From assembly GCA_008477525.1 (NCBI GenBank), contig SPDT01000013.1, positions 1,783,501-1,847,500 of the forward strand: a DNA stretch of 64,000 nt, read 5' to 3'. The first letter of the stretch is position 1. The number at the start of each line of letters is the position of its first letter. The notes beneath the pieces are model-generated. The model was not told the DNA's origin. It searched no databases and saw nothing but the letters and a program-made list of their open reading frames with translations. Shown piece by piece: positions 1 to 64,000 of the stretch. The position numbers and the translations under genes are program-made. The stretch is from Hypomyces perniciosus. Taxonomy: Eukaryota > Ascomycota > Sordariomycetes > Hypocreales > Hypocreaceae.

Positions 1-1596
1 CCTGAGCAACTGTATTCACATTCACACAAGGGTATGCCTCAGCCAACTAACCTGCGATGCAGATTCGCCAGGGAGAATTGCACTATTCAACGAAATCACC
101 AGTCACGTCTACGAGCAACTACACGAGAATGGAGAGCCGGCGCAGAAGAGGAGAAAGCTCGGTTCAGACCAGCAGCTCAACGGGAGCTCAAATGGCGAGG
201 TGGCAGTGTCAAACGCGGCCGACGAGGCTGTTCTCCTAGAGATCAAGGAGATCTCAGTATCGATTCCGTTGAGGAAGAAGTTGGAACTCTGCTTCACGGC
301 AAACCACCTCTACGCCAGGGCTCCCGGAACGACAGCCCCCCTTCCAACCATCAGCTATGCCTGGAGAGACATTGGTTGGTGATTTTCAGTGCAGAAGTAT
401 CAATTGGCTTCAGCTGACATTTAGCAGAGTACGCTTTCTACCTCCCAGTCCCAGACAAGGCCCAGGTGCAGCACAATTACGTCCTCTTCCCCAGGGGGAC
501 ATGTTTACCCTCCAAAGCGAACCCTCCAACCGTCGAACCACTCGTCTTCACTGTTCCCTCAACAGCACCAAAGCAGGGTACGGTAGGTGGGAGTGAAGCC
601 GGAACCGCTGCGGCGGTCTCAGATACATATAAATCTCTATTTCACTGGGCTCTAGAGAGGCGTTTCAAAGCCACTGGAAATTCTGTTGAGATTGTCTCCG
701 CGGATCCAAACAAGTTCCACAGCATGGTTCGTCAACCTCACCGACCGAACGAGAAGGCGGTGCATGTGAGCGGCTTCAGGGGGTCCAAGGATGGATCGCT
801 GTTCTTCCTTGAGAACGGAATCCTTTGGGGTTTCAAGAAGCCACTCATCTTCATTCCCGTCAGCCGAATTGCCGCGATTAGTTACACGAACATCCTCCAG
901 ATCACATTCAACATGGTGGTGGAAGTCTTTTCAGGAGACGATGACGCAACAGAGGAACTTGAGTTTGGCATGCTAGACCAGCAAGACTACGCGGGCATTG
1001 ATAATTATGTCAAGATGAACCGGCTACAAGATCGAAGCATGGCGGAACAGAGGAAAGCGAAGCTACAGTTGGCCGAAAACAAGGGGCCTAAGAAGAATGC
1101 TGATGGAGCAGAAAATGGTGATGGTGATGCCGCCACCGCCGCCGCCAATGGCGAGGCAGATGATATGACAGAGTTGGAGCGTGCACAGCTCGAGGTAGAA
1201 CAGCAATTACAAGATGATGAAGATGAAGACGAGGAAGACTACGATCCAGGCAGCGAGGGCGAGAGCGAGGGGTCAGGCTCTTCGAGCGACGAGGATGACG
1301 ATGACGATGACGATGATGATGACGGCGACGAGGAGTTGGAAGAAGGCGAAGGGGAGGAAGATGAAGAAGAGGGTGGGGAGGATGACGGCGAAGAAGATGA
1401 TGTCAAGGCCGAGGCAGAGGAAGTCCAGAAGCCCGCTGCCCCAGTGAAGAGGGAACGGGTCAAAAAGGAGCAGGTCAAAAAGGAGCAGGTCAAAAAGGAA
1501 GCCCCTGGTGTGCCTGTTCGCTCCGGTTGGGCTACTTTCAACTCACGCCCATCAGACGATGTCGACATGGATGACAAGTTTGATGTTGTGGGGTGA
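1..1596 (+). CDS. rtt106: Histone chaperone Rtt106, 3' part (5' end outside window)
   Basis: This encodes the C-terminal majority of Rtt106, the nuclear H3-H4 chaperone that deposits histones during replication-coupled assembly and silencing. The reading frame runs through 63-374 and resumes at 428-1596 after a 53-nt intron (donor GTTGGT, acceptor GCAG). Splicing restores the continuous reading [21 protein letters not shown] branch site at 47-51 and an AG at 61-62 suggest that another intron ends at 62, probably starting near 12, so the first exon is mostly outside the window. The tandem PH-like histone-binding region is followed by a very long Asp/Glu-rich tail (about 1,200-1,410) and a basic segment with three repeats of VKKEQ type (1,459-1,501). 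Acidic tails are usual in this family. The family call is firm; the exact 5' structure is not. Confidence 0.88.
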
Positions 1597-1635
1597 GACA
1601 AGCCAGGACGCCGTGCTTCAGTTCCGTGTATGAGT

Positions 1636-1663
1636 AATAGTAGTAGTAGTAGTAGTAGTAGTA
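1636..1663. repeat. (TAG)n microsatellite downstream of rtt106
   Basis: A run of about nine TAG triplets begins about 40 bp after the rtt106 stop codon, so it probably lies in the 3' UTR. Short TAG/CTA runs recur in several intergenic spacers of this window, for example near 1,848, 11,150 and 33,985. Confidence 0.85.
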
Positions 1664-4026
1664 TGCTCTGGAGGAGTTAGTTACTACTACTAATGGGAAA
1701 TAAACCATGCTTACTTAGCCTTGTCTAGCCCTACGAGCATTATCTGACCTCATAGCGTTTTTTGTAGTGCTTGTTTAAGCAACGAGCTGTAAGGCGTCAT
1801 ATGATGGTTCATTTGGGACCGTTCAGCCGTTCTTTGTCCATCAACTAGTAGTAGTAGTATCTGTTTCCTGGGTAAAAACCGCCTGGGTCCCTTTAGCACC
1901 AGTCTATCTGACACACTATCATGAAGTCAGCTCATTTTAGTCTAGCCAAGCACAAATCTCTCCCCATATGACCAGTAGTAAGAGCTGAGTAAGATCCGGT
2001 TCTCCAGTCATACACGTACATACCCTGCGAATCCCCACCTGAGAAGCCGTTCTGAAGGCCAGAACTGTCTGCTCGACGGAGAAATAGTAATGGAGCAGCC
2101 TTGTGTGGTTGGTACAATACGAGGCCTTTTCCCACTTTATAAACAGCCACTAAACGACCGACTGATAGGAAAAACACGCCACTATCACCACTTATTACTA
2201 TTGAAACGGTTTACACAGGGCTGTCTGAGCAAACACCCAAGGGGAGTATGGCATAATAGTAGTATTCGTCCACAATATCACCGAACACGCCTCCGAGCAC
2301 ATTGACCCAGCCCTATGCTTTTTTTCCTTTAGTCTTTTTTTTTTCTCCCTCTGCCGTCTGCCGATCGTTGCGTATGTTACGAAATACTTATGGTTGCAGT
2401 AATGATCATCGTTATGGCCATGTTATGCTTAAAACCTGCCTATACTAGCAAGAGAGGCGGCGGTAAAGACCCCCAAATCCAGCATAGCCGTCGGCTATAA
2501 TCATCTTTTTCGATTTGTCGAGTCGAGTCCAGTCGTGTCCGAAAATAGCCTTGAGCGAGGGTTCTTCCGTCAGTGGCAGTTGAAGCGGAAGGGCGCGCTC
2601 AATTTGCAGCCCATGCATGTCGATCAAGTCTGGAGGGTCCAATAGCCTTGTGGCTGGGGTTTCCCTTTTCATTTTTTTCATATTTTTTCTTTCTTCTTCT
2701 TCTCTCTTCATCCATGGCCATGGCATGGCCAGGAGGGGGGTGTATCTTTGATCACTGCATGCATGTTTTTCCGAGAGTGATCTCAAGTCCGGAGTCTCCG
2801 TCTTATATACTACGACTATGTATGCACATAAGCTGTAGTTGTGTGGAATCAGATGAGTCGATGGGCGGGCCAAATCTCGTATCCGGCAGATCTGCCGCAA
2901 ACCAATATGACAGCAGCCATGGCGTCTGCTTTCATGTCGAACCACCCATGTCTACGAGTACGGAGTATGGATCTACATAATAAGCATGTACTAATCCTTG
3001 CGGAATGCAGAACCCCCAAATTATTCCGTCTCCATTTGAGAACGGGGCCATATGTGGGATAGTATTATAGTCGGAAATATCTCCTCCGAAGAATCCCGCC
3101 TCTTTACTCCTACTAGCATACCTAAAACAATGTTGTCTCTGAGAGAGGACGCATTAATATACAAGCATCCTCCGGCTTCTAGACCGCCAAGCGCTTACAA
3201 CGGGAATACGAATCCCCATAAATCAAAACACCTTATCCCTGCTTTACGTACCGTTATGAGGTACTCGTACGAGTAGTAGTTGACGAAGAAAAGTAGTTAT
3301 CTATGGCCAGACTGTTGGCTTGGGTGTGGCCTTATTAAGAAAATCTATGCATCGCAGCGGAATGACCATTGGAGGAACTTGGGACACGGCAAATCTGTGT
3401 GATTACTAGGGTATGCCGAGGGCGTGTACATGCATTGCCCAGAAGGATCTCTTCTACGGATCCATCGGCACATGCCAGCTAGGTAGTATCTCGATAGGAA
3501 ACAACCCGGCATACGAGTGGTTCTAAACACCCTCGTGTCCATATGCCCTCGTGCCCTGCGTGTACTATCAAGATTTGCCATACTGGTGGATAGCTTGCGT
3601 CAGTGACGACGGTACGGAGTGCTGGGGGTGAGCGAGGTGATATCGTATACGTTCGCATACAAGACCAAAACGGGGAGGGGAGGGGAGGGGGGGGTATAAA
3701 TACGGGAACAGCTACGCCCGTTCTGTTGAGTTGGTGATAGTTCACATGTTCATGCATTTGATAGTATTGTGATTTGTTGAGTCGTAATTCGGAAGTCGGC
3801 GAGCCAATCCCGTGTAAGTAATGGAGTCTTGCAGTATAGTATATCCACCAAACCATTTTGCTGGACATTTGACATGTGAATAGCCCGGGGGGAAGACGAA
3901 TTCGAACAAGGTGTCTCCTTTTGGTCTTCAGGAAGTCATCACATATGGGAGTCGTTGGCTATGCCTGTTTCTTATATCAGGACAGGATTGCTCTATGAGA
4001 GCTTCTGACAAAGAAGACAAAGGTAT

Positions 4027-4426
4027 ACGAATGAGTCATGCTATTCACAAAGATAAAAATTGCTATTCGCACAGATGGCCCATGCGCTATTACTTAAAAT
4101 CTCTAACAGCAGCAGTAGCGGAGATAGAGTTAATATTACGGAGTACACAGCAGTTATAACAGTTATATAGCCAATACAGCAGTTACAGGGAGAGAGTGAG
4201 GGCGACCTACTTTATAGATTGAAGACGAATTTGATGAAATTGTGCCGACAACATAGCCGGAAGAATAGTCGGCCTGGGGAGATTTTGTATAGACCTATTA
4301 GTGCAGTATTTCAGTTATATAGTATAAGGAGCTGTAGGGAGATGTTCGTTGGTACGGAGTAGTGCGTGGACTATCTGTGCGAATAGCAATTTTTATCTGT
4401 GTGAATAGCATTGCTCATACGAATAG
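4027..4426. repeat. MITE-like element with about 50-bp inverted arms
   Basis: The left arm (about 4,027-4,077) and right arm (about 4,372-4,426) are reverse complements. They share the block AAAAATTGCTATTCGCACAG and the adjoining GCTATTCACA core with only a few mismatches. The interior of about 295 bp is AT-rich, has no ORF and carries two TACGGAGTA motifs. The size and arms fit a miniature inverted-repeat transposable element or the stem of a long RNA hairpin. No target-site duplication was identified with confidence. Confidence 0.6.
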
Positions 4427-4783
4427 TCTTAGGTGCGTTCTTGGTGCAGCACAGATGAAAAGGGTTCAACAATGGTTCATGAAAACAGCGGTTCCATAAA
4501 GATAATAATGGGATAACCATTTCAAATATAAATCTACAGGTTTTATTTCATAAACAGCAAAACCTTTTCCTCCCAATTAATCATGCCAAGTCAGTCAAAG
4601 GATCGCAACCCACTCCTTCAAGCTCAAATAGACATCACGTGCAACCCCACGTGACCCCGCATTTGCAGTATCGCAATCCAACCTATCGCCAAAAATCATC
4701 CACCTGTCTCAGATGATGCGCTCACTTGCTTGAGCTCAAGCCCTCACCTCTCCTCTCCACGACCCCCTCCTCAGTCGCCCAGC

Positions 4784-5146
4784 ATGTCCGGCGGGCACAA
4801 GCCCATCCGGCTCCCGCCTCTCAAAGTCCTGCGCGTGCACAATCCCAAGCGCCAGCCCGAGAATCCGTGCATCGCCATCATGTCCAGCGTCCTGGGTGCG
4901 TCCCCCCCCCTTTCCCCCTTTCTCGCTCTCAATTGCTCGAGGCAGTCTGTAGGAGGAGTTTGCTGACTGGGGAGAACAGCTTGCTGGGCCTCAGCAGGAT
5001 TCAACGCCGCAGGCTGCGCGGCTATCGAGAATCAACTGCGCAGATGCATGGACGGCCCGCCTCCTCCGCCGGCGCCGGCGAATACGATTAATTACCATTT
5101 GTCCAGGATGCAGAAATACGTGACCAGCCCGCGGAAGCAAAAGTGA
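4784..5146 (+). CDS. mrp10: Mitochondrial small-subunit ribosomal protein Mrp10 (CHCH fold)
   Basis: This small mitoribosomal (37S) protein is imported through the Mia40 disulfide relay. CDS join(4784..4895, 4980..5146) gives 92 residues. The 84-nt intron starts GTGCGT and ends ACAG; splicing joins VL to ACWASAGF and keeps the frame. The N-terminal half is basic (KPIRLPPLKVLRV), as in known Mrp10 proteins. It is followed by CIAIM, CWASAG, GCAAIE and CMDG, giving the twin-cysteine CHCH pattern, and by the family's conserved TINYHLSRM near the C terminus. The start is chosen because MSGGHKPIRLPP matches the family's N terminus. An A-run of about 19 nt directly follows the stop codon. The length of about 90 residues is normal for the family. 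Confidence 0.93.
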
Positions 5147-6501
5147 AAAAAAAAAAAAAAAAAAACCGACCCGAATCTGATCTGGAGGGGTGGTGTGTGT
5201 TCGTTGAATTCGAGAATCGAGCTGTTGGCACAATACGCCACGACGCGCGATCTGATACCCAGCGGGGAGGGGGCAAGACTTTGATGAAGATACGCAAAAA
5301 AGACATGAAGAAAGAAAAAGAGGTGGGTGGAAAGGGTGAAGGGAATAAATGCATTCGCCAGGCGTTGGGTGAAGGATTTATGATTGATATCAAGTGTACA
5401 ACACAGGCTCATGGAGGGGGAAACACCGTACGTCAGTCAGTGCGGTTTGTCTAGACAAAAGCCATATTTGTACAACAGGAACATGGGAATATGGAAAGGA
5501 TGAATATCAAACCCAATGCTTCTATTCAGTCGACATTTGCATCTGCGGGATATGTTGTGCTGGTTGTGCTTTCACCTCTCTAAGCGCTCCAAAAGAGACA
5601 GCTTGATACCTTGCAACAAAAAACATCACATCAGGCCAACGACAAATATAATTTAACTTGTCCAATTCATCGTATTTACTCCTCCCTCGTCTTCCACAGC
5701 AAGTCCGCATCTCCGTCTTTGTTTGCACTTCATCCTCTTCTGTCTATCCAGTACTACCAACAACCAAAATCCAACAACTCGATGTTATCACACCAACAAA
5801 GGGGAAGGGAAGAGAAAGTGTAAAAAAAAAAGAAGAAAAAAAGTATCAATAGGGATGAAGGAAGAAGATAAAAAGAAGACACTCAAGATAAAGAGAAAAA
5901 TGCCTTCCGTCCAAACAAGAACAAGACAAAAAAGTAAATCAAATGCCTCTCATTTCTCCTATAGCCCCCCGTCTTGTCACTTGCGCCATAACCCATGAGA
6001 TAACGATGGTCAAGAAAAAGGTCACGATTCAGCTGGAATTCCAAAAAACAGGGCTTTCCCAAAAAGAAGAGAGAAGTGAGCGAATCACCAACACAGTCCG
6101 CCATGCATTGTCCCCTAGCATCATCACCAGATAATGAATATCAGGTAAGCCGCAGGAGATCATGTAGTATGCAGAAGGCGAGTCGGGGAGACGGATCAAA
6201 ATAAGTTCCAGGATGTAAGAAAAGGTGCAAAGAGAGTGACCCGAGTTGGAATCGAGTAATAAACTGCGTAAGGTCGTGTCTATATGATGGTTTAGAGGTA
6301 TTTCATCGGTCTTTGACCGGTCGTGGTTGTGCCGGCAACTCGTGACTGAAGAAAATAATATGCAATGGCTCCGTACGCCGAACATGCGAATGCTTCCCGT
6401 GTAACCGGAGATGAATGTATCTCAAACCTCCCCCACAATCCTTCGGTTTATCCAACATGTCCAAACGGAGGGCCTACCTGAGCGTAGGTAGGTAGGTATG
6501 T
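5147..6501. other. Convergent intergenic region (mrp10 / cdc24 3' ends)
   Basis: This 1.35-kb spacer between two convergent genes contains A-rich stretches (5,146-5,164 and 5,821-5,850) and several purine-rich tracts. Nothing in it looks like a gene. It should hold both 3' UTRs. Confidence 0.6.
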
Positions 6502-9500
6502 TTAGGCTGTCATGTCTCCGACGCAGAAGAGCTCTATCTCTCCCACACCTCCAGAATACATGTTTCGCAACCCCTCGTGCCATTCCATAAAGGCAATTTG
6601 GATGTCGTCATCGCTCTCGATCGTAACGAAGTCCCCATCCTCATCATGGTACCGCAGCTTCAGTATTCCCTTGCCGATACTGCTGCCTGTAAACCGCGCA
6701 AGCTTGGCATCGATCCGGTCCACAAGAGACTGGTAAGTGATGTTAAAGCCAACAACCAAAGTGACGTAGTTTCCACTATCACAATTGACGCGAACCTTGA
6801 GCTGCGTAGGCAACGGCATCTCAGGACTAGCTAAGGGGTTGACAGCTGGGGGGGGTATCGTTCCGGTGCCAAGGACTGGTGATACAGTCCTCAAGTTGGC
6901 GGCTGCAGCGTCAACACGAAGAGCGTTTCCACCAGTTGGTACGGGAGTGGTCTGCCGAGGATAGATCGGCTGCGAAGGGAAGTGAGTCATGGTACCGCCC
7001 AAACTACCCGAGTGCTTGTGCAATCGTTCGCGCTGAGCGCCGGGACTCTGTGTGCTGGTTCGGATGGGAACGTCATTCCGAGGGGACCCGGTTTGAGACC
7101 TTGGGATGTTGCTGTCATGGGCAGGGTGAAGATGGAGGGGGATGCCCGGGACGGCTGGTATATTGTTCTGGCTAGGCTGACGCCGCTGTCCTTGTGCATT
7201 GACATCAGGCGTACTGTAGGACCGACTCCTTTGCTGCTGGGCACCATGGCTCTGCGTGGCCATCACTGGGAGTGAAGGACCGCGAGGGTTCCTTCCATTC
7301 ATGCCATACGCATTAGGTGGTGTTCCATCACGAGACGGCGCCCGAGACATGGCTGGTGCCGTGTATCGGTTGTTGTCGTCCCAGAACGGTTGTGGTGTTC
7401 CGGTTTTGGGGAACGGGTAACTGGTAGGGGGGAACATGCCACTAGTAGTGCTGGTCCGTGAGGACGCAGGAGAGTCGCCAGTAGGAGAAAAGTAGCTGTC
7501 TCCTCCTCGGGCACCAGGTGATGGTGCTCCAAAGCTGCTCTGGGTCTGAAGGCTAAGGGGCGCCGGGGGCATTGGCAGGGGGAATCGTGGCGGTGGTGCC
7601 CTCGCGATGCCAGCTAGTGACTGGGCGCTCTCTCCTGTTGCTGACCGTTGCCTCAAGTTGGAACTTGAGGCTGTCCGGGGTATCATACCGCCAGTTGACG
7701 GTATTGATGCAGGGAATCCAGCGGGGGCGGTTGCTGGTCCATAATCTTCTTCATCCTCGTCGTCTTGCTGGAGGTAGGGATTTTCCAATGCTTGCTCTCG
7801 GGTCCAGGCAAACTCGGGAGGAACGCCATCCGGACTAGTAGACATCCGTGGGGTGTTTTCCTTACGCTGGGTTTCAAGCCCTATAGCCCATTTCTTCATG
7901 CCCTCTTCATTGACAAACTTGATTGTAAAGTTCTCGACACCAGGGTCGCCCTTCCACCAGATTTGAACACTGTGAGACCCTAGACAAAGGAGTCAGTCAA
8001 AGGTGGCGCAATATGAGCTCGGTATGCCTACCTGGTTTTGAAAGCGATACTATATCCGTAACATTAGCCATGAAGATCCTACCCTTCAGTTGCAGTTTGG
8101 TGTTCCGGTTTCTGGGCTTGGGACCTTGCGATCGGGTTCTGTCCTTCTTGTCCTTGCTCTTATTCGGGGAGGCCTCCTTGCAGCACAGCAATATGGACTC
8201 GAAGAGATAGATTTCATACTGGAGATTTGATTAGTGTGCTAGCAGGCAGTTTGTTCTTCTTCGCAGGACGTACGTCTTTCTCTTGGTCACTCTTGCCGGT
8301 GATGACGGGATACACTCCATGTAAGAGCAGTTTCCCAAACTGCTCGACCTTGTGAGACTTCCAATCGTCCACTCTAGAAATGAGCTCTTCTAAAGCTTCG
8401 TCTAGAAGGTCTCGGTTAACAGCCTCGTTGGCTTTCTGTAGAACACGTTCCGCAGCTTCGCAGCCTTGGATCAGATCCTCTTTGACCTCTTCATCTTCAG
8501 ATTTCTTGTGTAAATCCTTGAGTAACAGTGGATATTTTACTAGTCGCTGCATGGGCTTAAGCAGGAATCCATCCAGCGTGTTAAAGTCAGCGGCGACGGG
8601 GTGTTCTGATTGTTGAATTTGATCAAATACTTGGTTCGCAAGCTGCGCCGCTTTTCTTTGATTTGCAATGAAGGGCTGGTAAATGTCGAATGCGTCTTCA
8701 TACGTTAGGAATGGCTGGCCCCATCGTTGCGCTGCTATTGACATAGAGTTGGTGGTCTCGACTCGGATTAGAAAGCGGCGCTGGAAGTCGAGAATCGCGT
8801 TGATATTGAGGAAAATTTGGTGCACAATGTCACCCGGTACCACTCCTTTCTGCTCCAGAGTCTTTTTCAGATCATGTAGATTTTCCAAGTCTTGCACATA
8901 TTTCCGTTCGGTGTCAACCAGCTCCTTGATAATATGGTCTCGGTAGGTCATCTGAGAGCTGCCAGTCGACGCTGAGGATTCATCTTGGGGGTACAGCTGC
9001 GGCTGAAGGAGATAGCCACGGTACTCGGCCAGATCAAGCACGTAGTTAACAACTTGGGTAACCTGGGAAGAAAATCAATAATTTTGAACGTATAGAGGCT
9101 CTCAGAGCAAGAGGAAGACAGACCTTGACAAAGCCACTCGTGTCATTTCCCATCAAATCAGTAATGACAAAGCTTTCGGCGGGCGGCACTTGTAGCTCCT
9201 TCATGCAGGCTTGGACAAACTTGAAGATGGCGATTTTGGACTTTTTGGACTCGGAGGCATTGGGATCATCCACCACCAATAGCTCGGCTGGTTGCAGTGA
9301 ATTGTAGATGGCCAGTAGCGGATAGCCCGTGCGAAAGAGGTTCCAGAGCGGGTCGACTGGGTCTGTCGGGTCGAGCTGTTCGAGAAATGGCTCAAAGCCT
9401 GGCACCTGAGCAAGGCGCTGTTTTAACGAGATGCATATTTGATAGAGGGATCGTGAGGCATCAGCCTTCTGGTTGATGATGTTGCCGGTCGCCACGACAG

Positions 9501-9702
9501 GGCCGCCATTGGGGACCACAGTGGTGTCACTGTTGAGGGAGTTGAGCGAAGACGACGAGGACGCATAGGCTGTCGAGCCCGACAGCTGGCTGGCGCGCGG
9601 CGCACTGCTCATGCTGCTGTGCTGTGGTAAACCACCAACTCCGTTAGTGTAGGATGGGAAGACCGCGTCGCTGTTGGTTCTGAGTAGGGGTGCATGAGCC
9701 AT
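6502..9702 (-). CDS. cdc24: Cdc24-type Rho guanine-nucleotide exchange factor
   Basis: This is the GEF that activates Cdc42/Rac at sites of polarised growth and couples to the scaffold Bem1 and to NADPH-oxidase signalling. CDS complement(join(6502..7979, 8032..8218, 8274..9062, 9124..9702)) gives 1,010 residues, the size expected in filamentous fungi. Domains in order are: Ser-rich N terminus; calponin-like CH region (about 75-190); DH domain (about 232-420, starting YRDHIIKELVDTERKYV); PH domain split by two introns (about 430-580); a Pro/Ser/Thr-rich disordered linker; and a C-terminal PB1 domain (911-1010) with the acidic OPCA motif RYHDEDGDFVTIESDDD. Every splice keeps the frame, with introns of 61, 55 and 52 nt. 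The start is supported by an in-frame TAA 9 nt upstream. The PB1 end implies that Bem1 binding is retained. Confidence 0.93.
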
Positions 9703-10440
9703 GACCTCTTACTCCATCCGTCGGGGTGCCCTGGGAATAAGGGCCGTAGTCGCTGGTGATTTCGCTTGAGGGGGGGGGCGAACTCGGTAGAGCGTCGAGA
9801 AGGCCAAGGGACGAGAAACGGAACCGAGTTTAGGTCTGGGTCCAGGTCTGGGTCTGAGGATGGCGGGGGGGTTCGCCAGGGACGAGATCTTGGTCGAGGT
9901 CTCTCCGAAGTGAGCACGGCGTCACGTCATTTAACGCGAAAGACCGACACAATGGCTCTCTGTCTCTCTCTTTGTCTATCTTCCCTTTTTTTTCCCTTTT
10001 TCTTCTCGTCGGCCTCGAAGGTTGAGGTTCGCGTATCCGAATCGATGCTTCAGGCCGGGGTGGTATGAGAATGGCGTCGCGAGAGCCGTCTAGCAGCGGG
10101 CGTCGCCAGGAGATAGATATTCTTCGTCGCTTCTGTCGTCGTTGCCGTCTATCAATCGGAGGAGCGATGCTCAATGAACTCGTAGCCTTCCAGCGAGAGA
10201 GACGAAGACCAGTCAGAAAGGCGGATATATGGTCGTGGATATGACGCTCGCAAATGGAGGGCGTGGTTTAAAGGCAGCTGGCTGGCGGGGGGACAGTATC
10301 GAGAAGACGGTCAGATCAGGTATCGGGAGCCCAAGCAGGCTTGAGCGGATATGAACTCGAAACACTGGAAATCCGCCAATCCGCCGGCTGGAGAGGCACT
10401 CGATCGGTGAGGGAGGAGGCGTCGTTGCACGGCGCCGAAA

Positions 10441-10519
10441 CAGCAGCAGAAACAGAAACAGAAACAGAAACAGAGGCAGAGGCAGAGGCAGAGAGGCAGA
10501 AGCAGAGGCAGAGGTAGAA
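10441..10519. repeat. Hexamer repeat AAACAG/AGGCAG upstream of cdc24
   Basis: About twelve imperfect 6-bp units shift from AAACAG to AGGCAG along the tract. It lies about 0.75 kb upstream of the cdc24 start codon, probably in the promoter or long leader. In the cdc24 direction it reads as CTGTTT/CTGCCT. Confidence 0.8.
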
Positions 10520-10630
10520 GCGGGATTCAGGGAGGAAGCGATAGAGGCGGGCTTCGACAGCCAGTGAGTGATGGCGGACGACGGCAGTGACAGCGAGAAT
10601 TGCGTCGCCCAGTAGCAGCGGGGAGTTGGG

Positions 10631-10676
10631 GCCTTAGAGGAGCCTTGGGGGAGCCTTGGGGGAGCCTTAGAGGGGG
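10631..10676. repeat. G-rich tandem repeat (GAGCCTTGGGGG type)
   Basis: Three to four imperfect units of a 12-14-bp GAGCCTTGGGGG-like sequence lie in tandem. This is a low-complexity tract with runs of four to five G residues that could form G-rich secondary structure. Confidence 0.7.
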
Positions 10677-13233
10677 CGTTGGCAGGCTAGGCAGGGTCCG
10701 GCTGCTATAATCAGTAGGGGACCACCTAGGGGACTGCCTAGGGGGGGGCCAGATCCAGAGGACCGACCTCTAGGCTCTGGCCTCTGTTACGCGCAGCCAC
10801 CATTTGTTACCAGGTGGGTGGGCAAGGCGCCTGTCGCCCAAGTCGTGGGATACTTGCGATTCTGCAGTGGCTGTCACCTGCACATCCGGTATCCTACGTA
10901 TGGGAGGGTACTTTGCGCGCTCTCCCGGCTGATTGATATTGGGCATGGTGTGTGCGGTTTCAAGTCGGCCACAGCTGGCGCTATACCACCTCGGGCTTAA
11001 TGAACCGCCGCAAAAGAAACCGAGAAAAATCAGTAGTATTTATCCTAGGTGGTACTCCGTAGTATTAATATGAACATGTTTCCTCCCGTCGCAATCGGTC
11101 GTACGACAGCGGGTGAGCCGGTTAGTGCTCAGTATTAGTACTAGTAGACTAATAGTAGTAGTACTACTGCTACTTGAGCCCCGTGCTCCGTACTCCGCAT
11201 TGCATGCTTGAACCACCTAAACTCCATTATCGTGAGCATTGCCCACGAGGCGAGGCGGTTCTCTGATGTTTCGTGCTACTATGTGGGAAATGACAAATGA
11301 TAAAAATGCAAAGCCTTTAGTCTTCATTCACTGCTTCACTTTCCCTTTGCCGGTGCTCACGAGGACTATTTGTTGGGGTCTGTTGAATGACTCAACCAGG
11401 CGACTGGCTATTATCAAACGATGGATTTTACAAGGTCTTGACGCGGTCTTCATGGTCTCTCCAGATGAGCACTCAATCCTCCATGATGGTTGGCTGGCTT
11501 CCCGCCAGCTGCGGCCCAATCAATCTTCACCTCTTATGGCAATGCCCCTTGTGCAACATCATGTGAAGAATTTGGAAACGATGGCTTTTACGTCCTTCGC
11601 GAAGGAATGTCAGGCTTCTAACCCAAAGAGAAGCAAAGTTCCCCTGGTTGATGATAATAGCACTTGAGCCCGTGATTATTAGTACTACGGAGTACTACTG
11701 GTATCAAGGCCTTGCAGCTGGGGCCGCTGTATCGGCAGTTCTCTCTCATCTGCCGGGGCGGATGACTCTCGAATGACAGCCAATGCTACCCTAGATACTT
11801 GCGGTTTCACAAACTTATTGCTTCCGCATCTGCAATTCGTTGGTCTAACAGTCTGTTTCTTTCTTTCCTTTTCTTGGTAATTTTTTTTTTCTTGTGCCCT
11901 TCCGTTTTCAAACGCCACGAGTAGTAAAAAGTCTGTACCCAATACTAAATGTAATGTTCATCCGTTGGCCGTGGTATATCTATGAATTCCACTTCAACAC
12001 TCGTACAGATTCTAGTCAAATATTTGCAAGCCAGACCCCTATGAAACAAGCCTGCTTTGTATCTGGTGTTCAATCACTTGACTTGACAAGGACAGTTTGA
12101 CAGGTATTATTTGGTTGATGCTTGAACGCCAACAATACTTGATTCGTGATAAGCGAGTAATTCGACCCCATCACTTCCGTGACAAGTAGATTTGCAGCTG
12201 AATATAGGGCTGAACTATGTCTAATAAACTACCTAACGTACATACCTTCCAGGACACAGCTTCTGTGTAATGCACGATAGCCGGCCGCCCTGACTTTCCG
12301 GTATGCAGTCATCGTTCTAACTCATTCCTTCGGATACCAGGACGTTGAAAGAGTCTGCATGACGCGAGAACCACGGGTGGAACCGATTACCCGGTGCCGA
12401 GAAGTTGCTTAGCTTATTGGTTCAAGGCGTTGACCATCAACAGGATAGAGAATTCTCATGACCTGTGCTGTACAATGTGAGCTGGACGTTGACTGACTTG
12501 GTTGAGAACACGGGCAAACAGGGATTGGCGTCATACTCGCAGGCATATGCGCAACAATCTTGTTTTTGGACTCCATAATATGAAAAGCAAAGCAAATATC
12601 CTCTAGAGGTAAAATCGCCATCAAAAGCAATTCATATAAGTGGTACGCGTACACCAAACATTGACTTGGATTGCACATACTATAGTAGTAGTACTACGTA
12701 GTAGTAGGAGCATGAGATGTCAATAGTATGCTAGCTAGCTAGCACTGGATATGGCTCCAGGGCATTTGGGCCTCTGGGCCTAGGCCTAGCGGCCGCTGCA
12801 GGCAATCGCCATGGCCGCCACCCCCATGGAGCTGGGAGGAGTCTAGTGGCAGCTGGAGGTGCTTCAGCGCATCCATTGCTGCAACCAAACCCGCTGAAGC
12901 GCCCCCGAGCGCCACCAGCCTATTATATCCCAGGCCTGCAGTCGGGCTGAACCTCTCAACTTTCATCTCTTCCTCCAAACCTAATCCTGGGCCAAGGACG
13001 ACGAAACCAACGTTTGAGGCTCCGATAACCATCCTAGTGTATTGCTTTATACCGAGTGGCAGAGTCGAATCGAAATCGTATCGCCACTACGAGGCTGTCA
13101 GTTCCCGATTGGTTTGCCTGGTGGGAGCTCGATATGGGAGCGTGCGCGAACGTGTTGGGCTGAACATTGTTCATTCCTTCTGCCTCGACAGCCTTACCTC
13201 CTCCTCCACGCCTCTTACGCTTGAATAGCGACA

Positions 13234-16200
13234 ATGTCCAAGGGGGACCAGCTCGCGCCGCCCATGGGACCATTCTCTCCGGCTCACCAGCCGGACGAAG
13301 GCTACTCAGAGGACCCCCTCAATCCCACCGGCTTGTCAGATCATCTCTCCTCTGCTCTCTCGACTCTGAGATCTCCAGCAGAACTGCCACAATGGCTGGC
13401 TGCAAATGCCTCGCTTCTCCCGGTTTCTCTCAAGGCCAGTAAGTGTTCGAAGCGCACCAGACGGCCACGCCGATCCATGCATGCATCCAACTCTAACCCC
13501 CATAGAACTAGCTATGACGCTGCTGGACCAGCTTCCTACATCTGCCATCGTCGACATCGTCGAACAGCTCAGCCCCAGACTCTACATCGACTTTATCCGA
13601 CACCTTCCCGCCGAAATCTGCCTGAAAATCCTAGGCTACCTCGATCCCATCTCCCTCGTCAGCGTATTACAGACATGCCGAGCTTGGTATGACCTGGCCG
13701 TGGACCGGAAGCTATGGGAAACTCTGTATTATCGCGAAGGTTGGAAAGCCATTCGTAACGAGATAGAGGCTTGGGAGGTCAGGGTCAACGCCGGTGTCAG
13801 CAGCTCGATAGGGCACCTCCATAGGATACAGACGTCAGACGGCCACCCGAACAAAATACGCGCCATCCTCAATAACGACGAAGACTTGGAGATGACCGAT
13901 GGGGACCGACGCCCAAGTATTCATGATGCTGTCAGTGGAGGAAGCATTTTCGGGTCACCTGCCTCGTCGTTTTCCTCCAGCAGGCAAAATTTACCGCCTA
14001 TCGGGGATGTGAGCCTGGACAGCTTCTCACTCAAGGGCAAGGGGGTGGACAGGAGCTTTGGATCGTCAGAAGGTCGAGCCAAGCGTAAGGAGCCTGGCGG
14101 TACCCCTGAGGTCCCCCTGCCTCTGATAGTGCCTGGCGACAACACTGCCTCCATGCTCAAGTCTACCCTTTGGGCGTGGGATATCACCAGCTCCCGATAT
14201 CGTATTAACTGGAAGTATCTTTATAACATGAGGCGACGCCTGGAGTCAAATTGGGAGCTGGGAAAGTTTGCAACTTTTGTACTGCCACATCCAAGCTATC
14301 CGGAGGAAGGGCACCAAGAATGTGTCTATACCTTGCAATTCGACGCAAACTATCTCGTGAGCGGTAGCCGGGATCGCACAATGAGGGTATGGAATATGCA
14401 CACTCGGCGGCTGGTCCGCCCACCTCTCACTGGGCACACCGGCTCGGTGCTCTGTCTTCAGTTTGATGCGGACCCTTCTGAGGATATCCTTGTTTCCGGG
14501 AGCAGCGACTCCAATGTCTTTGTCTGGAAGTTCTCCACTGGTGAGCTTATCCAGAGAATAACGAAAGCTCACCGTGAATCAGTTCTCAATGTCAGATTCG
14601 ACAAGCGCGTCCTTGTCACATCCTCCAAAGATAAAACCATCAAACTTTTTAACCGCCGACCGTTGCGTTACGGCGATTTAGGCTACGGAACCCCTGATGT
14701 AGCTATCGATCCTGTTGGGACAAATGTCAAGCCGTATGGATACGAGCTCGACCTGTCCCTTGAGCTACCTGTCAAACCTCCCTTTACCATGATTGGAAGG
14801 CTGGACGGACACGGCGCGGCAGTCAATGCCATCCAAATCCGAGGCAGCACTGTTGTTTCCGTCTCTGGCGATAGGCATATCAAAGTATGGAACTGGCCCG
14901 AACAGGTTTGCACTCAGACGATACCTGCGCATGAAAAGGGAATCGCCTGTGTCGAGTTTGACGAACGACGAATTGTGAGCGGTAGTAGCGACTACGAGGT
15001 TTGCATATTCGATGCCCCGACAGGGCTTAAGGTGGCGTCGCTCCGGGGACACGCGCACCTTGTTCGAACAGTGCAAGCCGGGTTTGGGGATTTGCCATAC
15101 AGCAAGGAAGATGATGAACTCGAAGCCAAAAGAGTGGATGCCGATTACTTCAAGGCCGTTGAGGCAGGGGAGGTTGAGCACGATGGCGACCGGAGGGCTC
15201 GTCGCAATAGGAGGGCGGTTAATCCAGGTAGTTCGCGACCAGCAGATGTTCAAGCGTTTGGTGCCAAAGTTCCACCCGGCGGAGGTGGAGGGAGGAAGTA
15301 TGGGCGAATCGTTTCTGGCTCCTATGACCAGAGCATTATCATATGGAGGCGCGACAAGGAGGGTGTGTGGAAGCCAGCTCACCATCTACGCCAAGAAGAG
15401 GCAGCGGAGGCAGCCTACCGACACGTTTCCTTGACAAGCGTCCAGCGTAATCCCCAATCTACATCGTCTGCTGGGGCTGCTATGCCGATATCACATCATG
15501 GATCCCAACAGGGCATGTCGATAGCGCAACTTCAGGATCCAGCCAGCGGAAGCAGCCAATCTGCTGATCTCTACACGGCCTTGATCGATCAGGTTGTTCC
15601 TCTCGGCGTGACATCTCTCCGACAGGCGTTGACTAACTACCCATCTATTCTCATCTACCATAGCTATCTGCAAGGTGCAATCGAGCGGGAACCCTCGCCA
15701 TTTGTCCGATCGCAGCTTAGGCAAGCCGTAGCCGATAGCTTGGTTACAATCCAGAACAACCAGTCGGCAAGGCAACGACCGATCTCTAGGCCATCTCATA
15801 TGACTGGTGCGGCTACTGCTACTCCGAGACCCTCGAGTTCTGTCCCAAGCTATGCTGGTCCCTCCGCGAGTTCCTATGGTGTAACAAATGGCAGTGGCAA
15901 TAGCGGTAGTCATCCAGTACTGCACCCTCCCATTGCTGGAGCAGGGCCAGCACAGAGCTCTCACACCGGACCGGCGTCAGTACCACAGCCTGCTTATCCC
16001 TCGGTTCCTCCTATGCAGGGACTCCCCCAACAGGCGGCTGTCCAGGGCACACAGTCTGGCGTAGTGACCCAGGCGCACCAACAGACCCAGATTCAAGCGA
16101 CAGATAATGGTCATGCGGTGGGACAAGTGGCACAGCAACATCCACGTATTGCTCCTGCGGAGAATTCCCCTGCTCGTGTTTTCAAGCTCCAGTTCGACGC

Positions 16201-16309
16201 ACACAAGCTTGTTTGCTGCACCCAAGCCCCCGTGATTGTGGGATGGGATTTTTGTAACGGCGATCCAGAGCTAGAAGAGGTGGCTCGGTTCTTTGCGGCA
16301 ATCGATTGA
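13234..16309 (+). CDS. F-box/WD40-repeat protein (SCF ubiquitin-ligase substrate receptor)
   Basis: The F-box should bind Skp1 and the WD40 propeller a phosphorylated substrate in an SCF complex. CDS join(13234..13438, 13506..16309) gives 1,002 residues. The 67-nt intron has donor GTAAGT, branch CTCTAAC and acceptor CATAG. The F-box lies at about 96-145 (FIRHLPAEICLKILGYLDP...CRAWYDLAVDRKLWETLYY). WD repeats begin near residue 335, with clear SGSRDRTMRVW, SGSSDSNVFVW, TSSKDKTIKLF, VSGDRHIKVW, SGSSDYEVCIF and SGSYDQSIIIW blades. About 250 residues of Gln/Ser/Pro-rich sequence then separate the sixth blade from a final one (VFKLQFDAHKLVCCTQ...VGWDF). It belongs to the Cdc4/Met30/Pof group, but I cannot say which orthologue. 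It is longer than typical Met30/SconB proteins (about 650-700 residues), so I give no symbol. Confidence 0.88.
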
Positions 16310-16732
16310 AAGAAGGGCAAAGGGCAACATTATCACGGGCTTTTTTGCAAGGCGCATGGAGCCATAATTTGGTCATGTCTGCGTAGCATTGGAATTCGTT
16401 GTACGGCACCCCTGGTATCAAAGAAGTTTGGCGTTGTGAAACTGCTGTAACGGCTTGCTAATGCTGGGAACTCACACATGGCATAGGGTTGGCTAACGGG
16501 TTAGGGGGATAGACTTTGTGTGTTTGATGTATACGAGAAGAAAGAAGGGAATCAAAAGGCAACATGTTGCCACCTCTCTTGCATATTCAGAAATGTCGTG
16601 TTGCTATGTAGTATGTAAGTAATATTTGTGCTAGTCGCCAACCAAGGTGAACGCCATCTTCCGCTAAGTTTGTGTAATCAACAGTTGTCCTTTTCTCATA
16701 TATTTTCTGGAAACCCAAGACTAGAGTGTTTG
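16310..16732. other. Convergent spacer between F-box gene and vps60
   Basis: This 0.42-kb spacer between two convergent genes presumably contains the two 3' UTRs. No gene, repeat or RNA structure stands out. Confidence 0.6.
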
Positions 16733-17374
16733 TTACCCGGCAGCCTGCTTCACCTTGTCTTCCGTCTGCGGCGGCTCGTCGACAAACTCGGGCACTACTT
16801 CGTCCTGGAGGAAGCCCGGAACCATGCCACCTCCATACTCTGCCTCCAACTCCTGCTCCATACCCAGGGCCTCAAGCTCGGCATCCAGCTCCGCCTCATC
16901 GACCTCGTCAGGGATGTCGTAGCCCCTCGATAGACTCTCCTGGATCTCGTTGCCCACGTCCATCAAATCGGCCATTTCATCCTGCAATTGCTCAATCTTG
17001 TCGATGTCAATCTTGCCATACTGCCTCCTCAGCTCCTTGTTTGTCGTCTTCATGGCGTCCACCTGGGTCATGACATTCTTGAGGTTGTCCTGCATGCTCT
17101 GAGCCTGCTCCATGTTCCAGACCTGGCCCTCGAGCTTCTCCTTCTCGGCCTCGTAGGCCTTGCGGCGTTGCAGGACTTTGAGGGCTTTTTGCTTGATGGC
17201 CTGCTTGCCGGGGCCGTCGCGCATTTTGGAGAGTTTGTCCTGGTAGGCGGAGAGTTCGCCGTTGAGGGCCTTCAGTTTGGTGTCGATAGAGGCGACGCGG
17301 GTGTCGAGGTTGGTGATGGCGCCTTGGAGGGATGGTTTGGGCCCTGTGGGCTTGGAGCCGAAGAGGCGATTCAT
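16733..17374 (-). CDS. vps60: ESCRT-III protein Vps60/CHMP5
   Basis: This is an endosomal ESCRT-III accessory subunit acting with Vta1-Vps4 in multivesicular-body sorting. A single exon of 213 residues starts MNRLFGSKP, matching the start typical of Vps60/Mos10. The Snf7 domain covers about residues 10-180 as basic, then mixed helical coiled-coil segments (KLSKMRDGPGKQAIKQKALK, then RKAYEAEKEKLEGQVWNMEQ). The C-terminal third is strongly acidic (DEVDEAELDAELEALGME), as expected for an autoinhibitory and MIM-like tail. Length and absence of introns are unremarkable. The gene converges on the F-box gene and diverges from the gene at 18,564. Confidence 0.93.
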   Translation of the reverse strand: MNRLFGSKPTGPKPSLQGAITNLDTRVASIDTKLKALNGELSAYQDKLSKMRDGPGKQAIKQKALKVLQRRKAYEAEKEKLEGQVWNMEQAQSMQDNLKNVMTQVDAMKTTNKELRRQYGKIDIDKIEQLQDEMADLMDVGNEIQESLSRGYDIPDEVDEAELDAELEALGMEQELEAEYGGGMVPGFLQDEVVPEFVDEPPQTEDKVKQAAG

Positions 17375-18563
17375 GGCGGAGACGTGAGGACTGCTAGATG
17401 CGTTTTCAGGCGGACTAGATTGGATTATATGGTTGGAGAGAGCCGTATGAGAAGGGCTGTATTACGGGGGAATATGGGGGAATATGGGGGATACAGAGGT
17501 TTGGCAGCCTGTGAGAGATGACGTTCGCACTGACGAGGCTCAAAAGGCGCTGGGTCAAGATGGAGGGGCACAACAGCAGATAGGCCTAGACCTGTATTGG
17601 AAAAAGCCGGGCGGATGACTCAGCATACCTGGTACGTATCTAGACATGCGCATCTTGGCGCCAAGTTCTGGAATCAGAGGAATTGAGTGAATGCTTCAAA
17701 CAGTACGTACAAAGTACTCCGTACCTAGACAACTTTGTCATGCAAATTCACTAGGCGCGAATATACTACTCTGTAGGTAAATATACAGAGGAAAGAACTA
17801 AACAGTTGATTGGATTAGACCATCTCTGGTGATTCGATCTAATCGTAGTGGCGATTGAGAATTGTTTCAGAAGTTGCAGTTGAAGGACAAGGGAGTGGCT
17901 TTGTGTGTAAGTGAAAGCCAGGTGAGAGGCTGTGACAAACAAAAACCTTGAAGCCAGCGCCTCGCATCTAATACCTACTATTATTGTTGTTATTTTGAAT
18001 CGCATCGTATTTATTACTACTGCTGGGCTGTTTGCACGGCTGCAGCTATTCATCACGCGTCGTTTCCATTCACGAGCCGCTGACCAGGGTGCTGTCGAAC
18101 AACATGCCCTAATAGGACTAGCTCCAAGGTGGTGAATCCCTGTCCGGCGATCAATTGTAAACAAACGGGCAATAATTCAATAATTCTGCCCACCAAGAAG
18201 CTCCCCTGTTAGTATTGTTGAAACTTCACGCACAGCTCAGTAACACGCGACTTTTCCTTCAGACCGTGTTCAACCCTTTTCTTTACGCGCACACTTCGCG
18301 GGGTTCGCCTTTTTACCTTTTCCCTTCCCACACTCTTCCATATTAAACCGCGATAGGACCTCCACCACCAGACTTTGTTTCCCACATCTGGTGGGCTCTT
18401 TACTTTGGCGGTTTTGTTTACTTTTTCGCCGCCTGGTGCTGCCGACCATCGCGATGGACAAAACGGCAACCCCCGAATGGGGTTTCGGGTGCAAGCCCGT
18501 CACAATGTATGACTCTTTGCCCTCGTGATTCTGGATCTTCATGGAGTTTCATGGCGAGCTGAC
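17375..18563. other. Divergent intergenic region
   Basis: This 1.2-kb divergent promoter region lies between vps60 and the gene at 18,564. It has one TACTCCGTA motif (17,715) and pyrimidine-rich runs towards the right-hand gene. No gene is seen in it. Confidence 0.6.
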
Positions 18564-21500
18564 ATGGCGCGTGATAGCAACCCGTTTCCGGCGTCCTTTG
18601 TGACGTTTTTCCCCGCCGCGAACGACGAGAAGGAGGGCAATGCCCCCAAGGACATGTACGCACGATTGCCTTTCTTTTCCTACCTAGCTACGAGGGAATG
18701 CTGACGCGAGCTTCGAATAGTTCATGGGCCGACAATCTGGTCGCCCGCAAACCTCGCACCTGTCTCCCAGCGTGGTGCCGTGTTGCCGTACAGGCACACC
18801 CCTCGACCCTTCGCAAAGGGTCGATCATGAAGCGAGTCGGCGTGTCTACACGCAACCCCCTCGCAGTATCGAACCCGGCCAGCGCCTCGACTGCTGCTGC
18901 GCCAGAAAGCCCCGGCGAGACGGCCGAGCCCGCTCGCCATATCCGCAGGAAGCTGCAGTACTCGGTGCCCTCAGAGGAGGAGCTCGAGCTCAGCGGAACG
19001 CCTCTCTCCCAGGCGGAGATTGCTAGCCATATCATGCGCGCAAAGGGTAGGTCTTTCACGCATAGCCTTCGGTTGACACGTGCTAACTCTGTGGAAGTCG
19101 ACGTTACCAACTGCCTCCTAACCCAGTCGTACGACAAGTTGTTCTACGAGCTGCGGCAGTCCAAGACCAACCTTTTTACCAAGAAGACCGTTCCCACGAA
19201 GCGGCGGTTTACCGATTACTCCTCCTCCATCAATCTCGAATACGCGAGCGGCGGCAACCGAATGGCCACCTATTTCGGCCTTGATCCCATTATCCAGAAA
19301 GCAGCTGAGACAGGCGTCGATGAAGTCAACGTTAATATGGCCTCTATTGCAGCGGCTTCCGCGAACCTTCGATATATCCGTCGCAATCCTCGCGTCCACC
19401 TAGCCGCAGCCGGTACGACCGACTTGGCAGATATTACCGACCTCACTGAGCCAGATAGCCCTCTTGCGCTGGCCAAGCCTTACCAACCGCGAGCAGACGC
19501 AAAGTCTCCCACAAAGAAGACCTCCCCACTATCATCGAGCCCTGTCAGAGGCAGTCCCGCTCGTCTCAGCGACACACTCATCCGGCTACTGCCCGCCGCC
19601 TCGAGCCCCAAGGTAGAGCCTTCGCCGACGAAATCGTCAGCTCCGTCGACCCCAATGAGAGAGTCCCCAAGACCTGGAGGAACTCCATCTATTATCCCTA
19701 GAAGCCCCCTTGCACAGTCCCCTCTGCAGCAGCGATCCCCATCCCCCGAGACAAAGACTCCTAGCTCTGTCCGCTTGCTTCAAGGACCATTCAAAAATTT
19801 GGCATCTCCCGGCTTACAGCCTATTCCGCAGTCGCCCACTGTGCGAGAGTCTCCTACAAAGATCATGCGTCCCGTGGCACCAACCCCTTCCAGATGGAAC
19901 CGTCCCGAGCCATCAACCCCCTACCAGTTGTTTACACCTACTGCGTACACGCCTACCGATAGTCAGAATCAGTCCCCGTCCCCACTGGGTCTTCTGGCAT
20001 CTGTTCCCACATTCCTCAAATCCAACTTATCTCCGATTAGACCTGTTATGGGCGAGCCGATGAATATTGACTTCGGAACTACCTCTCCCTCCTTTGACCA
20101 CGCATCTTGGCTCAACAGCCCTATTAACGCTGGCGAAGTTGAACGAACAAAGATTCTCAGGCGCAGGAAGAGTGAGCCGCTCATCCGGAATTGCCTTATC
20201 GCGCAGACGCGCCGCAAATCACTTTCGCCTCAGAAATTGGTCACCAAGAGTGACAATACCCAGATGGAGAACGCCTCTGACGCCGTGCCCTTCGACCTCA
20301 GTGGAGATAATGTTCAGACATCAAACCAAAAGTCGAGCTATGCCGACTCAACCAACGTTACGATGGATGACAGCACAGCTACGCCTGTGTATACCCAGTA
20401 TATCAAGAACATGCGCGCTACCGCGACGGATTCGCCTACACCTGCTGGCCGCTTCTCGATTGGAGGTCGTGCCACTGAAAAGAATGGCATCTTTGATATC
20501 GACATGCGCCAAAATCCCGACATCTTCGGAGCCCAGACACCTACTGCACCATCAAACACAGCCGTTGAACGACTGGCTCGAATCGCAAAGGACCGCTGCA
20601 ATGACGAAGCTAATGTCTTTGTTACTGAGGAAAATGGAAGACTTATTGTTCGATTTAAGTTGTCGATGGAGTTTGCTTCCATGTTCCCCGAGAGCCAAGG
20701 TCCTGATGAGTCGCGCTTTTCCATGTCGCCATCCATCTCGTCTTCTCCTAGAATTCGCTTTCAGAGCCAGAATGTCTCAACTGAGGACCTTGAAGAGTCC
20801 ACAGCTGTGGAAATCGATCAGTTAGAATTGAATAACTCGCCAAATGCGATGGAGCATACTCTTGTTGTTTCTGACTTTGGAAGCTCTCCTCAAAAGCCAG
20901 CCAACCCGAATAAGATGGACAAGACCCTCGTTGTATCTGACTTTGGTAGCTCTCCTCAGCGACCTGCCGACTCTACCGCAGTGGATAAGACTCTAGTTGT
21001 CTCTGACTTTGGAAGCTCCCCCGTCGCCGCATCGGATATGTCTGACGACACTGCGATATCATGCCCCTCGTTCATCGTAGCGGGTGCTGACACTACTATT
21101 CCCGGATTGATGGATTCCCCATCGAATGTATCGAACACACCATTGCGCTCTGGTAGCTCTTCGCCTCTTTCCGAGCTTGAAAGCACAATTGATGACTCGA
21201 ACGGTTTGGGCATGACGGGTATTGCACTACCCACTGACACCGAGATGACATCAACTCCAGCTCGTGCTTCTACAGTTGAAACAGCTTTGGTTAACGATAC
21301 TCCTGCTGCTGCCACATCAACTTTGACTGCATCATTCACTCCTGTCAACCAGAACTCGCGCAGTCAGACCTCCACACCTAGCCCTGCGCCTTGTGCCGAG
21401 CCAAAGGAGAATGAGGGCCCAGGAGACGATGACACTGAGAGCAAAACTCCAGCTTCGAACCACGATGATGAGAGCCCGGGTCGCGAGTATATGCGCGACT

Positions 21501-22396
21501 TTATCAAGCGTTCACGACCTAAGCGACTCTCGACGACCACAGACACTGGCTCACCTATTGCGCAGCCGAAGCGACTACCCCTGGGGATTAGAAGCCCTAA
21601 CATGGAAAGTTCACAGAAGGGAAAACGCAAATTCGACGCTGACGGGAGCGAGAACGATTCTGAGACTAAGCAGGAGGAGACGGAGCCTTCCCCAAAGAGA
21701 GCCCGGCGCGTTGCGAAAGCAACACCACGAAAGGCTGCTGCAGAGAGCAAGCCAGAAGACAAGCCAGATTTGGCTACGGATACCGAAGAGACGACCGAGG
21801 ATCCGGAGAGCGCTGATGCGCAAGAAGATGATGCGGAGCCGGACGATGCTCCAGCAGCTCGTCGTTCGTCACGACTGCGAACTAAATCGGCCACGACGTC
21901 GAAGTCATCTATCCCCACTCCTATCAAGGTGGGACGCAGTGCTAGCCCGGCACTGAACTCTATGCGTCATGAACAGCAAGAGTTGAACCAACAGACGCGT
22001 ATGAACACGCGCAAGAACAAGGGCAATGCCGAATATCCCGCGCAGGTCTTGGCTAGGTGCTCTGAAGAAGCGGAAGACGATATTCTCGAGCAACAGGAAA
22101 TGGAGATTGAAAGGGGCAGAGGTGCGAAGAGTGTTGGCTGGAAAGAGCCCCTCGCGGCGTTCCACGACGAGAAGAACGAGGGCGAGAAGCCCCAGGATGA
22201 GAAGCCCAAGAAGGGCAAGGCGGCGCCGAAGACCAAGGCCAAGCCGGAGACCAACCGCGTCACCAAGCCGGCGCCAAAGGCGACATCGACGACGCAGAGG
22301 CAACGCAGTGCCAGAGTGGCAGCAAGCCTGGGCATGGCCGGAAACGGAACGCCGGCCAAGCGAGTGACGCGGTCCTCGACACGGACTGCGCAATGA
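18564..22396 (+). CDS. Large disordered Ser/Pro-rich protein, probably nuclear, unknown function
   Basis: I do not recognise this protein. My model is join(18564..18655, 18721..19046, 19098..22396), 1,238 residues. Intron 1 (65 nt) runs GTACGC to AATAG and joins KD to ISWADNL. Intron 2 (51 nt) has GTAGGT, branch GCTAAC and GAAG; it is a multiple of three, so retention would also stay open. Most of the protein is low-complexity Ser/Pro/Thr with many S/T-P sites (likely CDK or MAPK targets). A more ordered patch lies around 19,100-19,420. Three tandem units containing LVVSDFGSSP lie at 20,850-21,020, and the C terminus is rich in Lys/Arg/Glu with RRSSRLRTKS and KRVTRSS. The basic clusters suggest a nuclear, perhaps chromatin- or spindle-associated, protein; that is inference only. 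Confidence 0.75.
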
Positions 22397-22983
22397 TTGC
22401 GAGGAACTCGGACGAGCAAGCCCAGACTAACGGGCTAATAGTTTGCATTTTTTATGGAGTTGAGGGGGACACGAGGGAAAAGGGTTTGCGTTCATGATGC
22501 CACGAGGCACGAGATTTTGTCAACATTACATTTCTGTGATGCATTTGCTTAGGCGTTGAAGACCCCGAAGATACCATGTTGCATTTTGTGTACAGGAGGG
22601 TTGATTGATTGAGAGTCGGCGGTTTTGACCGACTTGGTTTACAATGAGATTGTGCTGGATGCATGTGTTTTTTCTGCTGGTCGGTGGACGGCCCTTGGAC
22701 TTGGGAGGCAGACCATTGTGGATTTGACTCTCTGGACTGGAACTGCTGGAACTTGCTTAGCCGGCTGGACGGGCTGGATTATTGTTGCCTCCTGATGAAT
22801 TTGAAAGGTTGATTCTTGATGCTGCATACTGCGAGTTTCGTCCATCTGTGGAGTCGTTTGCCCACACGTGATACTGCCTCATAATGCTACTCTACAACAC
22901 GCATTTCCCTTGCTTCTCTCGTTGCTCACATTGACAGATTACAGATTACAGAGACCCCATGAGCTCTATCATACAACACAATC
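22397..22983. other. Intergenic spacer
   Basis: This 0.59-kb stretch lies between two genes on the + strand. It must carry the 3' UTR of the disordered-protein gene and the promoter of the oxygenase gene. No other feature is visible. Confidence 0.6.
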
Positions 22984-24102
22984 ATGGCCACCGAAACAGC
23001 CGCTGTCCCCCCGACGACACAACTCCGTCTCGCCTCCGGCAACGGCCCCATCACGCGGACCATCCTCCGCACTCCACTCCGAGACGCCACTCCCTCTGAG
23101 ATCCCGCTCATCGACATCTCTCCCACCTTCAGCGCGTCGCTGGCGGAGCGACAGGCCGTGGCTAAGCAGGTCCGTGATGCGGCTACGAACATGGGGTTTT
23201 TCTATATCAAGAATCATGGCGTGCCGGCGGATATCGCGAGGGATGCGCATGAGGCGTGTTTGGCGTTCTTTAGGCAGGATATGAGTGTTAAGATGAGGGC
23301 TGATTCGAATTTGGCGAGGTTTGGGAATGGGTATCGAGCGCCGGATACGCAGAGGATTAATCCGGATGAAGGGGTGGATGTGCGCGAGGCTTTTTCGTAT
23401 CGTTATGATCCGAGGAATGACCCTAGTATCGCGGCTACGGATCTGGATTGCATTCCGGAGCATGTGAGAAAGTACTCGAGGTGTGAGGATTTCCCCTGGG
23501 AGAGAACGAAGAACATGCCTCGGCTTAGGGAGTCTGCGTTGAGATACTTTCGGGAGTGTTTGAAGCTGGCAAGGGCGTTGACGAGGTGCTTTGCCCTGTC
23601 GCTGGGGATGGAGGAAGGTTTCTTTGATGACAAGGTGAAGTATCCTGATGCGGCACACGCGATGAATTATTACCCGCCGATTGCACATCCCAAGTTTCCT
23701 AGCGATACCTCTGCTCGCGTATCGATCGGCTCGCACACGGACTTTCAGATCTTCACGATTCTATGGCAGGACAGCGTGGGGGGGCTACAGGTGCTCAACC
23801 GAGACGGCCAATGGCTGAACGCGAAGCCGGTGGAGGACACGTTTGTGGTGAACATTGGGGATTGCTTGCAGAGGATCACGAACGACGTGTATGTGAGCAC
23901 GGTGCATAGGGCGCAGAATTGGAGCGGGAGGGAGAGGGTGAGTATGCCGTTCTTTTGGGGGTTTGGGCTGCATGAGATGTGCAGTGTGGTGGAGAGCTGT
24001 GTTGGGGAGGGAGAGGGGAGGAAGTATGAGGATGTGAGGTGTGCGGATTGGGTGGCGAGGAGGATTGCTTATATGTTGGAGTTGGATGAGGTGAAGGGAT
24101 GA
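22984..24102 (+). CDS. 2-oxoglutarate/Fe(II)-dependent oxygenase (isopenicillin-N-synthase-like)
   Basis: This is a single-exon protein of 372 residues with the usual DIOX_N region (PLIDISPTF, MGFFYIKNHGVP) followed by the 2OG-FeII catalytic core. The facial triad is visible: His251 and Asp253 in SHTDFQIFTILWQD, and distal His308 in STVHRAQN. The 2-oxoglutarate-anchoring pair Arg318 and Ser320 lies in RERVSMPFFWG. GLQVLNRDGQW and NIGDCLQRITN are family hallmarks. The enzyme should hydroxylate, desaturate or cyclise a small molecule; the substrate cannot be told from sequence. Length is normal. No biosynthetic neighbours are present, so it may be a stand-alone metabolic enzyme. Third-position codon use shifts from C-rich to G-rich along the gene. 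Confidence 0.9.
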   Translation: MATETAAVPPTTQLRLASGNGPITRTILRTPLRDATPSEIPLIDISPTFSASLAERQAVAKQVRDAATNMGFFYIKNHGVPADIARDAHEACLAFFRQDMSVKMRADSNLARFGNGYRAPDTQRINPDEGVDVREAFSYRYDPRNDPSIAATDLDCIPEHVRKYSRCEDFPWERTKNMPRLRESALRYFRECLKLARALTRCFALSLGMEEGFFDDKVKYPDAAHAMNYYPPIAHPKFPSDTSARVSIGSHTDFQIFTILWQDSVGGLQVLNRDGQWLNAKPVEDTFVVNIGDCLQRITNDVYVSTVHRAQNWSGRERVSMPFFWGFGLHEMCSVVESCVGEGEGRKYEDVRCADWVARRIAYMLELDEVKG

Positions 24103-24635
24103 GTGTTGATGCTTGTCTTGCCTTGTATGTTGAGCAAAGATGTCATCTAGGCGATGTAGGGGGTAGATTATAAGAGTCGAGATGGAGACAGGAAAGTGTC
24201 CGTCCAGCAGCATTACAGTCGAAATCTTCCCAATTCCAGATCTCAGCCACATGTCCTCTGAAGCTCCCGAAGGTCCATGTAGCTAAAAGATGAAGGCTTT
24301 CCGTAGCTTGAACGGACATATGGAGCATTCATCCATCAGATCGCCCGGATGATGTGATATACTGTATTGTATATTGGGGTTGCGTTTCGTTGCAAACCTC
24401 ATCGCCCTAACAAAACACCTGAAGGGTCTTTTGAACCTCCAAGAACAAGTCATTATCGACCTTTCTCTCCTTCAGGAAGGCTCCCGAAGTTGCCTGGCCT
24501 CCTCGGGTTCAGTCCGAGGTTGATGCTTGGCGGGTTTCTCTTTATAAAATGGCCAGTTGGGCTGTAGAAGATTGCACGTTTTCTCACTGACTTTACAAAC
24601 AAGGGTAACTCTATTGAACAACGCATACTGCAACA
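24103..24635. other. Intergenic spacer
   Basis: This 0.5-kb stretch lies downstream of the oxygenase gene and upstream of the doubtful gene at 24,636. Nothing recognisable is seen. Confidence 0.5.
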
Positions 24636-25329
24636 ATGTCGATAATTGTAGGCGCGCCAGGCATTGAAAGCCTGAGCTCAGCTCGACAACTTGACCGCAG
24701 TGTTCGCTGCTTTCGAGAGTGGCCTTGCTCGCAAGCCGTCTGCACCACCCGCCCAACTATCGCGGGTCTTATATATTCCAGTCCACGACAGCTCCGACCT
24801 TCATCTTCGCCTGCACGACGTGAGTGCCGAGTATAAGCATGCGATAAGCCATGCTCCCATGGGTGGAAGCGACATCATTGGTGACGCTGCCATGGGGAGC
24901 CAGCTGTTCATGACGAGGCTGGGAACTATGAAGAAGCCAGCGCCTCTAATGAAGGATAGTGAGGCACAATACACTGTTGATGTCAAGGTCGGTCCCACGG
25001 CGATCCTGCGAAGCAGCCAAGCGGGAGACCAACCGAACGTGACAATGTGAGTGACTTACATGAAAGGAAGAATGAATGGAGATCCCGTGGCTAAAAGCAA
25101 GAAAAACAGCTTTCTCCCAGGCTCGACTGACGATTTTGTATTGACGACGGATAAGGACATTGATGTTGTCGCTTCATTCCCCATCCCAGACATTACCTCC
25201 AGCGCGGGAACTGCTCAACACCCATTCTTCACCTTCCGTGACGGCTCCAAGACACTGGAATGGCAGATTGATCCGCTTGAAAGTGGTCCATTGAGATACA
25301 CCCTTGTAGAAATCAGCAAAAAACAATGA
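24636..25329 (+). CDS. Possible spliced gene of unknown function
   Basis: A single frame from about 24,700 to 25,329 reads like protein (VLYIPVHDSSDLHLRLHDV, then MKDSEAQYTVDVKVGPTAIL) but is broken by TGA at 25,048. An intron 25047..25097 (51 nt, donor GTGAGT, acceptor AAAAG) removes the stop and joins QPNVT-I-KKNSFLPGS in frame, so this is more likely a spliced gene than a pseudogene. The 5' end is unresolved: ATG 24,636 is in another frame and would need a further intron, while ATG 24,859 is the first in-frame start. I recognise no family. The C-terminal part (PFFTFRDGSKTLEWQIDPLE) looks like a beta-rich domain. Confidence 0.4.
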
Positions 25330-28300
25330 CGACCACGTGACCGCAGAGCCTGAGAGAACTATGGCGGTCTATCACCACATCGGACAAGGCGCTTCATTCT
25401 CCATGCCCAGCAGCGAGGGAGTTGTGCTCCTCCCGAAAAAACAACGAGATAATAAGTGAGGGAGTGGTTCTGGCTAGTCTGCTGGGCTTGCTGTGGAGAG
25501 TGCGCGAGATGGAAGTCAAGCCATGTGCTGTACCAGCTAGGAAATCCTTTCTGCAGCATCTGTTTAAGAAGGATTGATATTATGGTATTATCTGAGTTTG
25601 GTGTTAATATTAATACAATGTGGTTCTATACGGTGGACACTCATGTTTGATCAGATCTGACGCCTGAACGGCTGTGTTGGAGGGCATACTTCAATGTGAA
25701 AGAGTGCATGAAATGCAAAAGACGATGAGATTCTCTCATAATTCTCGAGGAAATGCGAAATGGTGTTTCAACAGCTACGCAATGGATATCATGTAATCGT
25801 GCGTCTCCACCAAATGTTGCGTCATGGTAGCATGCCCAGAGCAAGGCTTAGTTGATGAACTTGGCATTCGAGTCTTGAATAATGGTAATGCATTATCGTT
25901 GATCGAGTCCAAGCGGTGTACGAAATGTCGTCATTTCGCTTGGTCAGTCTTAGATCGCCACGCATTACGAAGTAGATCCGGAGGTTCAATTCAAAGGATC
26001 ATCTTTCCAAAGCATAAGACACGCAAACACAACAGTTGCTCCATATCCGCCAAGGCCACCAATGCGGATCGGAATAATCTAATGATGAGAATGTCGTAAT
26101 TCAACGATCTGCTCGGGTTGTCGGGCAAATCCTCCAACTGTGGCGCTTCCCATATCCCCGGATCCCTCCCCCTCACGTCATCTCCCACTGATCTTGCAGA
26201 AAATGTCCCTCACAGGATCTGTACATACTAAACAGGGTAGAGAGGGTTACACATGGGGGAGCTAAAGAAACAAGGAATTGTGTGTATGGATGCTTTAATT
26301 TCTCCATGGAGATGGGATTTCCTTGGAGGATAGAGATGAGATCCCTCACAGATATCTGGCGATAGTGAGAATTACCAAGGCGGGGGAGGGGCAATGACTT
26401 CACTGCCGAAACAGGAGTGAAACGCACATCATACGCGCATCAACCTTGACAAGTCTGCACTGCACGCTTGGACATGGACATGGACATGTACAGGCCAGAG
26501 GGGAGAGGGGAGAGGGGAGGGGTGAAGTTATTGCCATCTGTCACGGGTAACGCCACAGCCGGGGAAGTGAGAAGAATGTTAACACGACTGCGCAGGGCTT
26601 TTGCAATGCCTCGCAATGCCTCTGTGAGAGTCTTATGACTCGGTTCACAAGGCGAAGCCACGCTATGCACCGTGCGAGAGAGATAGGAGGAGTAAGAGGC
26701 CAATGTTGGATTACCTACTTTGGGCAAATGCCGAGATGGGGAGCAAGCAATGCGCATGTGAGTGGCATCGGACCTTTGCCATGTTCACGATCTGAACTAC
26801 CTAGACGCCGTTACGACTGCGGGGGATCGGCGATGCTCAACCCCGCGATTGATGCCTCGTGAAATGGTCTGGTCATGAATGTATGTATGTAAATGCCATG
26901 TGAGATGAGATATGATAGACGGAGCACTCTCCGTGTGGATGCCAACATACCTAGGTAGGCATGTCGTGTGTGGTGAAAACGGTGGACACGTTTCCTGGCG
27001 GTCTCTGATAAGTGACAGCGTCTCCGAGTACATACATAGATACATATTCACCATTGACCGTTTAAGCAGCACGAGGCCGCCGTCTGTGGCGCGTGGTCCT
27101 CGTCCTAGTTATGCTGTCCCTCAGGTTACCCAACTGGACTCACACTCAGACGCTACTGTATGCAACGGCATGTGCAGACGGGTGATGTGACGGGGGTGTA
27201 GTATCTGTAGTATCTGCATGCAAGTTACCTATCTACTGTGAGATAGGTTGCTAGGGAGTCAAATCGAGTCAGAGGTTCGTACGTCTACATCTCAATCTAC
27301 ACGATACATCCACGATAAACAACGGTCTCGCGCCAGGGCTTGACAGATGCTATCTAGTGAGTCAGTCGGTCTATCGGTCTGGCCGCCGCGAGTATCAACC
27401 AACGATTCCTAGATTCTTCCCGAGAGTTCACCGAGGATTCCTCCGATGCCCATCTTGAATGAACGGACAGGCGGAGGGAATCCCATCGGATCGCCATCGC
27501 GGGGGTGCTACATAGAACAGCAAAAAGATCCTGGCGCATGCATGCATGTATGTATGCATGAGGCTGAAGAGGCTCTGGGAGGAGTAAGTAGTAACAGGCA
27601 GCAGATACATCATATGTGAGGCTACCTGTATGCCGTGAGTTGAACAGGCATTAATCGGTCGCCTCTAAACCGCAACCTGCATATTTTTCTCCAAAGATTA
27701 ATATTGAGATGCACGGGATAAGAAGGAGAGCAGCCCGAGATAGAAGCGATAGTGATATTTCGACATTCCCGCCGGGGCCGCCGCTCGGATAGACATAGAC
27801 ACCATTCAACGCACCGGCGCCAAAGTTTGTCACCACCACCACATGCGAGAGAGCGAGAACGTTACATGCGTGGGAGCGACTTGTCCATTCGGCTGCATAC
27901 TCCATTAGGAAGCCCTCGGAAGAAGGCTACTACTATTGGCTGATCAAAAGTCCCGTCCCTTTGGTTGGTTGATTGACGATCGATGGACGGGCAGTACTCC
28001 GTACATGCACAGAATTGGCATCTACACAGTATCCAACATCTCAATAAAGAACTAAAGTGAGACGAAAAGGCAACTGACCGATGATAGTCACCAGCCATAA
28101 TAAGAAAAAAGGTCAAATGCCCCATCCCATCTATTCTTGAATCAGTTTCTCGCCCACACACCCTCTTTTCGGCAGCCCTGTCAGCACAAACACTACTACT
28201 ACTCCTACAACCCACTATAAACAGACCCGAATGGATCTGTTGGTCGGAAATATGGCACAGCACAGCCAACGGACATTTTAAAAGTGGAGGAAAATATTGA

Positions 28301-29741
28301 TTCCACTGATCCAAGATGGGCGGGAGGAATCGGAGTCTGCGTCCCATTTGGCTGCCATGGCCCGCGGACTGACTTGACGACTGTGAAAAAGGATTCCGCC
28401 CAGATTGTTGGGTACCTGTACGTATTATTGGTCTCCAAAAGACGCACAGTATCGCAGCCTAACGCCTCACAAACATACACTGTGTGTGTGGCACAGACAG
28501 CAGCAAATGAGCCATTGGGCATATCACCACCAACCATTTGCCATCGTTTCTGAATTTTCACTGCCAAGAGGCACTACAATTGAAAGCAGTACTGTACTCT
28601 GCAGATCGACCATCTGTTCTTTTGCTGTACTTTGGAAAAAGAGTGCTGTTTGCGATTCTGATGAGTATGCGTGCACCAGACAATCGGGCAGCTCTCATTG
28701 TACAAGTCATATATCGCACATACTAATAATCTTTCTGCACCCCTACGTGTCCTGCATCGAGGCTGAAAATCCAGCTGAAGAGGCAGAGAGGCACTCCAGA
28801 CTGGGGGACTGCTGGGGGCTGAGATGAGACACTGCCCAGCCTCTATGCCGGGACACGAAGTCCTATGGTGACGTGCGAACCAGCTCATCATCTGCACCTT
28901 GAACGTGGCGATCTGTGTGCGTGTTCTCGTCGTTTTCCATTACGGTATCTGATCCGTGGAATCCATACCGTCTTTTCTCTTGGGCTCATACGAATACTCC
29001 CCTAGTGGAGAGCCCTGGGCTGACAGACATACACCCCTGGCGCAAATCGCCACCCAATACTACTCTGCTACACCATTTTCGAGCTGTTTTCTCTCTTCTC
29101 TGGTGCGGTGGGCCAGCCTGACCTCCTTCAGCATCATCCAGTCTCTTGATACTGCCAGATAGTGCCCCCTTTTCCGGCTGGTCCCGGTGCCAGAGGACCC
29201 CGGTCGGACGGAGATGCGCCGCCCATATGCAGATGCATGACAAGGCTCCCATGTAAGATTTGGCCATTCATTCATACGAGCATCTTAATTACGACTCGGT
29301 CCCTTGCCCTCCTCAGTGCTCGGATTGTTATATCATCTCTCCCCTATTCCCACAACTTCAAAATCTCTTCCTCCCACACTTTCCATTTCTACCCTTTTGG
29401 GCTCATACCAATACTACTACTATTAGTACTCTCACGTACACGGATCTGGATCCGATAATAATATTCTTTTATTATTATTATTACTATTATTATTAGACCT
29501 ACGACTGTCATTCCCAAGTCGCTAAGCGGCCCGATTAACATATTGCGTTGGACGCGTCTCACCACTTTTTGGTTCACCCGCGTGTCACACATTCCCGTCA
29601 CCAGCAATAAGACCGACATATACATTTTGCGCTGGTCGCGACTCCGAAAGGAACAGACGCATCAGAACATAAAAGACTCGCTTCCACCAATCCATACGTT
29701 GCGCTCCCTATCATCATCTTCTCGACACAACCGGACTCACA
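25330..29741. other. 4.4-kb gene-poor intergenic region
   Basis: The open frames here are short and overlap one another on both strands, with no family resemblance. Low-complexity items are a TGGACA repeat followed by a GGGGAGA tract near 26,460-26,520, a GCATGCATGTATG run near 27,537-27,560, (CTA)n near 28,192, (TTA)n near 29,465-29,495, and one TACTCCGTA at 27,994. I see no tRNA or other RNA gene. Confidence 0.55.
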
Positions 29742-30470
29742 ATGTCGCCCAAATCCGAAGCAACACAAACATACTACCTCCTCCCCAACCTACAAGCCCT
29801 CGACCCCTCGGCTTGCGAACTCGACCTCAACTCGCACACGTGGATTCAGCCCATCATAATCGAGGATGAGGACCTCATGTTTGGCGGCAAGACGCTCAGC
29901 GCGTGGTACGAGGAAGACCGCAGCCGTCTGAGCAGTGGTGCGAGCGATGATGGGAATCAGAGCCACAGCGAGGAAGAGCGCAGGGGACGGGAGCGCGTGA
30001 GGAGGCATTACGACGGGGCGAAGACGTCGCGAAAGACTCATCGGAAGTGAGCGCGAAGACGCGATGTGACATTGGACGATGACTTTCGCAGACGCGAGGA
30101 GCAAGAGGCCTGCTTGATCCTGGCAAAGGATCTCGATCATGGTCTCTTGTCTTCTATCGTTGACCTTTCTTCTTCTCTCCGAACGAACCTTGTGCGCACA
30201 CGCGCATGCATCGACATCAATATCATTGCCGTAGCTGAGGACTATGGCATCTCGTTCGAATGCTCCCCTAGGGGGACGCACCCGCTCTGGAGCACTTCAC
30301 CAACCTACACAAAGACCCTCGACACCTCTCAACACTATCCTCCACCTACAGATCCCTCGCGACCGCTCAACATCGATCACCCTATACCCATGCAGCCATC
30401 GTTACTCCTTGCTCGTTATTACATCGCATTACACACCCATCCCGCTCGCTCGCGCGCGCAATTGTTTTAG
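29742..30470 (+). CDS. Small protein of unknown function (acidic/basic N-terminal half)
   Basis: The model join(29742..30046, 30092..30470) gives 227 residues. The 45-nt intron has donor GTGAGC and acceptor TCGCAG, and splicing continues the frame as THRKREEQEACLILAKDL. The start is in good context (CACAATGTC). The N-terminal segment TYYLLPNLQALDPSACELD is followed by a folded-looking stretch (TWIQPIIIEDEDLMFGGKTLSAWYEEDR) and a charged Ser/Arg/Glu linker. After the intron there is a probable helix (EEQEACLILAKDLDHGLLSSIVD). The last 80 residues are Pro/His/Thr-rich and may not be real coding sequence if another intron exists. No family is recognised. Confidence 0.55.
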
Positions 30471-33400
30471 ACCAGATATACAACTACGTACCACAGGGGC
30501 GGGCCAAAGACTTTGTTTATGGCGTTGGACAGAAGTACTATTTATTTTGGACACACAGATTGTATTTTTTTTTTTTTTTTTTTTGCATTGGCATTAGCGC
30601 ACACATTTTTTGTTTCGCATATTTCATTTCACATTGATCGTTGGTTGGGCATGTGGTTGGGCATGAAACTTGTCCACGAGGGCATTTTGGCAGCATCACT
30701 GCCCAAGGAGCAAAAAACCCGCAAAAGGGCCAGGCAGGGGTAGTGTTTGGACAGATCAGACGTGTTTGGAGGGTCTGAGGGGAGGATCTGATGGATGGGT
30801 TTGGGCACTATGTGGAAGAGGCTCAACACTGAATGGCAGGAATACCATAACAATTCTGATTGATAATTGATGCATCCAATCTCCCTTGGCTACTTGTGAT
30901 TTCCATATTATTACCAAGTCGCATGGTTTGGCACTCATATGTCTTGTTCCAAATGTTCCCAACAATCTGTCATATTGGTGCCAACCTGTCGGCCCGTGAA
31001 TTCGGGACTAATAATGCGCCCTATGCAAATGATGGATGCGTCAAATGTGGCATTCTTGACGCCACATTATCGAAGTTTGCTCACTAGTACTTCGTACGGA
31101 GTACAAGTAGTGGCCTCTTTTCGGCCCGCCGCTTCTTGATGAAACATGCGTCGCTTCCTCTGGAATGTACGATACTTTCTCCTGGTGTATGTGTATGTGT
31201 ATGTGTATGTATGTATATATATACGGATATATGTACGGAGTATATCTCCCTTCCATTATGTATTTTCAGCGTAGCATTTGCTTTCAGCTGCGAGTGATAT
31301 ATTGGCGAGCTGAGAGGAATAGCCTTCAGTGCCATCTTCAGCTCGTATGGATCCGTGTGCCCGACGATATGGAGAAGCAAAGGCGGGGTTTGAGAGCTTA
31401 TTAGCTAGCTTATTAGATAGACGGAGGGATCTTCGGTGAACCTCCCGGCTGGAACCGGTGGGGATGTCTAGCCTCCCAGATAACTGAGCTCGAGGCACGT
31501 CTCTAAGAGGGCTGAGAAGGGGAGGGGGTGCGAATCATCGGGTGGAATCGCGAGAGATAGTGAGGGGTGGCCTTCCAGAATATTTTCGTTAGAATGCCTA
31601 GAACACCAGTCAATGTGAAGAGAGTGGTGATCTGGTGACTCGATCTGGCGAGCGAGAAAGAAGACGGTGCTTCGCTGTTGATGCCGAGGCATGCGGGAGA
31701 TGATGCGATACTGTCCTATACTGCACGATGACATCGCTTCCCACGTGCCATTGCGTTTTGGAGATGCATAACTACAGATGGGCTCATCTGAGCATGGGGC
31801 CAAGCCGAGAGATGCATCGCGGCCCGAGATGCTGCGTTGACATGCCTCGGCTCTGCACCTGGATTGATCTGGGCTTGACGTATCGTGGCGTCTGGCTCAT
31901 TGACCGCTACCTTATGCTTGGTTGGACGCCTCAATCACCTATGAGGGAGAGGACGGTTTATTTGGCGTTCTTTTGTGAAGCAAATGGCTGTTGGACTACT
32001 GTAGCCCCTGGGGGGTGAATGGGTTATACGCAGAGAATGATCAGATCACGTTACAGGTCATCCACGGAGAGCATGCTTGCTCTTTAAGAATACCGTTTGT
32101 CATGTGCTTCTGGTCTTTGCATGAAATAACTGACAGTAGATGAATCCATCCGGGAATCTACACTACTTGAATCGAGGGTGACTCAAGACGTGCATTCAGC
32201 ATGCAGAGCTAGCTTTCTTGGGAGATCAATTAATTAGAAAGAAAGCACAGGAACTTTTTCATCCAATGAATATAAATCGGCAGATTTATTGCAGGTTCGT
32301 GATCTAATTTGCCGGATATTCGAAAGACCTTGACATTGTTCGCACCACCTTACGAAATGAGGGAACTTCTCAACCATCACCTCTAATACGGACCAAACAT
32401 GCCACACTACTCCCCACAAGAGGAACTTTTCAGCCATCACTGTAATCATATGCTTGCTAGTCTTCTTGTCATACAGGTTGTTACTCAGCTTGTAGTGCCT
32501 GATCAGTTCCCAATGTCCTCAGGCTTCTCACACAATTATTCGGGGTGGCATCCCTTCGCTCTTGTTCCTGACAAGGCACATTATCACCTACTCCGGGCTT
32601 ATCGCTTATATACCTGAACGTATATCTCAATACCAGAGACTCGCTTGACAGTCACCAATTCTCTGTTCCAGCTAGCTGCACGTGTCCTTATGTCTATTGC
32701 TACAATATGTTGTCTGACCCAGCATGTCCCATTGGATTATGCGGCCTTGGAAGCCTGCGCAGAATGATAGCAGTCAATGGCACGACCGAAGATGCTGATG
32801 AACTTGTGAGAACAGTGGTAACAACCGGCAGGACAAATTACTGCCTGTTGCTCTATCTCTCTGATTCAGTTCATCAGACAGCCGAGGAGCTGCTTCGCTC
32901 TTTGGCTTCGAAGCTACCGCTGTACCTAGGACGTCATTTCGTATGGTCAATCGTACGTCAAAGGGACCGAAATATGGAACTTGGGTTTCTGCAAAATTGT
33001 TCATTGCGTTGAGTTATTGCTGGCGTAACAAGGACTGGTCCTCGACCTTGACGAGAGTACAACTAGTGACAAGCTCGGCATTGGGTTGAAGGTGTTTTCA
33101 TGAGGTCTCTCCTTTAAAGCCCTTCCTCCATGACGCAGGAGCAAGACTAAGCGTTTGCCCACACCTCTCCTACGAATATTCCACATGTGGGAAAATATTG
33201 TAGCAGGCAGCATGGAGGATGGCCTCGAGTGATGGATATCATGGAGCCGTATCTCGCGCGTTGGCTATATTTGCATCTTGAACAGATCACTATTCAAGGC
33301 GATCTTATGCTAACTTGTAGAACTTGTCCGGACATGTGCGATTGACCTCTGCCCTTCCCCATCTGAGGGATATCGGCTCCGATGTGGATGCCGGACTCCG

Positions 33401-34918
33401 ATCTCGATCCGAGTGTGAGCTTCACCGGAGCGTCATCGGGCCGGTTCGACATTATCTCGTTATGTCCATACCAATGGGTTACTAATTCACATGTCTATGG
33501 TGATGATCGCCGTCCTGTCAACGGGCCTAAGCCGGATGTCTATTCGGCGGTTCCTCCGATGAAATTCCATCCAGAATGCCGATCACGGCCCCGTCCGACC
33601 GGCATGGGGCCTAGGCCTATTTAAAATTAAGAGTCGATAGATTTGAATACGAATGAGCCTTGGTCAGACACCATTATCGCTCCGAATTCCGGCCCTCAAG
33701 ACACCGAAAATGAAACCCTTTCTTCACGTTGATGGTGTCGTTCGTGTCTGTCTGACCTCTGGCTTAGGGATCAGCGTAGAAAACACGGCTAATACTCCAA
33801 CCTGGAAGACTTTCCCCGCTCCGGTTCACTTTGGACGCGAATCCCTGCGGTTTTTACGAGTGGCCGATGGTCCGTCTCCGGTGATAAGACGCCCGCGTGC
33901 ACTGACCGAGTCTCACTCACATCCCACGATCCAACCCCACGAAGACTCGTTTAGCATTCTGGTGTCATCACTCTGTACGGAGTAGTAGTAGTAGTAATAG
34001 AATAGTAGCAGTACTGACTCCCAGTAATGTGTAGCATATGCTGTGATGCGCTGTCCAACAGATCATTCGGCCTCGCAATGGGCCAATGTTGCCAACAATC
34101 ATGTCACGATTACAGCAACAATTGCGCGATCGCACTGCGCCGAGAGCCAAGTGCCGTTTCTTGCCCACGTCACCATTTCGGCACTTGGGCTGCAACGCAA
34201 TTCCTGGTTAGCTGGCCAATCATGCGGGTGTGATGACTGGAGCCATGTAGCATGCCGACACCTCCGAAGGCCTTTTTTTCTTTTCTTTTTCCGCTTACTT
34301 TTGAGAAAGAGACAATGAACGCTGCCATTGAATGGTATGCCAGCAGGAAGCAGAAATTGATCGTCATGGGGGCCGCCTTGAGGCTTGCGATATGGACAAG
34401 GGGCAGAGCCAAAGCCAAAAGCCAACATCTCTTCGAAACGCTGTCTGTCAACTTCTGCACTTAATAATACAATAGGTTCTTTTGAGCTATCTATGCACCC
34501 ACTTCGTACTCTATACTCCGTAATCAACACCCTTATGACCCATTATTTGAGCCAAAAAAAAGGCAGATGACCGGAGCTCCCAAGACCGACATCGACATCG
34601 GACCCACCCCTGACCTGTCCACGAACTGAGACATCGGGATCAACGGAATGGAGCCCTACTTGAGAAATCAAGAAAAAAACTGGGCTCGCTCACCAATTTT
34701 CCTGCGCCCTCTTTTTTTTTCGGTTGCTGAAGCTGCATGCTAGCATCTATTATGTGGAATTACGTAGTATAAGTCAAAGGCCGGCCCCCCCCTTTCTCTT
34801 TGTTTGCCCTTGCCCTGACAATCTCTTCCCCTTCGTGTAAACTAAGCTTTTCTTTGCATAAAACTGCTTAGATACCGAGGCGTCCGTCTATCTCTACGGA
34901 GTACTGCCGAATTTAATC
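30471..34918. other. 4.4-kb gene-poor intergenic region
   Basis: No supported gene is present. A 101-codon ATG frame at 32,707-33,012 has no recognisable features. The region holds a T20-plus run (30,564-30,584), a (TGTATG)n to (TA)n microsatellite at 31,185-31,225, (TAG)n at 33,982-33,999, and TACGGAGTA-type motifs at about 31,095, 31,224, 33,976, 34,513 and 34,894. The last lies 25 bp upstream of the next start codon. Confidence 0.55.
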
Positions 34919-35458
34919 ATGTTCCATCGTCTGCCCCATCGAAAGGCCTCCTCCTGGTCTATCAACTCAATATGGTCCTCTCTGAGCGACGATGACGAAA
35001 TCGGCCGAGAAGATCCCTCCGCCGCCGCCGCCGCCGCAGCCGCCGCAGTCGCCCCGCCTCAGTCCGAAGAATCCGGCCATGGCGCATCCTCGCTCCGAGG
35101 CTTTGCACGGAGTCGACAGTCGAGCACTTGTTCGGTACGCAGCTGTGGAGGCATGAGTGCGGATGAGACCAAGGAGCTGTGGAAGTGCATGCTGGAGCTG
35201 CAGCAGCGGTACGGATGTTATAATTCGACGAGGATGGATTTGGCCATGGATGCCGGAGATGAAGCTGTCGATCTGATGCGTAGGTGGACTCAGCACACAC
35301 CTCTAGAGTGGATACAATAACGGAGACTGACGAGATGAGATGCAGCTAATCCGTTTATCCTCGATACTTTGAACGATTCCGTTGTTGAGCTCCCGGACGA
35401 GGGCTGGGAGATGCTCTATCGCTACTGGCGACACAATGATGCTCCTGCGGCAAAGTAA
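34919..35458 (+). CDS. Small protein of unknown function with polyalanine tract
   Basis: CDS join(34919..35279, 35346..35458) gives 157 residues. The 66-nt intron has donor GTAGGT and acceptor ATGCAG; splicing joins AVDLM-PNPFILDTLND in frame. The first third is Ser/Ala-rich, with a nine- to ten-residue polyalanine run (DPSAAAAAAAAAVAPP). The rest looks like a compact helical domain: ADETKELWKCMLELQQRYGC, then TRMDLAMDAGDEAVDLM, then DEGWEMLYRYWRHND at the end. The consistent domain character across the splice supports a real gene. No family is recognised. The 9-mer TACGGAGTA lies just upstream of the ATG. Confidence 0.7.
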
Positions 35459-35668
35459 TGAACGATATGGACACCAGATCCTAACATCCCATCACTTGGC
35501 GATGGAGCGGCGTTTGAAAGGGAAAATGGACGAGCCGGGGGTCTTGTTTTGTTTTGTTTTCTTTATACCATGATCCTTTTTATACGAGCTTCAAAGATAC
35601 CCGACACGAATGTAATTCAGAATGAGAGAAATATCACGAAACCATACCATGCTTTATCATTAACTCAT

Positions 35669-36604
35669 CTACTCATCTAAAAGCGCATGCTTCACAAACC
35701 CCATTGCCCTCGTCTGGATCTTCATACTCTCCAACACCCTCTCCTTCACCCTCTCATCCTCCACATCATAGCCATCAAAAAGCCCATGCGTCGCCTTGAA
35801 CTCATATTCCTTCACAACCCCCCACATCCTCGCCATCTCGTCCGCGCTCAGAGGGATACTATTCGGAACACTCCACAGAAATGCAAATGTATTCAGTCCC
35901 GGCGGCTTCTGCCTCGCTGCACCACTCGCATCTTCAGTCCACTTCCCCAAGCCCGCAGGTGTCGTCATAAGCGTATCTGCAACGAACAACCGTCCATCAA
36001 AGAGCAGCACCATCGACCCGGGGAAATGCCCACCCAACTTGATCGCCTTGGCGCCGCTGCCCGGAAGGATCTCCGTCTCGATCTCGGCGAGGACCCGGCG
36101 ATGCGCCGAACGCTGCGTCGTCCACTTCTCGTCTTCGGCGGAGATGTATACGGGACATTGAAACGCCCTGGCCCATTGCACGTGCGCGCTGTAAAAGTGC
36201 GGGTGACTGATCACTATGGCTTTGATACCGCCGAGGGCGTTTACGCGCGCGATCGTCTCGTCGTCGAGGAGCGTGATGCAGTCCCAGAGGATGTTGCCCC
36301 CTGGCGTGCGGATCAAGATGGCGCGCTGGCCGATTGCGAGGCGTGGGATCGTGCGGATGAATGTGATGCGCTCGTCGTGCGCGTAGGGCTTGAAGTCATT
36401 GTGATGACCTGCGGCGCAGATATCAGAGAGGGTGGTGAAGGATTGGCCGGAGGGAGGGATATATTGGCGCGGATCGTCGCAGATGTGGCATGATGTGACG
36501 GCGGAGCGATCGGCGGTTGCGAATTGAGTGCCGCAGGCTTCGCATATGAGATAGGAGGACGAGATGGCTGCGTCGTATGGCTCTGGGGTGAAGGTGAAGG
36601 TCAT
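35669..36604 (-). CDS. Metallo-beta-lactamase-fold hydrolase with N-terminal zinc-ribbon-like motif
   Basis: This is a single-exon protein of 311 residues. The N terminus carries Cys21-x2-Cys24 and Cys39-x2-Cys42 (CEACG...CHICD), which resembles a small zinc-binding knuckle. The MBL core follows: HPHFYSAH supplies His134, His136 and His141, equivalent to the HxHxxDH motif but with Ser in place of Asp. GGHFPGSMVLL supplies His193, LFVAD supplies Asp210, and ATHGLFDG supplies a late His. It is likely a hydrolase or glyoxalase-II-like enzyme; the altered HxHxxxxH motif makes the metal stoichiometry uncertain. It is tail-to-tail with the small gene at 34,919-35,458. Confidence 0.85.
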   Translation of the reverse strand: MTFTFTPEPYDAAISSSYLICEACGTQFATADRSAVTSCHICDDPRQYIPPSGQSFTTLSDICAAGHHNDFKPYAHDERITFIRTIPRLAIGQRAILIRTPGGNILWDCITLLDDETIARVNALGGIKAIVISHPHFYSAHVQWARAFQCPVYISAEDEKWTTQRSAHRRVLAEIETEILPGSGAKAIKLGGHFPGSMVLLFDGRLFVADTLMTTPAGLGKWTEDASGAARQKPPGLNTFAFLWSVPNSIPLSADEMARMWGVVKEYEFKATHGLFDGYDVEDERVKERVLESMKIQTRAMGFVKHALLDE

Positions 36605-36851
36605 GGTGATGTCCCAGTTGGTGATACACTCACTCAGTTGGATGAGAGATATATGAATGAGGATGCAAACGCGGGGTTGCTGAGGAGAATCAAGGTTGCC
36701 AAGTTCAGCTGAACATGTAATATGTATGTATATTCACTCCACATTGCATTATTGGGTTGCTTCCTTGCGTTATAACTCAGCTGAGAGGCCATTATGAATT
36801 CCCCAAACATGGTCTTATCGTAAGGATGTGAAGATGAATACATTCAACACC

Positions 36852-38955
36852 TCAACACGCCTCCCACATCTGACTCCCCATTGCAATCAACCGATTAAAC
36901 AACTCGTCCCTCACTACAACAGCCGTGAGGTGAAACTCGTCTCCCCTCTTTGTCCTCACCACCAACCCATCCACAACCTCCTTTCCCATGGCCCATCCTA
37001 CCACTATCTTACTCTTCCAGCCCAGTCCTCCAACCTTCTTCAGCTCCCCAATCTCTTCAATCGCCACCGCCCACGCGGGATTCACGCCCTTACTATCTGG
37101 CATCCAACTCACAGCTGGCGTCGTAGCCGTAGTCGTGATGTACACATAGCCCTTCTTGCCGCCATACCGCGCAGGGAAGCATATTGGTCCGGCTTCTTGA
37201 GTGTCCAAATGCCCGTCTGGAATGACACCCAGGCGGTTTCGCGCGTGAGTTGCGCCGGCTGCGGCTTTGGCCTTGTCGGCTGTGAGGGCGGTTTGGACGC
37301 CGCCTTTGGCGGTGCCTTTGAGGAGGTTGAGGATGCGACGGGAGCGTTTCGGTTTGCGCTGCTGGTTGTCGTCTTTGAAGTCTTCCTTTTGGTCTGGGTC
37401 TGGCTGCAATGCCTCTTCGGCTTCTTCATCGGTAACACCTGTGAATTCTTGTGAGCCAAGTGTAAGAGCACCACCTTGAATGCGATAGAATGACCTGTAC
37501 CTAGATTCTCAACGTGCTGGGCGGCTTCTGTATTGGTCTCGACTGGTGGTGGTGCGTCTGATGATGGAGGCGGAGGAAGAGGTGCTTTGTTTCTCTCTCC
37601 GATTCTCAGCAAAGTGATGGCAAGCTGAGCGTTGGTTGGAACGCCTCGTAGAACCGTGTGTCGCAGTTCGACAAACCGCTGCCACCGTGGATACGTCTTG
37701 TTGATGAGGTCAATCGCTGGTGTGATGATCGGATCTCCAAAGAAGCCGAAACCTATCCCAAAGCCTAGTCCTTTCATCATCATATACGAAGTCACAAAGA
37801 ACGATGCCAGAAACACTGGCAGTAGACAAGCCGCCAGGGTCAGTCCAGGCTGATGTGTCGGGAAAGGTGATGTCGGACTGAGCGCATTCGCAAAACGCTC
37901 CCACGTATCGACCAGGTCGGAAATACAGTGCATCACCGGCCCAGCATTGCCCCAGACAGCATTCGAAACGGGTTTCTTCGTCTTATCTTTCTCGGCATCT
38001 GTCTCTACTCCATCGGTCTTGTCCTTTGCGTCTGAAATTTCCTCTGCCAGCTGTGTAGGATCTGGCGCGGTGTTGTCATCGTAAGGGTCGCCCTGTGGAT
38101 GCTTTCCTGCGCTGGTGCTAATGACGATCTGAACGAACTCCTCGTTTAGTGTTCTTGTTCATCAAACAGTTAATGAGGTCTTACGCCTCCACATACCGAC
38201 GCAATGCTGTTGACGAAGCTATGTGCCTCTTGTTCCACTCCCTCACCCTCGTGCTTTTCGGGAGCGCCTGTGAGAGAGTCACCTGAGGCGAGGACGCCGG
38301 CTGGAGGTTTCTGCACGCCTCCGGTTTTAGAATCGACGATTGCTGGTGGAACGGGTGGGAAGCATATGCTTCTCGCTGGCGGATATGCGATCAGCACCAT
38401 GAGAAACGCCATCATGGTTGGGATACTCAAGTCAAGCAGCCATGCAATGCTATACACAGCCAAGAAAGCCGCGGTCCTGTCTCGCTCCCTCCACGATCGA
38501 AGACGGACGATGTGTTTCCAAAACGACGTCAGAGATACGATGACAGCCATGTACAGCCGCTCCATCTGCGCACGAAGCTTATCAGGTGAGAACGCCTCAT
38601 CTTCAGCAATGTTCATGTCCAGATCCGCCAGCGGCACCTCTTCAATGCTCTTGACCTGGAAGATCTGCTTGTCGAATCTCCGGATCAGCGTCCATAGCTC
38701 TTCGTTCTTCATGCCACCGACTAATGGCTGGGGCACATGTCGCGACTCATCGTTCCACCCGATGTCCTTCACTTCGATGTCATGATGTTCGAGTTGACTG
38801 ATGCCTTTGTCGTCAGACTCGGATTGGATGCTTTCTTCGGCGAGGGCATGGCTGGCTGTTGGTGTTTCTTCCTCGTGTCTTTCGATTATATAGGGCTCGC
38901 TGCCGAGTCCATTGCTGGACGTGTCGCTGCTCTGGTCTAGGTCTGGAGCTGCCAT
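36852..38955 (-). CDS. DUF3292-type membrane protein, three exons
   Basis: The model complement(join(36852..37438, 37501..38128, 38197..38955)) gives 657 residues. The second intron (62 nt) is precise: donor GTACAG, acceptor CACAG, joining HVENL-G-VTDEEAEEAL. The first intron ends TTCAG at 38,129. Its donor is taken as GTATGT (38,196), though GTAAGA at 38,184 would also keep the frame. Hydrophobic stretches lie at about 162-192 (FLAVYSIAWLLDLSIPTMMA) and 350-384 (ACLLPVFLASFFVTSYMMMK, then GFGIGFGFFGDP), separated by a hydrophilic Glu/Lys/Asp-rich loop. The C-terminal domain looks globular (YGGKKGYVYITTTATTP, WKSKIVVGWAMGKEVVDGLV). The architecture matches the fungal DUF3292 family, whose function is not established. 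The family call is from recognition, not a search. Confidence 0.8.
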
Positions 38956-39666
38956 TTTTTTTTTGCCTGGGAAGAGGGATGAAGACGCCAGGATCTCGAT
39001 TATCTGTGACAGCTTTCCTTTGGCATTATTTATGATGTATCACCACCACCTTTTCTTGCCGCCGACGTCAGAAATTGGTTTGTTGCGCAGCTAGCCCAAG
39101 TAATTGACGTCATACTCACCGGAACCGGGCATTCATATTTACTAATGTACTGTTCTCTCCATATCTGGAGCAAAAGATGAACATATGATGCATTCGTAAA
39201 TACTTTTGTAGATAGATGGGGATTTCCGCGTTCGGTCATATAATGAGGAGCTGACATTGGATCGTTTGGGGTTTTGGAGGCGCCTTTTCCGTTGCCAGGA
39301 AATACTCCGAATGCGCTGCATACTACCATCAAAATGAGCTCGAAAAATTAATTCTTTCTTTGTAGGGTCAAAGACTGGCCTGTTCATGACCTTGACTTTG
39401 GTGGTGCATTTCACAAACAATGACCAGCGGGCGAGAAGCATTCCATATCATGTCCACCCTCAATGTTATTGAACATGAGGCTGTCGCTTTTACTCTCATT
39501 CGCCAACTTCAAGGATCAGACTTCACCAAACAAACGGGTAATCCCGGATTGGTTTCCTTATGGCACCGAGTTTCTCCTCGATAAACGAGATTCCCTTGTT
39601 CCTTTACTATCTAGCAACGTATGGAAACATAAAACATTCCCCCGAATCTGCCCAAGCCTTCACTCG
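38956..39666. other. Intergenic spacer
   Basis: This 0.7-kb stretch lies between the DUF3292 gene's 5' end and the 3' end of the next minus-strand gene. It contains the DUF3292 promoter, with a T9 run just upstream of its ATG. No gene is supported. Confidence 0.55.
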
Positions 39667-40611
39667 TCAGTCGCACACCATCATGGTGTCTTCCTCCCGC
39701 TCCTCTCCCACAATCTCCTCCAGTTGGCGAATCTCGACATCCACGAAGTCGTAAAGATGGCCATCAGTGCCCAAGGCACTCTTCAATTCACCAAGCTCGT
39801 CCTGGCATTGCAGCCACAGAGAGTAATGGGAAGTTTCAATCAGCCGGCGACAGGCATTCCACAGGGACAAGATGCGATCCATTCGCACCGCAATCTTCCA
39901 GTTGCCCTCCAGGAGTCTGCCACGCAAGTTTGAATCCCATTCGCCGGGAAGAGTCTCGGTAGATGTGGAAACTCCCGACAGACGACACACGATTTGGAGC
40001 AGCTGGAGCATCAGAGGGTTGGAGGAGGCCAGAGACGCCTGGTCGCAGAGGCTAGTTTCCATGAGCTGACAGAGCTGTGTCCAGTCGTTCTTATGCTGTT
40101 CCGCAGCAGCCTTGAGAATGGCTAAGATCCGCTTGTAGGTTGGCGCTGGGAAGGCCGTGATGTTGGACTTGTACTTGGCAATTCGGCCATGAGCGATGGT
40201 CCAGACAATATGCGAGGGCATTGGACGCTTCTCCAGAGACGCGAGAAAACCAAGGATCTCTGCCTCAGTCACGATAGCCATACCCGGCTCGGGTGGAAGG
40301 GGAATGGGGAATATTTCTTTTTGTTCATCGGCATCAGTATCCTCCGTCCCCTCTTCGGTCTCACTAGAAGACGACTTGCTTTGTTTCTCAGGCTTTTTGA
40401 TCGTGCCATCATCGGCATAGGGGAGCATGTCATCCTCGCTGACGTTGAGCGTGATTCCTTTAGCGACGACGATGTGTCCTTCATTCTGAAGCTCAATGAG
40501 TCGGCGTTTGATGCCATATGCGAAGGTCTGTCGCGTGCTTCGTGGGATTTCCTTGGCCATCTCGCGCCAAGGGACTTGAGTGGACTTTCGTCCCTCAGCT
40601 CTCAGAGGCAT
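39667..40611 (-). CDS. Unrecognised protein with acidic central linker (5' end uncertain)
   Basis: The frame of 314 residues from ATG 40,611 reads as protein throughout. A basic N-terminal module (RKSTQVPWREMAKEIPRSTR, then GIKRRLIELQNEGHIVVAKG) resembles a small winged-helix or HTH-like fold. An acidic Ser/Glu linker (SKSSSSETEEGTEDTDADEQ) and a helical C-terminal domain with many Leu and Trp follow. The frame stays open upstream to 40,635, where an intron (40636..40699, GTAAGT...CTCTAAC...GCAAG) would join a further coding-like exon (GHQPEGFREASPLPSSVPL). No ATG is found in that exon before a stop, so the true start may lie beyond another intron, or the intron is in the 5' UTR and ATG 40,611 is the start. 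No family is recognised. Confidence 0.65.
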   Translation of the reverse strand: MPLRAEGRKSTQVPWREMAKEIPRSTRQTFAYGIKRRLIELQNEGHIVVAKGITLNVSEDDMLPYADDGTIKKPEKQSKSSSSETEEGTEDTDADEQKEIFPIPLPPEPGMAIVTEAEILGFLASLEKRPMPSHIVWTIAHGRIAKYKSNITAFPAPTYKRILAILKAAAEQHKNDWTQLCQLMETSLCDQASLASSNPLMLQLLQIVCRLSGVSTSTETLPGEWDSNLRGRLLEGNWKIAVRMDRILSLWNACRRLIETSHYSLWLQCQDELGELKSALGTDGHLYDFVDVEIRQLEEIVGEEREEDTMMVCD

Positions 40612-40949
40612 CGTTGCTGGGGCGAGCTGTCCAGTCTTGCAAGAGAGTTAGAGAGATATGCTTTGATGGGGACGAAGTGAATCAAGTGGAACGACTTACC
40701 AAGGGGACAGACGATGGAAGTGGCGATGCTTCTCTGAAGCCCTCAGGTTGATGACCCGGAACTCTTGTTGATGTGAGGAAAGAAAAGTAAACAAAAGAAA
40801 AGGTGAGTGCCAGGTGACAGAAGAAGTGATGGGGAAAAAACTGTCAAAACAAATGCTATGTGTTGCCAACTGGCAGCCAGTCCAAAGTGCTTTCGTGTAG
40901 GTCATCGCCAGCTGCTGCTTTCTGCAAGACTGCACGCGACATTTTTTTT

Positions 40950-42330
40950 TTGAACCAATTAAGTTTTACATGTTAAAAACTTCTTCTAGCCATTTCCAAT
41001 CCATCGTTGCTTTACTGAATCACACAAAGCTTTCTTGGTTCGAAGATCTATCCTGCAGCAGAGTCAAAGGTCCAAAAGGGGCCAGCCCTGAAAGGAGTTC
41101 AACAGTCTATATTACAAACCCAAGTAAGCAGCCCAGGCAAACAAAAAAAGATAAATAAGGAGAAGGTTGGGGTCCTGGCCTGATAAAGCCTGCACAGAGT
41201 ATTTTGGGCCTCTCTGTGGCGAAAAGGCATCATATCCCGTGGAATGAGGGTGCTGGATCGTGCTGTCAAGGGTGAAATTGATCAAGATTCAGCCCTACAC
41301 CAAGATCTAACATCGAAGCTGACCACGTTTAAGGCTGCGACGAATACCAAGTGAACTGAGATGCGGATTAGTTGCAAGCCCGCGACGGTTCATTTTGCTC
41401 AAAGATCAGTAACACTTAATACATAAGTCCGTGTGTCCTAATTGACGACTACTCTAATAAAGTTTCGACAGCATTTACAAGGTACATAGTATATCATTAT
41501 CCAGGTGAGTGTTCCTTATCTGATTGATCCATTAGTGGACCCGGATCGGAGAATATATGGAGCAGTTGGATGGTATTCCGTAGTCGATATAGATTACCTA
41601 TTAACGAGCGAGCGTACGAACGAACGAACCTGCGCGATCACTCGTTTCATAAATGAAACTGCAGGATTTAAAAGGACTCCAAAATCACCACAAGCCCTAG
41701 TCAATTCTCCTGGACATATTGTCAGAGAGCATCGGAGGCTGGTCCCCTGGCTTGGACATTATAGTTGGTATTCCCCAGAATCTTGCGAAAATATAACCTT
41801 GTCCTAGTGCGGTTATTCACAAATGGAGATTGAGGCCACGCTGTATTTGTCCCCGTTTCGAATCCTCCATGGAATATGCGAATCCTCTACTCCGTATAAC
41901 AGTCCGTATTATTGCCATGGTGCTTCACTTCTCCGCTTAAAGTCCTCTAGGTGCAAGAAAGTCTTCTTAGCGTCGAACATCTAGCACTCCGTATGCTCTT
42001 TGCCAAATCCCGATTCGGGTATTACATCGGCATTTCTCACCGTGATCACGCAGTGCATTATCAGGTGCTTCCATGTGATTCAAATGGTGAAACGCATATC
42101 TGCTACTATATTTAGGCCTTAGCCTAGCTGTGCCCTTCCCGTGGAGAAGCTACGGAGTATGTATATGGTATATTAGCTGGGACTGCAATTCCCTTTCTCT
42201 ATATCATATAACAGGCGATACTACTATCCCAGCTATGCTCCAAGATCCCCAACCTGGCTGAGCATACCGTTTATAGTCCATCCTGCAATCTAGCATGCTT
42301 CGGTACCATTTCGCAAATCTCGTTTAAGAA
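40950..42330. other. Gene-poor transition into accessory DNA
   Basis: No supported gene is present; the open frame near 41,505 starts with GTG and has no ATG-based model. Base composition falls to AT-rich from about 41,300. TACGGAGTA-type motifs occur at about 41,889 and 42,151, with near matches at 41,571 and 41,986. Confidence 0.5.
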
Positions 42331-42670
42331 TACGGAATAGTAGTGATGTGATTACCCCTAAAAATGTAGGTCGGCAATTACCTTAACACATCTAGGCGCG
42401 TATCGCAGACTGACCACTCCGTAAACAATCTAGTTGCCGCCCAATTTCTTTGTATCTGATTCCGCCTAACCGAACAGGATTGTTAGGCAGGGAAAGCGAT
42501 CAATCACATCTTCTACCTTGTAGTTGTGATACAGATAGTATTTATCAGGATAGGAATGGTGACGACAAATGTTTATAGTAGTAGCATCGGTGAAACTCGG
42601 CAATTAGGCCTTTCGTATCTATTGGTACTACTACTATCCTATAGGCAACTATGTTTTAGGGCCAATAAGC

Positions 42671-42703
42671 ATATATTTATGGTTATATCCCTCGCGAATT
42701 CCT
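42671..42703 (+). promoter_or_regulatory. Putative TATA region shared by both precursor genes
   Basis: An ATATATTTATGG-like stretch about 105 bp upstream of the ATG is followed by ATCCCTCGCRAAT. The same arrangement occurs upstream of the second copy (51,634-51,663). Retention in two otherwise diverged promoters suggests a core-promoter role; this is inference. Confidence 0.45.
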
Positions 42704-42779
42704 TCAATATCAGTTCTCTATTCACTGCTTGGCCCAGCTTAACTTACTCTATCAACGACTCCCTCAAAATATCACCAAT

Positions 42780-43034
42780 ATGCGCGGCGCCCTTATTCTA
42801 GCCTTCGCGGTTGCCGCTGCCCAGGCTATTGCCCTGCCTAATAGCCTTGCTGTGAGATTTACTGCTCTTTGTATCCATGTGTCATTGGTTGTCGTCCAAT
42901 ACTAATTGGAGTCAAAGTCCACTAAGGAGAAGCGCCAGAACGCTGCTCCATGGAAGCGTGAGCCTGAACCCGACTCTCCTGCCTGGAAGCGTCAAAATGC
43001 TGCTCCGTGGAAGCGCGAGTCTCCAGAAGAGTGA
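42780..43034 (+). CDS. Secreted kexin-processed peptide precursor, copy A (64 aa)
   Basis: CDS join(42780..42851, 42912..43034) gives 64 residues. Exon 1 encodes a signal peptide (MRGALILAFAVAAAQAIA, likely cleavage AIA-LP). The 60-nt intron has GTGAGA, a TACTAAT branch and an unusual GGAG acceptor; without splicing the frame meets TAA. Exon 2 encodes STKEKR, then QNAAPWKR, EPEPDSPAWKR, QNAAPWKR and a short ESPEE tail. Kex2-type cleavage after KR and carboxypeptidase trimming would release QNAAPW twice and EPEPDSPAW once. The EP-EP start resembles dipeptidyl-aminopeptidase (Ste13-type) spacers. This is the layout of alpha-factor-like pheromone genes and of fungal KEP/dikaritin RiPP precursors. 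The core has no Cys and no Tyr or Phe, so it matches neither the usual Eurotiales alpha-pheromone nor ustiloxin-type cores that I know. Function is unknown. Confidence 0.8.
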
Positions 43035-43128
43035 GCCCTCTCAGCGCTATTTATAAATGACTCGTGAGGGAGAGAGAAACCTAGAGTGGTGTAAAGGCTG
43101 GCTTAAGGGTGAAGATTTAAGGGGCTTG

Positions 43129-43155
43129 GAGGTTTTGGCCTTTTTGTAAAGGAGT
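43129..43155 (+). promoter_or_regulatory. Conserved 3' UTR element (copy A)
   Basis: A 27-nt block (GAGGTTTTGGCC, then T-run, GTAAAGGAGT) starts 95 nt after the stop codon. It is identical, apart from one T, to a block 95 nt after the stop of copy B. CCTTT and AAAGG within it can pair as a short hairpin. AAATAAAT follows about 40 nt downstream. Confidence 0.55.
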
Positions 43156-44390
43156 ATCCCAAGTTGAACATTATGCAAATCCAAATAAATCGGCCATACT
43201 AACAAGTTGGAGCTTTCACTTGGTAAAATTATTAAGTGTTTTTGTGCCGTGATACAGGAACTTGATTACAGGTTTAGAACTCTAGATTTATCACCAAGGA
43301 GTCTATCTCCTTTCGGGTTTTAAGGACGGTGATTACAATATGGTGCGGCTAGCACGCACAGGCATGATGAATTTTAGTACTCTAGCCGTTGGTTAAGTTT
43401 CCAGGCTCAGGGCCGGCTTTCGTATATGCATTGACATGCTTAAGCGCCATACCCATTTACATGGTCTCTCTATCTGATTACCTCTTATTAGTATGAAGAG
43501 ACAAGAGACTGGGTAACTGATGAGGTGTAGTGTATGAAACAGCAATCAAGTGAACTAGACACAGGTATACAACTACAATAGTTTAATGAATGCCTCTATT
43601 CCTGCATACTTAAATAACTAGTGATTTCCATTCTTCTTAACACTACGTAGTCACCAGTCGCCCGTGCCTTGACTTCATATCATCGCGTCGGGCGAGAAGT
43701 CCAACTCACAGCCGTTCAGCCTGGTCAATTACAGAAGCTTAATATGACCCAAACTTAAGACTGCAGGATAGCCTATTCCCTAGAAACACATTATACATCC
43801 CCAATGGGTCGTTCGAAGGGACCAGGACCGCATCCTTGAAACAATGGAGCAATGGTAAATAGTTGGCTAAAATATATTCTTTAAATGAAGTTATGTACTT
43901 GTTGCTAACGTATTTTGTTGGTGACTAGGTGCCCACGCCTTCGGCATGCTATTTCCTAACACCCGAAGATGAAAGGGTTGTAAACTCTCGCTCTTAGCTA
44001 ACACATCAACTGTCTTAGCCCTCGTTGCCAATCTCATTATACGTCCCTTTATAAGACATTGAACTCGCCGTATGAAGCGGAATAGTTGGCTCGTTTAGTG
44101 CTTTCATGAGGGCAGCCAGGAGATCTAGAAACAGAAAACAAATTTTCTAGCTATTTGACCTGACTTCCTACCTCCCTCCCATGATAAACTTCCAGCTCTG
44201 TAGAATCCTCCTCCGCGGTAATCCCATTAACCAAATTCAAACTAGAATTCATATGCCTTGTTCCTTGCATACGGTAGTTGGTTATGGTTAAAAACGTATA
44301 AGCTTGGTTATTGGTCTAATAAGGTACTTCTTTAACACTACAGTACGCCTTCCAGTCCTCCAACGTTACGGTCTTGCTGTTTAATGTATG

Positions 44391-44430
44391 TCTGTGCGTG
44401 TCTGTGCGTGTCTGTGCGTGTCTGTGTGTG
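44391..44430. repeat. 10-bp tandem repeat (TCTGTGCGTG)
   Basis: Four units of TCTGTGCGTG, the last with a substitution, lie in tandem and are followed by a TG-rich and then TA-rich tail. It lies just beyond the right edge of duplication copy A. Confidence 0.85.
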
Positions 44431-44439
44431 TCCGTGTAT

Positions 44440-46529
44440 ATATATTAGTGTGCGCTCTTCGGGTTTAGTTAAATTGCACTTCCTGTAATGCTCACCACAG
44501 ATATCCACATATGCCTTGTGGAGATCAGCGCTACAGTCACAGCCTCTGTTGCTTTTTCTGGGGAAGAGGAAATGAGCCGCCCTGCAGACATTGATTAGCC
44601 AGGTTACGTCGCATTACGTTTCACTGTCGTCTGAAGCATCTATATAGGTACTCTTTGGGCTTGTTTGATATGTACTTCAGCAGCTAAACGCAGACACCGC
44701 TGCTTTCTGCTATCAGGCTCGTACTTTGGCAACGATTGGAATCGCATCTTTCCTCATCTCCCTCAAAGAAATAAGGTGCGGTAGATCTGTCAAGGAGTAT
44801 GTCAAGTCAGACGTAGCATAGGAGTATACGCACATGGTGTACTATTACCTATCATCGGACAACTGGAATTGAACTCACGCAACAGGGCAGCACGAATTTG
44901 ACGCTGGCACGTCACAAGTAGGACACTGATTCCCCTGGTTTCGTTGGATAACAATACCATTCGCACTGCTTCTGACAATTCTTCTTCCACGTATTGCCGC
45001 TAAGATGAAGTCTGTAGTGTGATTGATGTTATTGTATGAAGTGCTCTGACAATATTTTTTCAGTTAGTCACCGTTCAAAGCATGTATCACAGATCTATCC
45101 TTCCTGTCAAAGATGTACATAACAGAGTCGAACTAAAGACTGGGTTACACTAATTTATATCCCTTATTATCCATCCTGAACCGTATCTTCGGTGACTTGC
45201 GGTTAATGCGTCGACTACTTACAGAGCTTATAGGGGGCCATAATTGGAAGTCTGAATAGAGGCTGAACTTGTATATAACCTCCTAGGTATTGATGTTCGT
45301 CTATCTTGAATCGTGTTGCTGACTCGAATCTAAAATATACAGGTTAGGCGTATACTGTACTGTCTAGGCTAATTGCTACAATACATATTACGAGTTTGAT
45401 CTTGACTTTGCTATGTGGGCAAGATATTAAAAGTAGTTATACTGTCTTATCGTGGCCTACTACTTGGAGAGGAGGTGGGTGAGAAATACCCAGGATCTAG
45501 CTGTAGATTTTGTTAATAAATGATATATAGAGAGGAGAAGCGATTAGACCAAGGCTTAACGAAGGGTAAGTCAAAGTACCTAGGTAGTTATTTACAGTAT
45601 ATCACCCTCCCGACTTCGTTAAATAGAAGAAAATCGATATCTTACGAAGCCCCTAAATAGACTAGTACCAAACCAATCATTCCTTCAAGGTAAATAACTG
45701 TCATATAATGCCGGTCTTGTTGTCGGAATAATCAAGGACTGGGTACTCCGTATACGAGGGAGCCTGTTATTGTCTGAGATGTGAGATAAAACGCGCGTCG
45801 TTTCTTGTCTATGATAAAGAAGGCTGGTTTATCAGGGGGAAAGGCACACACACAAACGACACCCACACCCACACCCACCCAAACTTATAAATAAGGCACG
45901 TGGTAGCACGGCTGATAGAACCACGAAGTCGGAGGTACTTATACACAAAGACACTGCGAATCATTTGATAATAATGCCGGCAGCCAGAATAAACAATCAC
46001 TGGCCCTCCAGCTCCTCTGTGGCCGTCACAAGCAAGCTGGGGTCAGGGAATTGAGGGGGAAGAAGATTTATGTGTATTGAACTGAAACTACTTGCTTCTT
46101 TTTATAGCTAACGCCTAAAACAGCCACTTCTGTATTAGGTAGTAGTTATATATCAAGTAGGGTAAAGGAAAAGAAATGTGCGTGGGCTTGGGCATGTAGG
46201 TTAGTCGCGACAAACTGGGAAGGAAACCAATTACGATGGTGAAATTAGGCCAACAGACACAGAACACGGTGTAGTAGAGTAGAAATTTAGGGGCCCAGAA
46301 TGCCTTATTATCGTGATGTGTTCAGACTGACTACGTAGCCGTGTTACGCGACAACAACAGTGGAAATGCATAAAAGTATAACTTCCATAGAGGTAGCCTT
46401 AGATGCATAGCCTGGAATGGCTAGTTGGTAATATATATAGACCGACTAAACAGATACTACTCCGTACTTCGTATTGCATTATAAATTACGATATAGAGTG
46501 GGTTATGGTAGTAGCTATACCGTACTCCG
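44440..46529. other. Non-coding AT-rich spacer
   Basis: No gene is supported; only short chance frames occur. A CACACA / CACACCCACACC tract lies at 45,845-45,885, and TACTCCGTA motifs lie at about 45,745, 46,460 and 46,521. CpA and TpG are present, so this stretch is not RIP-mutated, unlike the LINE to its right. Confidence 0.5.
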
Positions 46530-46555
46530 TAACTACCTATTTATGAATAGTAATC

Positions 46556-46570
46556 ACCCCCAAAAGGGCA
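46556..46570. repeat. Target-site duplication of the LINE, left copy
   Basis: ACCCCCAAAAGGGCA (15 bp) is repeated exactly at 51,295-51,309 and defines the insertion boundaries. Confidence 0.92.
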
Positions 46571-46833
46571 GGATCGTGGAAGCACGCGTATGGAGGAGTT
46601 TTCTCGTGCAAGGTGTTCCTAAATACTACACCGACACCTCAGGCACCTTCCCCACTGACGCGCTAGTCCCGATCGAGGCTCAGGGGAGTGCCAGGTCCAA
46701 GGAACCCCCAGTCTTCTGCCAGAAGGCCCCCTTCAGCAAGACCACCAACACCTGCCACTACTTCATCTCCTTCAGAGAGGAAGTCAAAACAGGCTTCAAA
46801 CTCTTTAACTGCTCAGCCCCAGCAAAGCTCTAG
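46571..46833 (+). pseudogene. Unmutated 5' end of the LINE ORF1
   Basis: This 263-bp stretch remains open and keeps normal CpA content (CACTACTTCATCTCCTTCAG and similar). Its frame ends at a TAG that stands where CAG is expected; beyond that the same frame continues into KAQVTQCNRCLGF, the ORF1 zinc knuckle. It is therefore the surviving piece of ORF1, not an independent gene. The upstream 97 bp that extends this frame leftwards is host DNA outside the element. Confidence 0.75.
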
Positions 46834-49800
46834 ACCTAAAAGGCACAGGTAACCCAATGCAACAGGTGCCTCGGCTTTTATAACCTTTAAGGATACACCA
46901 GAACCGCATAATGCAAAAAGTATAGCAAGCCTGCCTTCTAATACGCCAATAAAGATAGGAACTGTAATAACCTTACTTAATATATTAACTGCCTTAAACT
47001 TTACTAGTCTAACGCTTTAAACTGCTATATACACTTAACTATTAAAGATAGTATAAAAGTGTATACTACTAAAGAATAACTTAAGAGTATCAGAGAACTT
47101 AGGATTTAGGAATTCCAGAAAAGGAACCCTGCCCCCCTTGCCTTTAAACCTAAATCTAGCGCACTTAAGGGAAAAGCTCTTTAGGCCGCTTTAGCTAGAT
47201 CCCCTACTGCTCCCGCTCCTAGGGCCCAGATCTAAAGACCCCTCCCTCTAAGCAGGATAACACCCCCTGCCCCTGCAATAAAGCCCCCCTAAAATAAAAT
47301 TAACTTAATAAATATCTTTAACAGCTTATTAAAAGAAAGCTTACTAGCCTACTCTGCAATAAAGGTTACTGATTTTAACGACTTTATAGATAATGCCTTA
47401 AAGGAATCCTTTAAAAAAGATAAACCCTATAAATCTAACCTATAAATAATAAATACTATTAAAACTATTAAAAAAACTTTAGCTTAAAAATCTTTTAGGT
47501 TAATATAAAAAAAAAGGGAAAGTATTATAATATAGCCTTTTTACTAGCCTAAGAAGATAGCTTTAATATTATATTTATTTAAGAGCTATAAACCTGCTAA
47601 AACGCTATAATATCTAGGAGACAAATAAAATCTTACCCTGGCTTTTAAGCATTTAACTTATTTAATAATTAAAGGGAGACTAAACCCTTTATCTTTATAT
47701 ATATCAGAAAATCACTAAATCTACTATACTAATAACTCTTACCTTTAAAACTAAAAAGCAACTGCATTTACTAAATAAAGGTCTATAGTTATATTATTAT
47801 TAATATTTACTGCAGGGCTTCTTTTAATACTATAACAGAAACCTTTAAAAGGTAAGGTTAGCCCCTTTTAAATTTAATTATCGCAAGAGACTTTAATGTA
47901 TTACATTAAATATAGCAGCTAGGCTAAGTCTTAGATGCTGCAGGTAATAGATTAATTAAATAAGCAGATAAATATAACCTAGTCCCTGCCTTTATAAACG
48001 CCCCTATAAAGGATTCTAGAAAATATATTAACTTTATTTTCTTTAACTGCCCTATATTAATAACTATTGCAAAAAACTTAAATATAGGCTTAAACCACTA
48101 TACAGTTATTATTATACTTTTAAGCCCTACTAGGCTAATAGCCGGTGCAGGAAAGAAATACATCCCTTTTAAAAGCCTATAGGAGTTCAGCCAGCTAATA
48201 TATATATACGCCTAGCTCCTCCCAGAGGTAAATACAACTAACCTAACTAAAGAAAACCTAAATATAGCAGTATAAGTACTCTAGAGACTCTTCGCGGACT
48301 ATATATAGTTAGCAGGCAAAAAAAAATATTAAAATAAATATAGCGCCCCCTAGTAAAATAAAGACTGCCAGACAGCCTACTCGGCTTTTATTGCAGCGCC
48401 CTTTAAAATTAATAAATAGATTAAAGTAAAGAAAATACTATATAATATAGTTAAATGTAAAAAATGCAACTATTAAGATAAAGTTATAGTTAAAGCCAGC
48501 TTAAGCAAGGGCATTTAATAGGTAGTTAAATAATATAAAGCTATAGATTAGTTTTAACCCCCCTTTTTAATAAATAGCGATAAAAGTATTTTAAACTTTA
48601 AGGAGTAAGCGGCCTTTTTTAAAAAATGCCTATTATAGTAAAAAAAAGTAAAAGAAAACATTAAAAACTTATAGGAACCTTAGGTATTAAAAAACCTTTA
48701 AATACTATAAAATAAAACAGTTACTAAAAAAGAGGCAAAAAAGGCTATAATTAAAGCGGGGAATACTATACCTAGCGCAGACAGTATATTAATTACCTTT
48801 TTACACTATATTTAATTTACTATTAAAAAGTTCATTATAAACCTCTTTAAAGGCTGCTTTAAATTAAAATATTACCCCCTCCCTTTTAAAAACATTAAAG
48901 TTACTATTATACCTAAACCCAGTAAACCTAACTATATAACTTATAAAGCTTTTAAACCTATTTTATTACTTTCTTATATAGAAAAAGGCTTTAAAAGGCT
49001 ACTCGCTAAAAGGGTATCCCTTCTAGCATTTAAATATAAAATCCTCTTAAAGCAATACTTTAAAGCCCTCTTTAAAAAAGCAGTTATAGACTTAATTGCC
49101 TGCTTAATTTATAATATTAAAATTGCCTTAAATAAAAGGGAAGTTATAACCCTATTTACCTTTAATATCTTTAAAGCCTTTAATATTATTATAAAAAATA
49201 AACTAGTCCTATAACTTTAATAATAACGCTAGCCTATTTAATTTATAAAATAAGTAAAGTCTTTTATAAATAATAAAACTACTTTTATCTGTAAAGGAGA
49301 TAGGATTAATTTACTAGACCTTACCCTTAAATACAGTACCCTATAAAAGTCCTTTATTTCCTTTATTATATTAATACTATACTTTAACCTAATCCTTTAA
49401 CTTAAAGATTAATAATTTTACTTTAGGTATACTAATAATATTACTATATTTATTATAAATAAATCTACTTAAAAAATAGCTACCTTTATATAATAGGCGC
49501 TTAATAAAATATTAAAGTAAAGAGCAGAGAATATAGTATCCTTTAACTATATTAAAGCTAAATTACTGTATTTCTATTATATAAAAGGCCAGTTATATAA
49601 AAAAGGCATTATAATAAAAGGAAAACCAGTCTAGCTTAAAAAAATATATATAATAGTTAAAGGTCTACTTTAACTTAAAGCTCGCCTTTAAAAAATATAT
49701 AAAGATACTTATAGGCAAAGTATATAAAGTCTTTAACTTCCTTAAATTACTTAATAAAACTTAAAAAGGCTTACCTTTTAAAGCTATAATATAAGCCGTA

Positions 49801-51271
49801 AAGGCCTATATCTTCCTTATTACCCTATATAGGATAAAAGTATAATAGCTAGGGTATAAATAATAATTATAAGCTGACCCTACTAAGCAGGTAAATATAA
49901 AAGTATTTGGTTTAATAGATAAAATAAATAAAGCCTTTAAGGCCGCAGTAAGGGTAGTCCTCCCAGTTTAGAAGACTATAAGTATCCCTATTTTATATAA
50001 AGAGTTAGGTATCCCCCCAGCCAGTATTATCCTAGCCTAGGCCTAACTTAAGTATATAGTAAGATTCGCGGGACTAGATTAAGACTACCTAATCAGTTAA
50101 TATATTAATAAAAAACTTCCTCCCCAGCTACTATAAACTAAACTTTAATACACTACTACCCTAGTTAATAAAACAATTAAACCTATACTCTTCGCTAAAA
50201 AATCCCTATATATTCTCCCTAGTCTTAATTTAAAAGGTATAGGTAAATTAACTGCAGTAAAGAAATACCTAGAAATAGTTAAGTCCCTCCCCCTTTATTT
50301 AATTTTAGCTTACTTTAATAAATCCTAGATTAAAGGGAATATAAGTTAAAGAGCAGTTATTTACTATAAAGTAAAAGTAACTATAAATACTAAACGCCTT
50401 AATAATACAGAGGTCTATAACGCAGAGGCATAGGCCGCCTTAAAGGCTATAAAGCTAGTAGCTAAATATATAAAGGAAGACTACACGATTTAAATAGCCT
50501 TCCTTTTCTTAGATAACTTATTAGTTATCGACAAGCTGCTTAATAAGCCCCCCCTTTTTATATAAAGGGCATATATATATTTCCAGAAACTAGTATAAAG
50601 TATCTCGCCCTGCAAAACCTTTATTTTATAGGTTCCAGGATATAAAGACATTATAGGAAATAAATAAACTAACTGGTTAGCTAAATAAAGTATAGCTTTC
50701 CCCGCTGTATTATAGAACTAGGCTATAATTATATACATTAAAAGATAGACTAAAAAAGAAATCGCAGAGGTAAAGGAGTAAGACTAGCTCAGTAAAACCC
50801 TAGAAAGCTATAAACGATAAAGACTTAAGGCCTTAGCTTCCCCTTTAGAACTCAAACTCCTACGCCCTATCCTCTATAGGCTTTTAATAGAAAAATCGGG
50901 ATATAAAGACTTCTAGGAATACTATAAACGCTTTAGGCATAATAAAGAGTCTATCTATAAATACAGCGAATTAAAAAGATAAAGCCACTTCGCGGAATAC
51001 AGAATAGTTAAGCCTTTCCTCCTAGATATCCCCCTAAAAGAGACCCCCCTCTTTTACTTACTCGGACCTACAGGAAGTAAAGCCTTTTAGAAACTAGTAG
51101 AGGAAGCGGACCCTTATAGCCCTCCCCCGGCGGAAATAGAATAACACTACCCAGATTAACCCTTTTTCCTTTATAAATTGAAACTCAGCGAATAGCGGCA
51201 CAAGCCGCTGGCTCCTAACGTCCTATTGCCCATAAGGGATTTATGTAACTAGCTTACTTAGTGGATGTAAA

Positions 51272-51294
51272 TAATAAAACAAACAAACAAACAA
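51272..51294 (+). repeat. (AAAC)n tail of the LINE
   Basis: AATAAAACAAACAAACAAAC-type repeats stand directly before the right target-site duplication and mark the element's 3' end. Confidence 0.85.
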
Positions 51295-51309
51295 ACCCCC
51301 AAAAGGGCA
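51295..51309. repeat. Target-site duplication of the LINE, right copy
   Basis: This is an exact match to 46,556-46,570. The host sequence on either side (AATAGTAATC before the left copy, TCTCAGTGCTCC after the right) together resembles copy A around 42,330-42,390. The LINE therefore landed inside duplication copy B. Confidence 0.92.
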
Positions 51310-51756
51310 TCTCAGTGCTCCGTACAAGTAGTTTTACTACCTAAACAATTCTAGGCGCTTATGGCAAGCTTACCAAACCATCAAGATAGGTAGTATTGGT
51401 TCGCCCGATTACTACTTCGTATCTACTCGTACGCCGTGTTCCGCTAGTAGTAGCATAGCCAAATGTGACTGCTGGACATAAAATCATATGAATTGTATCT
51501 TTTCCCTTCCGGTTATGATGCAAAGAGGATCTACTATCAGGACAGGAATAGCGCTTACAGCAGTAAGCTATGAAACACGGCAATTAGGCACTTCGTGTCT
51601 ATTAGATTCTAGGCAATTGAGTCTTAAGGCCAGTATATATTCATAGCCACATCCCTCGCAAATACCCTCATTATCATTTCTCTGTATACTCCAGTCACTA
51701 GTACTTAGTTCGGACCAACTCATTCTATCCACTTTCCCCTCTCAAATACCATCAAT

Positions 51757-51952
51757 ATGCGTGGCGCCCTTGTTCTGGCCTTCGCGGTTGCCGCTCAGGC
51801 TATTGCCCTGCCCAATGTCGCTGCTGTAAGACTTGCTGTGCATTATGTTTAAGTGTTGTTGGTTCTCGGCTAATACTGTTCTGGAGTTAAAGCCCACTGA
51901 CTGGAAGCGCGAGGCCAGTAACAGCGACTGGAAGCGCAACTCTTTAGAGTAG
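51757..51952 (+). CDS. Secreted kexin-processed peptide precursor, copy B (44 aa)
   Basis: CDS join(51757..51825, 51887..51952) gives 44 residues. Exon 1 (MRGALVLAFAVAAQAIALPN) is nearly identical to copy A and encodes the signal peptide. The 61-nt intron has GTAAGA, a GGCTAATAC branch and the same GGAG acceptor. Exon 2 holds LKPTDWKR, EASNSDWKR and NSLE. Predicted products after Kex2 and carboxypeptidase action are LKPTDW and EASNSDW; the EA start recalls Ste13-type spacers. Compared with copy A it has two instead of three W-K-R units, and the core sequence is different while the leader, Trp and processing sites are kept. The LINE ends 448 bp upstream of the start and may have cut off distal regulatory DNA. 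Function is unknown. Confidence 0.77.
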
Positions 51953-52046
51953 TAAGTCCTCTGAGTGCTACTGATAAGTAATTCACAAAGGAAAAACTCA
52001 TAGTGGAGATAAGGTTGGCTCAAGAGGTGAAGAGCTAAGTGGCTTA

Positions 52047-52074
52047 GAGGTTTTGGCCTTTTTTGTAAAGGAGT
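52047..52074 (+). promoter_or_regulatory. Conserved 3' UTR element (copy B)
   Basis: This 28-nt block matches 43,129-43,155, again beginning exactly 95 nt after the stop codon, with CCTTT/AAAGG pairing potential and AAATAAAT downstream. Confidence 0.55.
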
Positions 52075-52868
52075 GGCTATCTAGTGCTCCAAGTTAGCCA
52101 TTAAGCAAATACAAATAAATGAGTCACTAAAAAATCTGCCCTGTTATCTAATTTATCTTGCAAAGTATTATTTACTCATGGGGTTTTCTTTCTGCTGTGG
52201 TAGAGGAACCTGATTATATTTGGAGCTTCAGATTTGTCGCTCGTGACTCTGTCCTCCTTAGGATCCAAGTGCTGAGAAGAGTGTTTACAATGACGTGCGG
52301 CTATAATTCGACATGGCGTATTCTCGTATTAGTGGATTCCTAGTCCAGCTATTGTTTCAGTTTCCAGGATCGGTTTATTACATTGCCTCTTTATCGGGTT
52401 GCTTCTTATGGCTATGAATCGATTAAGAGATTGAGCCACTGTTGGGAGGCGCAGTGCATGGAATAGCAATCAAGTGAACAAAACATGGTTATGTCATCTA
52501 TACAAATAGCCACAATGGTCTGAAGAATGCCTCTCTTCCAGGATGCTTGGATGAAAAGTTATTTCTCTCTTTTTTATCACTTAGCCTACCGATCTAGACG
52601 ATGTATGGTCCTGCCTTGACTCTATATTACCGTACCAGGTGAGAAGTTTAATCTAGACATGTTTCATCCCGCTAAATCAGGAGAATATGAACATGAACGA
52701 AAGTGAAGACCACGGGATAGCTTATTTTGTTAGGGTTAAGGTGCCCATACCCTGTTGCCCGTAACTCTTTTGCCCTGGTTATTTGAATACGATAATTGGC
52801 TGTGGTCATGGACATACATGCTTGGTTATTAGTCGAACAAGATGCTTCTACAACGCTCTGGTACAAGC

Positions 52869-53580
52869 TTCCCTCCTATATCTACAGGTACCCCTACCTT
52901 TTGGTGCCTACTTACAGTAAAAATCACTACCTCTTGACTAGCTATTAAGAAAACACCCTCAAAATTCCCCCTCACTTTTCCTGGGCCTTTTAAGTAAGAT
53001 AGTAACTGCCTTTATCCTCTCAGACACCTAACCTACCTAACCACTAACGCTATCAGGCCAGCAACAGACCCCTAAAATTAAAGAGATGCCACTCTAGCTG
53101 TCCTAGGCATTATAAACCTATTCGCACTGCCCATTATACCTAAAAAATGCCTAGCTAAGGAAATCCGCTTTAGAAACGCTGAAGCCTTAAAAATCAACTT
53201 TAGCAATAAAACCATTAAACCTAGCCTTAAAGGAATAGCTAGTTAATATAAACCCTTTAATATATCTTTCTATAGCTTCTTTATAGAGTAATATATAAAA
53301 GAAAAGGAAATTAAGAATGGTTATAAGGAAGTATTATTAAGTACCTTTAAAGCTATTAATAACTATTTTACTAAACTGAAAGGGAAGTATTATAAAGCCG
53401 CTGCTTTATAGATTATAAAAGCCCTTTAAAAAACTTTTTTTAACTTAACTGCTATTTAATATTATAATTTAAAGGGTATTTTAACCTTTAAGGAATTAAG
53501 TATTAATAATAATAATAATATTTAATATCTTAAAGCTATAAAAAAGTAAACTTCTATTAGCTTATATAAATATTACCTCC
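52869..53580. mobile_element. Unclassified interspersed repeat, truncated copy, partly RIP-mutated
   Basis: The first 90 bp match 58,656-58,745 almost base for base (ACAGGTACCCCTACCTT, then GTGCCTACTTACAGTAAAAA). The similarity continues for about 0.7 kb. CpA is still common in the first 350 bp, and TpA dominates later. No coding frame survives and no transposase is recognisable. The copy ends abruptly near 53,580. Confidence 0.65.
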
Positions 53581-53581
53581 A

Positions 53582-54145
53582 TTACGATTGCAGCAATAGG
53601 AATGTTGGACCATAAAAGTCGTGTACATCTACATCAAAACTAGCCGCCGTTTCGGGTAGTGCCTCTGGATGAAATGCACCAGCCTTGCTTGATGGGTGCT
53701 CGGTGTATGCAGCATGTAGCTCTGACATTCCTTCATCCTCGTAATTAAGTGAGATTGTGATCTCAGCAGTCAATAGTACCTCTAGCTTATTCAACTAGTT
53801 AACTCACGCCGCGTCGTCGAAGCTTTGGATGCTTCTCCCCAATAGTATAATCAATATCAAAGTTCTGAGAAAAAGTTATGTATAATGTTTGGAGCGCTTG
53901 TTTAAACCGATGCTGCTTGATAATGTGTCATGACGAAATACCCGAGTGTAATTAGATACCAGGCGCATCCCAGTCTGAAGTCCAATCATCAAATTTTCCG
54001 TCAATAAGTTGGTGTTGCATTTGCCGAAGCTTGAACACACTTGGATGGCAGATAGAGCTAGAATAACCCTATCGTTTCTATTCCAGGGATAGCTCTTTTC
54101 CCGAATTGCCGATACTCGTATTGGAAGATCCAGATATGCATACAT
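53582..54145 (-). pseudogene. Possible remnant of an unrecognised gene
   Basis: Two minus-strand frames, 54,145-53,876 (RNDRVILALSAIQVCSSFGK) and 53,794-53,582 (NKLEVLLTAEITISLNYEDE), read like protein. They could be parts of one gene, since the stretch between them also reads partly open (NFDIDYTIGEKHPKLRRRG). The gap contains stops and no splice pair of usable length. The right end abuts the repeat at 53,580, so the gene could have been cut by it. I recognise no family; it may equally be chance. Confidence 0.3.
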
Positions 54146-54841
54146 GGATTTGATAAGCCTCCCCTAGCTACCCCTAGCTACTATCTCTATACCCCGGTAC
54201 CACGTGGATGATCGCCGCTAATAAGACTCTCCTTTTATGTCATGAACAAATCATAACTGCTCATATCAGCCGGGCGTTCTTCAGACTAGGGTGGCAGTTC
54301 CCGTATTCTACGGGTACGTATGCAATGATAGAAGATCATTTCCCCGCGAGCTGCCTAATGTTGAAAGGGTGGCGTTCTAGTTCCAGCAGTCAGCAATACG
54401 AGGTCTCTTTTAGAAAGGTCGGGACGATGATCGGCCAACACACTCGTATCTCGTATCGACCACGAGATCCTGTGGGGAACTGGATGTTCAAAAGCGTAAG
54501 AAACTATGCCATAATACGCTGTGTAGTTGGCGCAATGGCGTTGTCACTATTCTGGGGGATAAAGTTAATTCCATAACGTCGGTCGCACTATGTGTACGGA
54601 TGATATTACCAATCTTCACTAAGGGGGGCATAGACAGGTTCTGGAATAGGGTATAGAGAGATATCTAGGCCACAGGGGCACTTTGTTATCTTTCAAATTA
54701 GGACGAGTCTATTTCGACGAGTAAGAATGCTTGATATAGGGTGTCAGGCCTGGAAAGCTATATGGAGTATAATTAGTACTCATTCTCCTTTGGCTTATTA
54801 GCCAGAATCCATTATTTGGTTTTCACAGTGATAGTAGTTAC
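54146..54841. other. Spacer left of the hAT element
   Basis: This is ordinary, non-RIPed DNA. A 122-codon ATG frame (54,208-54,576, +) has no recognisable features and ends in a hydrophobic stretch; I do not call it a gene. Confidence 0.45.
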
Positions 54842-57800
54842 CAGGGTGGCGATCCATTCCACGTCCATTTCCACGGGCGTCCATTTATGGAAATGGATGG
54901 CCCGTGCATCCATTTCCATCCATTCCATCGCGCCTGCCATTACATAATCCATCCATCCACGGAAGGGTCCCGTGGATGGAAATGGAAGCAGGGGGGGGCT
55001 TAATCATCACCCTAAAATAGTATACTTACCATTGCCCAAGTCAGTGACATCATTACCAGAGACTCCGTGCTTGTTCTACCTGACCCTCCGCCAACATACC
55101 CTATATATCATTGGAAGAGTAGGTAAACGAAACTAAATCTATATGCATTTAATATATAGCTATATAGAGAGAAATGAATCTTATTATATATATTTTAGTA
55201 TATTGCTAGAAAGGCCAACTCTATTCCAATTATAATAAATATCTTTTTTAAAAACTGTATTTATGTACTCCGTAATAACTGTCAGGTTTTCGCATCAAGT
55301 TAAGCTATAAAAATACCTGCATCACTTAGCCTAGTATAAAACTAGAGGGACGCTAAACTTAAGTCACCACTAACAAATCACTATACATTTTGCTCTTACA
55401 TATGTTAGTAGTGATTATGGAAGATTTTTTTTTTTTGGTAGCCAGGAGCGTGGAGATTTCGCGTTCTTAGTTACCGCGTTCAGGCGCGTTGAACTTCTAT
55501 TAGGAGAAAGGGTTTTATGTACTTCGTATATGAATTTTTTATTAATGGAATCGCCATAAGCATAATTTATTAACCCTATGCATCCTCAGATACAGGCCCA
55601 GGAGGACCAGGAGAACCTGTGGGACCTTTTCCCTTGGAAATACTTCCCTGGGTATACTCAATCCCAGCGTTGCGCATCCATATCGTCATGGATATGGCAA
55701 TTCGGTTACGATATCGAGAAGAGCGACGATGATACAAAGCGGCGATGGGTTTGCAAGGTCTGCGTAAAGAGTAGTAAGCAAAAACCTCACTCGACTGCCT
55801 CGAATGGCACACAGAACGCAGAGATCCACCTCTGGACCGACCACAGTATCTGGGATCCTTCAGGCAGGCGGAAGCCGCCAAGTAAAGCAAAAGAGAATAC
55901 GTCATCAAGGAATATCGCCGAGATGATGAAGCTGAACACATATAACTCGCGAGAACAGCAGATTGCCAACCAGATCATCGGCCGTTTTGATCGATTAGCC
56001 TTCCAGCGCTTGGTAGTCTGTTGGATCATCAACAGTAATTCCTCCTTCCGACAAAGCGAAGATCCGTACCTCCGCGCAGTTTTCGAGTACCTCAATCCCC
56101 TCGTGAAGACGACCGAGGCACATATCACCCACGATACCGTTCGCAGACGCATCCTTAAGGTGTACGAAGAAAACATAGAGGAAATAAAGCGAGTGTTGGC
56201 GGCAGCCCCAGGGCTGATTCACATAGCGTTCGATGGCTGGAGGTCGAATAATCGCCATGCTCTATATGGAATCGTTTGCTATTTTCTTGATACCGTTGGC
56301 CAGCCACAAAAACTTGTCCTTGGACTTCCAGAGCTTGTCGATCGTCATTCTGGGGAGAATATTGCTGCTCATGTTGTCGATATCCTTCGGAGCTATGATA
56401 TAACCCAGAAGGTCGGATACTTTACACTTGATAACGCCAGCAACAACGATACAGCGATGAAGGAAATCGGAAAAGCGCTGGGCTTTAAGGGAGAAACCCG
56501 GCGATTACGCTGCTTTGGCCATATCCTTAATCTTGCTGTTAAAGCGCTGCTTTTTGGCCATGACTCTGAGGCATTTGAGGATGATATCCTTGGAAATGAG
56601 GCGCTTAATGCGAAGGCCCATGAGATGTGGAGACGGAAAGGCCCTATTGGGAAACTCCATAACCTTGTCGTTTGGATTCATCGTTCAGACTTACTAACTA
56701 ATCTCCTTCGGTCTCTTCAGTTGGTCGCGTTCGAGAAGTCTGAGGATCCGACAATACAAGCAAAAAAGCCTCTAGATGTCATTACTGATGTGGTAACTCG
56801 TTGGCTTTCTACTCTTTACATGATCCGACGCGCTCTTCTCCTGAAGGACTTCCTTGAAGAACTCTGGTATAGGCAGAAAAACGAGTGGGAAGGGTCAATT
56901 TTAAGGGGAAAGAAGTCGAGGAGTGAAATGCCACTTTGTCTCAGGGATGACAACAAACTCGATGAGAAGGATTGGAATATTATCGCTCTTTTTAACGAGG
57001 TCCTCCAACATTTTGAGCATGTTTTAATTACCCTTGAAGGTGACGGTCGACAGCGGATGCGAAAGTATGGCTATACTAAAGCATATGGATGCTCTTGGGA
57101 TCTTATGTTTGGCTACGAGTACCTGCTTAATAAAATGGAGGTATATAAGGCCGCTGCTCATCGATATCCCGACCCTGAGCACTTCAAGGTCAATATTAAT
57201 CTCTGCTGGAAGAAACTTGATGAGTACTACTCGCGGCTTGATGAGACACCGGTCTATTATGCAGCTGTCGCGCTTCATCCAGCATATCGTTGGGGATACT
57301 TTGAGGACATATGGGCAGATCGCCCAGAATGGATCCAGACTGCAAAGTCCCTTGTGGAGGGGCTGTATAGGTCTCAATACGATCCGCAGGTCGTTTCTCG
57401 AGACCGAGAACCGGTTATGAAGAAGCAGCGAACTTATCGAAATCCCTTCAACGAGTACTGCGAGGAGTCTCGTCAGGCGCCGGCATTATTACAGTCGCCA
57501 TTCACTCCTGCTTCGTCAGCTGTGGGAGATGAATATAACGATTGGTTTCGAGACGTACATAAATCGGATCAGAGGATCCTGGATCCCATCAGCTATTGGT
57601 GCGACAGACGGGAGGAATATCCTCGCCTATCACGGATGGCCCTTGATGTTCTTTCTACTCTTCCAATGTCTGCTGACGTTGAGAGACTTTTCTCTACGGC
57701 CGGCAGAATGGTTCGAGATGACCGGGCAAATCTGGATGCTAGTACAATTGGAATGACGCAGACGGTGAGATCGTGGCTTCGTGGGGGATATATTCGAAGT

Positions 57801-58259
57801 GTGGAGAAGCTTCTTGAAGAGGTTGAGTTATCGGATACCGATCCGCTTGCCGAACTGAGCTTTATAGAAGCTCGTGAAGTAACAGGTGGGCGAATTGTAT
57901 GTACTATCCCTCTCTAGACTTTATTTATAGCGCACTGGCTAGAGCCTGGGCTCATTAAGAAAGTGCTTGTTTTAATTATGTATAATAAGAGAGATATCCT
58001 GTATAATGAATTTTGTTGCTTGGTGATCATTGAGATGGTTACAGTGACTGTGGTGAGTACTATATATAGTAACTAATCTATTAGCGCGATACCTTTCCTA
58101 TTTAGGTAACCCCATCCACGCATCCATTTCCATTTCCATCCATTCCATGCGACTGCTCTGGGCGTCCATTCCACCCATTCCACTGCACGTTGACTGAAAT
58201 GGACGTCCATCCACTCAGCTAAGGCTGCGTGGATGGAAATGGAATGGATCGCCAGCCTG
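54842..58259 (+). mobile_element. Intact hAT DNA transposon with terminal inverted repeats
   Basis: The 3.4-kb element is bounded by CAGGGTGGCGATCCATTCCA on the left and its inverse on the right (one mismatch in 20). CAGG- ends are typical of hAT elements. Both ends carry dense subterminal copies of ATCCATTTCC / GGAAATGGAT (54,850-54,985 and 58,110-58,250), probable transposase-binding sites. Inside is an uninterrupted transposase ORF. The element is not RIP-mutated although its neighbours are, suggesting late arrival or single-copy status. The expected 8-bp target-site duplication is not visible: the flanks are GTAGTTAC and ACAGGGGG. Confidence 0.88.
55578..57917 (+). CDS. hAT-family transposase (779 aa, uninterrupted)
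   Basis: It catalyses cut-and-paste transposition of the surrounding element. A BED-type zinc finger is visible (Cys59-x2-Cys62, His84-x4-His89 within WVCKVC...EIHLWTDH). The RNase H-like core follows: Asp219 in AFDGWRSNNRHALYG, Asp285 in FTLDNASNND, and a TRWLSTLYMIRRA motif. The alpha-helical insertion leads to Glu702 in MSADVERLFSTAGRM, the catalytic Glu inside the hAT C-terminal dimerisation region (RMALDVLSTLP). Full length and all catalytic residues present mean it could be active. It is intronless, and the start is the first ATG of the open frame, about 0.74 kb from the left end. Confidence 0.92.
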   Translation: MHPQIQAQEDQENLWDLFPWKYFPGYTQSQRCASISSWIWQFGYDIEKSDDDTKRRWVCKVCVKSSKQKPHSTASNGTQNAEIHLWTDHSIWDPSGRRKPPSKAKENTSSRNIAEMMKLNTYNSREQQIANQIIGRFDRLAFQRLVVCWIINSNSSFRQSEDPYLRAVFEYLNPLVKTTEAHITHDTVRRRILKVYEENIEEIKRVLAAAPGLIHIAFDGWRSNNRHALYGIVCYFLDTVGQPQKLVLGLPELVDRHSGENIAAHVVDILRSYDITQKVGYFTLDNASNNDTAMKEIGKALGFKGETRRLRCFGHILNLAVKALLFGHDSEAFEDDILGNEALNAKAHEMWRRKGPIGKLHNLVVWIHRSDLLTNLLRSLQLVAFEKSEDPTIQAKKPLDVITDVVTRWLSTLYMIRRALLLKDFLEELWYRQKNEWEGSILRGKKSRSEMPLCLRDDNKLDEKDWNIIALFNEVLQHFEHVLITLEGDGRQRMRKYGYTKAYGCSWDLMFGYEYLLNKMEVYKAAAHRYPDPEHFKVNINLCWKKLDEYYSRLDETPVYYAAVALHPAYRWGYFEDIWADRPEWIQTAKSLVEGLYRSQYDPQVVSRDREPVMKKQRTYRNPFNEYCEESRQAPALLQSPFTPASSAVGDEYNDWFRDVHKSDQRILDPISYWCDRREEYPRLSRMALDVLSTLPMSADVERLFSTAGRMVRDDRANLDASTIGMTQTVRSWLRGGYIRSVEKLLEEVELSDTDPLAELSFIEAREVTGGRIVCTIPL

Positions 58260-58655
58260 ACAGGGGGTGTTCACGCCAGGACAACCGCGATATGATGGTT
58301 GGCTAGAAAACCATGCTTGGGTTTATTAACTGGCTTGAGTTATCGAGATTAATGGATACACACTTGGGTTTATTTTGGTCATGGCGAATAAATGCAAGTA
58401 TATAGCAGAATAGGGGAGAGAAGAAAAGAAGAAAAGAAGAAAAGTATACTTACATCCACTGAGACAATAACATAGATGAGATAATGGATGCCACGTTCTC
58501 TCACCAGCCGCTGGCCGCCTATGAGATTTGAGTCGCAGCAAGGAATTTACTGAGATTGTAACCCATTACTTATCATAGGCATCCCGAGACCCAGCAATTG
58601 AGAGGACTCCTCGTGTATGACTATTCCGCCCGCCGGACAAATCTAATACATCTTC
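58260..58655. other. Spacer between hAT and the next repeat
   Basis: Non-RIPed spacer with a GAAAA/AAGAA purine microsatellite at 58,420-58,444. No gene is seen. Confidence 0.5.
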
Positions 58656-59731
58656 CCTCCTACATCTACAGGTACCCCTACCTTTAGGTGCCTACTTACA
58701 GTAAAAATCACCACCTCTTGACTAGCTACTAAGAAAATACCTTTAAATCCCCCCTCGCCCTTTTTAGGCCCTTTAAGCAAAATAGTAACCGCCTTTATCC
58801 TTTTAAACGCCTAACCTATTTAAATTACTACTGCCGCTAGGCTAATAATAAACCTTTAAAACTAAAAAGATATTATTTTAATTTCCCTAGGCATTATAAA
58901 CTTATTTAGATTATTTATTATATTTAAAAAGCGCTTAATTAAAGAAATCTACTTTAAAAATATTAAAGTATTAAAAATTAACTTTAATAATAAAACTATT
59001 AAACCTAGTTTTAAAAGAATAGCTAAATAATATAAACCCTTTAATATATCTCTTTATAGCTATTTAGCAGAGTAGTATAAAAAACAAAGTAATTTAAAAT
59101 ACTTATAGGGAAATACTATTAAATACCTTTAAAGCTATTAATAATTACTCGATTATATTTAAAGGGAAATACTATAAAGCTGCTGCTTTCTAAATTATAA
59201 AAGCCTTTTAAAAGTTTTTTATTAACTTTACTATTATTGAATATTATAGCTTAAAGGGTATTTTAACCTTGAAAGAATTAAACGCTAATAATCATAATAT
59301 TTAATATTTTAAAGCTATAAAAAAGTAAACTTTTATTAATTTATATAACTTTATAAGCCTTACTTTATAAAATAAAAATAATTTACTTTTATTTATTAAT
59401 AAGTTAAGTAAAGGCTTTATAGTATTTTATATTAAAGTAGTTAAATAAAGTATATAACCTATTAAAATCCTCCCCCTTTTATAATAATTAAATAAAGGGA
59501 AGAAATAATAAAAATATTAAAGATAATTTAAAGAAAATCTTTAATAAAAATACTAGCTTTAAAGCCTTTAATAATAAGATTTTCCTTTAAGTCCCTTTAA
59601 ATTATATTTAAAGAAAAAATATTATGATTAAAGCTAAAAGCAGTATTATTAAGTTTTAGAAACTTAACTATATAGATATTATATATATATAAAAGGTATA
59701 TATAGGCTTTACTATTTAAATTTATAACAGG
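58656..59731. mobile_element. Unclassified interspersed repeat, second copy, strongly RIP-mutated
   Basis: This is the same repeat as 52,869-53,580, sharing its left end and extending further right. It is far more TpA-rich than the first copy. Its right end is hidden where the Gypsy LTR begins at about 59,732, so the LTR element may have inserted into it. Confidence 0.65.
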
Positions 59732-59953
59732 TGTAGCCTAACTGGAAAGCATATAGTTAAGGCACCTCTATATTGTCTATCTATAGCTAAAGGAAGGAAG
59801 CTCTATACTAGCTATGTATATATTATATAGTTGTGCGTATAGGGTTATGGCCAAGGTAGTTTCCTAATTAGGTAAGCGGTCTAGTATTAGTTATATTTCC
59901 GGATTCAGCATAGTCGTGATTCTGGGAGATATAGCCTAGCCTGTAATATTACC
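59732..59953 (-). repeat. Putative 3' LTR of the Gypsy relic
   Basis: Read on the minus strand, a polypurine tract (A-run then G-run, around 59,953-59,965) is followed by TAATATTACAGGCTAGGC, and the block ends GTTAGGCTACA at 59,732. This is the expected order of polypurine tract and 3' LTR. No matching 5' LTR is seen in the window. Confidence 0.55.
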
Positions 59954-62900
59954 CCCCCTTTTTATAGTAGCTCTCTCTTTAAGCGCTATTGCTTTACTGG
60001 CATATAGCTGTGAAGTGGCCTATTATTAGATTTAACTAGGCTATATTTGGATATATAGTTAGTAAAGGCTGCTCTATCTTTAAGTATATATATTAGTTTT
60101 TAGGTTAGCTTTATATATCCTTTCTATTATATTAATACTTCGCGGAAAAAGCTATAACCTTACTGTTTAGTCTTTGCGTAAAAGACCTCTTTAATTTCCT
60201 ATTTATCCTCGCTATTTACTTATATTAATAGTAGTTAAAGGTTATTTAAAATTTAGCCTAAACGACAGTTATTAACTGCTCTTTTTAACAGGTTAATATA
60301 AAATCGCGGGTATATACCAGTTAATATGCCTAGTTCTACTATATAAAGGCTAATAACCTTTATTATTATATATTTATAATATAAAGCATTAAGCTTTTTA
60401 AAAGGCTAGGGAGCATTATAGTTGCTAAAGTATAGCTAGACTTTATTATTTACTTTATATCTCTTAAAGGGGCTTTATTACTAGTTTATAAAGTCTTTAT
60501 AATATTATAATATAGCAGTAAATACTATTTAAGTAAAGGCAGTTACTCCTTTTAGCCTTTTAACTCCTTTTTTTATAGCCTTCTCCTTTTAATCTTTTAA
60601 TTTAATAGTTTTATTTTTTTTTATATATAGTTAAAAGGGTTTTATATAATAGCTGTACTTAAAGACAAAAGGCTGATTTAAATAGCTATATATTCGCAGT
60701 TATTTAAAGCTAGTTATATTACTAGGAAAAAGTGTCTTTAATTGCTTTAAAAGTAGTCTATATATACTCTAAAGTATATTTAAATCTTTTAATTACTGTT
60801 TTTTAATCTACTATTAATCTATAAGTAATATACTATATTTAAGCGTTATTGGGTTCCTACTAGTTTATAGAAAGCTCTCTAAAAGCAGCTAATTAAATTA
60901 AATCCTTAATCGCTAACTATAGATTAAGGCATCCTATAAAACTAATAATAATATTAAAGGAACCTCTTTATATATACTTTTACCTTTATATTCTCTATTA
61001 CTTTAAAAGTAATATTTTTAATAAGCCAGTTAATAATAACTTAAAGGTATTATACCTATATTAATTTTATAAATAATAGGTTAACTATAAAGTCTATAGC
61101 TAAATCGCTATAAATATACTAAAAAATAAGTAATAGTTTAAAGAGTCCTCGCTGATAGCTTCTCTATACTTTTCCTCTTTTATATATACTGCAGTTATAG
61201 AGGAATTATTAAACTATACTACTAATTCCTAGCTAAAAAAACCTACAGGAAATAATAGCTAAGGTTTTATTATAACCTAAATAGCCTAAAACTATAACAT
61301 TATATTCTATTTATATAATATAAATATATAGTATTTTACCTTTTATTTTAATTATAGCTAATACTTAACTATAGTCTTAAAATATTAATCTCTATTCTTT
61401 ATCGATTATATATTCTAATATCTATACTTTAAGTTAAAGGTCTGTAAAGAAAAAGCACTTTTCCTTTTTAACTATAATATATATTTATTAATATATTAAA
61501 TCCTTTTAAATTATTAGGTTTTATAGGTCTTATAATTCTTTATTTCTATTAAATATATATATTAAAGGGAGATTAATATTATTATCTTTAAATTGCTATA
61601 TTATTAATGCAGCTAGGATAAATTATATATAGCAGTTTAATTTATGCTTATTACCTTTATTAAATAAGAGGTTTTATTTTTTGCAGCTTAATATATTAAA
61701 AGTAGTTACTTTACTGCTTAACCTATATTAAATTATAAAATTAAACTGGGAAAAAAACTCTGCCTAGCGCATTTATTATTTAAAGAGTTTCCTATATATT
61801 ATAAAAAACTATAAATTCTCATAGTCTAAAATAACTTTAAAGGGGTTATAGCTATATAGCTTTACTCTTTACTTTTTTAGACAATAAATTACTGCCAGTA
61901 TTTTTTTATTATAAATAAAATAATTATATTTAATAAAGCTTAGCTTTTATAAATCATAAGCTATAATATAGTATTCTCCCTTTTTATTCTTTTATAAAAA
62001 GACTCTTTTTAAAGTATATCTTAAATAATTTATTTTAATAAAGGTATATTTTATAAGATTTTAAGCTTATAGTATAAAGGCTTTAATAAAGAGGCGTTTA
62101 AACTTTTAGAAAGCTGCTTTTTTATACTTTTCTATTAAAAAAGGGTCTCTTTTTTAGTTAGCTTTATAAGCAGGTAAACTTTTTAAAAGAATTTAAAAAT
62201 AAATATTGAATAGTAATTAATAAAGCTAAAAAAGCTTTAAACTTTTATTACTATTATAAGCGCCTGCTATTTATTAATAATTTACTGCTTTTTAAAGTTA
62301 TAAACAATTCTTTTACTAATATATATAACAAACTTAAAGTATTTAATCTTTTTTCATATAAATATATACTTATTAAGATCTAAGTATAGCCTAGTATTAG
62401 TAAAGGCATATAAAATTTACTAAACCTTCTTTATATAGTCTTTTTATAACCTATTAATATAGATTAAAATATTATTAAAGTATATTAACGCGAAGTTATT
62501 TAAAAAAGGGTATAGTATTTAATCAATATACTATTAAAATACTATTAATAAGCTAATAAATTTAAATAGAATTACTTGCTACTTATATAGGCTATAGTAT
62601 ATATAGAATACAGTTTTATATTTTTTTCTTTTCGCGACTTTAATTTTATAGAATACAGCTATTATATTTAACTTTATAAACTACTTTACTTTTATTAAGC
62701 TATTAAGGGTTTTTATAAAAAAGGGAAAAAGGTAATAATTTTACTGTATTATTGCATTTAAAGTGTAATAGTTTATATAAAAGTAAATTCCTTTTTTAAG
62801 TTTCTAGATAAACAGGATAAAGGCTATAGCAGTTAAGCTATTAGTTTAAATGAATCCTTTATTAAATCAATTAAAAAGGGTTTTTGATAATATTAATAGT

Positions 62901-63410
62901 TTTTTATATAATATACTGTAAAGGGGCTTTAAAAAAGTTTTAATACTTTACTGTATTTATTAGCTTTTAAGGGAATCTATAAATTAACTTTAAGGCAGTA
63001 TAGTAAAAGCTTAATAGCTTTTTTTATAAAGAATAGTAAATAAAACTCTTTATATAGTTTAAAGGGAATATATTTTTAAGGATTTATAGGTTTTTTAAGC
63101 TAAAATGTTTTTTAATATTAAATAAATTAATAGTTTAAAGGAAGTATATTTCCTTGTTACTATTTTTTTTAAAATAGCGGTATACTGCTTATAATATTAA
63201 GGCTAATATAAGCTAAGCTTTTTATATGGTTTTAATATTCCTAGGCTCCTCTTTATTTATAAATTATAGCTATAGGCTAGCTTTTTTATAGTTAACTTCC
63301 TTTTTACCTATATTATATATTACTTAATTAGCTTTAGCTTAAGGCTTACTGAAAATTAGGTTATAGTCTAGTTTATTTACTATATATAGGCGTATTAACG
63401 TTTAATATTG
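59732..63410 (-). mobile_element. Ty3/Gypsy LTR-retrotransposon relic, RIP-mutated, 5'-truncated
   Basis: Minus-strand conceptual reading shows Gypsy pol fragments: an RT start near 62,800 (LVLFIQKLKKGIYFYIDYY-like, where VLFV.KK.GGLRFCVDYR is typical), and the RT/RNase H connection near 62,150-62,230 (the FLGFINYYRRF...PLTELTKK block, with many stops). The remaining length towards 60,000 would be RNase H and integrase, too decayed to place. Gag, protease and a 5' LTR are not found; AT-rich RIPed sequence ends near 63,410. CpA/TpG depletion and TpA excess match the LINE. Confidence 0.65.
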
Positions 63411-64000
63411 TTAAAATAACGAGGTTATACTGAACCTCATTTATGTATGGCTTCTAGGAAGCTGCATACAACGCAGCAATAAGGAAACGACTGAGAGTCT
63501 AGTTGGGTTAACAATGGATGAACAATTGAATTGTAACTGAACTAATAGCTAGAAAGCTATAGAATATCTAGTGATGTGCGGCTGGTGTAGAAGTGATTGT
63601 ATAAACAATAGCTTTGTCTTCTATAATAGTCCTCCGACTAGACAATAGGAATGCGGCGGCAGAATTGGGTTTATGGCCCCATTCCTATTTTCCGCAAAAT
63701 TCATTTATATGGGAAATCGTCCAAATCGACTCACGGCCATACAAACAGGAAACCATTTTAGTCAGATTTTTCACAATAGCCATTATGGCTATTGTATTGA
63801 GTCTAGGGTAGGCGGGGTAGCTGGTCCTAGCTCAATTGTTATCGTTGAAGATAACAGAAATTTCCCGACTTACACCAAAGTTCCTCTAGGGACTCGGTCC
63901 TAGCGTCGGGCCTAATTCAGGGTTTAGCCAGAATAGGAAGGTTACCTAAATACACTGAAATCTTTACTTTTTAGCCCTCCTTTTTAACACTCCCTCTGGA
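63411..64000. other. Non-RIPed right edge of the window
   Basis: Base composition returns to normal. Two short overlapping ATG frames (63,614-63,811; 63,673-63,903) have no recognisable features, and no gene is called. Confidence 0.45.

Follow-up and report, generated by a model that had tools for sequence, protein, structure and literature searches.

The window, i.e. the whole stretch of 64,000 nucleotides that we have analysed, contains two small two-exon genes, which we refer to as "gene A" and "gene B" (Table 1). Splice enumeration gives full spans of 42780-43034 and 51757-51952 and upholds what an earlier note on this DNA had described: two two-exon genes that share a signal-peptide-like exon and a phase-0 intron at the homologous position, with three and two W-K-R units, respectively. 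Either intron, if unspliced, closes the frame through an in-frame stop.

Table 1. Features of the gene A and gene B region (window coordinates).
Feature	Position	Strand	Content
Duplicated segment, first copy (holds A)	42379..43777	+	copy of 51338-52726
Gene A upstream region	42663..42779	+	TATATA and TCCCTC blocks common to B and C (A/B/C alignment)
Gene A exon 1, signal-peptide-like	42780..42851	+	MRGALILAFAVAAAQAIALPNSLA
Gene A intron, phase 0, 60 nt	42852..42911	+	GTGAGA..CTAAT..GGAG; splicing predicted from sequence and homology
Gene A exon 2	42912..43034	+	SKSTKEKR QNAAPWKR EPEPDSPAWKR QNAAPWKR ESPEE, stop
AT-rich RIP-like stretch between A and B	46474..51200		dinucleotide signature; outside the genes
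Duplicated segment, second copy (holds B)	51338..52726	+	copy of 42379-43777
Gene B exon 1	51757..51825	+	MRGALVLAFAVAAQAIALPNVAA
Gene B intron, phase 0, 61 nt	51826..51886	+	GTAAGA..CTAAT..GGAG; predicted splicing
Gene B exon 2	51887..51952	+	LKPTDWKR EASNSDWKR NSLE, stop

The three W-K-R units of gene A are of two kinds, and EPEP is located behind one of the three KR sites that precede such a unit; QNAAPW and DSPAW of gene A have no Asp before the Trp. Gene B has two in-frame units, with EA behind its one KR that precedes a unit. Both had been put forward as peptide cores: EASNSDW is indeed located between KR sites, while LKPTDW has no KR on its left to set its N-terminus.

A genome-wide search has revealed a third member, "gene C", on the same contig, 27 kb past the window and 39 kb past gene B. 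Its layout is MRSIALIALMAAAQVVALPTILT / IKR EAEAEAGPPGRDW KR EAEAGPPGRDW KR EAEAGPPGRDW KR EAEAGPPGRDW stop, i.e. four near-identical Lys-Arg-(Glu-Ala)2-3-GPPGRDW units, where EAEA or EAEAEA follows every KR; its intron leaves the frame open if unspliced. The last unit closes at Trp-stop, without KR, and this exposed Trp is a hint at the C-terminal end of the mature peptide. KREAEA occurs seven times in the genome: four matches are the units of gene C, and the remaining three, equal to the control count of three, lie in unrelated frames. Gene C is the clearer case, both as a member of the set and in its alpha-factor layout. In its repeat part, the KEP definition of PMC6339444 asks for at least three similar repeats that are split by KR, RR or KK: gene C has four such units, gene A has three units of two kinds, and gene B alone, with two units, is below the threshold.

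The three genes have the same exon plan, and their paired W-K-R units are more than chance would give. In the genome of 44 Mb, there are seven cases of two W-K-R units spaced by 10-37 nt but only one of the reversed control pattern, and five of these seven matches fall in genes A, B and C, within ~48 kb on one contig. The codons are TGG-AAG-CGT or TGG-AAG-CGC in all eight W-K-R units of the three genes, and the core ends in Trp in each of the eight, as well as at the terminal Trp-stop of gene C. The leaders have a hydrophobic core (best 11-mer hydropathy 2.72 in A, 2.49 in B and 2.43 in C, as plain hydropathy values and not the output of a trained predictor) and small-x-small, cleavage-like sites. 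When the W-K-R pattern is loosened, the count is near background (42 matches against 34 in the control, five of them in A, B and C); of the 25 further matches that were inspected, seven carry a pair of W-K-R units within a single short frame, and no hydrophobic leader is evident in any of these seven frames. The Asp-Trp-dibasic pattern has four matches (one in the control): one in gene B, two in gene C and one unrelated.

Protein searches of the genome with gene A did not return gene C, those with gene C returned only gene C itself, and a DNA search with gene A returned only A and B; it is therefore the common exon plan, together with pairwise alignments, that ties gene C to the other two. In blastn comparisons with lenient scoring, exon 1 and the upstream region of gene C align with those of A and B (pairwise E 6e-14 and 4e-12), the span aligned with gene C being 42663-42992 in gene A. 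Shared descent of the three genes is likely. A weak protein match to gene A at C4:898858 (E 0.18) was set aside, as there is no W-K-R repeat there. A Pfam scan of A and B gave nothing over the cut-off, and a bacterial-type promoter scan and a plasmid tblastn with gene C were uninformative.

The repeat copies within the genes differ at seven sites, all of them synonymous: four in the two QNAAPWKR copies of gene A, with no non-synonymous difference, and three of three variable sites in gene C. The chance of such a pattern without selection is ~0.003 for gene A and ~0.017 for gene C (kappa 2), and the pattern is as under purifying selection. Between A and B, exon 1 is identical at 61 of 69 positions, the intron at 42 of 60, the upstream and downstream flanks at 120 of 164 and 117 of 160, and exon 2, less alike than the flanks, at 44 of 71. 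The changes in exon 1 are mostly non-synonymous (five, against three synonymous), so that the leader is under no strong constraint.

The two copies of the duplicated segment are 61.6% identical over 1513 aligned columns. In the AT-rich, ORF-poor stretch between them, four 1-kb bins (47-51 kb) have TpA/ApT of 1.61-1.74 and (CpA+TpG)/(ApC+GpT) of 0.28-0.59; the stretch is probably a decayed transposable element. Genes A and B are located at the edge of this RIP-like stretch, and gene C is located inside such DNA. With degraded surroundings and with gene B being short and having two units, it could be argued that the genes are relics, i.e. decaying copies that make no product. We regard this as very unlikely: open frames, splice signals and W-K-R are kept in all three genes, although A and B are no more than ~70-73% alike in their introns and flanks, and all repeat differences are synonymous.

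RIP-like compartments are a typical location of fast-evolving secreted effectors, and the position of the three genes, together with the divergence of the paralogue cores, raises the question whether the peptides are effector-like, acting on a host or prey organism. The nearest named Ste2 receptor, described below, is from Cladobotryum, a genus with a fungicolous lifestyle. The repeat of MiSSP8, a repeat KEP of Laccaria, is reportedly DWRR. According to PMC7329392, MiSSP8 is required for mycorrhization, and the MiSSP8 motif is present in saprotrophs too (PMC7105643). Against an effector role, the repeats within A and C differ only synonymously, and similar mushroom peptides have no known effector role. 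We consider such a role rather unlikely.

In alpha-factor precursors, the Ste13 motif takes the form of an (EA)n run behind KR. We consider it probable that A, B and C constitute one family of secreted precursors that are processed like yeast alpha-factor; the reading as paralogous kexin-type repeat precursors, with variable cores and a fixed WKR, had been proposed before gene C was known and is supported here. The leader would direct the chain to the secretory pathway, a Kex2-type protease would cleave behind KR, a Kex1-type carboxypeptidase would remove K and R so that Trp becomes the free C-terminus, and a Ste13-type dipeptidyl aminopeptidase would remove N-terminal EA/EP pairs. The predicted peptides are GPPGRDW from gene C, four per molecule; QNAAPW from gene A, two per molecule and perhaps as pyroglutamate, with DSPAW or EPEPDSPAW; and SNSDW or EASNSDW from gene B. 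On our best reading, these would be linear peptides whose C-terminal Trp is free, and not modified RiPPs, and their most likely role would be that of extracellular signals, from fungus to fungus or towards other organisms, where the C-terminal Trp, often Asp-Trp, may serve as the fixed recognition end.

The closest known parallels are the Trp-ending KEPs of agaricomycetes (PMC9769878), whose precursors combine a signal peptide with dibasic sites and whose products are short, linear and end in -DW or -PSW; the precursors here have signal-peptide-like leaders and dibasic sites, and short linear peptides are predicted from them. Coprinopsis KEP 490115, with Ste13 motifs, gave QYKAPSW, pyro-QYKAPSW and QMRPPSW upon expression in Pichia; SGVAADW was detected from the Ste13-motif precursors 1091723/1439342 of Pleurotus, SGTGEASAADW was found for KEP 2599 of Lentinula (shiitake), and GPPAPSW comes from the non-repetitive C-terminus of Coprinopsis KEP 447393; knockouts of six Coprinopsis kep genes had no visible phenotype (PMC9769878). 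XA/XP pairs behind the dibasic site occur in the Pleurotus precursors and KEP 490115, and likewise in A, B and C. PMC6339444 describes XSDW repeats as a conserved KEP motif of Basidiomycota: EASNSDW of gene B fits it, TDW is found in gene B as well and RDW in gene C, but the units of gene A end in PW and AW, and the fungus is an ascomycete. Unlike the agaricomycete KEPs, which are from Basidiomycota and whose peptides have been detected, A, B and C are three hypocrealean paralogues known from DNA alone, and the likeness is one of layout.

Secreted, kexin-cut repeats are also common to the dikaritin precursors (ustiloxin, phomopsin, asperipin). The KEP layout, together with 17 exon-level UstYa matches elsewhere in the genome (E <= 0.001, genome-wide; contigs C4, C7, C8 and C23), could point to RiPP precursors whose cores are cyclised in trans by UstYa-like enzymes. 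None of the 17 matches is on C14, the contig of the three genes, in line with the earlier note, which had seen no tailoring gene nearby; where UstYa-type (DUF3328) genes accompany KEP genes, their mean distance is 3.09 genes, according to PMC7329392. Unlike in dikaritins, the cores have no Tyr or Phe, and the (EA)n motif suits linear, alpha-factor-like peptides. Cyclised products are hardly to be expected.

The genome encodes a Ste2 receptor (two exon matches, best E 5e-78), 61% identical to that of Cladobotryum mycophilum and 51-58% to those of Trichoderma species, against 34% for Penicillium steckii and 29% for Talaromyces islandicus; these identities place the fungus in Hypocreales and not, as had been supposed, in a Eurotiales setting. 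Searches for the standard pheromone gave nothing in frame with regularly spaced dibasic sites: WC...GQ.C has five matches (control five), WC...G[QE].CW one (control none), and 13 matches (control six) result when one mismatch is allowed in the second pattern, all counts being near those of the controls; the patterns cover genes that are assembled, not split by an intron and within one mismatch. The look-alike WCYLPGQVC at C3:3541637 was rejected, as a long open frame that encodes a different protein runs across it. These results, and the alpha-factor layout of the gene C precursor, would suit a scenario where A, B and C encode the alpha-type mating pheromone of the species, with GPPGRDW or a sister peptide as the Ste2 ligand in place of a Cys-containing pheromone. 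Ascomycete alpha-type pheromone precursors share the KR-(EA)n-core repeat with gene C, but its core has seven residues and no Cys pair. As the earlier note had observed, the units have neither a Cys pair nor Tyr/Phe: the Cys core (WC..GQxC / WC..PCW; PMC6339444, in part) is absent from GPPGRDW, QNAAPW, EPEPDSPAW and EASNSDW. Sordariomycete alpha-pheromones end in a PCW motif (PMC6339444), which the core here does not resemble, and the cores of A and B differ. A mating pheromone is highly improbable.

Beyond this genome, a protein database search with gene A gave four candidates, none at E <= 10, and the A-B-C profile gave no significant match; its best, non-significant matches were P0085, a Tricholomella protein with EASNRDWRR (E 4.8), and P0086, an environmental protein, EAEAEAFGGGDRDWKR, that ends in KDW (E 9.8), a Pfam scan of both giving nothing. 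A literature text search had no match for QNAAPW or GPPGRDW, and, by title, no fungal-peptide work for DWKR and no further literature on such C-terminal-Trp/SDW Kex2 peptides in Hypocreales or Ascomycota, the supplementary tables of the KEP surveys, where A, B and C may be listed, being outside the search; the available text of PMC7099791 has nothing on the family. The candidate new family of the earlier note thus needs qualification: Trp-ending, Ste13-motif precursors are already known in mushrooms, partly with detected peptides (PMC9769878; PMC6339444, in part). What is distinctive here is that the set belongs to an ascomycete, that it is located at or in gene-poor DNA with a RIP-like signature, and that Ste2 is present in the genome but no standard alpha-pheromone was found.

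As a long shot, short linear peptides whose C-terminal Asp-Trp or Trp is free might be a signalling language shared across Dikarya; this fungus would then either have adopted it as its own signal, instead of the standard alpha-pheromone, or, if it is mushroom-dwelling like its nearest sampled relative, address its host or prey in the peptide language of the mushroom. The finding suggests that kexin-type peptide genes can adjoin or occupy RIP-like DNA with their peptides staying unchanged, and this ascomycete, which has three paralogues and a Ste2 gene and in which no standard alpha-pheromone was found, offers a second lineage for testing such peptides, by synthesis, receptor activation and genetic removal.

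Genes A and B, the two paralogues with Trp-Lys-Arg (W-K-R) units, have the two-exon plan, leader, intron position and phase, and W-K-R counts first described for them, as seen by splice enumeration: exon 1 encodes a leader that is short and hydrophobic, the intron (60 nt in gene A, 61 nt in gene B) is of phase 0 and located at the same place in both genes, and the units of exon 2, three in gene A and two in gene B, end in Trp-Lys-Arg. Both introns begin with GT, end with AG and contain a CTAAT motif resembling a branch site, and stops close both frames if the introns are left unspliced. With gaps excluded, the identity between the two genes is 61/69 in exon 1, 42/60 in the intron and 44/71 in exon 2, next to 120/164 upstream and 117/160 downstream, i.e. 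the leader is better conserved than the flanks, and the cores are less conserved than the flanks. The exon 1 codons differ by 3 synonymous and 5 non-synonymous changes (one Ala codon of gene A excluded).

Features of the locus and the genome searched (44.0 Mb, 23 contigs); bare positions count from the start of the window (C14:1783501-1847500)
Feature	Position	Remarks
Gene A	42780-43034
Gene B	51757-51952
Gene C	C14:1874232-1874525	outside the window, 27 kb from its end and 39 kb beyond gene B; paired W-K-R search
Duplicated segment with gene A vs gene B	42379-43777 vs 51338-52726	61.6% identity, 1513 columns, lenient BLAST scoring
Further duplicated piece	44246-44346 vs 52763-52864	lenient BLAST scoring
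AT-rich stretch between A and B	46474-51200	RIP-like dinucleotide bias; 1-kb bins down to GC 0.24
(CAAA)n run	near 51280-51295	just past the AT-rich stretch
hAT-family transposase frame	55578-57917 (+)	open, 779 aa; 3.6 kb downstream of B; Dimer_Tnp_hAT E 2.5e-14
AT-rich, ORF-poor DNA	58000-64000 and next 23 kb of contig	RIP-like indices; 1-kb bins GC 0.16-0.39
Low-complexity frame	L021:9220-9606 (stretch beyond the window)	~2.2 kb downstream of C; long Leu runs, Ile/Ala runs on opposite strand
Ste2 receptor gene	C4:909483-910416
TGGAAAAGAACGCAGGCC...TGGAAGCG matches	C3:21776, C9:1140467, C12:6270, C16:27214	near-identical; loosened W-K-R pattern

A genome-wide search for pairs of W-K-R units with 10-37 nt between them has returned 7 matches, against 1 for the reversed pattern: two in gene A, one in gene B, two in a third member on the same contig, gene C, and two in other places. 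Of these last two, the match on contig C9 lies in a long frame that holds a single in-frame W-K-R; that on C10 has two W-K-R in a 28-codon frame without a leader. Gene C reads MRSIALIALMAAAQVVALPTILT, the exon junction, IKR, EAEAEAGPPGRDW and three copies of KR-EAEAGPPGRDW before the stop; its 57-nt phase-0 intron is located at the position homologous to the A/B intron but, in contrast to genes A and B, leaves the frame open if unspliced, so that its predicted splicing rests on homology. Upstream TATATA and TCCCTC blocks are common to all three genes, and in pairwise BLAST gene C aligns with A over 42663-42992 (E 6e-14) and with B over 51632-51893 (E 4e-12); protein searches of the genome gave no link between C and A/B, and a DNA search of the genome with A likewise did not return C. 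Four of the seven genome-wide KR-EA-EA matches (control, 3) are units of gene C, the remaining three being in unrelated frames.

The W-K-R codons are TGG-AAG-CGT or TGG-AAG-CGC in all eight units of the three genes. The two QNAAPWKR copies of gene A differ at 4 sites and the four GPPGRDW units of gene C at 3, all synonymously; without selection, the chance of this is ~0.003 (A) and ~0.017 (C) at a transition weight of 2, assuming independent differences, which conversion between repeats could upset.

Processing by Kex2, Kex1 and Ste13 is established for yeast alpha-factor. In the family precursors, Kex2 would cut after KR, Kex1 would take off K and R, and Ste13 would take off EA/EP pairs; the last unit of gene C stops directly after Trp, without KR, as expected if KR is a processing site only. 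The products predicted from these motifs are most likely GPPGRDW, QNAAPW, DSPAW or EPEPDSPAW, and SNSDW or EASNSDW; LKPTDW of gene B has no processing site on its left and should not be called a core. PMC9769878 describes a Coprinopsis KEP (Kex2-processed repeat protein) that, in Pichia, is cut at RR and loses XA/XP, giving QYKAPSW, pyro-QYKAPSW and QMRPPSW.

The genome contains a gene for Ste2, the alpha-pheromone receptor, whose best named matches among the 84 proteins listed are from Hypocreales (Cladobotryum mycophilum, 61%; Trichoderma, 51-58%), with 34% identity to Penicillium steckii and 29% to Talaromyces islandicus; the Eurotiales comparison initially drawn for the family therefore falls away. 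The pattern WC...GQ.C has 5 matches in the genome (control, 5), and WC...G[QE].CW has 1 (control, 0), or 13 with one mismatch (control, 6); no match of the three patterns is in frame with regularly spaced dibasic sites, although a standard pheromone interrupted by an intron, diverged further or absent from the assembly could have escaped these patterns. The presence of Ste2, while these patterns yielded no standard alpha-pheromone, would favour GPPGRDW as the ligand of the receptor, which we regard as very improbable.

The DNA to the left of genes A and B is gene-rich, the scanned frames encoding a histone-chaperone-like protein, RhoGEF, WD40/F-box, Snf7, a 2OG-Fe(II) oxygenase, a metallo-beta-lactamase-fold protein and a DUF3292 protein. 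At ~45 kb, GC drops and RIP-like dinucleotide indices start: in 1-kb bins, TpA/ApT is 1.61-1.74 and (CpA+TpG)/(ApC+GpT) 0.28-0.59 at 47-51 kb, and 1.29-1.76 and 0.22-0.87, respectively, at 59-87 kb from the window start; such values are taken as meaning RIP. The AT-rich stretch between A and B is probably a decayed retroelement. Gene C is located beyond long AT-rich DNA, where it borders a 4-kb island (42-48% GC) on the right; in four 10-kb stretches (40 kb) scanned beyond the window, the only listed frames of at least 100 aa that lie wholly within a stretch are that of gene C, two of low complexity, and one of 130 aa whose distance upstream of gene C is 1.7 kb. The Leu-rich frame at L021 is simple-sequence DNA. 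None of the 17 genome matches to UstYa, a dikaritin-type tailoring enzyme, is on contig C14; all 17 are elsewhere. Three of the four TGGAAAAGAACGCAGGCC...TGGAAGCG matches lie <30 kb from a contig start, which suggests a repeat family near contig ends.

Gene A alone has retrieved nothing from 5.8 billion proteins, and an A-B-C profile has returned, without significance, P0085 from the mushroom Tricholomella constricta (E 4.8), whose EASNRDWRR resembles EASNSDWKR of gene B, and an environmental protein, P0086 (E 9.8), which reads KR-ISQDW-KR-EAEAEA-FGGGDRDW-KR-EPVSQDW-KR and ends in KDW. PMC9769878 reports GPPAPSW from Coprinopsis culture fluid, SGVAADW from two Pleurotus species, with Ste13 motifs in the precursors, and the shiitake peptide SGTGEASAADW, the -AADW end being common to Lentinula and Pleurotus peptides, and Ste13 motifs with a C-terminal Trp in many basidiomycete KEPs; PMC6339444 describes a conserved XSDW repeat in Basidiomycota KEPs and calls Ste13 motifs there unexpected, and PMC7329392 counts 7878 KEPs, 2560 without homologue. 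The likeness to mushroom KEPs, as read from sequence, is one of layout and, since the search wording was itself taken from that motif, is no proof of common descent. The earlier finding holds, and there is more to it than was first stated: three genes, an alpha-factor layout and synonymous-only repeat differences. Genes A, B and C are an ascomycete set of a kind for which mushrooms have provided earlier examples, and not a new class.
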